Below are positions 1-64,000 of a stretch of DNA of 64,000 nt, one piece after another; the stretch's first letter is position 1, and each line of letters starts with the position of its first letter. Location of the stretch: the NCBI GenBank assembly GCA_900095095.1, contig FMBT01000384.1, positions 1 to 64,000 of the forward strand, read 5' to 3'. Made by a program: the position numbers and the translations under genes. This stretch comes from Fragilariopsis cylindrus CCMP1102 (taxonomy: Eukaryota; Bacillariophyta; Bacillariophyceae; Bacillariales; Bacillariaceae). The notes under the pieces are model-generated. The model had not been told where the DNA came from. It ran no database searches and saw only the letters and a program-made list of their open reading frames with translations.

Positions 1-659
1 AGACCTTGCCTATGCAATCGTTGAAGCGAGCGAATTGTTCCTTCAATATCAAATAACTTACTAGCATCGCAATGATTTGCATCATTTTCAAACGTATCGG
101 TATCAAGAACTCTTGCATAAGGGTTGGTAATTGGGTTGGTAATCGGATTGGTATTGACTGGAGTACGAGCAGCGGTAGAGTTTGAATCATTTTTCTGCTT
201 CTTGGAAGGTGTTGCTGCAATATCTTGTTCAATTTCTTCACTCCCAGCCATAACAGAAAGCATGTCGTCTAAGGAGGGTGGCTGAACTTGGATTGAAGGG
301 ACTGGAGGAGTTGCGGCAGCAGGAGTAACTTGGATAGCTTCATCAGCAAGACGTTTCGATGAAGAGGCAGTTCGATTTCTTGCTTCATTATTTTCTTGCC
401 ATTCTTCTCTAGAGATGCCCATTCCTTCTTCGTTAAGTCCATCCTGACGTTTCGATGAAGAGGCGGCGGGAACAACAGTCTTGGAGGCAGCAGCAGCAGT
501 AGGTGGTGTGGGCTGCGTAATGGGGATGGGTGTTGGTGGGCCATCATCATCGACATCAGATAAATAAAGAGGACTTTCGTCCCCAGTATTTACTGGTGAC
601 GGTGATCTGTAGGCTGGTTGAGTGCGCCTGGGATTGCGATCATTGCCAATGAGATCCAT
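1..659 (-). CDS. Hypothetical protein, 5' part only (runs off left edge)
   Basis: An open frame starts at the ATG at 659 and stays open for 219 codons to the window edge, so the stop and most of the protein may lie outside. It begins MDLIGNDRNPRRTQPAYRSP and is rich in Pro, Thr, Ala and Ser with an acidic Asp run near residue 35. A short motif Ala-Ser-Ser-Ser-Lys-Arg occurs twice, about 30 residues apart, on either side of a predicted helical stretch (REEWQENNEARN). Further on it has an Asn-Pro-Ile-Thr doublet repeat. No membrane segment or signal peptide is seen. I do not recognise the family. The long frame in a region full of stops elsewhere, plus a plausible start, supports a real gene. 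It lies outside the telomere repeat and is transcribed away from it. Confidence 0.6.
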   Translation of the reverse strand, partial: MDLIGNDRNPRRTQPAYRSPSPVNTGDESPLYLSDVDDDGPPTPIPITQPTPPTAAAASKTVVPAASSSKRQDGLNEEGMGISREEWQENNEARNRTASSSKRLADEAIQVTPAAATPPVPSIQVQPPSLDDMLSVMAGSEEIEQDIAATPSKKQKNDSNSTAARTPVNTNPITNPITNPYARVLDTDTFENDANHCDASKLFDIEGTIRSLQRLHRQG

Positions 660-1005
660 ATTTGTTTCAAGTGTATTATTGTTCTTAACGTAAGTGTAAT
701 ATTGAGTATGAACTTAGATAATTTGCTTCTTTTTTCAGAGACGCAACACTTGGATACAAATGAATTTATGAAATGAAATAATGAGAATAAAATGATCGAA
801 ATGAGGAGCAAAATGCAAAAAAAGTTATCTGAAAATGCATTTTTTCATGATTTTTTCCCGACAATCAATGCGTATGCAGGATTTACAGCGAAAAAAATCG
901 TTTTTGGAGCGTGTGCGCCAGCATGCGTCGACGTGTGGAGGCATTTGGAGGCGTGTGGAGGCATTTGGAGGCGTGTGGAGTCATTAAGAGGCGTGTGTCA
1001 TTATT
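660..1005. other. Upstream spacer with GTGTGGAGGCATTTGGAGGC repeats
   Basis: This is the probable 5' flank of the leftmost gene. At about 930-985 a roughly 20-bp unit (GTGTGGAGGCATTTGGAGGC) is repeated about two and a half times. No gene is supported. Confidence 0.5.
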
Positions 1006-1345
1006 TACTTAGCACATGATATTGTTTACTTAGCATGCACTTCAAGTTGGATCACACTAATTAAATTATATACTTAGCACATGCTGGAAGTTTGTCAATC
1101 ATGCATACAGTTGTGTGAATGCAGCTTCAAGTTGGATCACAGTAAGTAAATAATGTACTAAGCTAAGTAAATAATATACTTAGTGTGATCCACCTTGAAG
1201 TGCAACTGTTAAGTAAATTTTTCGATTTTTGTGTACTTAGTTACTGCTTGAAGTTACTGAATACTGTATTAAATACTTAGTGTGATCCAACTTCAAGTGC
1301 TTGCTAAGTAAATAATACACTTCAACTGTTAAGTAAATTTTTCGA
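1006..1345. repeat. Block of direct and inverted copies of a TTCAAGTTGGATCACA motif
   Basis: The motif TTCAAGTTGGATCACA occurs near 1043 and 1128. Its reverse complement, TGTGATCC..CTTGAAGT, occurs near 1182 and 1282. Copies sit next to (C)TAAGTAAATAAT or TTTACTTAG segments, and a segment CAACTGTTAAGTAAATTTTTCGATT occurs twice, at about 1204 and 1324. The block can fold into long hairpins. It may be a terminal part of a mobile element or a subtelomeric repeat. No coding sequence is present. Confidence 0.7.
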
Positions 1346-1371
1346 TTATTTTTCGTTTTTAGTGACATCAC

Positions 1372-1512
1372 ATATTTTTGGGGGTTATATTTTTGGGGGT
1401 TATATTTTTGGGGGTTATATTTTTGGGGTTATATTTTTTGGGGTTTTATTTTTGGGGGTTATATTTTTGGGGTTATATTTTTGGGGGGTTTTTTTTGGGG
1501 TTATATTTTGGA
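1372..1512 (+). repeat. G-rich 15-bp minisatellite (TTATATTTTTGGGGG)n
   Basis: About nine tandem units of TTATATTTTTGGGGG, with lengths drifting between 14 and 16 bases. The G-runs are on the + strand, opposite to the C-rich + strand of the telomere array that follows 75 bp later. The open frames across it are by-products of the repeat. Confidence 0.9.
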
Positions 1513-1585
1513 GAAAAAAAAAATCTCTTAGTCGAAAAAAAAAAAATCTTTTTCAGTTCCCAGTTCCCAGTTCCCCGGTTGCAGT

Positions 1586-1986
1586 ACCCTAACCCTAACC
1601 CTAACCCTAACCCTAACCCTAACCCCCTAACCCTAACCCTAACCCTAACCCCAACCCTAACCCCAACCCTAACCCTAACCCTAACCCTAACCCTAACCCT
1701 AACCCCAACCCTAACCCTAACCCTAACCCCAACCCTAACCCTAACCCTAACCCCAACCCCAACCCCAACCCCAACCCTAACCCCAAACCCTAACCCCAAC
1801 CCTAACCCTAACCCTAACCCAACCCTAACCCTAACCCCAACCCCAACCCTAACTAAACACTAACCCTAACCCTAACCCTAACTAAACACTAACCCTAACC
1901 CTAACTAAACACTAACCCTAACCCTAACTAAACACTAACCCTAACTAAAAACTAACCCTAACCCTAACCCTAACCCTAACTAAACA
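1586..1986 (+). repeat. Interstitial telomere-repeat array (CCCTAA)n
   Basis: About 400 bp of CCCTAA units, interspersed with CCCCAA variants. From about 1850 a compound variant reads CCCTAACTAAACACTAA and recurs several times. TTAGGG/CCCTAA is the usual telomere repeat of diatoms. A chromosome's left end should begin with this array, yet 1.6 kb of other sequence, including a gene start, lies to its left. So the array is interstitial, or the left 1.6 kb was joined here in assembly. Confidence 0.9.
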
Positions 1987-3640
1987 TCTAGCACCAGAGT
2001 GCATGAGAATCCAGAGGTGCCTGATACCAGAAGAGATCAAACAGGGAATACAATACAGTTGATTACGCTGACAAAGAAGAAGCAGTATGTATACATGGAA
2101 GTAAAAGGTGCAGTATATGGATTGTTGCAATCAGGATACCTTGCTAACCAAGATCTCATTTAAAATCTAGCTATTTACAGGTATCATCCAGCTAAAATAA
2201 CACCAGGACAATCGAGACAGGAAACAAGGAGAACTACATTCTCACACTGATAAATCAGGCATGCAATCAGCTGCAGGAGCAGATTGTGGTACATTATACA
2301 TGAATGCAAAAGAAGCCGTACCAACGAGAATAACATTAGAAGAATTAGGACACCCACAACCAGCAATGCCAATGAGAGAACTGATAATAGCACTGCAGAT
2401 GGAATGGTGAACAAAACAGTAACAAAGAAACAAGTAGGCAGTATTATATCAAGTAGGCAGTATTATATGGCATACTTACTTGTACTAAAGCTTCTATCAT
2501 CACTAGAACCCAGTGGTTAGAACTTTTACTGCTGCAGCTTTATCTAGTTTATCTGGTAGACAATAATGCTATATGTTAAGGTGCAATAATAGCATCACCT
2601 TTAGTTTATCTGGTGGTAGATGCAATACACACATTATAGGCACCAATACAACAACAGGACAATTTCGCTGCAGATTTAGTTTACCAGGTAGATAGTACTA
2701 CTTGGTAATATGCAATTTTAGTTGCAGGTTTGTCTTTTCAGGTGGTAGATGCAATAATATCACACTACTACTGCTGGTTATGATACAACAATGAAATAAT
2801 TACACTTGCTGCAGCTTCACTTTACCTGGTATTAGATAGTGCACATAGGAAGGTAAATTGAAATGCATCATTTCAAAGTGTGGATGGAATGAGGTGGTGT
2901 TGTTTTGTACATCCCTGGTAGGTGCAAGGTGTATTTTATTAACACATTATTATACCAACATCACACAACACCCAATGCTGCCGCTGTATCATTTATTTTC
3001 TCACTGGTTAATGGTATTTAATCCTCCTCCTACTTTGTTGCTACCTACCACATGCTTTTGTGCTGAAGCAAAGGATACCTCACTGCTACTGCTGGTGAAA
3101 ATAAAACAATAAGATATTTTTGCTGCAGCTTTACTTTATCTGGTATAAGATAATGTACATAGGAAGGTAAATTGAAATGCAAAATCTCAAACTGGTATCA
3201 GTACAACAATGAGATAATTTTGCATCATCTCAAACTGCAGGTAATGTGAGGTGTTGTTGTTATATGTGCATCCCTGGCAGGTTGAAGGAGAATTTTAATA
3301 GCACATTACTATACCAACATTGCACACACACTGCTGCTGCATCATTTACTAGCTCACTGTTCAATGATATTAAATCCTCCTCTTACTTTGGTGCTACCAT
3401 GCTTGTACTAAAGCTGCTACCATTATAAGAATCAGCACATAATACTACTTTTGCTACTGCTGCAACTTTATCTAGATTACCTGATAGATGGTAGTACATT
3501 GCAAATTGAGATGATGCAATATCACATTGTAAAATTCAGTCGGTTCACAGATTATCCAGTCAGACACAACATGATGTCTACTCAAAGCAGGCAAAATTAT
3601 GGTGATAGTAGAAGGCATACGCAATGTTCTGGTACACTAT
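1987..3640. repeat. Degenerate subtelomeric repeat tract
   Basis: Non-coding DNA with dispersed imperfect copies of short phrases: TTTATCTGGTAnnAGATA, TGCTGCAGCTTTACTTTA and ACATAGGAAGGTAAATTGAAATGCA (near 2845 and 3160). GTTGTTGT and GCAGGT phrases also recur. Spacing is irregular. The style resembles the tract at 51.0-54.2 kb. All open frames are short and unconvincing. Confidence 0.65.
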
Positions 3641-4141
3641 GTGGTTGATAGTGAACCAAACTTATCTGGTGTTGTCCTCTGCATCCCTTTCAAATGAGTT
3701 ATTTTGTTGTTCAGTTCGGATCAAAAATCATAATATCATATTGTTTGTGTGCCTGCCATGACAGTGAAATGATTTTTATGCCACAACCACAGGTATAGAA
3801 AAGTTGTAGGAGGCACACACAATGTTCTAGTTAGTCTATTTTATGAGTATTTGTGTGGATGTTCCTATCAAAATTGGTATGGGATCATTTCCCAACCAAC
3901 AGTATCAATTTCAAGTACAGTCCTTGATTGGTTTTAATATGAATAATTTTGGAAAACAGGGGTGAACTGCAATTACATCCAGAATAATGGTGGGTTGGGT
4001 TGATGATGCTCTCTATTCACAGGTAATATGTTCTGGTGAGGACAGTGAATAAATTCTGTGTTCTAATTTACATGGTGGTATGTTTAAATAATGAGATTTA
4101 TATATTTTGGACCAACATGATTTTATATCAGAAATGAACAC

Positions 4142-5345
4142 AAAATATATCATTCGAAAGGGTTGCAGAGGACAACACCCGATAGGTTAGGTGCACTAGC
4201 ATTCACATAGATTACTAAAACATTGTGTTTGCCTTTTACAACTTTTCTGTCCATGTGGTTGTGGGATGATATTCATTTTGCTGGTGTGGAAGGCGCAGAA
4301 ACAACAACATGATTTTTGATCAGAAATGAACCACAAAATATCTCATTTGAAAGGGTTGCAGAGGACAACACCAGATAGGTTGGGTGTATTAGCATTCACA
4401 TAGAGTACTAGAACATTGTGTTTGCCTTTTACAACTTTTCTGTTCATGTGGTTGTGGAATGATATTCATTTTGCTGGTGTGGAAGGCACAAAAACCACAA
4501 CAGGATTTTTGATCAGAAATGAACCACAAAATATCTCATTTGAAAGGGTTGCAGAGGACAACACCAGATAGGTTGGGTGTATTAGCATTCACATAGAGTA
4601 CTAGAACATTGTGTTTGCCTCCTACAAATTTTTTTCCATGTGGTTGTGGAATGATATTCATTTTGCTGGTGTGGAAGGCACAAAAACCACAACAGGATTT
4701 TTGATCAGAAATGAACCACAAAATATCTCATTTGAAAGGGTTGCAGAGGACAACACCAGATAGGTTGGGTGTATTAGCATTCACATAGAGTACTAGAACA
4801 TTGTGTTTGCCTCCTAAAAATTTTTTGTCCATGTGGTTGTGGAATGATATTCATTTTGCTGGTGTGGAAGGCACAAAAACCACAACAGGATTTTTGATCA
4901 GAAATGAACCACAAAATATCTCATTTGAAAGGGTTGCAGAGGACAACACCAGATAGGTTGGGTGTATTAGCATTCACATAGAGTACTAGAACATTGTGTT
5001 TGCCTCCTACAAATTTTTTTCCATGTGGTTGTGGAATGATATTCATTTTGCTGGTGTGGAAGGCACAAAAACCACAACAGGATTTTTGATCAGAAATGAA
5101 CCACAAAATATCTCATTTGAAAGGGTTGCAGAGGACAACACCAGATAGGTTGGGTGTATTAGCATTCACATAGAGTACTAGAACATTGTGTTTGCCTCCT
5201 ACAAATTTTTTTCCATGTGGTTGTGGAATGATAAGCATTTGCTGGTGTGGAAGGCACAGAAGCAACAACATTATGCTTTTTGGTCAGAAATGAACACAAA
5301 ATATCTCATTTGAAAGGGTTGCAGTAGACAACACCAGATAGGTTG
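4142..5345 (+). repeat. 192-193 bp tandem satellite, about seven units
   Basis: The anchor AAAATATCTCATTTGAAAGG recurs at about 4334, 4528, 4720, 4913, 5105 and 5297, with a more diverged copy near 4142. The units between 4528 and 5200 are almost identical, which points to recent amplification or gene conversion. The outer units are more diverged. Each unit has a roughly 60-codon open frame on the minus strand closed by a stop in the anchor. This is most simply a by-product of the repeat. Confidence 0.9.
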
Positions 5346-5640
5346 GGTGCACCAGCATCCATCATACCCATATTCCCAAGGTCCTCATAATGCTTAGGTT
5401 TCCTTGGAGGTTATAAAGGTATGGGGTTGCATTATCCACAAAATGGGCCATTTAGGCCCCAAAACAGGGTTTTTCACTTTTGTGTGCACCTAAGCTGGAC
5501 TATCAACACAAAGCACCAAGAGTAAGTTCCCTTTGCTATTTATGGTGTACCCCATCCACATCTTTTGGCAATGATTCACCCTTTTGAGTGAACTGTATGT
5601 CCACAAAACACTGCAAATGGGCCATTATTGGGGGTTATTT

Positions 5641-5862
5641 GATGTGTGCTGTGTGTGAGCATGCATTGTGAGATACCAGTAGGCTTACAAGACTAAGGAA
5701 TATAAAAGTTCTCCATCCAAAAGGTCAATTGTAAATTTTGTACCTTAATTTTCCAAACAAATGACTTTTTAGGTGTATGTACTTGATGCTAAAGTTGTTA
5801 TCATATACCATATACCACACTAACAAATACTAGTAAAATTTGGGCATGATTTAGTTTTTATA
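5641..5862 (+). repeat. Conserved terminal block of the satellite-bearing family (copy 1)
   Basis: This about 220-bp block starts GTGTGCTGTGTGTGAGC, runs through GAGATACCAGTAGGC, CTAAGGAATATAA and GATGCTAAAGTTGTTAT, and ends ATGATTTAGTTTTTAT. Other copies lie at 7650-7868 and 18727-18960 (same strand) and 24093-24335 (opposite strand). Its last 15 or so bases read as one arm of a terminal inverted repeat in locus B. Confidence 0.75.
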
Positions 5863-6184
5863 TACATCAAACCGGTGTGCACTACAGTACAAGTACCTGT
5901 ATTGTGTGAGGTATTTTGTGGTATTTTACGCTTGTTAAAACACGCGTAAAAAATGAAAATCTTTAGAGGTGCGAATAAGGAAGAAGATTCTAGAGTCTCC
6001 ACTCAGTACTGCGGCTGCCATGCGCGATATTCAAATATTATATAGAAAAAGAGCTAACGGTCACAAAAAAATTTCGTTTCAGACCCGCATTTTAACTGCC
6101 AAAATCGAATTAAAAAAACTAAATAATCTCCAAATCAAATTAAAAAAAACTAAATAATCTCCATATTTTAAATCAATTATAACT
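5863..6184. other. Spacer with ATTCTAGAGTCTCCACTCA motif
   Basis: No gene is supported. A 19-bp sequence ATTCTAGAGTCTCCACTCA near 5987 is matched, almost perfectly and in inverse, near 8212-8230. The two could bracket an older 2.2-kb insertion. A CTAAATAATCTCCA phrase is duplicated near 6118-6165. Confidence 0.4.
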
Positions 6185-6650
6185 ACATATGGGCTAGTTA
6201 TATCATATATATAGTTGCTACCACAACTTTTTTTTTCCGAAAAAAATAGTCAGCAACATCAACTGCATGCATAAGATAACACCCAAAGTAACTGTACAAA
6301 AGTAATATGTGTGTAACTGCTATTCTACGTGTATCATTCTGCCAATAATGGTCTAGGAGGGTAGGTAGGAATTATGTGGGATTTATATCATGTATATAGA
6401 TGCTACCATCACTTTTTTTTTCCGAAATAATTAGTCAGCAACATCAACCGTATGCATAAGATAACACCCAAAGTAACTGTACAAAAGTAATATGTGTGTA
6501 GCTGCTGTTCTACGTGTATCATTCAGCCAATAATGGTATAGGAGGGTAGTTAGGCATTATGTGGGATTTATATTATATATATAGATGCTACCATCACTTT
6601 TTTTTCCTAAATAATTAGTCAACAACATTTCACACATGCATAAGATAATA
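6185..6650 (+). repeat. About 183-bp tandem repeat, 2.5 units
   Basis: The phrase TATAGATGCTACCATCAC followed by a T-run, TCCGAAA and AGTCAGCAACATCAAC recurs at about 6205, 6390 and 6573. The first two units also share AAGATAACACCCAAAGTAAC and a GGAGGGTAGGTAGG end. The third unit decays into the satellite-like DNA at 6770. It is a distinct minisatellite next to the 192-bp family. Confidence 0.85.
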
Positions 6651-6769
6651 ACAAGAGCTGCTGTAGAAAGGTGTGTGTGCACTTGTTGTTCTACATGTAT
6701 CTATTTATTTTAATGCACCAAGAACCAACAGGATATTTATCATATTATTATATATTACAACCCACATTG

Positions 6770-7150
6770 TTAGCACATATGAAAAAGTGATAGGAGGGTT
6801 AGGCAAGGTCCTAATACACTATTTGGAGGCTGGTGCACCCAAATATAACAAAGTTCTACATTGGAACCACTCCAAATAACAATGTTTGTGGTGCATTTTG
6901 CTACAAAAATAGGACTGATTTTAGTGCATACCTACCCAGCTAAATCTACATTTATCTTCAACCACACATACAAAAAAATGATAGGAGGGTTAGGTAAGGT
7001 CCTCATACACTATTCCTTGTGGATAGAAACCATCATCATCCCAACCCACCATTATTTTGGATGTAATTGCAGTTTACCCCTGTTTTCAAGAATATCTCAT
7101 AAAAAACAATCAAGGACCGTCCTTAAAATAATCACTGTGGACTGATTTAT
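6770..7150 (-). repeat. Diverged satellite units plus inverted copy of 3880-4020
   Basis: GGAGGGTTAGGnAAGGTCCTnATACACTATT occurs at about 6795 and 6985, a period of about 190 bp, and matches the satellite family with strong divergence. From 7020 to 7150 the sequence is the reverse complement of 3880-4020, sharing CCCAACCCACCATTATT and GATGTAATTGCAG. The 3.9-7.1 kb region thus has an inverted-repeat architecture. Confidence 0.65.
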
Positions 7151-7649
7151 GCTCCAAAACAAATTTTGACATGTATTTTCACACATATACTCATAAAATA
7201 AACTAACCCACCTAAAGCCGAAACCGTTGGGGCATTTGGTCCATATGGTACATCTTGTGCAAAATTATTTTAAGTGGATTTTAGCTAAAATAGGGTATTT
7301 ATTAGTTTTTGTTCCGTGACGAAGAAAGGAAACCCCTGGATGTACCCACTGTTGTGCATACATATAAATATTAAGCATATAATGGGTTCCATCATTTTAT
7401 TTTCCAAAAAAAGTTGGTGTACCAACAATAATAGCCGTATCAAATTAACTAGTAACATGGTGCGTTACAGGCTGGTCAGCGTACAGGTATGTGTACGCGA
7501 ACTAGAGAAAGTTCCTTCCAATTTTTTTTAAGACCAATATCTGTTACACACATGGTAAGGTAGAGGAACTCTCCCTGACCCAAAAAAAGTATTTTCCTGG
7601 AAGTTCTACCCTGCTTTGTGTCCAGAACAAAGCAATTTCATATAAAGAT
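7151..7649. other. Spacer, nothing recognised
   Basis: AT-rich DNA between two repeat blocks. The short open frames present show no recognisable protein features. Confidence 0.4.
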
Positions 7650-7868
7650 GCTGTGTGCTGTGTGTGAGCCTACAGTATGAGATACCAGTAGGCCTACGAG
7701 ACTAAGGAATATAAGAATTCTCCATCCAACAGGTCTATTGTAAACTTCATAGTTTTTTTTTCCAAAAAAATGACTTTTCAGGTGTATATATTTGATGCTA
7801 AAGTTGTTATTATATACAACACTAACAAATACTAGTAATTTTTTTGGGAATGATTTAGTTTTTATATT
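7650..7868 (+). repeat. Conserved terminal block (copy 2)
   Basis: Same block as 5641-5862: GCTGTGTGTGAGCC, GAGATACCAGTAGGC, CTAAGGAATATAAGA, GATGCTAAAGTTGTTAT and ATGATTTAGTTTTTAT follow in the same order. It marks the right border of the 2-8 kb repeat region. Confidence 0.75.
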
Positions 7869-8658
7869 GGCATAATTTTTTTATATTCGTACGCTGATAA
7901 AGTGAGCTTAAGTATGTCATATTAGAAATTGGTTTAACTGAAACTCCTTTTGGGAATACCTTATACTTATAGCAATCAACTAAATACCAAAAGCGGCTTC
8001 GGTTAATAGAGGAAATGAGGTGTCTATGCTGTTTTTAATCGTTTTCTATTGAATTGAAACACACGATAGCTCGTGTTAAAGCGCGCTAATATTAAAAAAG
8101 TGACAGTTAGATTTGCAGTATGTGTATCGCGAAATTTTGGCGCGCACGCTACTATGTTATATTCATTTTGTATATAAATGAATGATGCGCGTTCTACAGG
8201 GCTGATTCTACGTGAGTGGAGACTCTAGATTCGACAAAATTAATTAAGATTCGGCGCCAATACAGATCGAACCCATTGTTTTAAATAATGAGCTGAGATG
8301 AGTCGCGTGCGCAACAATAATGAGCATGGTGCTTAAGACACGACGCGCTCAAGACACACGCCACAATGAGAAGGAATCATCAATAGCCCCGATGAGCTAG
8401 CGGATCACCATAACCTCACAAAGCTTAGCTCCCATACCCAAATACACATCCAACCTGATCTTTTCGACAAATACCGGCAATAGGATTTGCCGGTGTGGGA
8501 CGTGCTCGGCACAAACAATCTATGGAACCGTAAAGAAGTCGATCAAAATGAAATTTGCAATTGTGATACACAAAACTCATTCCATTCAAGCACGGTACGG
8601 TAGGGGCAGCTCTCACAAAACGAGCAAACGATAAAAGAGGGAGAAGAAATAACCAGAA
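7869..8658. other. Intergenic region 5' of the beta-propeller gene
   Basis: Unique-looking AT-rich DNA and the probable promoter and 5' UTR of the gene at 8659. GCGCGC-rich patches occur near 8085-8150. The motif TGAGTGGAGACTCTAGATT at about 8212 is the inverse of one at 5987. No gene is supported. Confidence 0.4.
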
Positions 8659-11056
8659 ATGAAAATGTTGGCAAAATCTTTCCTCGTTGGTATTGCCGCT
8701 TTGGTAGTCCTACCTGCCTCATCAGCGTTCGATATCAATGCGATCAATGTTAAACAAGTGAGCTTTAATGATCAGAACGATCCAGAATTAGATTCCGACG
8801 CGAGAGATGTGAAAATCAATGCAGGTGGTGTGAACGGTAGTGATTGTTTTGTGTATACATCACAAGCGAACTATGATCTACCCAGCAGCACTTATTCTTT
8901 TGATGACTTTAAAATCTGGGAAACATGTGGTGTGTTCGATGGTGATTCAACGGACCAATTGACTAATGAATTACTTCGTGGTGATAATACTGGTTCCGAA
9001 ATTAGGTATGTCTTTGCTGATACTTCAGGTGATGGAAGTACAACATGCTTTCTAGAAGACGCGCCACCTACCGGTTTTAGCGTGGAACTCCTTTCTCGAC
9101 CATCCGGTTCTAATACAGATCTCACCGATACCAGTTTATCAGGTGGAGCACGTTCTTCACGACGATGTGATCTCTCTCGTGATGGTACCGTGGTGGTCTT
9201 TGACACAGATGATGCAAGTCTTACCGATGATGATCGTGCGAACAATCAAGAACACGTTGTTTATACTCAAGATGATGGAAATAGTTTTATTCGGTTAGTC
9301 CCTGATGAATTTTACAATGCCACTGATGGAAAAGAATCGATTTCGGGTGTCGTATCAGGAGATGGATCATATGTTGCGTTCCATTCCAATATTATATATC
9401 CCGATGCCAGTCTTACCGCATCGGAAACTTATTTATGGCGTGAATCCGATAAGAATATTCACAAGGTCACCAACCTGAAAGGAAAGGAATGTAATAGAAC
9501 TCTCATGTTTGATACGCTCATTGGACTGTATGGGATTGATAAATTGATCGAACAAGATTTGGCAACGGAACTTAGGTTAGGGAATGCGGGAACACAATGC
9601 AATGCTTTTGCTGCAGCTGGTGAGCTTTCGCAAACAGGTACGTACAGCATCTAACAAAAGAATAGAATCGAATGGGAACGGAATAAGAGCAAATCTAACA
9701 ATCTTACGCTCGTCACTTTATCTTCATCGTTACATTATTATTCTCGTACATTGTACATAGGGACTATTGACGTAAAGGTAAGCGTTTTTTAAGATATTTT
9801 GATTATATTTGTATATCCAATAGAATCAAATCTAACACGTAATCTTTATCATGATCATGCTCTATTATTTTCCTGTTTTCATTTATTTATAGGACAATCC
9901 AGCAAGTATTTCCGATGACGGACGGTTCGTCGCATTCACGACAAATTTTGAATCCGCAACATTGAGAGGAACATTAGAAAGGCCGACACCAGTTTCGCAA
10001 CGTAATCTTTTCCTGTTCGATACCAAGTTAGGTATTACTTGGAACATCACAGACGAAGGAGAGAGTGAAGGTGGTATGCCGGTCGACGAACCAAAGCTTG
10101 AACAGTTTCAATGTCTTACTGCGCCGACATCCTTTGGGGGCGGTGCCATTGTAGCAAACAGAACAGCGTGTAGTGAAAGGAACCAAATAAGACAATCTTG
10201 TTGCTGGCAACGACCTTTTTTCCTTCCTGTTGTTACCAATCGAATATCTGGTAATGGTGAATCTATAGTATATAGTTCAGACCTCGGCCCGATTACTGAT
10301 ACTGGTATTCAAGGGGATCAAGAAATTGTGCACTACCATGTTCCTACTGGTATAAGAACCCAAATTACTGATACACGGAATAGAGATTACGACGATTTTT
10401 TTCCATCGATCTCACAAATGGGTGACGCCGTAGCGTGGACTTCTGATTTTGATTATACCACAAATGAGCCAATCACATTGACAAATCAAATCTTTGCATC
10501 CAAACTCATTATGGGTTGTTCGAGGGATACTACTGCCTCGAATTTTGAAGCATCTCCTGATGTTGAAGTATGCTGTGAATTCGATAATCTTAATTTGGAT
10601 ACGGCAGGAAAAGGAAAAGTAAAAGAGGTTACATTCGTTTTAATGGGTGATCCTGACACACTAAAGGCACACGTAGCATTTTCTGATGTTGATTCCGATT
10701 CGGATGAAAAATGGTGTGCAGCGTACGTGGAACAAGTCCGGAATGATGTCGCATGTAGTTTAGCAGTACCAAAAGAATCTGTTGTGATTGTTGATGATGC
10801 AACAGATTGTAATAACTGGACGAAGGATCAAATTGAGGTAACTTTACTGTTTAGTAAGAATCCAATCAAGAAAGTATCGGATATGTGTACTGAAATCCAA
10901 CTTCAATATGATGATACCAATAGTAAACTTTGGACAAGTTACTTAACGAAGACATTGAAATTAGACAACAAACCGAAATGTACGAAAAAAGGAAAAAGTA
11001 GCAGGAAAAACAAGAAAAGCAAGAAAACCAAAAGCGAGAAAAAGACGAAAAGGTAA
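8659..11056 (+). CDS. Secreted TolB/PD40-type beta-propeller protein (3 exons, 719 aa)
   Basis: Exons 8659-9637, 9761-9777 and 9893-11056 join in frame to 719 codons plus stop. Both introns (123 and 115 nt) are GT-AG. Residues 1-23 form a signal peptide with likely cleavage after Ala-Ser-Ser-Ala. Repeated phrases VSGDGSYVAFHS, ISDDGRFVAFTT and ISGNGESIVYSS are the Ser-x-Asp-Gly-x-x-hydrophobic-Ala/Val-Phe/Tyr-x-Ser strands typical of WD40-like (PD40/TolB) propellers. Several N-glycosylation sites (NGSD, NATD, NITD, NWTK) fit a secreted or cell-surface protein. The tail of about 25 residues is almost all Lys/Arg/Ser, perhaps for binding anionic wall material or silica; that is inference. A Phe follows the cleavage site, but the next residues are acidic, so I favour secretion over plastid import. 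Partner and substrate are unknown. Confidence 0.8.
9761..9777 (+). other. 17-nt microexon of the beta-propeller gene
   Basis: GGACTATTGACGTAAAG lies between TTGTACATAG and GTAAGCG. Exon 1 ends in phase 1 and exon 3 is read from phase 0. Only inclusion of these 17 nt (1 + 17 = 18) keeps the frame, giving Gly-Thr-Ile-Asp-Val-Lys before the next propeller strand. Confidence 0.8.
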
Positions 11057-12126
11057 TGTAAAGAGGAATAAGTAAGCATCAGTAATCATACCACCACAAA
11101 GCAAACACACGACACGACACACAAATACAAAAACGCACAAAACCCGGTACAGACACCCTTTTATATAGCAGTATAATTTTATAAATATATTATTACATTA
11201 TTTGACTTTTTTCCTATTTGTACAGTATCAGAATAAGAATATTATTGTAACACAGCAAATAAACAATTATACGTACTTTTACTCTAGCCCAGCTAGTAGA
11301 GACGAACAAAATTGGAATAGCAATTGAGGTATGGGACGAAAATACTATTATTTCAGCGCTACGGTAAAATACTATTTGTTGAGAATTTCGTTCAAGTCGA
11401 AAATACTATTCTTTCACCATAAAATAACGCATGAGAATAACATCGCGAGGGGCAATATCCCATAGTGCTGGAAGTACCGCGCATACATATATATTGATTG
11501 TGCTGTGAACCCAGTCACAGATTGATTGATACATTCGATGATTTAAGAACTTCCTAAAATAAAACAAGCATCTAAGCAAAGTTCCTTTTCCAAAATACGA
11601 AGTTGTACAGTTGTTCCATAAGCAATATTATCATGATCGGTCATTCAGTGGTCATTGAAACACAAATCATTGTATGCGGTTTCCTTGATTGTTAGTAAGT
11701 TTTGAGTCGAGTGAGTCGAGGTCCAGTAAGGCTATTACTAAGCTGCTTTAATTTTGCCGGAATTTCTGCGAATTTCTTGTATTCCATATATCTTTTTCCT
11801 TCTCAAAAATATTTCATCACTATAAAATATATATCAATCGCAACTTCGTTCTTCCTCAATGACAAAGGCAGGAGAGGAGGAGAAAATATTTAATTATGTG
11901 GTCATGCTGATGATGTTGAGTACAGTAGTACACCAGTATGTGAAACAAACAAAGCAAGCACTGAAAAATCGACGATTTCGAAAAACAATTAAAGTAATTC
12001 ACTTTGTTTCTTCGCTCGTCGTCGTCGTCAATTTAATTTAATTTGTTGTTGTTCTCATAATTTGCATTGCCGAATCAATAATCTATAACAAAAGCAAAAG
12101 CAACGAAATTAAATAAATCTATCACT
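11057..12126. other. Intergenic region between propeller gene and NRT2
   Basis: Contains the 3' flank of the propeller gene and the 5' flank of NRT2. A phrase AAAATACTATT(A/C)TTTC occurs near 11340 and 11398 with a related form between. CGTCGTCGTC lies at about 12017. No gene or clear regulatory site is supported. Confidence 0.4.
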
Positions 12127-14061
12127 ATGATGTCTGAAGTTGATGCTGGAGCTCCAGTAAGTCTGTATAACCTAGCTTGTGTTGTGTTGTGTTGTGTTGT
12201 AATGTCGTGTCGTGTCGTGCCGTGTCGTGTCATCAATATATTCAACTGTCGTTGTCGTTGTCGTTGTCGTCGATCGATATGCGGTACGCGGCATTCCTTC
12301 CCTATTTCCTCTGCTTGCCGGTTTTGTCTATTCGACAATGACGATGACAATGACAATGACGACGAGGACGACGGCAACGATGACGATGACAACGGCAACG
12401 ACAACTGCACAAATCTTCGACCCTGTATTTGTTCTTTGCGAAATAAATCTTGTCGTCTCACATTAATCCAATCCAATTCAATCGAATCAAATCCTATCCT
12501 ATCCTATCCGATCCATTGTCCCGTCCGTCCTTCATGTACTGTACTCTTACTATCATTATAACACACGTCACACGTCACACGTCTTACGTCTTTCTGTCTA
12601 CGTTTACAGCAAGATTGGAAGAAATATCAAAGATATTCAATTGAAGTTGATCCTGATCAAGGTGATAAAGCAACATTTATTGAATTAGGTAGTTTTAAAC
12701 GTCCACATATGAGAGCATTTCATATGAGTTGGTGGGGTTTCTTTATTGCATTCTTTATTTGGTTTGCTATTTCGCCGTTGTTAAGTGAAATTAAAATCGA
12801 TCTTGGTTTAACAAAGCAAGAAATATGGACATCATCTATTGTTAGTGTTGCTGGTACAATCGCAATCAGACTTGTTTTAGGTCCTGTATGTGATAAGTTT
12901 GGTGCACGTATCCCCATGGCAGTTGTTTTATGCTTTGCATCAATTCCAACTGCATGTACTGGATTAGTTAATACTGCAACTGGACTTGCTGTACTACGTC
13001 TATTCATCGGTTCTGCTGGTGGTACATTCGTTATGTGTCAATACTGGTCATCATGTATGTTCAGTAAGGAAGTCGTTGGTACTGCCAATGCATTAGTTGG
13101 TGGATGGGGTAATTTAGGTGGTGGTATTACCCAACTTGTTATGGGTGCTGGATTATTCCCACTATTCAAATGGTTCTTTGATGGTGATGCATCTAAGGCA
13201 TGGCGATACGTATCAATTATTCCGGCCATTGTTGCATTCGGTACAGGGATTATGATTTATTTGATATCAGATGATTCACCAAAGGGTAATTATAGTGAAC
13301 TGAAGAAACATGGACAAATGGCAAACATATCTGCTGCAGCATCCTTCCGTCAGGGTGCATTCAATTTCAATACATGGATTTTATTCATCCAATACGCATG
13401 CTGTTTTGGTGTTGAACTAACAATGAATAATGCTGCTTCATTATACTTCAAGGATCAATTTGATTTAAGCACTGAAGCTGCTGCAGCAATATCATCAATT
13501 TTTGGGTTTATGAACTTATTTGCGAGAGCTCTTGGTGGATTAATGTCGGATAAAGCTAATGCCTACATTGGTATGAGAGGACGTCTTTGGGCACAAACCA
13601 TCTGTCTTGTCGCTGAAGGACTTCTTGTCATTGTCTTTGCACAAACCAATAGTTTGGGTGCCGCCATTGCTGTTATGATCTTCTTCTCTCTCTTCGTCCA
13701 AGCCGCCGAAGGTACATCATATGGTATCGTCCCATACATTGATCCACCTGCCACCGGAAGTATCTCTGGTATTGTTGGTGCTGGTGGTAACGTCGGAGCT
13801 GTTTGTTTTGGACTTGGTTTCCGTAATTTAGAATACAAGTCGGCATTTTATGTTATGGGACTCACTATTTTGGGTTCATCCTTACTAAGTTGTTTGATCT
13901 TTATTAAGGGCCATGCCGGTTTAGTTTGTGGCAATGATGCACCTAAGGGAGATGCTGGTTGTGCCGTCCTTGCGGTTCCTGTCAAGGATAGTGAACAAAC
14001 TGATGCACTTAATGCTGAGGAAGAAGACCCTTTACAGTACGATACATGTAGCTACACATAG
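12127..14061 (+). CDS. NRT2: High-affinity nitrate transporter NRT2 (2 exons, 493 aa)
   Basis: A plasma-membrane MFS nitrate/nitrite-proton symporter of the NNP family. Exon 1 (12127-12156) encodes MMSEVDAGAP and ends at GTAAGT. Exon 2 (12610-14061) starts after TTTACAG and continues QDWKKYQRYSIEVDPDQGDK, the cytosolic N-terminus typical of NRT2, into SFKRPHMRAFHMSWWGFF and the first membrane helix. The MFS loop motif GPVCDKFGAR is at about 101-110. The two NNP nitrate signatures are GWGNLGGG at about 175-182 and GAGGNVGA at about 400-407, with 12 hydrophobic spans overall. Full length for the family (about 490 aa). The C-terminal tail is short and acidic (NAEEEDP). A second ATG directly follows the first, so the start could be one codon later. 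Expression is expected to be nitrogen-regulated from family knowledge; no site is visible here. Confidence 0.95.
12157..12609 (+). other. NRT2 intron made largely of simple repeats
   Basis: A 453-nt GT-AG intron, three to four times longer than most introns here. It consists of successive runs of GTGTT, GTCGT, GTCGTT, GACGATGACAAT, CCTATCCTAT and CACACGT units. Confidence 0.8.
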
Positions 14062-15637
14062 CTCGAACACACGCTCAGTATGCTTATGTCGTGCCAGTTT
14101 TAATTTTTATATAAACACATTTTTGCATACCACAAAACGATCTACTGTACTCTATTGTACTCTACTGCACTCTACTGCATTCTACTGTATTCTACTGTAT
14201 TCTACTAGACTCTGCTGTACTCTGCTGTACCTAACAATAGAATATGATTCAAATAGTCAATGATCAACAAGTAGACATCGAACATGACTACTACTATGAA
14301 AAATAATCCTAGCACATCATGATGTCGTGTCAAAAATACATTTATTAGCAGTAGTAATTTATTGAGACAGCAGCATACCAGCAGCGTCATCATCACATCA
14401 ACCAGTTGTATAATTGCAAAACAGCAAGTGCAAGTGCAGCAACACCAACAACAACGGCAACAGCAAATAAGAACAAGCGCAATATCTGCTCGTTACCATC
14501 GCATCCACTCCCTCGACTACAATCATTTACTTATTGCCACATCACGTCGTGAAGATCAGACCTTGCATTCCTTTTTTATTATTATTACTAATATTCCGTC
14601 CGTTTCGTCCCCATTAACTATTGTCCCTATCGCATCCGCTCGGCTACTGCTACTGCTACCATCCACTTAGCGTGTTTACTTTCATTCGTTAACAGTACTT
14701 TTGAATAAGTTAAGTGCAGTAAAAGTGCACTTGATGCATGATGAACGAGGATAGCAGTATGCTGTGCCGTCGCTATTGTTAGGATCTGAATTTATTTAAT
14801 TCATAGTATGATCAAAGAAATCAAGATTTGGATTCTATTTCATCGCAGCGGGATTCCAATCTATTCCATCGTTGTTGTTGTTGTTGTTTTTGTTGAAAGG
14901 ACACACAAAAATTCAGCTACCGGTAGTATCTTCTCTGTCGACTACTCTCAAACTCTTGTTGTCACAATAGCGAGCTTACAAGGACCTCCATGGCAACACA
15001 ACACCCGCCTCGTCATCAGATCTATCTTCATTACTACTAATAGAGACAGTACAGTAGACGGATTTGGATCGAATCTTGTTGTTATTTTATTTTTTTGGCT
15101 GGTGTGTTTTACCGGTATGACTCAATGCATGAAACATACACAAAATGAGCGAAGAAAGAAGTTGCCAACAAAAAGATACCGAGGATGAATGACCGAAGAC
15201 TAAATTTTTCGAACCGTCAACTCCGTCCTTAGCTATCCAAATTCGCACTTCACGCCAAAAAAAGAAAAATGGATTTTGAACCGTCAACTCCGTTCGTTAT
15301 CAAAATTCGCACGACACGAGCAAAAAAAAATGAAAGATGGAAATTCTTGCATTCCTTCGCTGATGCAATTATTGAACAATAATGTACAGGCTGCGAGGCA
15401 TTACACGCGCCAATAATACAAAAAGCGAACGAACGAAGTGAACAAGAATCTCTGTAATGTCTCTCTTTTCTATGTCTTTCTATCATAAAATTCCTTCATC
15501 GATAATCATAAATCATAGATCATTATCATAAATAAGCAATTCGACTATCACTACTACTCGTAACTACTAACTGTAACTCTCAATACTTGTAATCCACACA
15601 CAAACACACAAAATCATCATCCAATAGTAAATAAATC
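14062..15637. other. Intergenic region between NRT2 and Ser-rich gene
   Basis: Low-complexity DNA. A TCTACTGTAT/TCTACTGCAC ladder runs at 14150-14230, CAGCAACAACAA runs near 14430, and GTTGTTGTTG near 14873. A phrase GAACCGTCAACTCCGT is duplicated at about 15212 and 15279. Short open frames here have repeat-like composition and are not called. Confidence 0.45.
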
Positions 15638-16162
15638 ATGAACAAATCAATTGATAAAATTGCAAATTTACTTGTAGCACGAAAAGTAATTTGTTCCTTA
15701 CCAGCAAATACATCCATTACATTACAAGAATTAAAGAATTTTATGTTATCAGAATCCACAGAGACTACTACTAATAGTACTACTGCAAGGAGTAATAATA
15801 CGAATTATAAAACTCATGATAAGAAAAAGTCGCCGTCATCATCATCATCTGAATTATTATCTGATATCATCGGAGTAGAACAACAACATCAGATATTATC
15901 GTCGTCGTCGTCGTCGTCATCCCAACAACAAGTAATAATAAGCAACAGCAATAATAATAGCAATAATAACACGCTATTACCATTACCAATAACGTCATCA
16001 TCATCACTACCAGCATCACCACTACCAGCTGCATCAGCGAGGAATCATCATCATTTTCATAATCTTCCTAATCTTCATAATCAACATCAAGCGTCGGCGA
16101 CGGCTTTAACAATCCGTCAATTGTCATCATCATCATCATCATCGTCGTCGTCCAAATCATAA
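15638..16162 (+). CDS. Hypothetical Ser/Asn-rich protein, 174 aa
   Basis: A single-exon frame from an ATG preceded by an AT-rich leader (AATAAATCATG). The first 35 residues (MNKSIDKIANLLVARKVICS and following LPANTSITLQELKNF) look like ordinary globular sequence with an amphipathic helix. The rest is low-complexity: Ser, Asn, Gln and His runs coded by TCA/TCG, AAT and CAT repeats, ending in a run of twelve Ser and SKS. No membrane span or signal peptide. I do not recognise a family. A real gene is plausible because the N-terminus is not repeat-derived, but the tail could be read-through of microsatellites. An alternative is an annotation artefact. Confidence 0.5.
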   Translation: MNKSIDKIANLLVARKVICSLPANTSITLQELKNFMLSESTETTTNSTTARSNNTNYKTHDKKKSPSSSSSELLSDIIGVEQQHQILSSSSSSSSQQQVIISNSNNNSNNNTLLPLPITSSSSLPASPLPAASARNHHHFHNLPNLHNQHQASATALTIRQLSSSSSSSSSSKS

Positions 16163-16858
16163 TCATAATAATAAATCTGTATTATAAAAAGAAATGGACA
16201 AATTGCATTGTGCATTGCATTACGTTGCATTACATTACATTCGGTATTTTTATTGCATTTCGTGGTGACAACGTTCACACGACACAAGTATGCCAAACCA
16301 AAAAAAAAAGCAAGAGAGAGAAAGACATAAAGAGAGAAAGACATAAAAGATATAAATACAATAATAGAACATTACCTTAAAAAGAAAGAAAGAATTAGAG
16401 CAAATACAGTACAATAAACGAATGAATGAACTAACAACATTAACGTATAGTCATTCAACAAATAAATAAATATGTAAATAAATAAATTGGAATAGAAAAA
16501 GATACAACTACAGATAAAATATAAAATAAAATAATAGTCCTACATATTAAAAGAAACAGCCAGCCTATATAGATATATCGGAACACTTTCTATCTTAGCT
16601 AGTAGAAATTCTCAACACACAAACTCCCCACCACTATACTATTCTATTCTATTCTATTCTACCAACCGTATGTGTTACCGTAAAATTACAATTTTTCATA
16701 CAATTAATGCTAACATTATGTTATGATGCTTAATTGTTCACCACTCACTCATCTCACTCACTCACTACATAATATCATATTATGTATGCCAGGTCATTTA
16801 CTGCTACAGTACAAAACTTTTATTTTGAGATGGACTGGATTGGACCTGACCTGACGTG
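16163..16858. other. Intergenic AT-rich region
   Basis: Probable 3' flank of the Ser-rich gene, with AGAGAAAGACATAAA repeated (about 16317-16345), TTCTATTCTATTCTA near 16643 and CTCACTCACTC near 16745. No gene is seen. Confidence 0.45.
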
Positions 16859-17092
16859 CACTTTAATTTCTAGTCAAAGGACAGACTACATGTCCTGTGT
16901 ACTGCTACCTGTACCACTCCACTTTCTGGTATTCTAACCCATCCTAGCATGTATAAAGTCCAAATCTGAGCTTGATATGCATAGGGTGGATACCTGGACC
17001 TGACTCTGGGGTGCTAGGTATGTATGTGTTCTTCACACTGGAAGGTGGAAAAGGGTGTGATGTAGCCTAGGACAGGGAGAAATGGCCCATTT

Positions 17093-17111
17093 GGGGGGGG
17101 GGGGGGGGGGG
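17093..17111 (+). repeat. Poly-G tract (19 G)
   Basis: A run of 19 G inside the body of locus A. The same site in locus B is only a short C-run (CCCCCC), so the tract expanded after the copies separated. Confidence 0.9.
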
Positions 17112-18079
17112 TTATGTGACCATGTACACACTCAAAAAGAAGAATTGTCCCAGAGTAAGCACATGGGGTTGACCATAAACACCAAAGTGAATATAAACTT
17201 GGCAAGCTTTGGGCAGGACCATGCTGATGTGGACACTAAAGTGGGGAAACCTGGTGTGGGGCCTAAATGACCCTTTTGGGGCTTAGCACACCCTGAAAAC
17301 TTCCTAACCTCCCTAGAGCCCTAAGCAATAGTTGGACCTTGTACCCATAGGTATAATGTTGAGCTCCATATAATCTTTCAAGGTTATAAGGTTTGTATTG
17401 ATGGTACATCACGGCCTTGATTACATGCGCACTTGGCACTTAGAGAAATTGTGTGTTTTAAAACAATGGGTTTTGACCCGAGAAACCCCAAACATATGTA
17501 TGATTACCTAAAGCAATGATATAATCCAAAACCTTTATGAGTTAAGTTGATGCCTAGCTATTTTATTTGGGACTCAGCATACCTGAGTATGGGCGTGGTA
17601 GCATCTCAAATATTTTTGCAACATGTGCATTTTGGGCTATTTTCTGTCCATTCTATTGTTCCCCGCCCCACCCCACCACCAATATGGCAAATGCTCCAAA
17701 TATTGTTGCTGTATTTTGACCATACACATATGGAAGGTATCTGAGTGTTCAAACCATGGTCCAATTCCTTTTTTTGATGTTGTGGCAGCCTATTTCTGAA
17801 TGATACTGTTGAGCTTGGAAATATGACATGTTGGCCAAAATGCAATGTTTGTGTTCTGGAGGCACAAAGAAGGTATGTATGAGGGATCATGACCCTTGGT
17901 CCATCCCCTATGGGTATGTGATGGATGACTAGGTGGTATTTTGGTGCACCATGCTGGTTCTAGAACCTAAGGAGAAGTTATTCATCTTATTATTCAAAGT
18001 TGTCCACTGGAGAATTTGTGAGATAAAAATAATGCCAATCAGAATTACTTTAGTAAAGTGATGATGCTCCACCAGAAAT

Positions 18080-18726
18080 GGTAGGAGGGAAACACAATGC
18101 TCTAGTACACTATGTGGATGTTCGTGCACCTGACCTATCTGGTGTGGTCCTCTGCAACCCTTTCAAATGAGATAGTTTGTTGTTCATTTCTATCAGAAAT
18201 CATGTTGTTTGTGTGCCTTCCATAACAGCATAATGATTTTATCCGTCAACCACAGAACAGGAAAAGTTGTAGTAGGCAATCACAATGTTCTAGTACACTA
18301 TGCGTATACTAGTGCACCCCAACCATCTGGTGTTGTCCTATGGAACCCTTTCAAATGAGATATTTTGTGGTTCATTTTGATCAAAAATCTTGTTGTTTGT
18401 GTGCCTGCCATAACAGCATAATGATTTTATCCGTCAACCACAGAACAGGAAAAGTTGTAGTAGGCAATCACAATGTTCTAGTAAACTATGCGTATGCTAG
18501 TGCACCCCACCCATCTGGTGTTGTCCTATGGAACCCTTTCAAATGAGATATTTTGGGGTTCATTTTGACCAAAAATCTTGTTGTTTTTGTGCCTATTCTG
18601 CTACCACATGAACAAAAAAGTTGTAGTAGGCAATCACAATGTTCTAATACACCATGCGTATGCTAGTGCACCCCACTCATCTGGTGTTGTCCTTTGCAAC
18701 ACTTTCAAATGAGATATTTTGCTGTT
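18080..18726 (-). repeat. Satellite units of locus A (about 3.5)
   Basis: The inverse anchor CCCTTTCAAATGAGATA recurs at about 18158, 18345 and 18535, with a CACTTTCAAATGAGATA form near 18700. Spacing is about 175-190 bp. The two middle units are nearly identical over more than 100 bp. Confidence 0.8.
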
Positions 18727-18960
18727 TGTACACATACATTTTATATCCCTAAAATGTGTGCTGTGTTTGAGCCAACATTGTGAGATACCAGTAGGCTTAC
18801 AAGACTAAGGAATATAACAGTTATCCATCCAATAGGTCAATTTTGTTTAATTTCCCAAAAAATTACTTTTCAGGTGTATATACTTGATGCTAAAGTTGTT
18901 ATTCTATACTACACTAACAAATACTAGTAAAATTCTTGGCATGATTTAGTTTTTATATTG

Positions 18961-20054
18961 AGAATACATTTTTCCGTCCCGAAATACATTTTATTTTCTT
19001 TGGCCCCTCCATGCTAATTTTGGGGGATTATTAATTAGAACCAGTTACACCTTTTTGGTTTGAAAAAATAGTAAATTAAAAACACTATTTCTCAGGAAAC
19101 CCCCCAAATAGAAAAGTCAATGTGTGTTGCCTGTAGTACAGTACAGTACGTACTATTGCAGCGCTCAGCGTCTAATTATGTATGGCGCTTCACAAAAAAA
19201 ACACAATACTATTCACAGTTCAACTAGTCTGTACTATTGGTGACCCACAGTTTTGTTAACAGTATTAGTAGACGCACGCCACAACTTCGTATATTAACAA
19301 TTTTATTTCATAATTAAGGTACGAACTTTTTGTTTTAACTTTCCCGGTATACAAGAATGTGACTAATTGTTGACTGAGTCGACGCCTTTAGCTAGGCAGT
19401 CTCGACTTCAAATTTTTTAACAGTGCAATAAGTCCCTTCTGCATACACTGTACTGTACTAGCTAGTGATGTATAGAAGAATGAGTCATTCGATTCGTCGA
19501 CGAGTCGAGTGCGTCTACATAGAGGGGGCAGCTTGCAAAAGTTCATAAGGAGCAAAAAAACCTTAGTATGGCATCATACATCATTGCCATAAGTACAAGT
19601 AAAATAAAGAACAATATAGACCCATGACATCATACTATATCTTAGTATTGCCATTCCCTTAGATTTACGAATGAAAATAGGTTCAACAAGTTGATAATTA
19701 AGGGCAGCTCCTTCGATCGAGGGGGAAGCAAATAAATATGCTGGCTAACGGGTCTCAAACGCTTTGGTAAAAAAGAAGAAGTAATACCAAGAAACAATTG
19801 TAGTGACTACATCACTAGTACATCGCTGATCTTGGTGTGCTTTGTGCAGCATATTGGTCGTTTCGATTCAATTACTATGTAGTAATCTAGTACAGTAGAT
19901 GATCTGATCTTTTCTAGCTAGGACAAAGAAATAAAGCTACCAAGAATGTACACAAATAATAGGCATCTATTCAATGATATGTTTTTATGTTTCTATGTAT
20001 GTACTGTATGTGGATTGTTAACAAAATTCATTGATTTTTCGTTGATGTTGGTTA
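18961..20054. other. Intergenic region
   Basis: Unique-looking DNA with many TACAGTAC/GTACTGTAC-type palindromes, for example CAGTACAGTACGTACT near 19137. No gene or RNA is supported. Confidence 0.4.
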
Positions 20055-21056
20055 TTAGGCGACTTGCGCACACGCATCTTTCCTATTCCCAATCATGACT
20101 GGTGATACGTTACAGAAGAAACCATCCAATTCTTGTGGAGTAAGTATAACATTGTTATCAATATTCGAATCAACCATGTACATTATAGCACACAACAAAT
20201 GTTGTAGACACAGATGGTGTTTCTCTGAGTTACCAAAAATACGATGTATCTCACTCAAGTTATTCGTTATGATCATCGTCAATCGTAACGAGCCAGAAAC
20301 AGAACAACCGGTAGCACTAACACTCATAATTAATTGATAGGCGAGTTCATATAGTTGTAACGTCTTTTGTAATAGTCTACGTGTACTGTTGCGTGTGCTC
20401 TTATTATTATCTGTTGTACCTGCACCAGTTGTTGTATTACCACCGTTCCTTGCTCTTGCTATAATAGCAATTGCTTTTAAGTGATGTGCCGAAGCAAGAT
20501 TAAATAATATAATAAAACTTAAGTTGTTACCCATATAATGGTTGTTTTCGATACAACTCTTTGGTACAAGAAAGGGTTGATTATAAACAAAACCATTAAG
20601 TGTACCAATACCATTATTATTGTTACTGTTACTATTATAATTATTACCACTATTGTCTTCTGATGATACACAATTCTTCTTCCTTTGTTGTTGCTGATGA
20701 AAGTTATCACGGCTCGGGTTTTCGTTTTCCATTTCTTCATCATCATCATCATCATCATAATTGTTGTTGTGATTATTACTGTTAGTATTAAAATGAGACT
20801 CACTGAACAAGTTTTTACATGTACATTTGCAGGATGTACAAATTCCTTCGTTATTAAGAGTAGTCATCGGTTGTTGTAAATTATTCTTCTCCATTTCCTT
20901 TAATGCCTTTGTTAATAGTACAATAGCTTTATCATAGTTTCTTTCATCAGCCATCAAGTAGAACGATGCCTTATTATTGAGTTTTTTTGCAAGAAGTTCA
21001 GGACTGTCATAATAGTCTTGTTTCATTGTAACGTTGTACTCGTCGGTCACATTCAT
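20055..21056 (-). CDS. TPR-like protein of a diatom-type family, 333 aa
   Basis: The start is the ATG at 21056 (MNVTDEYNVTMKQDYYDSPE); the frame is open a few codons further up but without ATG. Residues 20-55 (ASFYLMADERNYDKAIVLLT) form a helix pair of tetratricopeptide type. A low-complexity Asn/Asp/Glu-rich insert follows (about 70-165). A second helical region FIILFNLASAHHLKAIAI and RRLLQKTLQLYELAYQLI continues the solenoid. The C-terminal third (NNLSEIHRIFGNSEKHHLCL, then LLCAIMYMVDSN) ends with a conserved-looking tail CNVSPVMIGNRKDACAQVA. I know this arrangement from uncharacterised diatom proteins with divergent TPRs. The likely role is protein-protein scaffolding; partner unknown. No signal or membrane segment. 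Confidence 0.75.
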   Translation of the reverse strand: MNVTDEYNVTMKQDYYDSPELLAKKLNNKASFYLMADERNYDKAIVLLTKALKEMEKNNLQQPMTTLNNEGICTSCKCTCKNLFSESHFNTNSNNHNNNYDDDDDDEEMENENPSRDNFHQQQQRKKNCVSSEDNSGNNYNSNSNNNNGIGTLNGFVYNQPFLVPKSCIENNHYMGNNLSFIILFNLASAHHLKAIAIIARARNGGNTTTGAGTTDNNKSTRNSTRRLLQKTLQLYELAYQLIMSVSATGCSVSGSLRLTMIITNNLSEIHRIFGNSEKHHLCLQHLLCAIMYMVDSNIDNNVILTPQELDGFFCNVSPVMIGNRKDACAQVA

Positions 21057-21536
21057 TGTAATGAGCAATTGTTATTTGTTTGATGATACTTACAGTTGGT
21101 ATAATAATGGTGATGAATGAATTCTGCTATTCTTTCGTTTTGTGAGAAGTGAGTGTCAAGAAAAATAAAAATGTAGAATTAAAGCTTACTTGTTATAGTA
21201 GTATTGAATAGCTACTCCGTTTGGAAATGTTAGGAGATTAGATGGAATACGATTACAAGACCAAAGTATGTCGAGTACAATTTTACAGGTAATATATTCA
21301 ATCTTCGGTTCTCTTTCGATTCTCTTTTTCTTATAATTCGCAGTTTTTTTGTGAGAACATGAAAGAGTGAAAAGAATCTAAGAATATGATTGTAGATGTA
21401 GATGTAGTAGATGCCGGTGTTTTGAATGAATTAAACAGCGAAGAAAGATGTTGCTTGTACGCGATTGTAAACAGGAACCCGTTTGCTCTAAGCACTATTT
21501 GCTAATTGTCAATCGTTACGTCGCTCGCGACGTCAA
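21057..21536. other. 5' flank of TPR-like gene
   Basis: AT-rich upstream region on the minus-strand gene side with a GTAGATGTAGATGTAGTAGATG run near 21392. Nothing else is recognised. Confidence 0.4.
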
Positions 21537-23125
21537 TTTTTCCATGGAGCATATAGTGGAACAGTTCTACAGATTGTAGTCGCTAGAGTCGCTAATTTAC
21601 CCGAACCAATAAATTGTTCCATGGAGTATAGTGGAACAGTTCTTCAGATGTCTTTTAATTAATCAAACGTTTGAGTTCTATTCGTTATCTTCAAGGTCAC
21701 TAGTGTTCCATCATCAATGCGATCATCAATGCCACAACAATTATTTAACGAGGTGTAGTTTATTAATTAATTTGTATATGGATCATTTCATTTGGTGACG
21801 ATAAAAAATATAGAAATCTTATGTATTGAACGGAGTTGCGACTTGTTCTTAAAACGCGACAGGTTGTGATAGTCCGTTATTAAAACGCGACGACTTGAAG
21901 AACAATTGTAATTGAAGATTGGCATAGGCAATGACGGGGTAATCCCTAGTCTAAGAAGAACAGTTTTATATTTAACGTGATACCCAGCCACGATCAGAAT
22001 ACAAAAGTGCCTTAAGTCAATGTTATGTTCGTCGATGTTCGTTGGGCTTCGCACTTCTTCCCTTTCTACATTCACATAACGTCCTTTTACGGCTGTTCTA
22101 TTGACTTGTATGATCAGATTATTATACGACTACTTAGGTACAATACCAAATGGCGAAACAGGCACCTTTTTGCGACTACCCTTATTGAAGTTAAATCCGG
22201 TTTGTTAAATAGAATATTATTGATTTAAGATATTTAATTAATTAAATATTTTCGTCGATTTTCGTCGTGCTATTATTTATCCAGGATATTGAATTAAATA
22301 ATTATTTTCGTCGATGTTCGTCGTGCTTCGCATTTCTTTCCATTCCACATCAACGTACATAGTGTTATTGATCTGATGCATTAATATGATCAAAAATATA
22401 TTATACGAATACAATCCCTAACGGCAAGCACAGAAAGAAATTCTCATACCTTTTTGCGATACAGTATTTATTTATTGAAGTTGAATCCGGTTTGTTAAAT
22501 AGTGACTATTGGTTTTATTATTTAACTATGTGATATAGATATCAAAAAATGATAATGCGGCTACATTAAACTTCTTTGTTGACGGGATACTTTACAATAT
22601 GAGTTAGCTCCTATGCATTGTTGTATGTAATTTTTATCTGGCATGCTTTCATTTATCGTGATCTATTCTATAAATGTACATTACAGAACTCTCCTGTCAT
22701 AATGAGTTAGTTCCTATGCATTGTTTAGTCTATAATATTCGTGTCTGGCATGCTTTCATTAATCGTGGTCCATTGTAATAATGTACAGTACAGAACTCTC
22801 CTGCCATCATCAAAGTAAAATAAAGTCAGTTGAATAGATAAATAAACAATAACGACTGACTGTTTATTTAACTAAACGGATTCATTCATGCCATCTTCAA
22901 GACAGCTTTCTTCAAATAATGTGTGCTCCAATTTACGAGATTCGAGGGAGCGACAGGAAGTTGATTTAAGCAAGCACTATACATTGATATGTTTATTTAA
23001 CTAAACGGATTCATTCATGCCTTCTTCGACACAGCTTTCTTTAGATGTGCGATCCACTTCAATTTATGATACCTCAAGATTCGAGGGAGCGACAGGAAGT
23101 TGATTTAAGAAAGCACTATAAATTA
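21537..23125. repeat. Chain of independent local tandem duplications
   Basis: Five separate two-copy duplications lie in a row. (1) CCATGGAG(CA)TATAGTGGAACAGTT at 21541 and 21618. (2) TTAAAACGCGAC at about 21850 and 21891. (3) A roughly 190-bp segment with TCGTCGATGTTCGT...CTTTTTGCGA...ATCCGGTTTGTTAAATAG at 22022-22215 and 22300-22500. (4) A roughly 100-bp segment with GGCATGCTTTCATT and CAGAACTCTCCTG at 22603-22702 and 22703-22806. (5) A roughly 128-bp segment with AACTAAACGGATTCATTCATG and GAGGGAGCGACAGGAAGTTG at 22861 and 22989. Unit sizes and sequences differ. No coding frame spans them. Confidence 0.8.
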
Positions 23126-24092
23126 CTAGGAAATAATACGGGTTGAAACTAACTTTATGATCCCTATCATATCATTGGATTAAGTCCCATCATTGTTGTT
23201 CATTTATCTACAGTGTATGATAACAATGTACTACTAATACTATTAGTACAATGCAAGTACAATGTTGTACTATATGTCACTTAGTATCAAGGTTATTTTT
23301 TTAAAAGTTTTTGAATGACTTTTGAATACTCCTGTACAGTATTCTATTCGCCGCCGTCGTCGTCGTCACGTCAATCATCACGCAATGCAAAGTGCTTTCC
23401 GCCAATAATAGCTACCTGAAGAAAATTAACTGTACTCTTTTTTTAAATCGTAATCGCAATCGCAATCGTAGTGATTGTGTTACTTTCGTATTGTAATTGT
23501 AATCGTAATTATAATTGTTGCTACTATAAATTTTAAATTATATTTCTGACAAATTGTTGTTTAAATAATTTTGTATTTTGATTTTGTTCATTTGTTTAGG
23601 ATGCATTATGTTCATCACACCGTCTCCATCATTGGCAAACAAGATTACAAAAAAAATCAGGTGACCGATAGTCCATGTAACGGCGCACGCTCGCCGTGAT
23701 GCTGGTTTGGTTGTAGCAGTATTAGTTGACAATGACATCGACGACATCGATATCATATTGACATCGACGACATCGACGAAGAAGAAGATGAACGCACAAT
23801 GATTTGTTTTTATCTTAGTTGAAAGGATTTGGTTGGTTGGTTGTGTCGGATGTACTACTACACTCTACTGTAATTCATTCGTCACTCGTTTTATTATCAT
23901 AATGCGTGTTGATGGATCGATCTTTGAGAAAAATAATTGTAAATGAATGGGAATTTTATGCAGTAGAAACTTTTGGGTAGTAACGGTAGTAGAAGCATGA
24001 ATAGAAGGGTAGGTCCTACTGTATGTAGTGCATTAGACGGTACAGTACGACTGCGAGTGGTTAAGTCAGTGCGTCGAGCGTCTTTTATTATG
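23126..24092. other. Intergenic region with simple repeats
   Basis: GTCGTCGTCGTC near 23355, AATCGCAATCGCAATCG near 23454, and GACATCGACGACATCGA repeated at 23732-23778. A 72-codon frame at 23538-23756 (minus) has an ATG but no recognisable features. Confidence 0.4.
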
Positions 24093-26829
24093 AAAATAAA
24101 AACTAAATCATGCCCAATTTTACTAGTATTTGTTAGTGTGGTATATAATAACAACTTTAGCATCAAGTATATACACCTAAAGTCATTTTTTTGGAAAATG
24201 AAACAATGAAGTTTACAATTGACCTATTGGATAGAGAACTGTTATATTCCTTAGTCTTTTAAGCCTACTGGTATCTCATAATGTAGGCTCACACACAGCA
24301 CACATTATAGGGAAATAAAATGTATGTGTACACACAACAAAATATCTCATTTGAAAGAGTTGCAGTGAACAACAATAGATGAGTCAGGTGCAATGACATC
24401 CATATGGTATACTAGAACATTGCGTTACCCTCCTACCACTTTTTTGCTCCTGTGGTTGAGGAATAAACTTGATTTTGCTGCTGTGGTATGCACACAAATA
24501 ACCAAATTTTTCGTCAAAATGCACCACAAAATATCTTATTCGAAATGATTCCAATGGAGAACTTTATTTTGTTTGGGTGCAGTAGCCTCCGCATAGTGTA
24601 TTAGAACAATGTGGTACCCTCCTACCACTTTTTTGTCCCTGTGGTTGAAGAGTAAACTTGATTTTGCTGCTGTGGTATGCACACAAATAACCAATTTTTT
24701 CGTCAAAACGCACCACAAAATATCTTATTCGAAATGATTCCAATGGAGAACTTTATTTTGTTTGGGTGCAGTAGCCTCCACATAGTGTATAAGAACAATG
24801 TGGTACCCTCCTACCCCTTTTTTGTTCCTGTGGTTGAAGAGTAAACTTAATTTTGCTGCTGTGGTATGCACACAAATAACCATATTTTTCGTCAAAACGC
24901 ACCACAAAATATCTTATTCGAAATGATTCCAATGGAGAACTTTATTTTGTTTGGGTGCAGTAGCCTCCACATAGTGTATAAGAACAATGTGGTACCCTCC
25001 TACCACAATTTTGGTCCTGTGGTTGAAGAGTAAACTTGATTTTGCTGCTGTGGTATGCACACAAATAACCATATTTTTCATCAAAATGCACCACAAAATA
25101 TCTTATTCGAGATAGTTCATATGGAGAACTTTATTTTGTTTGGGTGCAGTAGCCTCCGCATAGTGTATTGAAACATTGTGTTACCCTCCTACCACTTTTT
25201 TGTTTCTGTGGTTGAAGAGTAAACTTGATTTTGCTGCCTGTGGTATGCACACAAATAACCATATCTATGATCAAAATGCACCACAAAATATCTTATTCGA
25301 AATGGTTCCAATGGAGAACTTTTTATTGGTTGGAAGCAGTAGCCTCCACATAGTATATTAGAACATTGTGTTACCCTCCTAACAAGTTTTTGTTCCTGCA
25401 GTTGAGGTATAAAAATCATTTCACTATTGTGGCAAGCAAAACAACAAGATTCTTGATCAAAATGAACCACAAAATATCTCATATGAAAGGGTTCCATAGG
25501 ACAACACCAGATGGATCAGGTGCACAAACATCCACATAGTGTACTGAATCATTGTGTTTGCCTCCTACCATCCCTGGTGGTTCATCATCACTTGACTAAA
25601 GTAAATTTGACAGTGGAGTTGGGTTACTGGAATATTACAACTTTGAATAGTAAGATTAATAACTTCTCCTTAGGTTCTAGAACCAGCATGGTGCAACAAA
25701 ATACCACCTAGTCATCCATATCATAATCATTGGGAATGACCCAAGGGACATGATCCCTCATACATACCTTCTTTGTGCCTCCAGAATACAAACATTCCAT
25801 TTTGGCAAACATGTCATATTTCAATGCTCAACAGTATCATTCAGAAATAGGCTGCCACACCATCAAAAAAAGGAATTGGACCATAGTTTGAACACCCAGC
25901 TAACTTCCATACATGCGTATGGTAAAAATACAGCAACAATACTTGGAACATTTGCCATATTGGTGGTGTGGTGAGGTGGGGAACAATAGAATAGACATAA
26001 AATAGCCCAAAATGCACACATTGCAAAAATATTTGAGATGCTACAGTGCCCATATCAGGTATGCTGAGTCCCAAATAAAATAGCTAGATATCAACCTAAT
26101 TCATAGGATTTTGGATTCTACCATTGCCTTAGATAACCATACATATATTTGGGGTGTCACTGGTCAAAACCCACTGTTATTAAAACACACAATTTCTATA
26201 AGTGCCAAGTGCACGTGTAATCAAGGCCGCGATGCACCATCAATACAGACCTAATAACCTTCAAACATTATATGGAGCTCAACAGTATACCTATAGATAA
26301 TAGGTACAATTACTGCTCAGGGCTGTAGGGAAGTTAGGAAGGTGACAGGGTGTGCTAAGACCCAAAAGGGTCCTTTAGGCCCCAAAACAGGTTTTCTCCC
26401 TTTAGCGCCCACATCAGCATGGTCCTACCAACAGATTGCCAAGTTTATATTCCCTTTGGTGTATATATATGGTCAACCCCATCTTTTTACTTTGGGATAA
26501 TTCATCCCTTTGAGTGTGTACTAAGGTCACATACCCCCCTAAATGGGCCATTTTCCCATGTCCTAGGCTGCATCACACCCTTTACCACCTTCCAGTGTGG
26601 AGAACACATACCTGGTGCCCCAAAGTCCGGTCCAGGTATCCACCCTAAGCATATTAAGCTCAGATTATACCATCTGATTGGGACTTTATACATGCTAGGA
26701 TGGGTTAGAATGCTAGAAAGTGGAGTGGTACAGGTAGCAAGTACCACAGGATATGATTTAGTTTTTTCGCGTTATTTAAGATAAAAACTAAATAAGTACA
26801 AGTCTATCCTTTGACTAGAAATTAAAGTG
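24093..26829 (+). mobile_element. Satellite-bearing repeat element, locus B (most complete copy)
   Basis: Order: terminal block 24093-24335 starting ATAAAAACTAAATCATGCC; about seven satellite units (24335-25510, period 187-190); body 25510-26750; then ATGATTTAGTTTTTTCGCG near 26756. ATAAAAACTAAATCAT at the left and ATGATTTAGTTTTTT at the right form a terminal inverted repeat of about 15 bp. A small palindrome follows (ATTTAGTTTTTTCGCG...ATAAAAACTAAAT, 26757-26793) and then the shared border CCTTTGACTAGAAATTAAAG. The body runs in the same orientation as locus C and inverse to locus A. No transposase or other protein is visible. Likely a non-autonomous element carrying a satellite. Confidence 0.6.
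24335..25510 (+). repeat. 187-190 bp satellite array of locus B (about seven units)
   Basis: The anchor CAAAATATCTTATTCGAAATG recurs near 24525, 24714, 24903 and 25278, with diverged anchors near 24340, 25093 and 25470. The central units (24527-25095) are exactly 189 bp apart and nearly identical; outer units differ more. Because 189 is a multiple of three, a 60-codon minus-strand frame repeats in phase, each copy closed by TAA inside the anchor. Confidence 0.9.
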
Positions 26830-27159
26830 TTACGGTACGGTATGGAACGGAATATGCAATATGTAGTATATAGAAATTGTAGGAGGATGAACATGACCTA
26901 TTGGAATAAATCGACGGAGGATGACGATGCGGGTGCCCGATGAACGTGAATTTACCTTCTTGTGGTTTGTTTTGTATTGCGCTAACGACGATGCGGGTGT
27001 CCGATAAACGTGCATTTATCTTCTTGTGGTTTGTTTTATATTGCGCTATTTTGATGAGTCAGTCGATTTGGTAGTATGGAACAAGAAGTTTATTTGCATG
27101 ATGCGTGTACAGTGGGCCTAATCGACTCCTGTTAGTTAGTCAGTCAGTCAGTTAGTTAG

Positions 27160-27197
<38 letters not shown>

Positions 27198-27403
27198 TGT
27201 GTGTTTGTGTAGAGTCGTCGATTCGTACCAGAGTCATTGTTGGACGTAGTCGTTGTAGTTGTAGTTGTAGTTGCGATGTAAATATGTTGGGATCGTCATT
27301 ATCTCAGGTACTGTAGGGTAGGCGATAACTGGGGAGACTTCGAGAAGGAATATCCTCAGTACGGTACAGTACAGTGTACATTCCTGGTGTACTATTAATA
27401 CCA
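26830..27403. other. Spacer with duplicated GATGCGGGTG segment and (GT)n
   Basis: A segment GACGATGCGGGTGnCCGAT-AACGTG-ATTTA-CTTCTTGTGGTTTG is duplicated at about 26920 and 26988. GTTAGTTAGTTAG and (GT)14 lie at about 27145-27190. No gene is supported. Confidence 0.6.
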
Positions 27404-28279
27404 TTAGAGCCATGTTGCAACAATATCTTGCCAATCATGGGGGTCTTCTTCTCCTGCTTCTAGAACATCAACATTTTCTTTACTGAACAAAACTTCATAT
27501 AGATACTTCGCATTGTTGTTGTAGTAAATATTAAATAGAATACCAATTACCATATATACCATAATATACATCATTACATTGGCCATAACATACATCATCA
27601 CATCATCGGATGGTGATAACGGTGACATTGACATTGATGATACGAGTAATGATGGAGGAAGAGGTGGTGTATCAATCATAACTTCGTTTACAACGAACGC
27701 ATCTTTGACAGCAATATTAACTACAGCTTCTTCAGTCTGTAGTCTATGCTCTTCCTGTTCTTTCATCATTTCTAAAATAGCATGTGGAGACATATGAGAT
27801 AAAGCATCATCATCATCATCATCGTCATCATCATCTTCTTGATCTTGATCTATACCAGCATTATCATCAGTCGAATCAAATGTTGGTGCTGATGAGACTT
27901 GTACATTCTGTATTGATGGGGTAATTGAGATCACAGATGATGTTTTTTTCTGTGTAGGTTTTAGTTTAAAGGTTAATGTCTTAAAAAGTCTTTTTGTTGA
28001 ACGAACAACGTATGATGATGATATGGTTTTTGGTTTCATTTTCTTGTTGTTTGATTCAGATTTAGATTCTTCATTAAAAAGATTCTCCGTAGTCGGGTTA
28101 TCAACAAAGATATCTTGAGATTTCTTCATCTTCTTCATCGTTGTTTCTTCTTCCACTTCTTCCACTTCAGACCCTTCATCCATTTCTGTCATTATTTCAG
28201 TAATAACCTTATAACTGTCAAAAGCATCCACTCCGGCAGTTTCTTTTCCTTCGTTAGCGTGAATTTCCGTCGTCATCAT
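27404..28279 (-). CDS. Acidic tail-anchored protein, paralogue of 29658-31843 (291 aa)
   Basis: A single-exon frame from the ATG at 28279. Features in order: an acidic N-terminus (EVEEVEEE); a basic stretch with SSYVVRSTKRLFKTLTFK at about residues 88-106; the phrase PTFDSTDDNAGIDQDQ followed by an Asp run of ten; a helix SPHAILEMMKEQEEHRLQTE; and a hydrophobic span VMMYIMVYMVIGILFNIYY at about 235-255 followed by a short acidic tail. The SSY(V/F)VR(S/T/A)TK motif, PTFDS plus Asp run and following MM/IIKEQ helix recur in the same order in the neighbouring gene 1.4 kb upstream, so the two are paralogues from a local duplication. I do not recognise a wider family. The function is unknown; a membrane-anchored regulatory or scaffold protein is a guess. 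Confidence 0.7.
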   Translation of the reverse strand: MMTTEIHANEGKETAGVDAFDSYKVITEIMTEMDEGSEVEEVEEETTMKKMKKSQDIFVDNPTTENLFNEESKSESNNKKMKPKTISSSYVVRSTKRLFKTLTFKLKPTQKKTSSVISITPSIQNVQVSSAPTFDSTDDNAGIDQDQEDDDDDDDDDDALSHMSPHAILEMMKEQEEHRLQTEEAVVNIAVKDAFVVNEVMIDTPPLPPSLLVSSMSMSPLSPSDDVMMYVMANVMMYIMVYMVIGILFNIYYNNNAKYLYEVLFSKENVDVLEAGEEDPHDWQDIVATWL

Positions 28280-29657
28280 AATTTTCTCTTTCTGGTGGAT
28301 CGTTTTTTGTGTGCACTATTCGTTGGAAGATAAAAAAGAAAAGATAAGAAAAAAAGATTAGAAAATTCAATTGATTCGATTCTCTGAGAACGATGTGCCG
28401 AAAGAAGAAATGAAGGAAGGAAGGAAGGAAGGAACGAACGAATGAATGAACGCAAAAGGAGAAACAACACAAATACGATATGAAACAGGAGAGCCGCTTT
28501 TCTGATCCAAGAGTAGAGTCATGCACTAACAGTCAAAGTTCAATCAAGCAATCTTACCTCGACTCTCACCTTTGAATAATTTTTATGTGTTCAGTATAAT
28601 ATAGGCGGAAACTTTCGGCTTGCTGGAAATGACAGTCACTCTAACAAAAGTATCCTTCGTGTGTACTATAAACTTCCTATCCTGGAACTGTTGAATCATT
28701 CAATATAGTAGATCATAGTGGGTTATGTTTCTTCAACAAAGGAGACACAACAATGACATAAAAACAAGAATCAAATCGGAACAAGAACATTTCGATTGAT
28801 CCATTCGCTTCTCTACTTCAAGTACTGTACCACTGTTTCATTGGTACATGAATGAATGAATGAAGATCAATCAATCACTGAAATTTACAACACAAATGAT
28901 TGGTTCAAATAAAAATGATGTCATCCGGGACTTCAAAATTACGAAGGAAAATGTGTCGTAACAAGCAAACGTAAAGTGTGACTGACTGTCTTGATTTGAT
29001 AATGCCGAGGGAGGCAGGATGATTATTAGCATACGGTAGCACGATCAAAAGCAAGAAAACCCATAATCCATCTTCTTATGCCCTTTGTGTGTTGACGCAA
29101 AACAATCATCAGCCAACAAACAAACGAAGGCAAATACTTACACGATCAAAACCAAAGATCGTGACAGTGCAGGGGTATCCGGTAAGGCAGAATTTTTCAG
29201 CAAATACTGATATGTAGCGACACTTTACAGCTGAAATCAACATCGACAATTCATAACTACAGCAAACATGCTGCTGGCATGCACTTCTTGTTGATTTATG
29301 AATGTAAATTGTCTAAAAATACTCTTGGTGTATCACTGGTTGATCCACTTCTAACTCATGTAGTAGGAACTCTCTAGCTAGATAGGTTTATGTGTATATA
29401 TGTATGTAGGAATGCATACGTGTGCTGTGTATTTCTGTGTGTGTTATATAGCTAATATTATTACCCATTACTTATGAATTGATTAATTGTAGAAAATGAA
29501 AAATCGTAATACAGTATTTGTGAAGATAATGTACCGCAACTACTATACGGAATGTAAAGTACGTGCGTCAAATTTATGTTTCTTGGACGAGAAGTACCGC
29601 TGCAGTAGCAGCAGCATCAGCAAGAACAAAACAAAACAAAACAAAACCCTCGAGGGT
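28280..29657. other. Intergenic region between the two paralogues
   Basis: GAAGGAAGGAAGGAAGG at about 28412 and GAATGAATGAATGAA near 28852; otherwise unique. AACAAAACAAAACAAAACAA lies at 29625, just past the stop of the upstream gene. No gene is supported. Confidence 0.45.
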
Positions 29658-31843
29658 TTAGAGAGATGTTGAAACGATATGCTCATCCCAATATTGTTGT
29701 CTTTGTTGCTGATGAATTTGCTTTCTTTTCATGAGGGTTGATGATCGTGATGATGACGATGATTCATCGTCGTTTACTAAGAAGGTGTTGTTTGTGTTTT
29801 TGTTTTTGCTATTATCGTCCACGATGACGTTATTAGAAAAAAAACGAAACTCATGAACATGAAATATTGATTGTTTTTCACAATAATCAAATACATCATT
29901 GACAAAACTTATACCAAATGCAATACATAGTATTGCAATAATCATTGTACGCTGATCACTACTATGATGAATGCTACTACCACCAGATTTACGTAATGAA
30001 CGACGAGTATGTCGTGTTGATCGTCGTTCACCAGTAGATTTAGACGTTGATAAAGCTGATGGTATTGTATTAAGCGATGTCACCGAATCGTGAGTGATGG
30101 CAGACATTCTCGGTAAATTCTTGTAACCATTATCAAGAGACGTGTCGTGTCGTAATTCTTCTACGTGAACATCATCATATGATTCATTTGAATCGATTGG
30201 TCCCATACTCCGTTTATAATCATCATCATCTTCAAACAAATATAATTGTGATGCTGATAAACGTCCCGTTGTTGGTGGTAAAGGGATATCAAAGAAAGAC
30301 GCGTTACTAGAAATAGAATCATTTAATGATTTTTCTTCCCAATACTTAATTGTTTTACGTATCGGTGATGGTGGTGCCTCACCATCATTATCAGTCGGTA
30401 GCAATACCGAATAATGAATTGAGGGGCGTTCCGGTGGTGGTGGTGGTGGTGGTGGTGGTATATCATCAATTGATGTAGAACGTGAAACATCTTCTTGGTT
30501 CTCAATTTCGACAATCAAAAGGCTTAGCAGTACAGATGTCAAGAAAGGGCATGAGACCAAGAAACTAGCGATATCCTCTGATCCAACCACCGATTTGTGT
30601 TCCTGTTCTTGATCTTGTTCTTGTACTTGTTGTTCCTTGATTATTTCAGTGATAACGTTTTCCACAGTCATGTGCCACGGATCATCACCATCACCATCAT
30701 CATCATCAGCCGTGTCTTCAAGATCGATGTCTACATCTTCTGCTAGATCCACATCCACGGAATCGAATGTAGGTGTGAGATCGATACTAATATTGCCTGG
30801 ATCGTCGTCTTCATTTTTCTTCAATTGAATACCGGTCGTCGTGGTCTTCGAGGTCGACAGATCATCACCATCCTGATCGTGGCCTTCTTCTTCCTCTTCA
30901 CGGACAACAGCGTCTACAAGATCGGTGTCTACATGGCCATCTTCCTCCTCGTCGCGAGAAGTAGCGTCTTCAAGATCGGTGTCTCCATCTTCTGCTAGAT
31001 CAACATCCATGGGATCGAATTTACGTTTGTGTTCGGTCATCATGGTCGTTGCTGTTGTTGATGGGTCTGATTTCGATAACGACTTATTCTTTGACGTTCC
31101 ACCACCAAATGTCTTAACAATGATGTGTTTCGTGGCACGTACAAAATAAGACGATGCTGATTTCCTGGATGCTTTTGACAACTTTGACTTTGAATTTTCT
31201 TTCTTTCTATTCAATTTTGATTTTGGATTTTGTTTTCTATGTTTCGAAAATGAGGTGCTGCCACTGCTGTTGCTGTTGCTGTTGCTGTTACTGTTGTTAA
31301 TTGTATGCTGACTCGTAGTATTGACGAAACTTTCTTGAGATTTTGTCGTTTTGTTCTTTTTTGGTATTTTCGGTTCCTCTTCTAGTATCTCTTCCTCCTC
31401 CTCTTCCTTCTCTTCCTTTACTACTGCTTCCTTGACCGATATTTTTATCTTCCTTATAGAGTCTTGTTTTTCGTGCTTATCAATCAATAATTCTTGCTTT
31501 GCCGCTGCTTCTGTTGATGGGGATGACATCGTGCTGCAGCTACTGCTGCTACTGCTACCGCTATTATTGACACAAATAAGAGAGCGTAGGATACGAGGCA
31601 AAGTGAAAAGTATGAGCAGGGGAGTCTCTATTCCACCCCTTGGTTGATTTTCCTCTTCTTCTTTTCAACTTACGATTTAGTATTATTGTTGCTATTGTTG
31701 CTGCTTGTATTACTATGGCTACTTGCTACAAACCAGGTCATTACGTCTCTTACGGTATCTTGGGCAGTATAACAACAGATTTGGTGTAATAGTAATGATC
31801 CTTTCAGGTAGGCCTTCTCATCGTCTTGTAATCGTGACACCAT
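29658..31843 (-). CDS. Acidic Ser-rich membrane protein, 2 exons, 690 aa
   Basis: Exon 1 (31843-31674) begins MVSRLQDDEKAYLKGSLLLH and ends in phase 2 at GTAAGT. Exon 2 (31560-29658) keeps the frame; the 113-nt intron ends AATAATAG. The long frame continues up into the intron but has no ATG there, so an upstream exon is needed or translation starts at a downstream ATG (MSSPSTEAAAK, near 31529). Features: Ser run at the junction, coiled acidic Lys/Glu region, SSYFVRATKHIIVKTF, two internal repeats of DVDLAED-D-DLED (about 242 and 327), PTFDS, an Asp-rich tract, helix ENVITEIIKEQQVQEQ, a poly-Pro stretch, a hydrophobic segment SFLVSCPFLTSVLLSLLIVE, and a C-terminal membrane span MIIAILCIAFGISFVNDVF. 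Paralogue of 27404-28279. Function not recognised. Confidence 0.7.
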
Positions 31844-32572
31844 TATGATGCTACGCTATTAAAGCTAGTGACAAGCTCTTAAGTCAAATCTGCCAGTCTG
31901 GGATTCATTCGTGATTTCTCAGTACTGTACTGTATGTTACAGTGACAAAGGAATAAATCAAAGGGGCTGCTGTATACTGTGGTACTTGTACACGAAATAA
32001 TGAGGGTATGCTCTATCCGGGACATAAAAAATCCAAGATAAAAATGATTGCTGGCTTTCGTTGTTTGTTTCTTCGTGCCGAGGATGCGTTTTGATTTATT
32101 GGCAGCAAGTTATTGTTTGTTCACATTCTTTTATGATTGACTTGTCACACGAGGAAACGACGTGAATAAAGCTTAGGAGGAGGTGCGCGAAGGAAATTCC
32201 CTGAAACTGTATTTTTTCAACGTACGGTTGAAGAAGGAAGAAAGATACTTCAGTCACGCGCGACCCGAAAGGACGAATGGAATACAACTGTGCACACACA
32301 CGCTCACATAAATACGTACACAAATACACAAATAATGTTTCCGTACACTCACACTGTATCGTCAATCGACACTGCTTGTTTTGCCTACGTACAGTACTAT
32401 GACTGAGTACACTACTAGATGCATTAATCGTATTGTCATAAGGTTATGGAGTTGTAGATAATGATGATTCGATTCGATGCATTGAGTCTCCTACATTCAA
32501 TGATGCGAGAGCTAGAGTAAAAATCCGAAAAATCATAAGTACTGTAGCAATAGAATACTGTATATTTATATT
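31844..32572. other. Intergenic region
   Basis: Between the 5' end of the acidic protein gene and the 3' end of the DUF6824 gene, both on the minus strand. Unique-looking sequence with several CAGTACTGTACTGTA-type palindromes near 31919. No gene is seen. Confidence 0.4.
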
Positions 32573-34618
32573 TTAGTCAGAGCATGGAACAAATTTCATA
32601 CCAAAGCATTCGGATAACGGTATACACGATGATGAAGATGGTGATGGTAATGATAATGATGACGATCTTATATTGATATCACCATCACTATCATTGCTGC
32701 TGTCATGGTGCGTTGCCATTGTTGTATCGCTATCATAATTATTTCCGTCGCCACAATTGATGCTATTGTTCTTCTGAGCATCAGTAACCATATTGTTCTG
32801 ATGTAATATTAATTCTTGCTGCTCATTTATATATCTTGTTTTTATTACTTTTTGTTGCTGTTGTTTCTTATAATATTGTTTACGAAATTTAGGTTCAATT
32901 TTACTGAAAACTATTTTCTGATCAGTATTTGTATTGCCATTGATGTGAAGTACCACCCACCAACAATCAGACATATGACTGCATTGATGCCAATATAAAA
33001 AACGACCACTATATGTATGTTGCATTTCATCCATTATTTCTAGTATTAATTCTTTTTTCTTAGATGGCTTACTATTTTCCATTTCATATAGTTGTTTCAC
33101 TTTAGAGTCAATCAAAGTCCGTAACATTTCATTACCAGGATGACTTGTAAATGAATCTCCCTGTTTAAAAAGAATATCATTTGGATATGGAGCTTCAACA
33201 ATAATATTATTGGTACTGAAATTGTTAGCAATCAGTTTTTCCTGATCTTCAATCATATTACGTATTCTTAACCATTGCCTTACAAATGATAATTTCATCT
33301 TTCCAGTGTATGTAATTGGAATAGAATCTATTGGAATCCCATATACTTGTAATATATATCGTAGTTCAATAGGTGTACCAATATGTAATCTCAATCTTGT
33401 ACGATTATTTGATCCAATTGCCATTGTAAAAAAGTTTCTTCTTAATCTAAAAAAGGGTGTATCAGGTGTACATATATGCATCGCACTTGTTCGGACAGTC
33501 ATTAACCAATGATCGGATGGACGTAAGGGTGCCTCATGAGTAGGTTTCTGAGGAAAGGATGGCTCAAACATACTTATAAGAACAGTTCCCTTGCGTTGTG
33601 AATCAATGTCATTGCCAATAACCCAACTTGTGTACATTAAAATCTTAAGTATTATCTGTTTAGATGTTGTATACCAGCCTTCATCGTATGGGAGACAACA
33701 GACAACCCGCCGGCCAGTACCAAATGCTCTAACAGGCATTAGTTGTACATATCCTTTACGGAACACTTTTTGTTCCTCCACTGTGAAATCTGCTGATAGA
33801 CGTATAGGTCTTTCTAATACAACTGCACCAAATAAGTCGCATGCTTTATCTAACCATTTTAACATTCGAATTGCAGATTTTTGTATATTAAATAACTCAT
33901 ATCTTAAAAACCGCAATCGAAATTGTCTTGAATTCACAAATGTACGCCCCTTGACAGTACGTTGACTTTGTAGGTATGCAGTCTTTCCAGTGTCTGGAAT
34001 TTTATTATCAATTTCAATTTGTAATTCATGAATTGATTCTTCAATTAATATTTGTGTCTCATCAATTGCCAAGCATGTAACACAATGTATTTCATCTGTT
34101 GTTGTTGTTGTTCATTGTTCGGTTCGGATTAGTTTCGTTTCGGTTTCGGTTTATATTTGTTTGTTCGGATTTATTTTTGTGTGTGGAAGATTTAGAAATA
34201 GGATGGAAAAACGATTAACGATTTTAATGTTAGAGCAGTAGTCTCAGCAAGCAAAAAGTCAACAACAAAAAAGTACTGGAAGCATAATGATGATAGCGGT
34301 AGTTAGCCAGCAAGCTCGAATCGAAATCGAAATCGAAATCGAAGAGGATTCATCCATCACGTACGACACGTACGACACCTACACGGCACAACGATACAAT
34401 ACGATACGATACGATACGAGTTACGACGATACGAGTTACGACGATGCCTATAGCTACACGACTATTTATACTCAATTGTACTTACCTTGGTAATCATTTC
34501 GATCTTTAAAACTTAATTGACTCAATTCTTTTGCTAATAAATCTTCGCTGTAGTGTGGCGTCGGCATCGGCATCGGAATCGGCGTCGATATCGGCAACGG
34601 CATCGATATCGAACTCAT
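32573..34618 (-). CDS. DUF6824 protein with CRAL-TRIO-like N-terminal half (2 exons, 551 aa)
   Basis: Exon 1 (34618-34486) encodes MSSISMPLPISTPIPMPMPT and HYSEDLLAKELSQLSFKDRN, ending in phase 1 at GTAAGT. Exon 2 (34095-32573) starts after CAACAACAG and gives DEIHCV, completing the ELSQLS(F)xDR...(D/E)xHxV leader I know from a large diatom family. Residues about 95-300 resemble the divergent CRAL-TRIO-like module of that family (FLRYELFNIQKSAIRMLKWL, then LMPVRAFGTGRRVV). Residues about 347-450 match DUF6824: PNDILFKQGD, HPGNEMLRTLI, a helix, SGRFLYW, CWWVVL and a final KFRK. DUF6824 may bind nucleic acid or protein; that is unproven. The Gly-rich GRGK usually seen after PNDxL is FKQGD here, so this copy is diverged. 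The tail is low-complexity Gln/Asn/Ser. Confidence 0.85.
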
Positions 34619-35379
34619 TATATAATTTTTATTTATATACAATACTTTAGTAGTGCTGAGATAATATTGTATTATGAGACCTACCGGTATACGTCGACTC
34701 TCCTCGATAAACAAACTACTTCAACTGACTCACTCGATGAACAAAGGAGTACATAATATTATAATATACGCAAAAAGCTGTAAGTTGATGTTCAACCATG
34801 TTCGTTCTTAATTATGCTCAACCTGTAGACTGTATACGTTTTGCTCATGGAATGTATTTGTAGTTTAAAATACAGTTCTTTATTCATAATATATATCAAC
34901 ACATATTCGGTGGTCGGGGTCGTCGATGATGTCTCCCTGCAAGTTTCGGTGGCAGCACAAAAGAAGGTGTGGTGTTGATGGACAAGAACAACATCATTTC
35001 TTATAATTTCATACGCAAACCGATGTTTTTGGTAGTCGTGCGCGATATCTATCGAATCTATTGTCGCGAAGATAGTTGAACAAAGAGAAATTCATTAACA
35101 AGTAGCTTGTCTTCAGGCATATTAATCTTTGTCTTCTTACACATTTTTTTATACCTCCCGCGATCAAATAGAATAAAGCTGAGACTATTGAATAACCGTT
35201 ATCATAGAATTCATTCTCCTTACGCACAGCAAGGAACGGCGAATTAAATTAAAAACTTATGTAAATATTTATGTTAATTAATTTAAAAATATAACACTAG
35301 TACCACTTTGGTGCTTTACACCCCTCAAACAGACAAATTCTTCTGAATTTTCGCGCCGGGGAATCTGTCGAAAGCATTG
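34619..35379. other. Intergenic region
   Basis: The 5' flank of the DUF6824 gene and unique AT-rich DNA up to the satellite-bearing locus C. No gene or RNA is supported. Confidence 0.4.
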
Positions 35380-37146
35380 AATATCTCATATGAAATGGTT
35401 ACAGAGGACAACACCAGCTGGGTTAGGTGCACTAGCATTTAAATAGTATACTAGAACTTTGTGATTGCCTCCTGCCACTTTTCTATTCCTGTGGTTGAGG
35501 AATAAATTTCATTTTGCTTTTGTGGCAGCTACAAAGAAAAAAAATGATTTTGGATCAGAAATGAACACAAAATATCTCATTTGAAAGGATTGGAGAGGAC
35601 AACACCAGATGAGTCAGGTGCACTAGCATTCACATAGTATACTAGAACGTTGTGTTTGCCTCCTGCATCTTTCCTGTCCCTGTGGTTGAGGAATAAATCT
35701 CATTTTGCTGTCATTCCACACCCAAAATAACAACATTGTCAATCAAAATGAACAACAAAATATCTTATTTGAAAGGATTGGAGAGGACAACACCAGATGG
35801 GTTGGGTGCACTAGCATTCAAATAGTATACTAGAACTTTGTGATTGCCTCCTGCCACTTTTCTATTCCTGTGGTTGAGGAATAAATTTCATTTTGCTGTT
35901 TTTCCACACACAAAACAGCAAGATTTTCAATCACAAGATTTTCAATCACAAAATATCTCATTTGAAAGGGTTGCAGGGGACAACCCAAGCTGGGTCAGGT
36001 GCACAAACATTCACATAGTGTACTAGAACATTGTGTTTGCCTCCTACTTCTTCTATCTCACTATGGTTGCAGAATACATCTCATTACGCTGTTATTGCAG
36101 GCACACAAACAACAAGATTTTGGGTCATAAATAATGAACAACGTAATTTCTCATTTGAAATGGTTACAGAGGACAAACCAGATGGTCAGGTGCACAAACA
36201 TCCACATAGTATAATACTAGAACAATGCATTTGCCTCCTTCCATTCTTGGTGGTTCATCATCACTTCACTGAAGTAATTCTGATTGGTATCACAACTTTT
36301 ATCTCACAAATTCTCCAGTGGAGTTTTGTTATTGGAATATTAACCAACTTTGAATAAGAAGATGATGAATAACTTCTCCTTAGGTTCTAGAACCAGCATG
36401 GTGCACCAAAATACCACCTAGTCATCCATCCCATACCCATAGGGGATGACCCAAGGGACATGATCCCTCATAAATAATACCTTATTCTTGCCTCCAGAAC
36501 ACAAATATTGCATTTTGGCCGACATGTCATATTTCCATGTCCAACAGTACCATTCAGAAATAGGCTGCCACAACATCAAAAAAGGAATTGGACCCAGGGG
36601 TATAGATTATTACCCCTGATTGGACCATGGTTTGAACACCCAGATACTTTCCATATACGCGTATGGTCAAAATGCACCAACAATACTTGGATTATTTGCC
36701 ATATTGGTAGTGTGGTGGGGCGGGGAACAATAGAATAGACATAAAATAGCCCAAAATGCACACGTTGCAAAAATATTTGAGGTGCTACTGTGCCCATACC
36801 AGGTATGCTGAGTCCCAGATAAAATAGCTAGGCATCAACCTAACTCATAAAGAATTTGGACTAAATCATTGCTATAGGTAACCATGCATATATTTGGGGT
36901 TTCACGGGTCAAAACCCATCGTTATTAAAACACACAATTTCTCTAAGTGCCAAGTGCGCGTGTAATCAAGGCCGTGATGCACCATCAATACAGACCAAAT
37001 AACCTTGAAAGATTATATGGAGCTCAACATTATACCTATGGGTACAAGGTCCAACTATTGCTTAGGGCTCTAGGGAGGTTAGGAAGGTGTCAGGGTGTGC
37101 TAAGCACCCAAAAGGGTCATTTAGGCCCCAAACAGGTTTCCTCCCT
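35380..37146 (+). mobile_element. Satellite-bearing repeat element, locus C (truncated both ends)
   Basis: About four and a half satellite units (anchors near 35385, 35571, 35757, 35945 and 36145; period 186-200) are followed by the family body (36200-37146), which includes TTCTAGAACCAGCATGGTGC, GGCTGCCACAACATCAAAAA, GATTATATGGAGCTCAACAT and GGTCATTTAGGCCCCAAAC. The conserved terminal block is absent on the left. On the right the body stops where loci A and B continue, so the copy is truncated. A direct duplication TTTTCAATCACA lies near 35923. Confidence 0.6.
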
Positions 37147-37472
37147 TTTGTGTAAGGTACGGTAGTCTTAATATTTTGGAGGGGATGTTACCGTATATTC
37201 GTCATTCCTTGTAATTATATCATGTTTTTGTTTTGTTTAATAACATTTCATTTCTCTTCTTTTGCAAATTAATAGCTATATATGTTTATTTTATACTTCA
37301 TTTTACTTTTATTTTTACTGTAATCTTTTCTCCTTGTTTGGTGTGGACGGTGTGAATGGATGGGTGGGTGGGTTTATGGTACGTAATTTTATACCTACTT
37401 CCAACTACTACTACTACTAGGTTCTACCGACCTACCTACCCTACCCGTACCGTACCATACTACTGTACTTGA
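37147..37472. other. Spacer between locus C and plastid protein gene
   Basis: T-rich 3' flank of the minus-strand gene at 37473, with TGGGTGGGTGGG near 37360 and ACTACTACTACTA near 37407. Nothing else is recognised. Confidence 0.4.
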
Positions 37473-38933
37473 CTACGATTTATTAAATATATCACCTAAT
37501 CTTTGAATATCATCATCGGATGGTCCATCCTCTCCACCATTATCATTGTCGTATCCTCCACCTGATGATGACCCACTACCACTCGAGTCTCCATCACTGC
37601 CACTGCCACTGCCACTGCCATCACCTTGTGGTGTTTTAGGTAATGATCTTCTTTTTCTTGTTGGTGGTGGTTCATCATCATCATCATCGTCATCGTCATC
37701 ATCATCATCATCATCATCCTTTAAGTTATCATCACCATCCCCATCACTATTATTAGTATCAGTTGAATTGGTTGTATCAGTAATATTTTTACCATTCTTA
37801 TCCAGACCAAAATATTCAGCACGTTGTGCTTCCGTAATTTCTAATCCCTTAATAACATTATTTTCTTCTTTTCGATTACGAATATAATCACGGACACCAA
37901 ATAAACCAAATGTTGGTATAAAGCAAGCCACAGCTACCGAAACATATATTTTAATTGGTTTTGTTTTCCCACCACCTGAAAATGAATCTTTGGTACCTTT
38001 AGATATTTTATTGGAAACATCGGTGGAGGCAGAGGAACCACTTTTGGAACTCGAGGCACTAAATGACGAGGCACGTTGTTTCCGTACATCCACAGCAGTA
38101 CCTGAATCCGAATTTCCGGTACCAAATAAATATTCTTCATCTGCTTCATCAAAGTCAGCACCATACGTGTCATCGTCGTCTAACTCCGCATCATATTCAC
38201 CATATAAATCATTTTTTTTGGTTTTTTGGATCGCATCCTCTTTCGATAATCCGGTAATTGATCCGACACTGGATTTCGCATCAATATTATCACGAATTTC
38301 ATCGGGCATTTCACCTTTTCCCAATTGTTCGGCTTGTTCGATGGAGATACCCGGTCGTAAAGAATAAATTTGTAATCCTTGTTCAGCAATATCCGCTTGT
38401 GTTAATGCATACGCCGATGGTACAACAGGTGCTATACCGCCACCTAATATTGATACGATACCACCCGCGGATGCGAATGAAGCAGCAACAATTTTAGCTG
38501 CTCTTTTTTTTGTTTTGGATTTAGATAATCTACTACGTGTTGTTTGCTGTGGTGGTGTTGTCATCCTATTGCTATTATTCCAAAAACACAGTATACGACG
38601 TAATCGTGAACGTTTCGAATCGGTAGTAGCATGATCAGATTCTTCATTGTCATCGTTGTTGTGGACGACCGAATAAAGGGTTGTCGTCGCTGGGCACGTC
38701 GTCCGTTGTTGTTGTTGTGGGGGAATAAGGCAGCTATTGTTGTATCTACTACTGCTGCTACTACTACTACTACTGCTTGATCTTGATCGTCCTACTAGTA
38801 TTCTTTCGTGTTGATTAATGTTGCTGTTAAATGCATAGGAATTTGTTGTTGATACGGCCATTAGTGATACTATCACCATCAACGTCAAGGCTATTAGAGA
38901 TGTCATACTACTAGTACTTGTGTTTGTCATCAT
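37473..38933 (-). CDS. Plastid-targeted, probably thylakoid, protein of unknown function (486 aa)
   Basis: A single exon from the ATG pair at 38933. Residues 10-33 are a signal peptide ending Ser-Tyr-Ala-Phe, the diatom plastid motif with Phe at +1. A Ser/Arg-rich transit region follows. At about residues 140-175, twin basic residues lead into a hydrophobic stretch AAKIVAASFASAGGIVSILG ending PSAYALTQ, which looks like a thylakoid transfer signal with Ala-Tyr-Ala cleavage, making a three-part leader. The mature part has a helix-rich region (IAEQGLQIYSLRPGISIEQA), an acidic Asp/Glu tract, a Ser-rich tract, a membrane span IKIYVSVAVACFIPTFGLFG at about 323-342, then the conserved-looking ITEAQRAEYFGLD and a long Asp run and Gly-Ser tail. 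Product unknown; location is inferred from the leader. Confidence 0.75.
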   Translation of the reverse strand: MMTNTSTSSMTSLIALTLMVIVSLMAVSTTNSYAFNSNINQHERILVGRSRSSSSSSSSSSSRYNNSCLIPPQQQQRTTCPATTTLYSVVHNNDDNEESDHATTDSKRSRLRRILCFWNNSNRMTTPPQQTTRSRLSKSKTKKRAAKIVAASFASAGGIVSILGGGIAPVVPSAYALTQADIAEQGLQIYSLRPGISIEQAEQLGKGEMPDEIRDNIDAKSSVGSITGLSKEDAIQKTKKNDLYGEYDAELDDDDTYGADFDEADEEYLFGTGNSDSGTAVDVRKQRASSFSASSSKSGSSASTDVSNKISKGTKDSFSGGGKTKPIKIYVSVAVACFIPTFGLFGVRDYIRNRKEENNVIKGLEITEAQRAEYFGLDKNGKNITDTTNSTDTNNSDGDGDDNLKDDDDDDDDDDDDDDDEPPPTRKRRSLPKTPQGDGSGSGSGSDGDSSGSGSSSGGGYDNDNGGEDGPSDDDIQRLGDIFNKS

Positions 38934-40055
38934 CTTCCGTCAGTACAGTCGTTGTGGCAGAGAGAGAAACAGAGAGTGTGTGTGTGTGTGTCGTCGTCTT
39001 TTCGTCCTTTCGTATTTTTTATTTGGGCAACGACGGATGGGTTAGATACTAGTCTATCTAGCTAGACGATACTTTTACAAAGATTTTACAAAGAGAGAGG
39101 GAGAGAAAGAGCGAGGAGACAGAGAGCAGGTCGTTGCTATTACTGTACAGTTGATTGGCGGGTGGATGATGTGAAGTACCGTTAGAGATCTGGCTGAGAT
39201 GTTGTTCTAAAAGCTGTCATGATCTGATGTTTTACTGTACTGTAATGCTTTTTCACGGTGCGTGACGCGTGGAGCCAATTAAATAAATAATCAGCCATGA
39301 TTTATCAAATCAAATTAGGAGGATCCGAAAATATCTCTTACAGGGCATCAGGCATTGATATTCTCCCCCCCAAATGTTTTGTCAACAGGCTCGACTCATT
39401 CATACATACTTAATCTACGTACTTACTATACTATAGGACTATACCATTACCATACTAGTATACTACTACTGTAACTTACTGTAGTACAGATTGTAGTCTG
39501 TCATTGTCTGTCAGTCGACAGTATATCATTGCTTGGCTGCTTCGCTCCAACATTTTTTCAGTTGATGATTGATTCATTCATTCATGTCCACACAAAAAAA
39601 TAATCTCAGTGGGCCATAACTCTTATTCTAAAACGATACTCCGAAGCGAACACAGCCAAAGCATCTGCTTCTTCCGATCCTTTTGTAATAAATAAATATT
39701 AAAATAAATGATGGCTGGCATGTCCAAACGTGCTACTTCTTCTTGCTTCTTGGCGCACCAAAGAAAAGAAAAAGGATTCCTTCGCCCTTTACTTTCCGAC
39801 GGAAAAACACAAAATAATAAAGTAAACAAATGCTGTTTTGTTTTCACATCACATCCACATCGCATTCATCGCTCATTTATTTTATTCACTTGTCTGTGTG
39901 TAGTATCTTGTACCAGCAGTGAGAAAGCAGCACAGCCACAAACATACACCGACACTCCCACAAATTCACAATACACAATACAAATACCCTTTACGACCTT
40001 ACTTACTTAGCTACTCATTAATCAATTAAAAAACAAACACAGCAATACAACAATC
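38934..40055. other. Divergent intergenic region between plastid protein and aspartokinase genes
   Basis: 1.1 kb separates two genes pointing apart, each with a plastid leader. It holds AGAGAGAGAAACAGAGAG, (GT)7 near 38976, CTATACTATAGG/ACTAGTATACTACTACTG patches, and a C-run at 39365. Shared regulation is possible but no motif proves it. Confidence 0.45.
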
Positions 40056-41804
40056 ATGAAGTTTTCATCATTATCATCATCATCGTTGTACACGGCCCTT
40101 TTGACATTGACATTGTCATCATTGTCGACATTGGTATTATCATTTTCACCTGCTACTACTACAACACTCAGGCGGGCTCCAACATCATCAATATCTTCAA
40201 GTTCAAGTTCAAGTTCATTAACAAAATTAAATTTGTCAGATGAATCATTAAAAGATTATCGTCGTGGTTTATCACAAATTCATAAAAATTATACTGATGA
40301 TGATGACGACCAGAACATCTTGAATAATAATAATAGCGACAATAAAAATAATAATAAACAAGTGAATATTGAATGTGTCTTTAAATTTGGTGGTTCCAGT
40401 TTAGCCTCCGCAGAACGGATTGATTATGTGGCTCATTTAATTAAAGATCAAATTACATTAGGATATAAACCACGTGCTGTGATCTGTAGTGCTATGGGGA
40501 AAACGACAAATAATCTACTGTCGGCTGGTGAATATGCCTTAGAGGGAAAAGTATGTGTGGAGGAAATACGTACATTACATACCAATACTATGACTATATT
40601 TAATTTTACGGAAACTGATTTGACAAGAATTGCGGTGAATGAATTATTAACAGAATGTGAACAAATGTTAACAGGTGTAAAAATGATACAAGAATTGAGT
40701 CCCAAGTCCTTAGATCAATTAGTAAGTTATGGTGAACGATGTTCGGTACGGATTATGGCAGCACGATTAAATCAAATTGGTATTCCAGCACAAAGTTTTG
40801 ATGCATGGGAGATTGGTATTATCACTGATAGTCAATTTGGGGATGCAAAACTTTTACCCAGTTATGAAAGTAAAATACAAAATGCCTTTAAAGAAAAAAT
40901 TAATGATGTAACTACTGTGGCAATTGTTACTGGATTTATTGGTCATGATAGTCATGGTAAAATAACAACACTGGGACGGGGTGGATCTGATTTAACAGCC
41001 ACGGCAATTGGTGCTGCATTACAACTCGATGAAATACAAGTATGGAAAGATGTCGATGGTATATTATCGACCGATCCAAGAATTGTCTCGAATGCGATAC
41101 CACTAGATCAAATATCCTTTGAGGAAGCATCAGAATTAGCCTACTTTGGTGCACAAGTCTTACATCCCATTGCCATGCAACCCGCTATGAAATATAATGT
41201 TCCTGTTCGTGTCAAAAATAGTTATAATCCCAGTGCGATCGGTACCATAATTCGTGCGGAAAAATCAATGTCACAACGGTTAGTGACCGCCATCACTTAT
41301 AAAAAAGGTGTGACGGTATTAGATATCTGTTCAACACAAATGTTAGGTGCCTATGGGTTTCTTGCAAAAGTATTTCATGAATTTGAAAAACATAAATTAT
41401 CAGTGGATGTATTAGCAAGTTCTGAAGTAAGTGTTAGTTTAACATTAGATACGAAACAAGACACGAATATGATTAATTCATTAATGGATGCCTTATCAGA
41501 TGTTTCGAATGTGATACGGAAAGATAATTATAGTATTATTACCTTAATTGCCGATATCACACAAAGTTCTGAAGTATTAGCAATAGCCTTTCGTGTATTT
41601 TCCAAAGAAAATATACAAGTAGAAATGATGAGTCAAGGTGCGTCCAAAGTAAATATCTCCTTTATTATTAAATCCAGTCAATTAGAGAAGGCTATTATTC
41701 AATTGCATTCCTGTTACTTTGAAGGAAAATGTTCCGTTCCAGTGAATAAACATATAGTGGAAGCAGAACAATATGATCGTAATAAAATAATTGAAACAGA
41801 ATAA
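40056..41804 (+). CDS. Plastid aspartate kinase (aspartokinase), 582 aa
   Basis: Catalyses ATP-dependent phosphorylation of L-aspartate, the first step to Lys, Thr, Met and Ile (EC 2.7.2.4). Residues 1-30 are a signal peptide ending Leu-Ser-Phe-Ser, followed by a Ser/Thr-rich transit peptide and an Asn/Asp linker, so plastid import is expected. The amino-acid kinase domain begins at about 106 with the nucleotide-binding KFGGSS (110-115). SYGER at about 224-228 and GRGGSDLTA at about 307-315 are the aspartate/ATP site motifs, and VWKDVDGILSTDPR at about 330 is the family signature. Two ACT domains follow from about 418 (GVTVLDICSTQMLGAYGFLA, then VSVSLTLD), suggesting Lys or Thr feedback. There is no homoserine dehydrogenase domain, so it is monofunctional. 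The frame is intact and intron-free. Confidence 0.95.
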   Translation: MKFSSLSSSSLYTALLTLTLSSLSTLVLSFSPATTTTLRRAPTSSISSSSSSSSLTKLNLSDESLKDYRRGLSQIHKNYTDDDDDQNILNNNNSDNKNNNKQVNIECVFKFGGSSLASAERIDYVAHLIKDQITLGYKPRAVICSAMGKTTNNLLSAGEYALEGKVCVEEIRTLHTNTMTIFNFTETDLTRIAVNELLTECEQMLTGVKMIQELSPKSLDQLVSYGERCSVRIMAARLNQIGIPAQSFDAWEIGIITDSQFGDAKLLPSYESKIQNAFKEKINDVTTVAIVTGFIGHDSHGKITTLGRGGSDLTATAIGAALQLDEIQVWKDVDGILSTDPRIVSNAIPLDQISFEEASELAYFGAQVLHPIAMQPAMKYNVPVRVKNSYNPSAIGTIIRAEKSMSQRLVTAITYKKGVTVLDICSTQMLGAYGFLAKVFHEFEKHKLSVDVLASSEVSVSLTLDTKQDTNMINSLMDALSDVSNVIRKDNYSIITLIADITQSSEVLAIAFRVFSKENIQVEMMSQGASKVNISFIIKSSQLEKAIIQLHSCYFEGKCSVPVNKHIVEAEQYDRNKIIETE

Positions 41805-42129
41805 TAATAGGAAGATACGAAGAAAAAAAAGTGAACGAAAGAAAGAAGAAGACAGTACTGTGACTGTGACTGTAACTAGCTTGCTAGTTAGTTAGTTAGT
41901 TAGTGAGAATATTACTAGCTACAGTAGGTAGTGAGATAGCTAATTCATCTAATGGTATAGTGTTGTTTTTTTGTTGGCATAAATAATAGAAAACATACTG
42001 TATTAAATAAACTTAGAACAGTAAGTGCTTGTATACTAACTACCGTAGCTACTATATTGCCAATCGATCGGGGTAGTTTGTGCTATCTTATCGACGTGTC
42101 CTGTTCTTCAACCATTCTACGATTGTAGT
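41805..42129. other. 3' flank of aspartokinase gene
   Basis: TTAGTTAGTTAGTTAGT near 41885 and otherwise unique AT-rich DNA. Nothing is recognised. Confidence 0.4.
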
Positions 42130-43240
42130 GCACATAGTTTCACCTAGTGCAAATTGTGTTCCTAAAGTGAGCGTGTCTAGCACGGAGTGCTCGAATGAAT
42201 TTGCGCTTATTTATGATGAAGTAGTGGTACATCGTAGCAGATGTGTGGCTGCCTCTTTTTTTTGGTGGCATAGGATACACCTGTCGTGGTTCTGGTAGTG
42301 TCTCTTGCGTAGTGTCTCTACGGTAGGGAGGAGGTTGCTGCATTTTCTTGTGTTGATTACGTCTGTATTGATTGATTCGTTGTATTATTACGAGGCTGAG
42401 ACATTTCCATGCTATCAAGTTTGGTTGTTTCATTGGACCATGCAAACTTGTATTGCAGGCATTCAACATACTCACTCAAGTTTGACCTAGGCTCGAGGTG
42501 AGTTGTGTTTTATAGTTGCTTGTTACATTGATGCCACGAATACAAAACATTGGCGGTCAACTAGGGAGTATATGTACGAGTGGACGGAATACTCCTGCTG
42601 CATATTGGTATTCTCCTGCAAGTATATCACTACCGACGCTAAGTTAAGCTTCATGTGGTAATTCTTTGTACGGTTTCTTGGAATCTTGGTGTCCTTTTGC
42701 CCATTTAAATTGTCGAATTTCCTGTGTGAAGATATAGTTCGATAGATCTGTTCAGTGACGTCAACTTTTGATCTTAGAGCTTCATTGGAAAACGGGTCGT
42801 GCATTGTGCTGTCTAATCAATCCAGCATTGTCAGAGATAAAGACCACTGTGAGTTGTTGCTCCAGCTATTGTGAAGCAATTGCTAGAAACATAGTTGTAG
42901 TGAGCATCCCGACTCCTTCTGATAGTAAAGAACTACATCTATTACCCACCCAAAACTCATGTCATGGAATATGACTAAGCCATCGGATACGCAAATGAGA
43001 TGTACATGACGGTTGTCAGTTGTGTCCTGCTATGAGTTGATAGAAGTATGGGCATCCATCGTCGATGTAAAAATGCATGTCGTCAAGAAATCCTGTACCT
43101 ACTATGATTGTGAGAGAAGGAAGTCCTCCTGTTTTACCATTAGTCCGAGTCGTTGAGTTGCCGTAGGTGTGTTATTATCGTTGCTGCCACAGTGCTATTA
43201 AGATTGACATTGTTGAAAGAGTTAGTACTCCGCCGACTTA
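42130..43240 (-). mobile_element. Fossil of a retroelement RNase H region
   Basis: Minus-strand translation shows scattered blocks of a retroelement polyprotein C-terminal part: a DDMHFYIDDG-like block, an ISDNA block, WAKGHQD (typical of retroelement RNase H, near 42690), and after it the AGEYQ, RPLVHILPS and CIRGINVTSNY phrases I know from diatom reverse-transcriptase elements. The family (LTR kin or non-LTR) cannot be settled because no reverse transcriptase core or end repeat is present. It is clearly broken, with many interruptions, and looks old. No terminal repeats were found. Confidence 0.5.
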
Positions 43241-43419
43241 ATTGTGAGGCATGAATCCAAAGGAAAGAACAAATACCAATGTATCGTCATGTCAACTGAT
43301 GATGGAGTTATGTTATGTTTTCTTTCGGAGCATCAATACAAGGAATGACTAATTATCAGTTTGATATCACGTGAAGTGGTGATGTCTGGATGTATGGTCT
43401 AATTTTCCTTTTCAGAGTA

Positions 43420-43850
43420 CGCATTGATCCGAGTGTCACATCCGGTTCCGTCCCTAGTTTCGAACCAAGTTCGTGGCCTAGATCAGTTCCAAGTCTCAAG
43501 CCAGGTCTTTCGCCGAGTGGGTTTCCTAGCTCTAATCATAGTGTTGATCCGAGTGAAAAACCCACTTCCGTCCTTAGCTTGGAACCGAATTCACTACTCA
43601 TTTCCATTCCAAGACTGAAGCCAAGCCTTTCGCAGAATGGTATTCCTGTTAGCTCTAATCATAGTTATGACTCGAGAGGCGCAACAGGTTCTGTCCCTAG
43701 TTTTTAAAACCGAGTTTGGTTCCAAACTGATGATCGAATATCAGTACAACAAGAAAAAAGCGTTGGAGAGCGTAGGATACTTAGTACAGTCCTTGGTTCA
43801 GCGCTTGGAGCTGGAAAGATCACCCAAGATTATATATGGGTAATATTAAG
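43420..43850 (+). pseudogene. Decayed PSxxPS-repeat surface-protein gene fragment
   Basis: The + strand at about 43420-43710 encodes a degenerate series (SGSVPSFEPSSWPRSVPS, LKPGLSPSGFPSSNHS, DPSEKPTSVLSLEPN). It has the roughly ten-residue Pro-Ser-x-x-Pro-Ser rhythm of diatom wall or surface proteins, and a near repeat of the SSNHS block 120 bp on. The frame then stops and a different frame carries the apparent continuation to about 43850. With no start, signal peptide or full repeat set, it is read as a pseudogene fragment. It directly adjoins the retroelement fossil, so it may have been moved or cut by it (inference). Confidence 0.45.
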
Positions 43851-44572
43851 GGAATGAATATACGAAGAAACGCCTACAAGCCTATCAGAACTTGATAACA
43901 CGAAATGGGAGTTCTCTCAACTGATGGGTCGGGCATTGTTAGAATCCATTTATGGTCCGCTTATACTGTAATGCTCTAGCAGTAAGATCGATTCCAGTAT
44001 TTATCAGAACAAAAATAATATTTCTTTTGTCGATTCGTAATTCTCCTTTCTTGACGTGTCATAAATTTAGAACTTCATCTATCACCTGGAAATCATATCT
44101 ACATTGTAGTATTGCTTTCGTATTCTAGAAGTAGTGGAGATATATTCGTTCGATTGGATTTTTTTTTTAATATTTGAGGAATAAAATTATTTGACGAGGC
44201 TACTTGCGCGTTATTAGTAAACGCATATAATTGTAGCAATGTACATAAAGAAACGATGATACAGCATTGCATTGACTAAGTGTCTTTCTGAATGTAAGTG
44301 ATAGACGTAAAAGTGCTATTCATAGTTGAATACTCTTTCGTGAAATAAATTGATATTTATCATTGTTTACGCAATGTCTAGTGGCAATTGAACGTCGGCA
44401 CGGTATCGTCATGGAACATATTACATGTAGAATGCAATAGGTTAATGCACGCATACTGTACGGTTGAGTGAAAGTGTAATAATGATGGTCAGCTATTTTT
44501 TTTTAAATATTTACGAACTTGATGGTTCATATTTCAAATGAATACATTATTTCGTTTTTTTTAATCTATTCT
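43851..44572. other. Intergenic region
   Basis: AT-rich DNA at the 3' side of the multicopper oxidase gene. Nothing is recognised. Confidence 0.4.
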
Positions 44573-46924
44573 TTAAATTTGAATATAATCATAGGTATAG
44601 TCGCATGTGCAGTTAGGGTTACTAGTATCATTTCTAAATACGACTCGTTCTTGAGACATCATACCTATAGACAGAAGAAAGAGAAGGAAAAAAACAAGAA
44701 TTGGAAATGAGAGGAGGATGATGATGATGATGATGATGAACAAAGTAATTGAAAAAAGGAATACGAGAATTACCTAAATCTTCGTGAGGTAAAATATGGC
44801 AATGAAGCATAATCTTTCCCGGAAATGTAGCAGGACGATATTTCATGACGGCAACGTCTTGATTTTTTGATTTAATCGTATCTTGCCAGTCACCTTTTTT
44901 TTGGTAGCAGTACAAATAAGAAAACAATTATATGTTAGCTGTTAATAAATACCATTAAAAAATGATTAAAAATCAAAAGTATTTACCCAGTTTCAATACA
45001 TACCATTTTTCCAATATCCGTTCTCACTTGTTGTGTCATTTTCGTATCCAGACTGGAGTTGAAAAGGATAAACATGTTGATGGTACGCATGCCCTTTAAG
45101 ATTACTGAGTGTTCTTTCGGCAACATCTCCGAACCTTACAGTGTGTACGTAACTATCTTCTTTAAATAGTCTATCGTTGAGAGTGAAAAGGGGTGGCGAG
45201 GTAGGTCCAACTGTTGCCATTTCAGTATTGCAGCTGCAGCCAGGAAAAGGGGGTTCTTCTTGAAGGTCTGTTAAGTAAGCAGGAAAATCCCATTCGAAAC
45301 CTATTGTAGGCCCCGGAGCAATAATAACTTCAGTTTGACCTGCTGGTAATACCGATTCAATTGTTAGCAAATCTTCTTCAATTTCAAAATGTTTTACAAT
45401 AAATGACCCTTCCGTTGGACATCGGACCATAATATCTGCTCTTCCACCAGCAGGGATGGGAAACAATTCAATACTTCGAGGATAATCTTTGATATAGATC
45501 CCATCTTTTGCAAGAAGAATCGTTTCGCATGGTCGGTAGCTGTCGTTTTCAGCTGACACAATCTTCAAATCAAGGGCCTCAGCTTCCCATCCAGCATAAA
45601 TAGTACGAAAACGATACCAATTACCGGGAATTATAGTTAAGTTTGGCCGGTATTTTCCATTGACAAGTCGGAAATCACCGCTGGTAATTTCCGGATTTGG
45701 TACAAGTTTAAATATCTCATCTCTTGCCAATGATGCAAAGAAATTAGACAATTCAGTTCTAAAATCTTGTACAACTAGTAAGATGTCAGTTGCATCTGTA
45801 ACTTCCTGTGGGATCTCAATAACAGCTGGATCATCTGGCACGATTATTGCAAATGCTGCACCTCCTCCGACTTGAATTGTAGACGAACCGTGTACATGAG
45901 GATGTGACTATATTTATTTTCAATAGGAAAGAGAAACAAATGCAATACGTTAGTGTGTGTATATCAGGTAAGGCAAGACAATACGATGTAATACAATTTG
46001 ATATGAATTGAAACCAACTGAAACGATTATGTGTTGAACGTACCCAATGCGTTCTTTTATTAGATTAAATCAAATCAAAAAAGGGAGGTGGGGAGGAAAA
46101 GATGAATTTGTTAGTATATGTTGTTGTGGTCTAGAGATGAGATGAGATGATATGTTGTACAGTTGTTCGTACCCTGGCATATGATCACTTGGAAAGGCAG
46201 AAGTGTATTCGTATGTACCACCACCTGGTCTGACATGGATATAAATATCATCGGATGGTTCTTCACCACTAATATGTCCTCCATGAAAATGTAAGTTTGT
46301 TGTATCAGGGATACCAAATGTATTATTTTTTTCAGGTCCTTGAACAGAATTAGGTTGCAATACTAAATTATTCTTGAACGTAATCTCTAAAACCTCACCA
46401 GGGTTTACAATAACTGTTTTTCCGGGCATAATCCCGCCAAATAAACGTGTCGTGAATTGCTCTACAGCAACTGTTTTATAATCCGCATAGTCCATTGTCA
46501 CAACAAATCGTCCATCTTCTGCATGCATTTCTTCTGGAAATGTAAGTTCACCATCAGATAATGGTGGAGTAGCAGTTGGAGGATCGGTGGTTGGTGATGA
46601 TGCCGGCTTACGTGTCGGCTTACGCGTCGGCTTCTTTTCAGTCTTCGAGTTTTTCTTATTTGATTTCTTTTTCTTGAGTAGTCTAAGGACGGTACCTTCT
46701 TCTTCTTCCTCTTCTTCTTGTCCTCCTTCATTTTGAATTTTTTTTAGAGTCACGATATTATCGGTATCAGTATTAACGCCAGGAACGAAGTCAGAAACAA
46801 AGTCCTCAACGGCACCGTAGTATCTTACTTCGGTGGTGTGATCGGCAACAACCGTGCCGTATCCTTCTTCATGGGAAAGTAAAAAGAGGGTCGTAATGAC
46901 CAAAACGGAAGTAGCGATACGCAT
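44573..46924 (-). CDS. Secreted multicopper oxidase (5 exons incl. 10-nt microexon, 625 aa)
   Basis: Exons on the minus strand: 46924-46173, 46053-46044, 45907-45004, 44893-44774, 44664-44573. All four introns (109-136 nt) are GT-AG and all phases fit. Multicopper oxidases oxidise phenols or metal ions (such as Fe2+ or Mn2+) and reduce O2 to water. Residues 1-28 are a signal peptide. A Lys/Thr/Pro-rich linker (about 84-122) precedes three cupredoxin domains. Copper motifs: LHFHGGH (211-217), THWSHPHVHG (252-261, its THW from the microexon), GHAYHQHVYPFQ (about 530) and HCHILPHEDLGMM (586-598), which carries the T1 Cys and an axial Met. The C-terminus NCTCDYTYDY is unusual. Substrate unknown; a secreted laccase or a ferroxidase in iron uptake are both possible. 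The full set of copper ligands suggests an active enzyme. Confidence 0.9.
46044..46053 (-). other. 10-nt microexon of the multicopper oxidase gene
   Basis: AACGCATTGG on the minus strand, bounded by ATAAAAG on the 5' side and GTACGTTC on the 3' side. Exon 1 ends CCAGG (phase 2) and exon 3 starts TCACATCC (phase 0), so direct joining would break the frame. The 10 nt restore it and give Gly-Thr-His-Trp before Ser-His-Pro-His, matching the family's copper motif. Confidence 0.85.
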
Positions 46925-47832
46925 AGTTGGAACTTAGTGAGCTTTTTTTGATGGTGGAGTTGGAGTTGGAGTTGGAATTGGAGTGAAGCAGATAGTGTGC
47001 GAGAGAAGGAAAAGGAAAGAAAAACAACGTAAGACGTTGTTCATTATTGTATCATAAAGTTTATTCGCATTCACATTTGCATTTGCACACATTCACATAT
47101 AGTTTCTCCATGAGGTGATATCATCAGTACAGTAGTACAATCGAAAACAAACAAGAAAAAATACGCTGTCGCCGTTTCTTGATTGATCCGAAATCCCTTT
47201 TGATGAAACGAACCGAGTCGACGAACGGCCGTTCTCTGGGGATAAAGAACCATTATGCATTTTGTTGGGGATAAATGTTATAACATAAAAATCATTACCG
47301 TAATGACTATCAAGATTTCAAAATCCATGTATCCATACGGTCCTGCCTACTTTTGATGAAACCGAACTACTTTTCTCGGGGATAAAGAACCATCATATCT
47401 CTATAAGAAACCGGAAAGCTGTTAACTAATCACCATTGTACTTCGAAGTACACCATCAAATACCGTATAATGATCGATCGATCCAATCGATCGCGTTGCT
47501 TATGAGTCCCATTTATTCGTGACACACTTGTTACATGCGCGTTTTCTTTTTGTGCACGCACGAAATAAGAAGATCAATCGAAGATTCGATTTGATTCTTG
47601 ATTATTCATCGACGTGATCATTGAAGATTGGTTTCATTTTGCGATCTTCGTCTGTATTTTTCTATTCTTGTTTCGTTTCCTTGAACAAAAGATTTTTTAT
47701 CTAAATTTATTTTTTCCTCTTCTTTCCCTTTCCTCGACAACCCAATCCAATTGGACAATTCTCGTTATTCTCACAATATTTTATTCCTATTATAACAAAA
47801 CATCATAATAAAATAGTTAATACAAGATAAAT
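46925..47832. other. Intergenic region between multicopper oxidase and FCP fragment
   Basis: The 5' flank of the oxidase gene has GGAGTTGGAGTTGGAGTTGG (about 46956). A phrase TTTTGATGAAACGAAC...GGGGATAAAGAACCAT is repeated in part at about 47200 and 47353, and CGATCGATCCAATCGATCG lies near 47473. No gene is supported. Confidence 0.45.
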
Positions 47833-48097
47833 ATGAAATCTGTTATCGTCGCATCCCTCATCGCATCCGCTGCTGCATTCGCACCAGTGGCACAAAAATC
47901 TTCCTTCACGTCATTGGCGGCATTTGAAGATGAACTTGGTGTCCAACCTCCACTTGGTTTCTTTGATCCATTAGGATTATTGAATGGTGATGATGATCAA
48001 GAATATTTCAACCGTCTCCAGATACACTGAAATCAAACATGGACGTATCTGTCAATTGGCATTCCTTGGACAAGTTGTCACTCGTGCTGGAATTTGA
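47833..48097 (+). pseudogene. Truncated fucoxanthin-chlorophyll a/c protein (FCP/LHC) gene
   Basis: The start encodes a textbook FCP leader: MKSVIVASLIASAAAFAPVA with the AAFAP cleavage motif, then SLAAFEDELGVQPPLGFFDP. After FNRL the frame shifts by one base near 48018-48022. The other frame continues RYTEIKHGRICQLAFLGQVV and TRAGI, the first pigment-binding helix with its Glu and His ligands, and then stops at 48095-48097. Helices 2 and 3, about 120 residues, are missing. So this is a 5' fragment of a light-harvesting gene, probably from an incomplete duplication. The leader is well conserved, so the event is not old. A short open frame to 48030 could still make a 65-aa peptide. Confidence 0.85.
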
Positions 48098-48199
48098 CCT
48101 GATCTGATTTTACTTTTCTCATACGTACGGGAGGCATGGTAAGGCCTCACATATTAATTGATATTGATATTGATATTGTTTTACTTTATTTTATTTTTA

Positions 48200-48570
48200 T
48201 TTTATTTCATTTTAATTAGAATTTAAGGACCATATAATACTGCAGTAGTTGCAGCAATAGCAATAGCAGTAGCAGTAGCGGTTCCAATCATAGAACTGGT
48301 AGTAGTACATTACTGTAACACAACCTCCAACAGATTTTATATCTGGTGTATCTCTTCCTTTATATTGAAATGCCCCAGAAGTACAATTACATTGAACAGG
48401 ATGACATGAATTATTTGGATCACCAATGAGTATCAAATCGACACAATTGTGATTCTGTACATGCTGTACCATTATATGTAGTAATTACATTCGAAACAGT
48501 AGGATCACATTATGCTCCAACACCTCCACCTCCATCTTCTTGTGCGATTGTACCACCCGGTTAATAAGAT
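48200..48570 (-). pseudogene. Possible remnant of a Cys-rich secreted protein gene
   Basis: The minus strand has Cys-rich coding-like sequence in two frames: CDPTVSNVITTYNGTAC, then VDLILIGDPNNSCHPVQC and NCTSGAFQYKGRDTPDIKS ending VGGC. Regular Cys spacing and N-glycosylation sites suggest an extracellular protein, but start and end are missing and the frame changes near 48450. It could be a decayed gene or an unrecognised exon. Confidence 0.3.
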
Positions 48571-49455
48571 AGATAAAGAAAGCTTCCGAGTCAGTCGTGT
48601 GAGGATCGATGCAACATCACTAAGAACAAGGGGATGCCGACTGACTGACTGACTCCGAATGCTTACTGTACTTCCCGAGCATTATTTCTCATAGTGGTAC
48701 AGTACGTATGATCGTGTAAGTAAAAGCACGTCCTCCAGCGAAAATATTTTAGGGTTAACGATATCATCTGATTCGAATGAGTCGAGTCGAGTCAAGTCGA
48801 GTCAAGTCAAGTCACAAATCGATCAAGTCCGATGTGTTCTACAGTACCGTCTACTGTACACTGTACTACCTACGCACAGTACATTATTGCATCCTCTCAA
48901 TTTTTAAACAGACACGAAAGATGCAGCTACCAGCAGCACAATAGTGCTCCTACAGTAGTATAATTGTACCATCTATGAGCGTGAGAAAGAGTGAGTCTAT
49001 GATATGGTATGTGATGGATTCAATTCAATTCAATACACAATTCAATTCAACGACTTGATTGGTAACGTTCTGCTGTATCAAAATTAGTCAGTCAGTCAGT
49101 CAGTCAGTCAATTAGGTAGTTACTTCTATAAGCTAGTAATAGATACTGTAAGTTAGTGTGTGTACAGTATGTGATGTTCAATGTAAAATGTAATATTATT
49201 ATGATTATTATAAAGTTTAGAAAAGCCGGTAATTAATGTTAATGTTATGAATTCTTGTATCCTCTCGTCCTTTTCAAGCTTTCTTTCTATCGTTCGTTCG
49301 TTCCTTCCTTCCTTTGCTTACTCTTTCTTGCTTGTATACTCTTTCACTTTTCTATATAATAATAGCAAACGTAACCCGTTCCGTTCAGTACATTACGTTG
49401 CTTTTTTCAAAGAAGACTGACTTGCTTGTTTCGAATTTTGTAACAAGTCCTTTAT
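48571..49455. other. Intergenic region with GAGTCGAGTC and CAGT repeats
   Basis: GAGTCGAGTCGAGTCAAGTC at about 48779, ATTCAATTCAATACACAATTC at 49021, (CAGT)6 at about 49090, and CGTTCGTTCGTTCCTTCCTT near 49293. No gene is supported. Confidence 0.5.
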
Positions 49456-50317
49456 TTACTTACCCACTGGTAATGGAATATTTGTGTATGTCATTAAATT
49501 TTGTACAATCACACCAAGTCCTCTACGATTACGTCCAGCAATAGTCATTAATTCAGCCTTACCAGATACATTTCGGAATGCACCAGTACCACCAAAGATA
49601 ACTAAGTCAAATGGTGGTGGTAGTGGTGGTTCCCTGTTGTTGTCATCAATAATAGATTGATCTTCGTCGTCGGGGCCTTTGGATTGATCAATTCTCTTTA
49701 GTGGATTAAAAATAAAACCACCACCACCATATAAACCAACACAATTAAATCCTTTTCCACCTAAGCATAAATCATAAATACATTGATGACTACGAATGGT
49801 TGGTAAAAATTTTACTACATCAAAGACTGGCACTGATGGGTATCATCATTTGAGGAACGTTCATCGTCAAATTGTGAGATTGTTGTACAACTTCCAGATA
49901 GAAAGAAATTTTTATTCCCTTTTGGATCAGTATTTTGTGGTTGTTCTCCACCAGCAAATAAATCCAAAAAATCAACATTTTCTGTTCCAGACTGAGTTAA
50001 TACAACAGTGTCTGGTCTTAATACCACACCACGTGTAATAATTTTGGATCCTAATAAACTTAAATCTGATGTCCATTGAGCAATGAACGTCCACTGAGCT
50101 CATCATCAAATGCGAATAATGGTTTTGGTGTAACAAAAATAATATTTTCATTTTGTGTAACAATTGTATATTTTTGTTCAAAAAAGACGGAATCTTCTAA
50201 GTTACGTTCATATTCATCCTGTTGAAGTTTTTCAGATGCTTCTTCAGCATCCATAGCAGCATTTGCACCTTGTGCTACAGCAGCAAGGGCACCAATTAAG
50301 AATAGACTTAGTTTCAT
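49456..50317 (-). CDS. Secreted dirigent/allene-oxide-cyclase barrel-like protein, frame interrupted twice
   Basis: The ATG at 50317 starts a signal peptide (MKLSLFLIGALAAVAQGANA). Coding-like sequence then runs in three frames. The first reads to FAFDDELS; a second continues WTFIAQWTSDLSLLGSKIIT through FFLSGSCTTIS; a third continues from about 49845 through CIYDLCLGG, GLYGGGGFIFNPL and FGGTGAFRNVSGKAELMTI. That last phrase is the barrel-closing GGTGx(F/Y)xxxxGxxx of dirigent and allene-oxide-cyclase-like folds. The frame changes lie near 50085 and 49845-49855. Each could be a single missing base. No good intron removes both: candidates of about 66 nt exist but would delete the SGSCTTIS block. 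So it is a recent pseudogene or carries sequence errors. Function unknown. Confidence 0.5.
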
Positions 50318-50999
50318 CTTCTACTATCTTTTTTATTATTATTACTTTGTTTTGTAATTTTTTATATTTAGTTGGATATTATGATTGGTACGAACTGAAA
50401 ACCGAACGCTACTTTTACTGTGCAATACGAGAACAATAGCTAGATTTTGACGATTTTGCTGTTGGTGTTGTTCTTTTTGTTACAGTACTACTAGTACTAG
50501 TAGTTCATTTCATTTCATGTGCATTTGCATTCGTTTTCACTGCACATAAAATCTAAATACGAGATAAAAGTCAAGCAAAGTCAAGCAATCAAAGATCACG
50601 CCCAAATACATCGTTTTAAATAAAAATAGGACCAACGATATCGCGCATTGACGAAAAGAAATAATAATTTACAAAAATATATATTTCTTTTCAATATGTA
50701 ATAAAAGGACCATTCAACTATTATAGGAAATATCATATGCCTTAATAAATCATTTAAGTTTCTAATATAAATATAATTCAGATGCTAGTGATCAAAAAGT
50801 CATATATCGCGCGATATATTTTACAAATCACACACAAGAAGCAAACGACGACACATCGCGCATACATCTTTTTCGACCAATTCGACTCTACAGTATCACC
50901 AATAACGAAGAACCACTGCACACTGCCACACCAGAGCAGAAGGAAGGTAGATGATGTTACTAGTACACTACATTATTAGAAGAAGGTGCATGTATGTGA
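50318..50999. other. Intergenic region
   Basis: The 5' flank of the barrel-like gene, with CTAGTACTAGTAGTTCATTTCATTTCATG near 50490. Nothing else is recognised. Confidence 0.4.
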
Positions 51000-53363
51000 T
51001 GATATGATGGTCATCATCAAAGTGAAGGTGTGATGCAAATGTTGTTTTTAGTATTATAATACTTGAAGGGATGTAATAGTATCGCCTGCCTAGTTCTGGA
51101 TGAAAGCAGGGGGTTTGACTGTGCGCAATAGGCTAGTGACAAGGAAAATTCTTCAGAATTACTAGGAATTGAATTGGAGAATTATCCCATCATCATGACA
51201 AATGGGAATGTATGTAATGTGGAGCTCGTAATCATCCCAGACCAACCATATCATGAACATCCTTACAGTATTCTACACCATTCATTGTATGGTTGTTCAG
51301 GCATACTTGCTCTTCCATCTAATAGGACTACACTATGGCCTGTACAGTAGTATGAAACAACAACAACAATAATAAGAACTATTGCTCTGTGGAAATTTGC
51401 TGGGCACTTCCTGTAGATTTTCACGGAAGGGTAAAGTTTGAGAACAACAATAAGCACTTTCATATCATTAGTGGATCAAATCCTCTCAACCTACTGAAGC
51501 ATCATATAATATATATATGCATGCAGGTTTTATTTCTCTCATCAACTATTATATGCATGCAGGCTGGCAACACACAATACTACTAGTAGACAATAACCAC
51601 AACAATGTAGCTAGATTCATTTACAACAGCAACTGCTGGTGCTGTGTGATTATTTATTGTGCAGTACTTCTTGTAAAATTTTGCACATGCAAAGGTTGCA
51701 TTAAAGTAAAGGAAGACAATATCTTGTGGTTGGTATATCTCACCACATGTTCCAAGTATGTGGACATACTATCTATTTATTTCTATCAACCAAAAAAAGA
51801 TATGTCAGAATTGGCTGTGCACTTAATGTAGAGTTTGCATGTAAAGGTTGTATCATTGCAAGGAAAAGGACTACAACAACGCTACTGATATCATTATATT
51901 GTAGGTAGTACATCCAATATACAACAGCTTCTGCTCCACTTCCCATCTACAAAATAATGGTGTGTTGCTGTTGTTCCTCCACTCCATCTGAGCTATTTTG
52001 AATGCACACAATACCTCACAACAAGAAGAATTATGCAAAAACAAAAACTATTCGTGACATCAACATGACAATGTGGATTCATTTGACCACACCTGACTAC
52101 ATTGATATCAATCTGTTGAACAAGAATAATAGTAGAACCTACATATTACATGTTACAAGTAGAATTTGCACAACAAGTAGTGTTTACTCCTTACACATCA
52201 TCAGTTGTTGTTGTTGTTGTTGTTGTTGTTTCAGATTATTGTTCTATTGACAGGAATACAATCAATGTGTACTGTTAGTTAGATAGAAGAGGCTGCAGCA
52301 CCAGTGATGGTGTACATAGTAAATGCTGTGCAACAAGAACTTCTGCGTGTAACTAGAGATGAAAAAAAAGAATATTCATAGAGCTAGTTTAGCTAGTCTA
52401 TAGTACTAGCGAAGTTGCATTCTCTTTGAGGGTTTGGAACTCTGTGAGGGCCACTCAAACCTTCAACCCTAAATATCCCCCACACAAATCTACGCATTCT
52501 AACTTAATGTGTGGGCTAGGTGGCATTGTATGGTTGATGTGTTACCATAAGGTTCCACGCACCTGTGCAGTAATAGGCTAAAAACTTGATCATTTTAACA
52601 GCATTTATCCCACATTGGCTGACTGGATAGTTCGTATGCAGGGACTTGCCTCTCTAGGAGACAAGTCACTTCCAATTAAGAAATCAAACTAACCCCCAGT
52701 GTGTCTATCTTCTCTTCTTAAGCAGTTGTGATTATTTGGTGAAGTTTTGAGTACATAAACTCTCCTAGTAAAAGACACAAATGATTTTGAATTTTTCAAA
52801 AAAACTTGTCCAACATACCTGGGCGCACCACCAAATTCACACATACAGCAGCAGTTCTTATTTTTGTTCCATATTTTTTGGTGTTGTTTGGTTAGTAGAA
52901 TAGGAATAGTGGATGGTTCAACCAGTGATGATCTTTACATGATATACAGAAGCTTTCAGGTAGTCACAACAAAGTCATGTTTTTGTTGATTTCGTTAACA
53001 GTGTAGGGATAGATAGAACAGTGAGTGGATCAACCAGTGATAATAACTAATGATATTATTGTACCACCTCTCTACATGACATGCAGAAGAGGTTTACCTA
53101 CAGGAAGTCACAACAAAATCACAACAAAATCAAACATAGCAGTAGTTATATATATATATATATATTATTTTTTTCATACTGTTGGATTGCCAGGAAGGAA
53201 AAGAGCATGATGTGTGCTCATGCACCACCAATAATAATAGTGAGCACACTGTCAACAGTGATTACACCCATATTGTGATCTATCTTAGTGCAAGAAGGAG
53301 TTTACAAGAAATGCAGAACAAGTTCTGAAGCAGCAGCAGTTGTTTGTTGTTGTTTTTTGTTGT

Positions 53364-53396
<33 letters not shown>

Positions 53397-54240
53397 CATA
53401 TATAGTTTGGTTGACAGGAAGGAATATGTTGTGTGTGATAACCTTCTGAATGCAAATATGCCAGGAGTCTACCCATCATTAAAATAACAACAACTTTTAG
53501 CGCTCAGCAGTTCCTATTGTCGTTGTATATTTTACTTGATGATGATATTGCTGACAGGGAATATATTCTGTATTCAAACACAATGTGTTGGGTAGGATTA
53601 GATTTACCAAACAGTAGGTGAAAAGGCGATATTATTATCTTTGGACCAAATCCTTCATTAACCATGCATAATAAGTTGACAGGAGGACATTATACATTAA
53701 GTAAATGCACAACAAATAATTCTCACACAGTAGCATAGCAGCAGTAACTCGGTTCTTGTTGTTTTGAAAATTGTTATTGCTGGCAGGATTATATAGTAAC
53801 CTGCACACTGTACATTATGTGCAATTTGTCTCCCAATATTCTGTATAACTGCCCAACCAGCTATATGCTGCTACTGCATGGTTTATAGTCATATTTATTA
53901 TGTGGGTTTCCTGATTCTACCATTGCTGATAACAATAGCATAAAAATAAAGAAATAGAATTCAAGTGATTTGTGTCATACACAAGTATTGTTGTTCAACA
54001 ATCCATAATTTGTTTCAAAACTTCATCACTGTGTAATGGAGCAGAGCGGAGGATACACAAAAAGAGGTAGATTCAAATTATGAGAGCCTCCTGAGTAATG
54101 CATTTTGATTGGTCTGTTATTAATGAGAGTGATGATGATATTATAATCTATGCACCACCTCTTGTTGCATTTATTTTGAAGAACAAAAACAATATATATG
54201 TAGGTAGGTAGGTAGGTAGTAGGACTACTGTTGAGTAGTT
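51000..54240. repeat. Diffuse non-coding repeat tract with TTGnCAGGA phrases
   Basis: A phrase TTGnCAGG(A)A recurs irregularly near 52247, 53189, 53413, 53553, 53676 and 53780. It often follows TTGTTGTTG runs (52208-52232, 53340-53395). AAAGGTTGnAT(T/C)A occurs near 51690 and 51846; a TATATGCATGCAGG phrase is duplicated at 51516 and 51550; CATGACATGCAGAAG-type phrases occur near 52940 and 53076. It resembles 1987-3640. An old, heavily diverged repeat or subtelomere-like DNA is likely. No gene is supported. Confidence 0.55.
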
Positions 54241-55536
54241 GTATATTATATTAATAGTATGATGTTAGAATAAAAAATGATAGACAAAAAATGAAGATGA
54301 TGCTCTGGCCTGGCCTGGCTGGACCAGCATAGCAGCAGCTATACACACACACACACACACTAAGAGAGCAAATAGCAAATAGACAGTAGATATAACAGAG
54401 AGCAGAGAGCAGAAAGCAGATAGCAGAGAGGAGAAAGCACGGCGGCGGCAGTTCGCTTTTTTGGCCTCTTCTCGTTTTCCTTGCTTCTTTCTTGCATGGC
54501 TTGGCCAACATGCCTGCCTTGTTTGTTCGTTGTTGTTTGTTTGTTGTGCGGTTGCTTGGCTGTGATTTGTTCCTACTACCGTCCTCCAACCGTCTATCGT
54601 TGTGTAGTGTGTTACTGTACTAAACTACTGTACGACTCGACTCACTCAAAAAGAATACTGACTTTGAATTCTAATTTCGACTCATTCGAATAGATCAATT
54701 AATAAAACAATCCACAACTCTTACTTAAGTTAGTTTGCTTGCTTACCTCTTTACTGAAAAATAAAAATCATATTTCACACGCGACACGCAACGTAAAAAA
54801 CAACAACAGTAAAGTGTTTCACAGCACAACTATCGTTACGTGTATCCTCTCTTCTTGGATGTTACCCAACTCGACTCAACTATCTTATATTGTAAAGTAG
54901 TAGTAGTAGGTACGTGAAATATCGATCGACGTTTCTTTTGTTTGATTTGACAATGGGATTTTGTCTTGTTGTAATAGTAGTCGTTGTAGTCAGAATAGAA
55001 TGTGTACGGTAGTTAGTGTCTTTTTCGGATTGTGGATTGATGGAATGGCGAGTAAAAGGGGATGGATGACGATGAAACGACGAATTATCTTCCTTACTTA
55101 CTTACTAGGAAAAGAAAATGAAACGAATTATTATTGAAAGAGACAAGGTCGTTGATTTGAATTGGATTATCTAGATTTGTTATTGTTGTTACTTGTTAAT
55201 GTTAATGAGGATTTTCGAGTTTTAGATGACGAATCTTAAGGACTACACCATGAGAATGGAATAAAGTTCACGTGTCGATTTAAGTACGAGGCATTTGTCT
55301 GAAACAAAACAAAAATACAATAACAATACAATAACAACACAACAGCAATACCCAAATGCATTACACAAAGAAACACGTAATAACCAATACAATATCCAAA
55401 TACAATCCAATTCAATACAAAAACTCACGCATTCTTTTCCTATCTTTCCTCCTCCTATATATTCCCTCTCCTAATGATTAATATAAATAGATTTTATATT
55501 ATTAAAACACCAAACAAAAAACCAGATATCTCAAAG
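54241..55536. other. Intergenic region 5' of uL22 gene
   Basis: CTGGCCTGGCCTGGCTGG at 54305, (AC)11 at 54341, GCAAATAGCAAATAGA and an AGAGAGCAGAGAGCAGAAAG ladder at 54365-54435. AATACAATAACAATACAATA runs near 55313. The last 100 bp are a likely 5' UTR of the ribosomal gene. Confidence 0.5.
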
Positions 55537-56090
55537 ATGACTCGATATTCTGTCGAAAATGACGAACCAGAAAAATGTTCCAAATCACGTGGATCACATT
55601 TACGGGTCCATTATAAACATTGTTTGGAAATTGCAAAATTTACCAAAGGATTAAAAGTCAATGCGGCCATTAAACATTTAGACAATGTGTTACAATTTAA
55701 AGCGATCATTCCCATTGTTAAATATACTGGTGGTATTGGTCGCAAGGTATGGCCAAACAAGTCAATGCACCTGGTGATAAAGGACGATGGCCCGTCAAGG
55801 CGGTAGCCGTTATCGTGATTTATTATTAAATGCCATGGCCAATGCCGGAAACCAAAGGATTAGATCAAGAGTTATTAGTCATCACCCATGCGCAATGTAA
55901 CCGGGCACCACCCGGACGTCGTCGTACGTATCGTGCACATGGTCGAATTGGTAAATATGCTAGTCAACCAGCACATATTGAAATCATTTTAACTGAAGTC
56001 GGATGCCGTCGAAAAAGGACCGCGGATCCTGTCAAAATTTCCAGAAAAATGGCCGCCAAACGTCGTTTTGTGAAAGTTGGTGCGGCATAA
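55537..56090 (+). CDS. RPL17: Cytosolic ribosomal protein uL22 (RPL17), frame disturbed
   Basis: A 60S subunit protein lining the exit tunnel. The ATG at 55537 starts [20 protein letters not shown], then [20 protein letters not shown], matching eukaryotic uL22. The frame then changes near 55747 (to [17 protein letters not shown]), again near 55798 (to [17 protein letters not shown]) and near 55848 (to [20 protein letters not shown], then [20 protein letters not shown] and IEIILTE). All family blocks are present in order and total length fits (about 185 codons), but 554 nt is not a multiple of three. The changes look like one missing base, one missing base in a short A-run and one extra A. Either the sequence has small errors here or this is a fresh pseudogene; the conserved amino acids favour sequence errors. 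Confidence 0.8.
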
Positions 56091-57325
56091 ATATAAATAA
56101 ATATTGAAGTAGCGAAGAAGTTTTACTTACCAAAACGTAATTTATCATAGTCCAACAAAACAAACTATTTACCATCTACTAGGATACGAACGGATGTTGT
56201 TTTCTTTACCTTATTAATTAACTCACGTGAGTGAGTGAGTGAAAAGATAGAACATATATAACGAATGAATCTTAGCAGTAGTAGCAACAAATTAAATAAA
56301 AATATCCCCCCAATATCAAACACGTAATTCCTTTTATCTTTGTTTTGTTTGTCTTAATGATAGATGTATGCTGTATTTAGTACACATGTGTGTTTCTCTA
56401 CACTAGTTACTGTAGATTTACGGTTTTATCTTCTGCTTATCGGCTACATACCACCGTTTCGTGTTTTCCATCCTTTGATTGTGAACGCGAGCGGTGATGT
56501 CACGTGTAATATTATTGTGAATCTATCCATCCAACCATCCATGAATGAATGAATGAACAAATCAATCAAAGCAAACTTCGTGTATCGTGTACAGCGTATC
56601 ATACATACAGTGCATACCGGTACGCCTGTACGTGTAGCTAACGCACAGCTAGCTAGCTACACTGCATACCGGAATGCTGCTTTCCCAAAGCATCATCATC
56701 TACTGTATGTGAGTCCATCCGTCCGCCCGTGCTATGTATTTCAGTAACAACAGACGATTTTAAATTATGTGTACGCTTGCTAGCTAGCTAGCTAGCTAGT
56801 TAAGAAGGCTGATATAAGGTTAGCTTAGCTCTTACCTATCCATATTATTATTATCTACAGTATTAGATTTTAGAACAAGAAAAGAAAAAGGAATGCTACT
56901 ACGCTACAGTAGTAAGTTAGCTACCGTAGAAGACCTTTCGTTTTTCTTAATTCGTCGTGTCGGTACGGTAGGCTACGGTATGCTGCATGTTAATTTATCG
57001 GACATGGTATGCATACCCCACGAACATGCCATACCACTTAGCAACCCCACAGTCATCATCGCGATGCGTACGCTTTTCGTTTCGCTTCATAATTCTACTC
57101 TTAACCATACAGTATATCTTAAAATTATTCACTACCATAGCTAGTTGAGTTGTTCATTCTAATAATAATACTGTACTGTACTTATATATACTGTGTTGTA
57201 CAGAATAGCTACAGTTAGTACATACCGTTCAACTTTAACTTTTAGATTGATTTAACTTTTCCGATAAATAAAAACCCACTAATAAACAAAGTTGATATTC
57301 GCTTCGTATGTAGCTAAGCAATCAA
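56091..57325. other. Intergenic region, left part
   Basis: GAATGAATGAATGAAC near 56541, CTAGCTAGCTAGCTAGCTAG at 56779, and frequent TACTGTACTGTAC-type palindromes. No gene is supported. Confidence 0.45.
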
Positions 57326-57343
57326 CCCCCCCCCCCCCCCCCC
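57326..57343 (+). repeat. Poly-C tract (18 C)
   Basis: It follows TAGCTAAGCAATCAA. A related segment at about 60245-60345 (TTGATTTAACTTTT..CGATAAATAA, GTATGTAGCTAA-TCAACCCCC) has only CCCCC there, so the run expanded in this copy. Confidence 0.9.
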
Positions 57344-58261
57344 TTTCCTACCGTTTCGTTTCCTTTCATTTAATCTGTAATCAACCTCAAAAAGATTCGG
57401 AAACACGACGTACTGCACATGTACGGACAATCAACAAACCATATACAAGTTGGAGCATGGCATGATTTAGCGTAGTTTAGTTAGTATAGTATAGTCTCCG
57501 CTTGCTCTCCTGTCTCTTTCTCTCGCCTTCCTTTCCACTGTGGAGTGATATGATATGATGTGATGTGATGTATGTTTTATATTATCTGATAATGTCTGTC
57601 AGTCTGTTTGCTGACCAAGAGTCGGTTGTAGTTGTTTATGATGTTGTAGTTGCTCCATTATAATGCCATGTGGTTGTTGTGGTTGTTGTTGTTGTGTTGT
57701 TGTTTTTGAGGAATATTTACTGTCGCTGTTGCTACTGAAATTTTCATCAGGCTAAGGGTAGAATTGAATGAATGAATAAATCAAATTGGATGAAATTGGA
57801 TCGAATCTAAACTAGACTAGACTAGAGCCGCGTTTGTGTCGCGACGCGACGCTGCGTAACGTAACGTAACGTGCGATGTGTTGTCATATGCATCCGTTCC
57901 TCTATCTGCATGTGGTCTGGTCTAGTCTGGTCTAGAAGTACCACCGTATGGTAGCTACGGTAGCTAGTGTCTTCATATCATATTCATACTAGTACCACAT
58001 TCATATCACATTACATCAACACACTTGTGTTTGTGCTTGTTGTTCCTATCCTATCCTATCCTATCCGTTGCTATTGCTATTGCTACTGCTACTGCTACTG
58101 CTTTTGTTCTCTCCATTTGAATGCTCACCACCGCCAACACCGTGTCCCACCGCATGCACATACTGTACAGTACATGCTTTAAAACAAAAACTCGATCTGC
58201 TTATTCTTCATCATCTTCGTGTCTTCTTTTGCTTGTCTTTCGTGTCATGATATTGTCTTCC

Positions 58262-58329
<68 letters not shown>

Positions 58330-58868
58330 GGATAGTCTTCGAGAGGAAGCCAAACCTGTCAGCTCGAGAATTGATGCTTGATCGCGCGCGTCATTTTATT
58401 CAAAAAAGCAAGGAAGCTTTTTTCAAAATGCACACAATTTCTCATACCACAAAAACAATCACATACTTTACTGTATATGATACAACGGCGAAGCTGATGG
58501 GCCTGATTATGAGGTGGCCAAACAATGCTTGTGATCCCACGAATTACAAGAATCAATCAATCGCTCTACATACAGTACAGTACAGTACCGTACAAAGTCC
58601 AAGAGTTAAAAAAGATTTAGCACGATCGATTCGATCGATCGATCGATACTGAAGATTTTGATGACGATGATGATGATGATGATTCAGTTGATATCGTCGT
58701 CATTCATTCTACCACGTGCTATTATTGATATCTGCCGTTGTGCTATCACGTCGAATGAATGAATCGAATCTTATGGAAAACGATCCATATTACAAATATA
58801 TCTCATAAAATCAAAATCAACACACAAACACTAACAACACACTCCATCACATTAATAATTATATCAAA
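57344..58868. other. Intergenic region 5' of fasciclin gene
   Basis: GATATGATATGATGTGATGTG near 57547, CTATCCTATCCTATCCTATCC at 58045, GCTACTGCTACTGCTACTGC at 58081, GATGATGATGATGATGATTC at 58665. A segment TCAGCTCGAGAATTG...GCGCGCGTCATTTTATTCAA at 58359-58405 recurs at 60374 and 60532. The last 80 bp look like a 5' UTR (ACACACAAACACTAACAAC). Confidence 0.5.
58261..58329 (+). repeat. (CTGT)n tetranucleotide microsatellite
   Basis: About 17 perfect CTGT units. A shorter (CTGT)n/(CTTT)n run lies at about 60438-60475. Both sit close to the repeated TCAGCTCGAGAATTG segment. Confidence 0.95.
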
Positions 58869-59498
58869 ATGAAACTTTCATTCGCCTTCGCTACTATTGC
58901 TGCTATCTGCTCCACCGCTGTCAATACAAATGCAGAAGACCTTGTGTCCTCTGTTGATATTCCATCAACAGCTGTTGGTGTTCCTCAATTATCAACACTA
59001 GTTGCAGCATTAACAGCAGCTGATTTAGTGAGTGCTATTGCTGAACCAAACGGTCCATTCACTGTATTTGCCCCAACTGATGATGCATTTGCTGCCCTTC
59101 CTGCTGGATTAGTAGAATGTTTATTAGAACCAGATAACAAAGGAGCGTTATCTGCAATCTTGACATATCACGTCGTTGATGGACAAGTTTTATCAACTGA
59201 TTTAACTGACGGTATGATGGCACCAACATTACAAGGTGAAGATGTTACTATTAATACAACTGATGGTGTTGTTATTAATGATTCAGCTACAGTCATTACT
59301 GCTGATATCATGACAAGTAATGGTGTTGTTCACGTTATTGACGCTGTTTTAGTACCACCATCTATTGATGTTGCAGCATTCCTTGCAACATGTACGGATA
59401 GTGATACGGATAGTGATGAAGAATCATCATCATCATCACTATACGGTTCCATCGTCGGACTTACAATCATTGCTGGTGTTTCTGCTTTATTTTTGTAA
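58869..59498 (+). CDS. Secreted fasciclin (FAS1) domain protein, 209 aa
   Basis: Start MKLSFAFATIAAICSTAVNT with a signal peptide cleaved near Asn-Ala|Glu-Asp (about 22). One FAS1 domain spans about residues 28-165. The H1 motif is GPFTVFAPTDDAFAALP (about 62-78), followed by the Tyr-His motif in ILTYHVVDGQ (about 97) and the H2 motif NGVVHVIDAVLVPP (about 152-165). FAS1 domains mediate cell adhesion or matrix binding. The C-terminus is an acidic Ser spacer (DSDTDSDEESSSSS) followed by a hydrophobic end LYGSIVGLTIIAGVSALFL with no residues after it, which fits a GPI-anchor signal (inference) or a tail anchor. The frame is intact, single exon, with a typical diatom AT-rich leader before the ATG. 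Confidence 0.92.
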   Translation: MKLSFAFATIAAICSTAVNTNAEDLVSSVDIPSTAVGVPQLSTLVAALTAADLVSAIAEPNGPFTVFAPTDDAFAALPAGLVECLLEPDNKGALSAILTYHVVDGQVLSTDLTDGMMAPTLQGEDVTINTTDGVVINDSATVITADIMTSNGVVHVIDAVLVPPSIDVAAFLATCTDSDTDSDEESSSSSLYGSIVGLTIIAGVSALFL

Positions 59499-61364
59499 AG
59501 CAAGCAATCAATCAAGCAAATAGATGAACGATAACTTATTGATTATGGGACGACGAGCGAGACGACAATAATATACCAACCACAATACTATATGGAAGCA
59601 ACTGAACACACTACTACAGCTAGCAGCAGAAGCAGCAGCAGCAGCAGGATGACCACTTACCCGCCAGATCGGATGCAGTAGTAAAGAAGTATCCAAACGA
59701 TTGGATGCATAGTAGTAGTAATAATAACACCTGTAAATGTTCTATAGCTCTAACTACCGTAGTTCTATCAAGCTAGCTATCTACTGAAGTAGCTAGCTAG
59801 ATCTAGTAGTAGAGTAGAGTTTTCGCATTACAATACTCTACTGTACTGTATTGTACTATACTTCAATTTCAATTTCAATACGAAATCACATATGTCATAT
59901 CATATCATTCACTTTCGTTGCAGTCTTCTCGTCCCCAAATCAAGATATATGAATGACATGGCACTCGTCTCGTATCCGCTATCATCTCGTCTCGTCTCGT
60001 CTCGACGGAATTCACTTCGACGGCTTTTTTTTTATAGTACAGTACTATTTCTATACGAAAGCACATCTGTCATATCATATAATGTCATGTCATTCACTCT
60101 CGTTGCAGTTAGTCTTCGCCCCCCAAATCAAGATATATGAATTGGCACTCGTATCGTCGTCGTATCCGTATCATCTCGTCTAGTCTCGGCGGAATTAATT
60201 CACTTCGACTGGCTTTTCGGTAACTTGGGTTAGCTACGGTATACTTTAAAAATTGATTTAACTTTTTTCGATAAATAATAAAACCCCGTATGTAGCTAAT
60301 CAACCCCCACTCCCCCTGTCACACCCCCCTTTCCTTTCCTTCTATTCATTTCATCACACAAGCAAACTACTGTCAGCTCGAGAATTGCTTGAGCGCGCGC
60401 GTCATTTTATTCAAAAAAAGTTGCTGATAGCAGGGACTGTCTGTCTGTCTGTCTGTCTGTCTTTCTTTCTTTCTGTACTGTATGTCAGATACATTACTAG
60501 AAAGGGCGAAGCCAAGCAAGCAAACTGTGCGTCAGCTCGAATTGCTTGAGCGCGCCTTCATTTTATTCAAAAAAGTTGGCTGTACATATCTTTTTCACAT
60601 TACAATACAATATATATTGAATTTCACGACGACGATCTATTTTTAAACAAGAATTTGAAGATCAATAATAGAGTTGGCTTATTTCAGATTCAGAACTCTA
60701 TACTGTATGATATAACAAAACAGAATGACACGGTGTTCGCTCCTATTTATCCTTTCCGTCGATTTTTTTAAATTGCGGAGAACGAACCAAAGAATTCGTC
60801 GTTTGATAGCAAGAAGAGAAAGAGAGATAGATAATCATGAGCAGAATAAGAGTAGAGCGACGATTGAGATATATCCTACACAAAAAGGTAGTAGCAGGGC
60901 GACGACGAGACCGTAAATAATAAGAGGATTATTGGTTCTCTCTCGATCGTACCGGCAGTTCTAATACTGTAGCATCTTATATAGTAGTAGTAGAGTCGAA
61001 TGAATGAATCATATCAAACGAAGCACAGATAAAGACTGGATATAGTTATAAAAGATTTATATAAGACATACGTATGATACACACAGGGGGTACCAAAAAA
61101 AAATTGGTGATAGGATAGCGCGAAGCCTAGGAGCGACGAAGCGAGACGACAATACTACCAACCACGTTAGGAAGCAACTAAATACACTACTACAGGCAAG
61201 CTAGCAGCAGAAGCGTACTGTATATACAGTCATTACTAATAATACTTGTACATGTTCTATAGCTCTAACTACTGTACTGTAGTTCTAACTAGCTAGATCT
61301 AGTAGTAGACTGGAGTTTTCGCATTATAATACTGTACTGTTCGTCTCTTGTATTTTAACTTAAC
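59499..61364. repeat. Non-coding tract with nested direct duplications
   Basis: A segment with CGAGACGACAAT, GGAAGCAACT, CACTACTACAG, TGTTCTATAGCTCTAACTAC and GTTTTCGCATTA occurs at about 59550-59850 and again at 61135-61345. Between them a roughly 180-bp unit (GTCATATCATAT, TCGTTGCAGT, CCCAAATCAAGATATATGAA, GGAATT...CACTTCGAC) is present twice, at about 59893-60025 and 60068-60212. TCAGCTCGA(GA)ATTGCTTGAGCGCG occurs at 60374 and 60532. The whole is a local amplification. No gene is supported. Confidence 0.75.
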
Positions 61365-63860
61365 TTAAATTAACATACGTATAATTTCTGACTTTTTGAT
61401 TTCAATAAATCTTGATAAACAATCACTCACACCATAGGATAATATAACAGATCCATCATTATTATTGAAATCATTATTATTAGTATTATCATTATTATTG
61501 TTATCTTCGTCTTCTCCATTATTATCAGTATCTTTACTATGATCAATTTTATCGATCATCCCGGTCACAAAATGTATTCTTGGACAATTAGAATAGGCTG
61601 TGCCTGTTTCATTCATACTACCAAATTCTAATGGTATCATTTTCATATAGGTTAATGGATTTAAATTACTACCATTATTGTCATTGGTCTTGTCACCCCC
61701 CTCTTCATCATCACGTCGTATTGTTGGATACGGCAAACAAAACATATTGGATTTATACAGTATGGTATAGGGATCTTCTGGTAAAAAGGCGATAAATCTA
61801 GATAAATAAGTATTGGGTGTGATACCCAATGGCAAATTGTTACCCGGATATTTTGTTTTGGGATGTACTACCGCCACTTTTAATAATTGGTTTTGTTTTT
61901 GTAATTGTTTATTTTGATTTTGATTCTGATTCTCATCATATTCGTGCTTAGTAGTATTATTAGTGTCACTATTAATAGTAGTATTCACATAGATATCAAT
62001 ACAACATGCCGAACCACGATCTTGTACAAATAATTCCTCATAGTGATAGGTGGGATAGAATAATTTTTCGACTGTCTCAAATTTCTCTCTTGCTTGTGGC
62101 TCTTGAGGATCGAAGGTAGTAGAATATTGTAATGTCGTATCTTTTTGATGTAGTCTACATTTTGCATTCAAATTGATATTTTGAAAAACTTCATTGGGAT
62201 TCCATCTGGGTTGAAATAATAATTGTATATTATCATTACTGATATTATTATTATTTGTATTATTTGTATTTTGTTTCTTATTATTATTATTATGTGTATT
62301 TTGAAAATATAATAAATTTTTGGAGGCTTGAGCACGTTTATTAATTGTTTTACCAATCGGACACGAAGAATACTTTCTGATAAACACTTGTAATTGGAAT
62401 TGTGGTAACGGGGTTGTACTAGTAGTGACGTCAACATCAACATCATTCTGGAATGCATTTGGTATTTGAATATAACCCTTCGGTGGTCTTGGTGATTGTT
62501 GTGATTGTGATTGCATTTGTTGTTGTTGTTGGCCTTGGCTTTGGTCTTGTACTTCTTCTACTACTAAACTTGTTACTAATGATAATTCAATGGGTGCAAT
62601 ATGATTCACTGATGTTAAATATAATTGTTCTTCACCACTACCGTCCTTATCATACTTTCTGAAATTAAATAATCGATAATCATTATAATTTGGAAAAAAT
62701 GTAACTGTACTTACTGTCTGTAAAGTCACTGTAATATCCATGACAATGTTTAAGTTTGAATCTAATAATGCTAAACCCAAATAATCCGTTTGTGGTATAA
62801 CAGACGATACATTACTACTTGTTTTTTTGTTGCTACCGCCTAGTCCTACATTCTTCCAGGATCCACCATACATCTTTACATTGATAGTACCATCATAACA
62901 ATTATTCCAATGTGTGATTCGATAGACGGAAACATACAATGGCATATTTCCATCACCGTTACCTTTATTATTATTCAAATTATTAAAATAAGTGTGCCAT
63001 ATTGGATCATGACGATATTTATTCGGTAATTTAGCAATAGAGGGATTCATTTCAAATAAATGTAATTTTTGAGGCCAGACATTCTTTTTTTGGGATGCAT
63101 AGTCTTCTAATAAAAGTTTGTGATTGTTCTTCTTCAACTTCTCTGTCTCTAACGATCCGTCTGGTAATTTTGACGACCCTACGTCTGACGATGATCCTAC
63201 GTGTAACGATAATCCTACGTCTAACGATCCGCCCTCCAATAATAAGTCGGAGGTCAGTAAACGATATTTTTTAGGTATGGAGGATAAAAAATGTGTTTTG
63301 GGTGCAATACTTGAACTTGAACCGATACCTTTTTCTACTATTTGTGGACCCACTTGATCATATCTGAAATATATAATACCATCCGACTTTGTATTTGTCT
63401 CGTTCTTCTTATTCGTTTCCATTATTGACGTTGACATTGTCATTGACGTCGTTGTCTTGTTAATTAAATTCGATGACAATGACGATTTCGATTTCGATGA
63501 CGACAGTAATAGTGGTCTGTCATTTTTTCTAGAGCGCTGTTGTTGCTGAGGTAACTGTTGGTGCTGTTGAGGTTGTTGTCGGGAGTGCTGTTGAGATACT
63601 TGATCGTGTTGAGGTTGTTGTTGTTGTTGTTGTTGTTGATGATGGTGAAATAAAAGATAGAAGGAATTAATGACGTACAAGGTAAAGCATCCAACTACTA
63701 TTATCTTTAAGAATAACAGAACAAACTTTTTCAGTTTATGTTGTTGTTGTTGTTGTTGTTTTTGGTGTTGTGTATTATTCTTTGGATGATGTAGCTGTAG
63801 TTGAAGTTGTCGTTTTTTATTATTCATGTTTTGTTTATTGTTAGGCATGCTAGTAATCAT
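61365..63860 (-). CDS. Large type II membrane protein, possible glycan-active beta-propeller (831 aa)
   Basis: ATG at 63860 (MITSMPNNKQNMNNKKRQLQ). A Gln/Lys-rich cytosolic N-terminus precedes one membrane span, FVLLFLKIIVVGCFTLYVIN and SFYLLF (about 45-70), then a low-complexity Gln/Ser stem: the Golgi type II layout. The lumenal part from about 290 (MPLYVSVYRITHWNNCYDGT, DYLGLALLDSNLNIVMDITV, FPNYNDYRLFNF) has the one-strand-per-blade rhythm of a propeller. The end (IHFVTGMIDKI, then VILSYGVSDCLSRFIEIKKS) resembles the SYGVxD(C/N) last blade of GH43/GH130-type enzymes and eukaryotic beta-mannosyltransferase-like proteins. This assignment is tentative; catalytic residues cannot be fixed by eye. 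Low-complexity Asn/Gln inserts interrupt the fold. A short series of DVG/LDVGSS repeats lies near residues 205-230. Single exon, intact. Confidence 0.65.
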   Translation of the reverse strand: MITSMPNNKQNMNNKKRQLQLQLHHPKNNTQHQKQQQQQQHKLKKFVLLFLKIIVVGCFTLYVINSFYLLFHHHQQQQQQQQPQHDQVSQQHSRQQPQQHQQLPQQQQRSRKNDRPLLLSSSKSKSSLSSNLINKTTTSMTMSTSIMETNKKNETNTKSDGIIYFRYDQVGPQIVEKGIGSSSSIAPKTHFLSSIPKKYRLLTSDLLLEGGSLDVGLSLHVGSSSDVGSSKLPDGSLETEKLKKNNHKLLLEDYASQKKNVWPQKLHLFEMNPSIAKLPNKYRHDPIWHTYFNNLNNNKGNGDGNMPLYVSVYRITHWNNCYDGTINVKMYGGSWKNVGLGGSNKKTSSNVSSVIPQTDYLGLALLDSNLNIVMDITVTLQTVSTVTFFPNYNDYRLFNFRKYDKDGSGEEQLYLTSVNHIAPIELSLVTSLVVEEVQDQSQGQQQQQMQSQSQQSPRPPKGYIQIPNAFQNDVDVDVTTSTTPLPQFQLQVFIRKYSSCPIGKTINKRAQASKNLLYFQNTHNNNNKKQNTNNTNNNNISNDNIQLLFQPRWNPNEVFQNINLNAKCRLHQKDTTLQYSTTFDPQEPQAREKFETVEKLFYPTYHYEELFVQDRGSACCIDIYVNTTINSDTNNTTKHEYDENQNQNQNKQLQKQNQLLKVAVVHPKTKYPGNNLPLGITPNTYLSRFIAFLPEDPYTILYKSNMFCLPYPTIRRDDEEGGDKTNDNNGSNLNPLTYMKMIPLEFGSMNETGTAYSNCPRIHFVTGMIDKIDHSKDTDNNGEDEDNNNNDNTNNNDFNNNDGSVILSYGVSDCLSRFIEIKKSEIIRMLI

Positions 63861-64000
63861 CTTGTGACATTCACTTTCACTATCACATTCACTTTCACTA
63901 TCACTTTCACTTCGATCGTTTCACTAACTATACTGGTATCATCACATAAAAGAAAGACAAAAGAAAAATTGAATGCTGAAAAGAAATGTAGCTATTGGGA
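63861..64000. other. 5' flank of the type II membrane protein gene
   Basis: Contains a TCACTTTCACTATCACATTCACTTTC run at about 63868-63920, a likely 5' UTR microsatellite. Confidence 0.5.

Follow-up and report, generated by a model that had tools for sequence, protein, structure and literature searches.

Architecture of the oxidase gene

The window analysed here, a 64-kb stretch of DNA from the diatom Fragilariopsis cylindrus, carries on its minus strand a gene for a predicted multicopper oxidase that is divided into five exons, one of which is only ten bases long. Exon 1 (46173..46924, minus strand; 752 nt) starts with ATG and has the 3' end ...CCAGG. It is followed by intron 1 (46054..46172, minus strand; 119 nt), which opens at GG|GTACGA, closes with AAAAG| and contains TACTAAC, a heptamer resembling a branch site (46110..46116, minus strand). 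The putative microexon AACGCATTGG (46044..46053, minus strand; 10 nt) supplies the last base of a Gly codon together with Thr-His-Trp. Intron 2 (45908..46043, minus strand; 136 nt) separates it from exon 3 (45004..45907, minus strand; 904 nt), which starts with Ser-His-Pro-His-Val-His and contains the third copper motif, HAYHQH. Beyond intron 3 (44894..45003, minus strand; 110 nt) lie exon 4 (44774..44893, minus strand; 120 nt), containing HCHILPHED, intron 4 (44665..44773, minus strand; 109 nt) and exon 5 (44573..44664, minus strand; 92 nt including the stop codon). A sister gene elsewhere in the genome has introns 2 and 3 at matching places, and both genes share the GTACGT donor and a CACTAAC in intron 2, which is 254 nt long in the sister gene. 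The sister gene lacks introns 1 and 4, and at the intron 4 site it reads AGGT.

Joined, the five exons (46924-46173, 46053-46044, 45907-45004, 44893-44774 and 44664-44573) give an open 625-aa protein with no interruption, and the ten bases sit between two large exons of this gene. Their context on the minus strand reads ...TAATAAAAG|AACGCATTGG|GTACGTTC..., with AG before and GT after. Exon 1 ends in ...CAT ATG CCA GG (46173) and exon 3 begins TCA CAT CCT CAT GTA CAC (45907), and the spliced join encodes His-Met-Pro-Gly-Thr-His-Trp-Ser-His-Pro-His-Val-His. At the DNA level, the ten bases have the properties of a microexon: they form an internal exon no longer than 15 nt, lie between AG and GT and are retained as codons.

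Statistical support for the ten-base exon

We enumerated all GT-AG arrangements leading from exon 1 to exon 3 with one or two introns, each no shorter than 40 nt; a middle exon could measure 1-400 nt, and junctions were confined to the interval from about 46330 to 45800. The frame stays open in 907 of these splice models (881 distinct proteins), 52 of which have a single intron. Models were scored with three profiles, built from a relative of the oxidase on contig C804 plus five bacterial relatives, from these plus the sister gene, and from the sister gene alone. The 10-nt model ranks first of 907 under all three (216.5, 447.2 and 769.2 bits), although the bacterial sequences in two of the profiles were found with two patterns, one of them the motif itself, which biases the evidence from the motif; the solved structures discussed below, Thermus laccases, were chosen independently of that pattern. 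The best single-intron model reaches 164.2, 384.0 and 697.8 bits in the same order, and one-intron models were rejected, the best of the 52 open ones scoring 52 bits below the microexon model under the profile that omits the sister gene. Second place under every profile goes to a model with the same microexon and an intron 1 donor 12 nt further downstream (206.5 bits without the sister gene). This alternative donor (46161/46160, minus strand, with the exon end at 46161) is in frame and would insert Tyr-Glu-Gln-Leu just before Thr-His-Trp. PGTHWSHPHVH is present in one of the 881 distinct model proteins, that of the 10-nt model. The preliminary description had placed a 10-nt exon at this position and had it encode the last base of Gly plus Thr-His-Trp ahead of Ser-His-Pro-His-Val-His; the AG/GT flanks, the open 625-aa chain and the top rank among the models bear out both the exon and its residues.

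The 265-nt stretch between the two large exons was shuffled 20,000 times with dinucleotides preserved, and the pattern AG|N ACN NNN TGG|GT never arose. Over both strands of the 64-kb window it occurs once, at the microexon, where 0.28 would be expected, and 25 of 100 shuffles of the whole window contain it at least once. TACTAAC is found 9 times in the 128 kb of window sequence (both strands), or 0.008 expected per 119 nt. In intron 1, the branch A of this heptamer lies 57 nt from the 3' end, and the next AG downstream is the microexon acceptor itself. Comparing the six introns of the window and sister genes, we found CTAAC in five, intron 4 being the one without it, and the splice signals around the microexon are similar to those of the other introns.

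Predicted protein and copper motifs

Pfam matches to PF07731 (Cu-oxidase_2; 52.9 bits, cut-off 20.4) and PF07732 (Cu-oxidase_3; 24.6 bits, cut-off 21) both exceed the curated cut-offs and thus identify multicopper oxidase domains. The closest solved structures are Thermus-type laccases (E 5e-23 to 1.4e-22; aligned residues 153/158 to 599), and this alignment is free of gaps from HMPGTHWSHPHVHG on, HMPG through THWSHPHVHG, a stretch at which the solved laccases read GTFWYHPHLHG. All four copper-motif regions are present (HFHG, HPHVH, HAYHQH and HCHILPHEDLGMM) with their His and Cys residues in place, as judged by eye from the alignments. The gene product is accordingly predicted to be a laccase/CueO-like multicopper oxidase. 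The four regions are common to the window protein, the Thermus thermophilus laccase 2xu9 and CueO 1kv7. Unlike these two, the window gene is split, and by eye its protein starts with a hydrophobic segment and includes a stretch rich in Lys and Pro/Thr; it also has Ser where the Thermus laccase has Tyr before His-Pro-His. The CueO equivalog model NF008205 gave 33.7 bits (NCBI cut-off 525) when the exon 3 and exon 1 frames were scanned separately, and we do not file the protein as CueO. A ferroxidase name was likewise set aside, as no support for it was found and the sequence does not imply iron oxidation. Residues linked to ferroxidase activity in yeast are described as not retained in diatoms in the excerpted text of PMC4460010.

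Among the residues that the microexon encodes, Trp is the most constant in alignments with relatives. Thr is replaced by Met in the C804 relative and by Ile in one bacterial relative, and the His position is Phe in the Thermus laccase and Tyr in the C804 relative and five bacterial relatives. The copper ligands of the second motif are presumably the two His of His-Pro-His, downstream of the microexon, and we take it that the residues from the microexon include no ligand. On that assignment of ligands, the microexon completes the copper signature G-T-x-W-x-H-P-H and contributes no ligand to it. The earlier statement that the ten bases supply part of a copper-binding motif is therefore right for this signature in the second copper-motif region and wrong for the presumed ligands.

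Sister gene and related copies in the genome

A search of the genome (67.9 Mb, 818 contigs) placed the sister gene on contig C56, with 67% protein identity to the window gene; for exon 1 the identity is 71% (aa 109-254). A further copy of the sister gene, on C138, has DNA identical to C56 over the 1,800 bases compared. At 755 nt, against 756 nt on C56, the C138 exon 1 is one base shorter, and its frame closes after 93 aa; the difference reflects either an allele or an assembly error. The sister exon reads CAT ATG CCA GGT ACA CAT TGG|GTACGT, so that PGTHW is unsplit and the intron follows Trp, and across the four codons from Gly to Trp the two genes differ by two synonymous changes.

Between window and sister gene, dN/dS is 0.284 upstream of the microexon (126 codons, aa 124-250), 0.281 downstream of it (367 codons, aa 255-625) and 0.346 over all 609 aligned codons, each value being an average across both lineages that would hide a recent loss of function in the window copy. 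The value of 0.281 beyond the microexon indicates that the downstream part has been retained as protein, and therefore that the ten bases, or a frame-equivalent, must be included. The synonymous divergence (dS about 0.66-0.75) implies that the duplication is not recent. The structure and codons of the sister gene are strong evidence that the ten bases are coding and that the preceding 119 nt are either an intron or an insertion.

The oxidase family extends to at least 12 contigs besides C117, some of which are probably alleles of each other. The C804 relative is a single open frame of 882 codons, and introns are lacking at all four places. A simple motif pattern finds the motif uninterrupted on six contigs (C804, C648, C565, C265, C534 and C709). 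On C56 and C138 it is uninterrupted up to Trp, and on C26 it is uninterrupted but altered; the same pattern gives no match on C297, C679 or C184, nor at a second place on C265. The copy on C26, a near copy of the C804 oxidase, matches in pieces only, with stops between them. Outside the diatom, a prokaryote genome scan returned 30 pattern matches and the five bacterial relatives, and two scans of viral contigs (8 and 102 pattern matches) yielded no relative.

Proposed splicing and origin of the microexon

The reading that we favour, with high confidence, is that the ten bases are a real coding exon that is normally included, in a functional gene for a laccase/CueO-like multicopper oxidase, and that a later gain of intron 1 set them apart. 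That the 119 nt of intron 1 are spliced out we infer from its GT and AG ends, from a TACTAAC with no further AG before the acceptor and from the exact restoration of codons. The microexon would be included in the mRNA, and its splicing would be constitutive. Since both flanking introns are short (119 and 136 nt), their splice sites are most likely paired across the introns, by intron definition. Introns 1 and 2 would be removed one at a time, and either order would leave the ten bases joined to a large exon; recognition across introns would also mean that the intervening exon need not be of a particular size. As the preliminary description predicted, skipping of the microexon shifts the frame. 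Translation would then stop after 271 aa, at a point 960 nt upstream of the final exon junction; retention of intron 1 gives 284 aa and retention of intron 2 gives 324 aa, and all three stops lie more than 900 nt before that junction. These truncated products are consequences of splicing errors and not evidence that the cell uses them.

The ten bases look like a sliver of exon left between intron 2, shared with the sister gene, and a copy-specific intron 1 ten bases upstream of it. Under this scheme, the ancestral exon would have ended with the codons for Pro-Gly-Thr-His-Trp at intron 2, a state that the sister gene would retain, and intron 1 would have arisen in the window copy beside an AGGT-like site ten bases further upstream, cutting off the last ten bases. 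In the sister gene the site of intron 1 is 1 nt from an AGGT and that of intron 4 is 0 nt from one (AG|GT), where six AGGT in 1,881 nt of sister coding sequence place 0.96% of positions that close; an AGGT at an intron site is, however, expected after loss as well as before gain. The intron-less C804 frame favours gain, although this gene could itself have lost introns. Roy and Penny are said to have described widespread intron gain in a diatom, in a work cited in PMC3488318. We consider a gain of intron 1 considerably likelier than its loss.

Three other readings were weighed against this one. The preliminary description had proposed that the microexon could act as an on/off switch, that is, a regulated cassette exon skipped under some conditions of iron or copper supply, leaving a truncated, unstable message and no enzyme. 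The frame shift and the position of the resulting stop are as such a switch would need, but nearly any internal exon not divisible by three would give the same outcome, and the sequence, which yields only the consequence of skipping, lends the proposal no support. No regulatory sign is apparent, the splice signals resemble those of other introns, the flanking introns measure 119 and 136 nt beside 110 and 109 nt for introns 3 and 4, and no microexon is present in the sister gene. Splicing exon 1 straight to exon 3 would further require a 265-nt intron, compared with 109-136 nt for the four inferred introns, although the sister gene has one of 254 nt. Precedents for such regulation come from Phaeodactylum, in which genes that undergo exon skipping drop in expression during nitrogen-free growth (PMC5859163), and from Trichoderma, in which Xlr2 has a glucose-dependent microexon switch (PMC11121469); as far as their excerpted text goes, these studies deal with neither iron, copper nor the window gene. 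We regard a regulated switch as very improbable. Slightly less probable still is that the 119-nt stretch is a gene-breaking insertion, the window gene a recent pseudogene and the microexon a coincidence. A dN/dS averaged over both lineages is compatible with this, but all 625 codons are open, the supposed insertion starts with GT, ends with AG and contains TACTAAC, and the number of motif codons equals that of the sister gene.

The remaining reading concerns history only and is compatible with normal inclusion: intron 1 would be ancient and lost from the sister gene, making the microexon the old state. Its absence from the sister gene is precise, as expected of a loss by way of a reverse-transcribed message, and the AGGT at the empty sites fits loss too. 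Yet loss would have to remove the non-adjacent introns 1 and 4 while sparing introns 2 and 3, which lie between these two; the gene on C804, the next relative, is one open frame lacking introns at all four places, and five further family contigs are uninterrupted at the motif. We therefore judge loss unlikely, though less so than the switch or the pseudogene, and continue with the gain of intron 1 as the preferred history. Regarding the source of the introns, a mobile-element (introner-type) origin of introns 1 and 4 was rejected, each matching only itself in the genome at E values up to 10 in a search that leaves out simple repeats and very frequent words. The starts of introns 1 and 2 are linked in register by a direct repeat of 13 nt, identical at 11 positions. 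An origin of intron 1 by duplication was also rejected, because beyond the shared donor the similarity does not exceed chance (reached by 5.8% and 9.0% of shuffles). Rfam gave no matches in the window at the gathering threshold.

Comparison with known microexons and intron pairs

The exon is small, but the suggestion that it is among the smallest that one would expect does not hold against published cases. Arabidopsis APC11 contains a constitutive 1-nt exon, shown by experiment (PMC4674806), which like the window microexon is internal and far below the usual size and is ten times smaller, and a study of ten plant species counts 2,398 exons no longer than 15 nt (PMC8831610). In plants, 9-nt microexons encode parts of protein signatures in invertases and AP2 genes (PMC8831610), and the window exon resembles them in size and in coding for a short run of residues within a conserved enzyme or domain signature. 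As excerpted, however, that study describes plant microexons that measure 9 nt, are supported by RNA and recur, whereas the window exon measures 10 nt, shifts the frame when skipped, is predicted from DNA and occurs in one of two sister genes (PMC8831610). Among the entries listed in our search of open-access literature, covering titles and the starts of abstracts, none concerned a microexon in diatoms or in multicopper oxidases.

A second comparison is with the near intron pairs of Drosophila, in which intron positions are separated by fewer than 32 nt (Lehmann et al. 2010, PMC2891723). The positions of introns 1 and 2 are 10 nt apart and the sister gene has only the downstream one; in both systems, one intron seems older and the other newer, the newer lying beside a proto-splice-like site. 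In the Drosophila pairs, the introns replace each other, whereas the window gene carries both (PMC2891723). Introns 1 and 2 are thus a coexisting pair and not a classical near intron pair, as both stand in one gene and are not mutually exclusive. In its excerpted text, the near-intron-pair study calls coexistence in one gene very unlikely and excludes candidates with both introns (PMC2891723). That such candidates had to be excluded implies that coexistence had been annotated before and that the window case is not the first (PMC2891723).

The coexistence of two introns ten bases apart is, in our view, a more unusual aspect of this gene than its ten-base exon. With a pair of sister genes in the same genome, only one of them carrying the extra intron that leaves a 10-nt exon, the case is a natural experiment for asking how efficiently the spliceosome treats a 10-nt exon between short introns and whether close intron pairs persist or are resolved. 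If the microexon is left out in some transcripts, the gain of intron 1 would in a single step have given the enzyme a copy-specific control that is absent from the sister copy. We hold only with low confidence the full proposal that a newly gained intron coexists with an older one ten bases away, with part of an active-site signature between them, and confers copy-specific control through skipping. Gene finders may also miss the ten bases and so predict a truncated or frame-shifted oxidase, a problem reported for plant microexons (PMC8831610).

Neighbouring loci

Two further stretches of the window flank the oxidase gene. The stretch at 43375-43704 (plus strand) holds a 110-aa open frame with a high Pro and Ser content and no Pfam match. 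At 47833-48027 (plus strand), the sequence encodes the N-terminal portion of a light-harvesting protein; the frame closes after 65 aa and by itself matches nothing in Pfam. Over 63 aa it shares 95% identity with a copy on C124, where a 210-aa frame is identified by Pfam as a chlorophyll a/b-binding protein (Chloroa_b-bind), and the N-terminal part of this protein has at least 27 matching places in the genome. The piece resembles a gene copy that has been truncated and broken, situated next to the oxidase gene; copies of the light-harvesting gene that look intact are present elsewhere.
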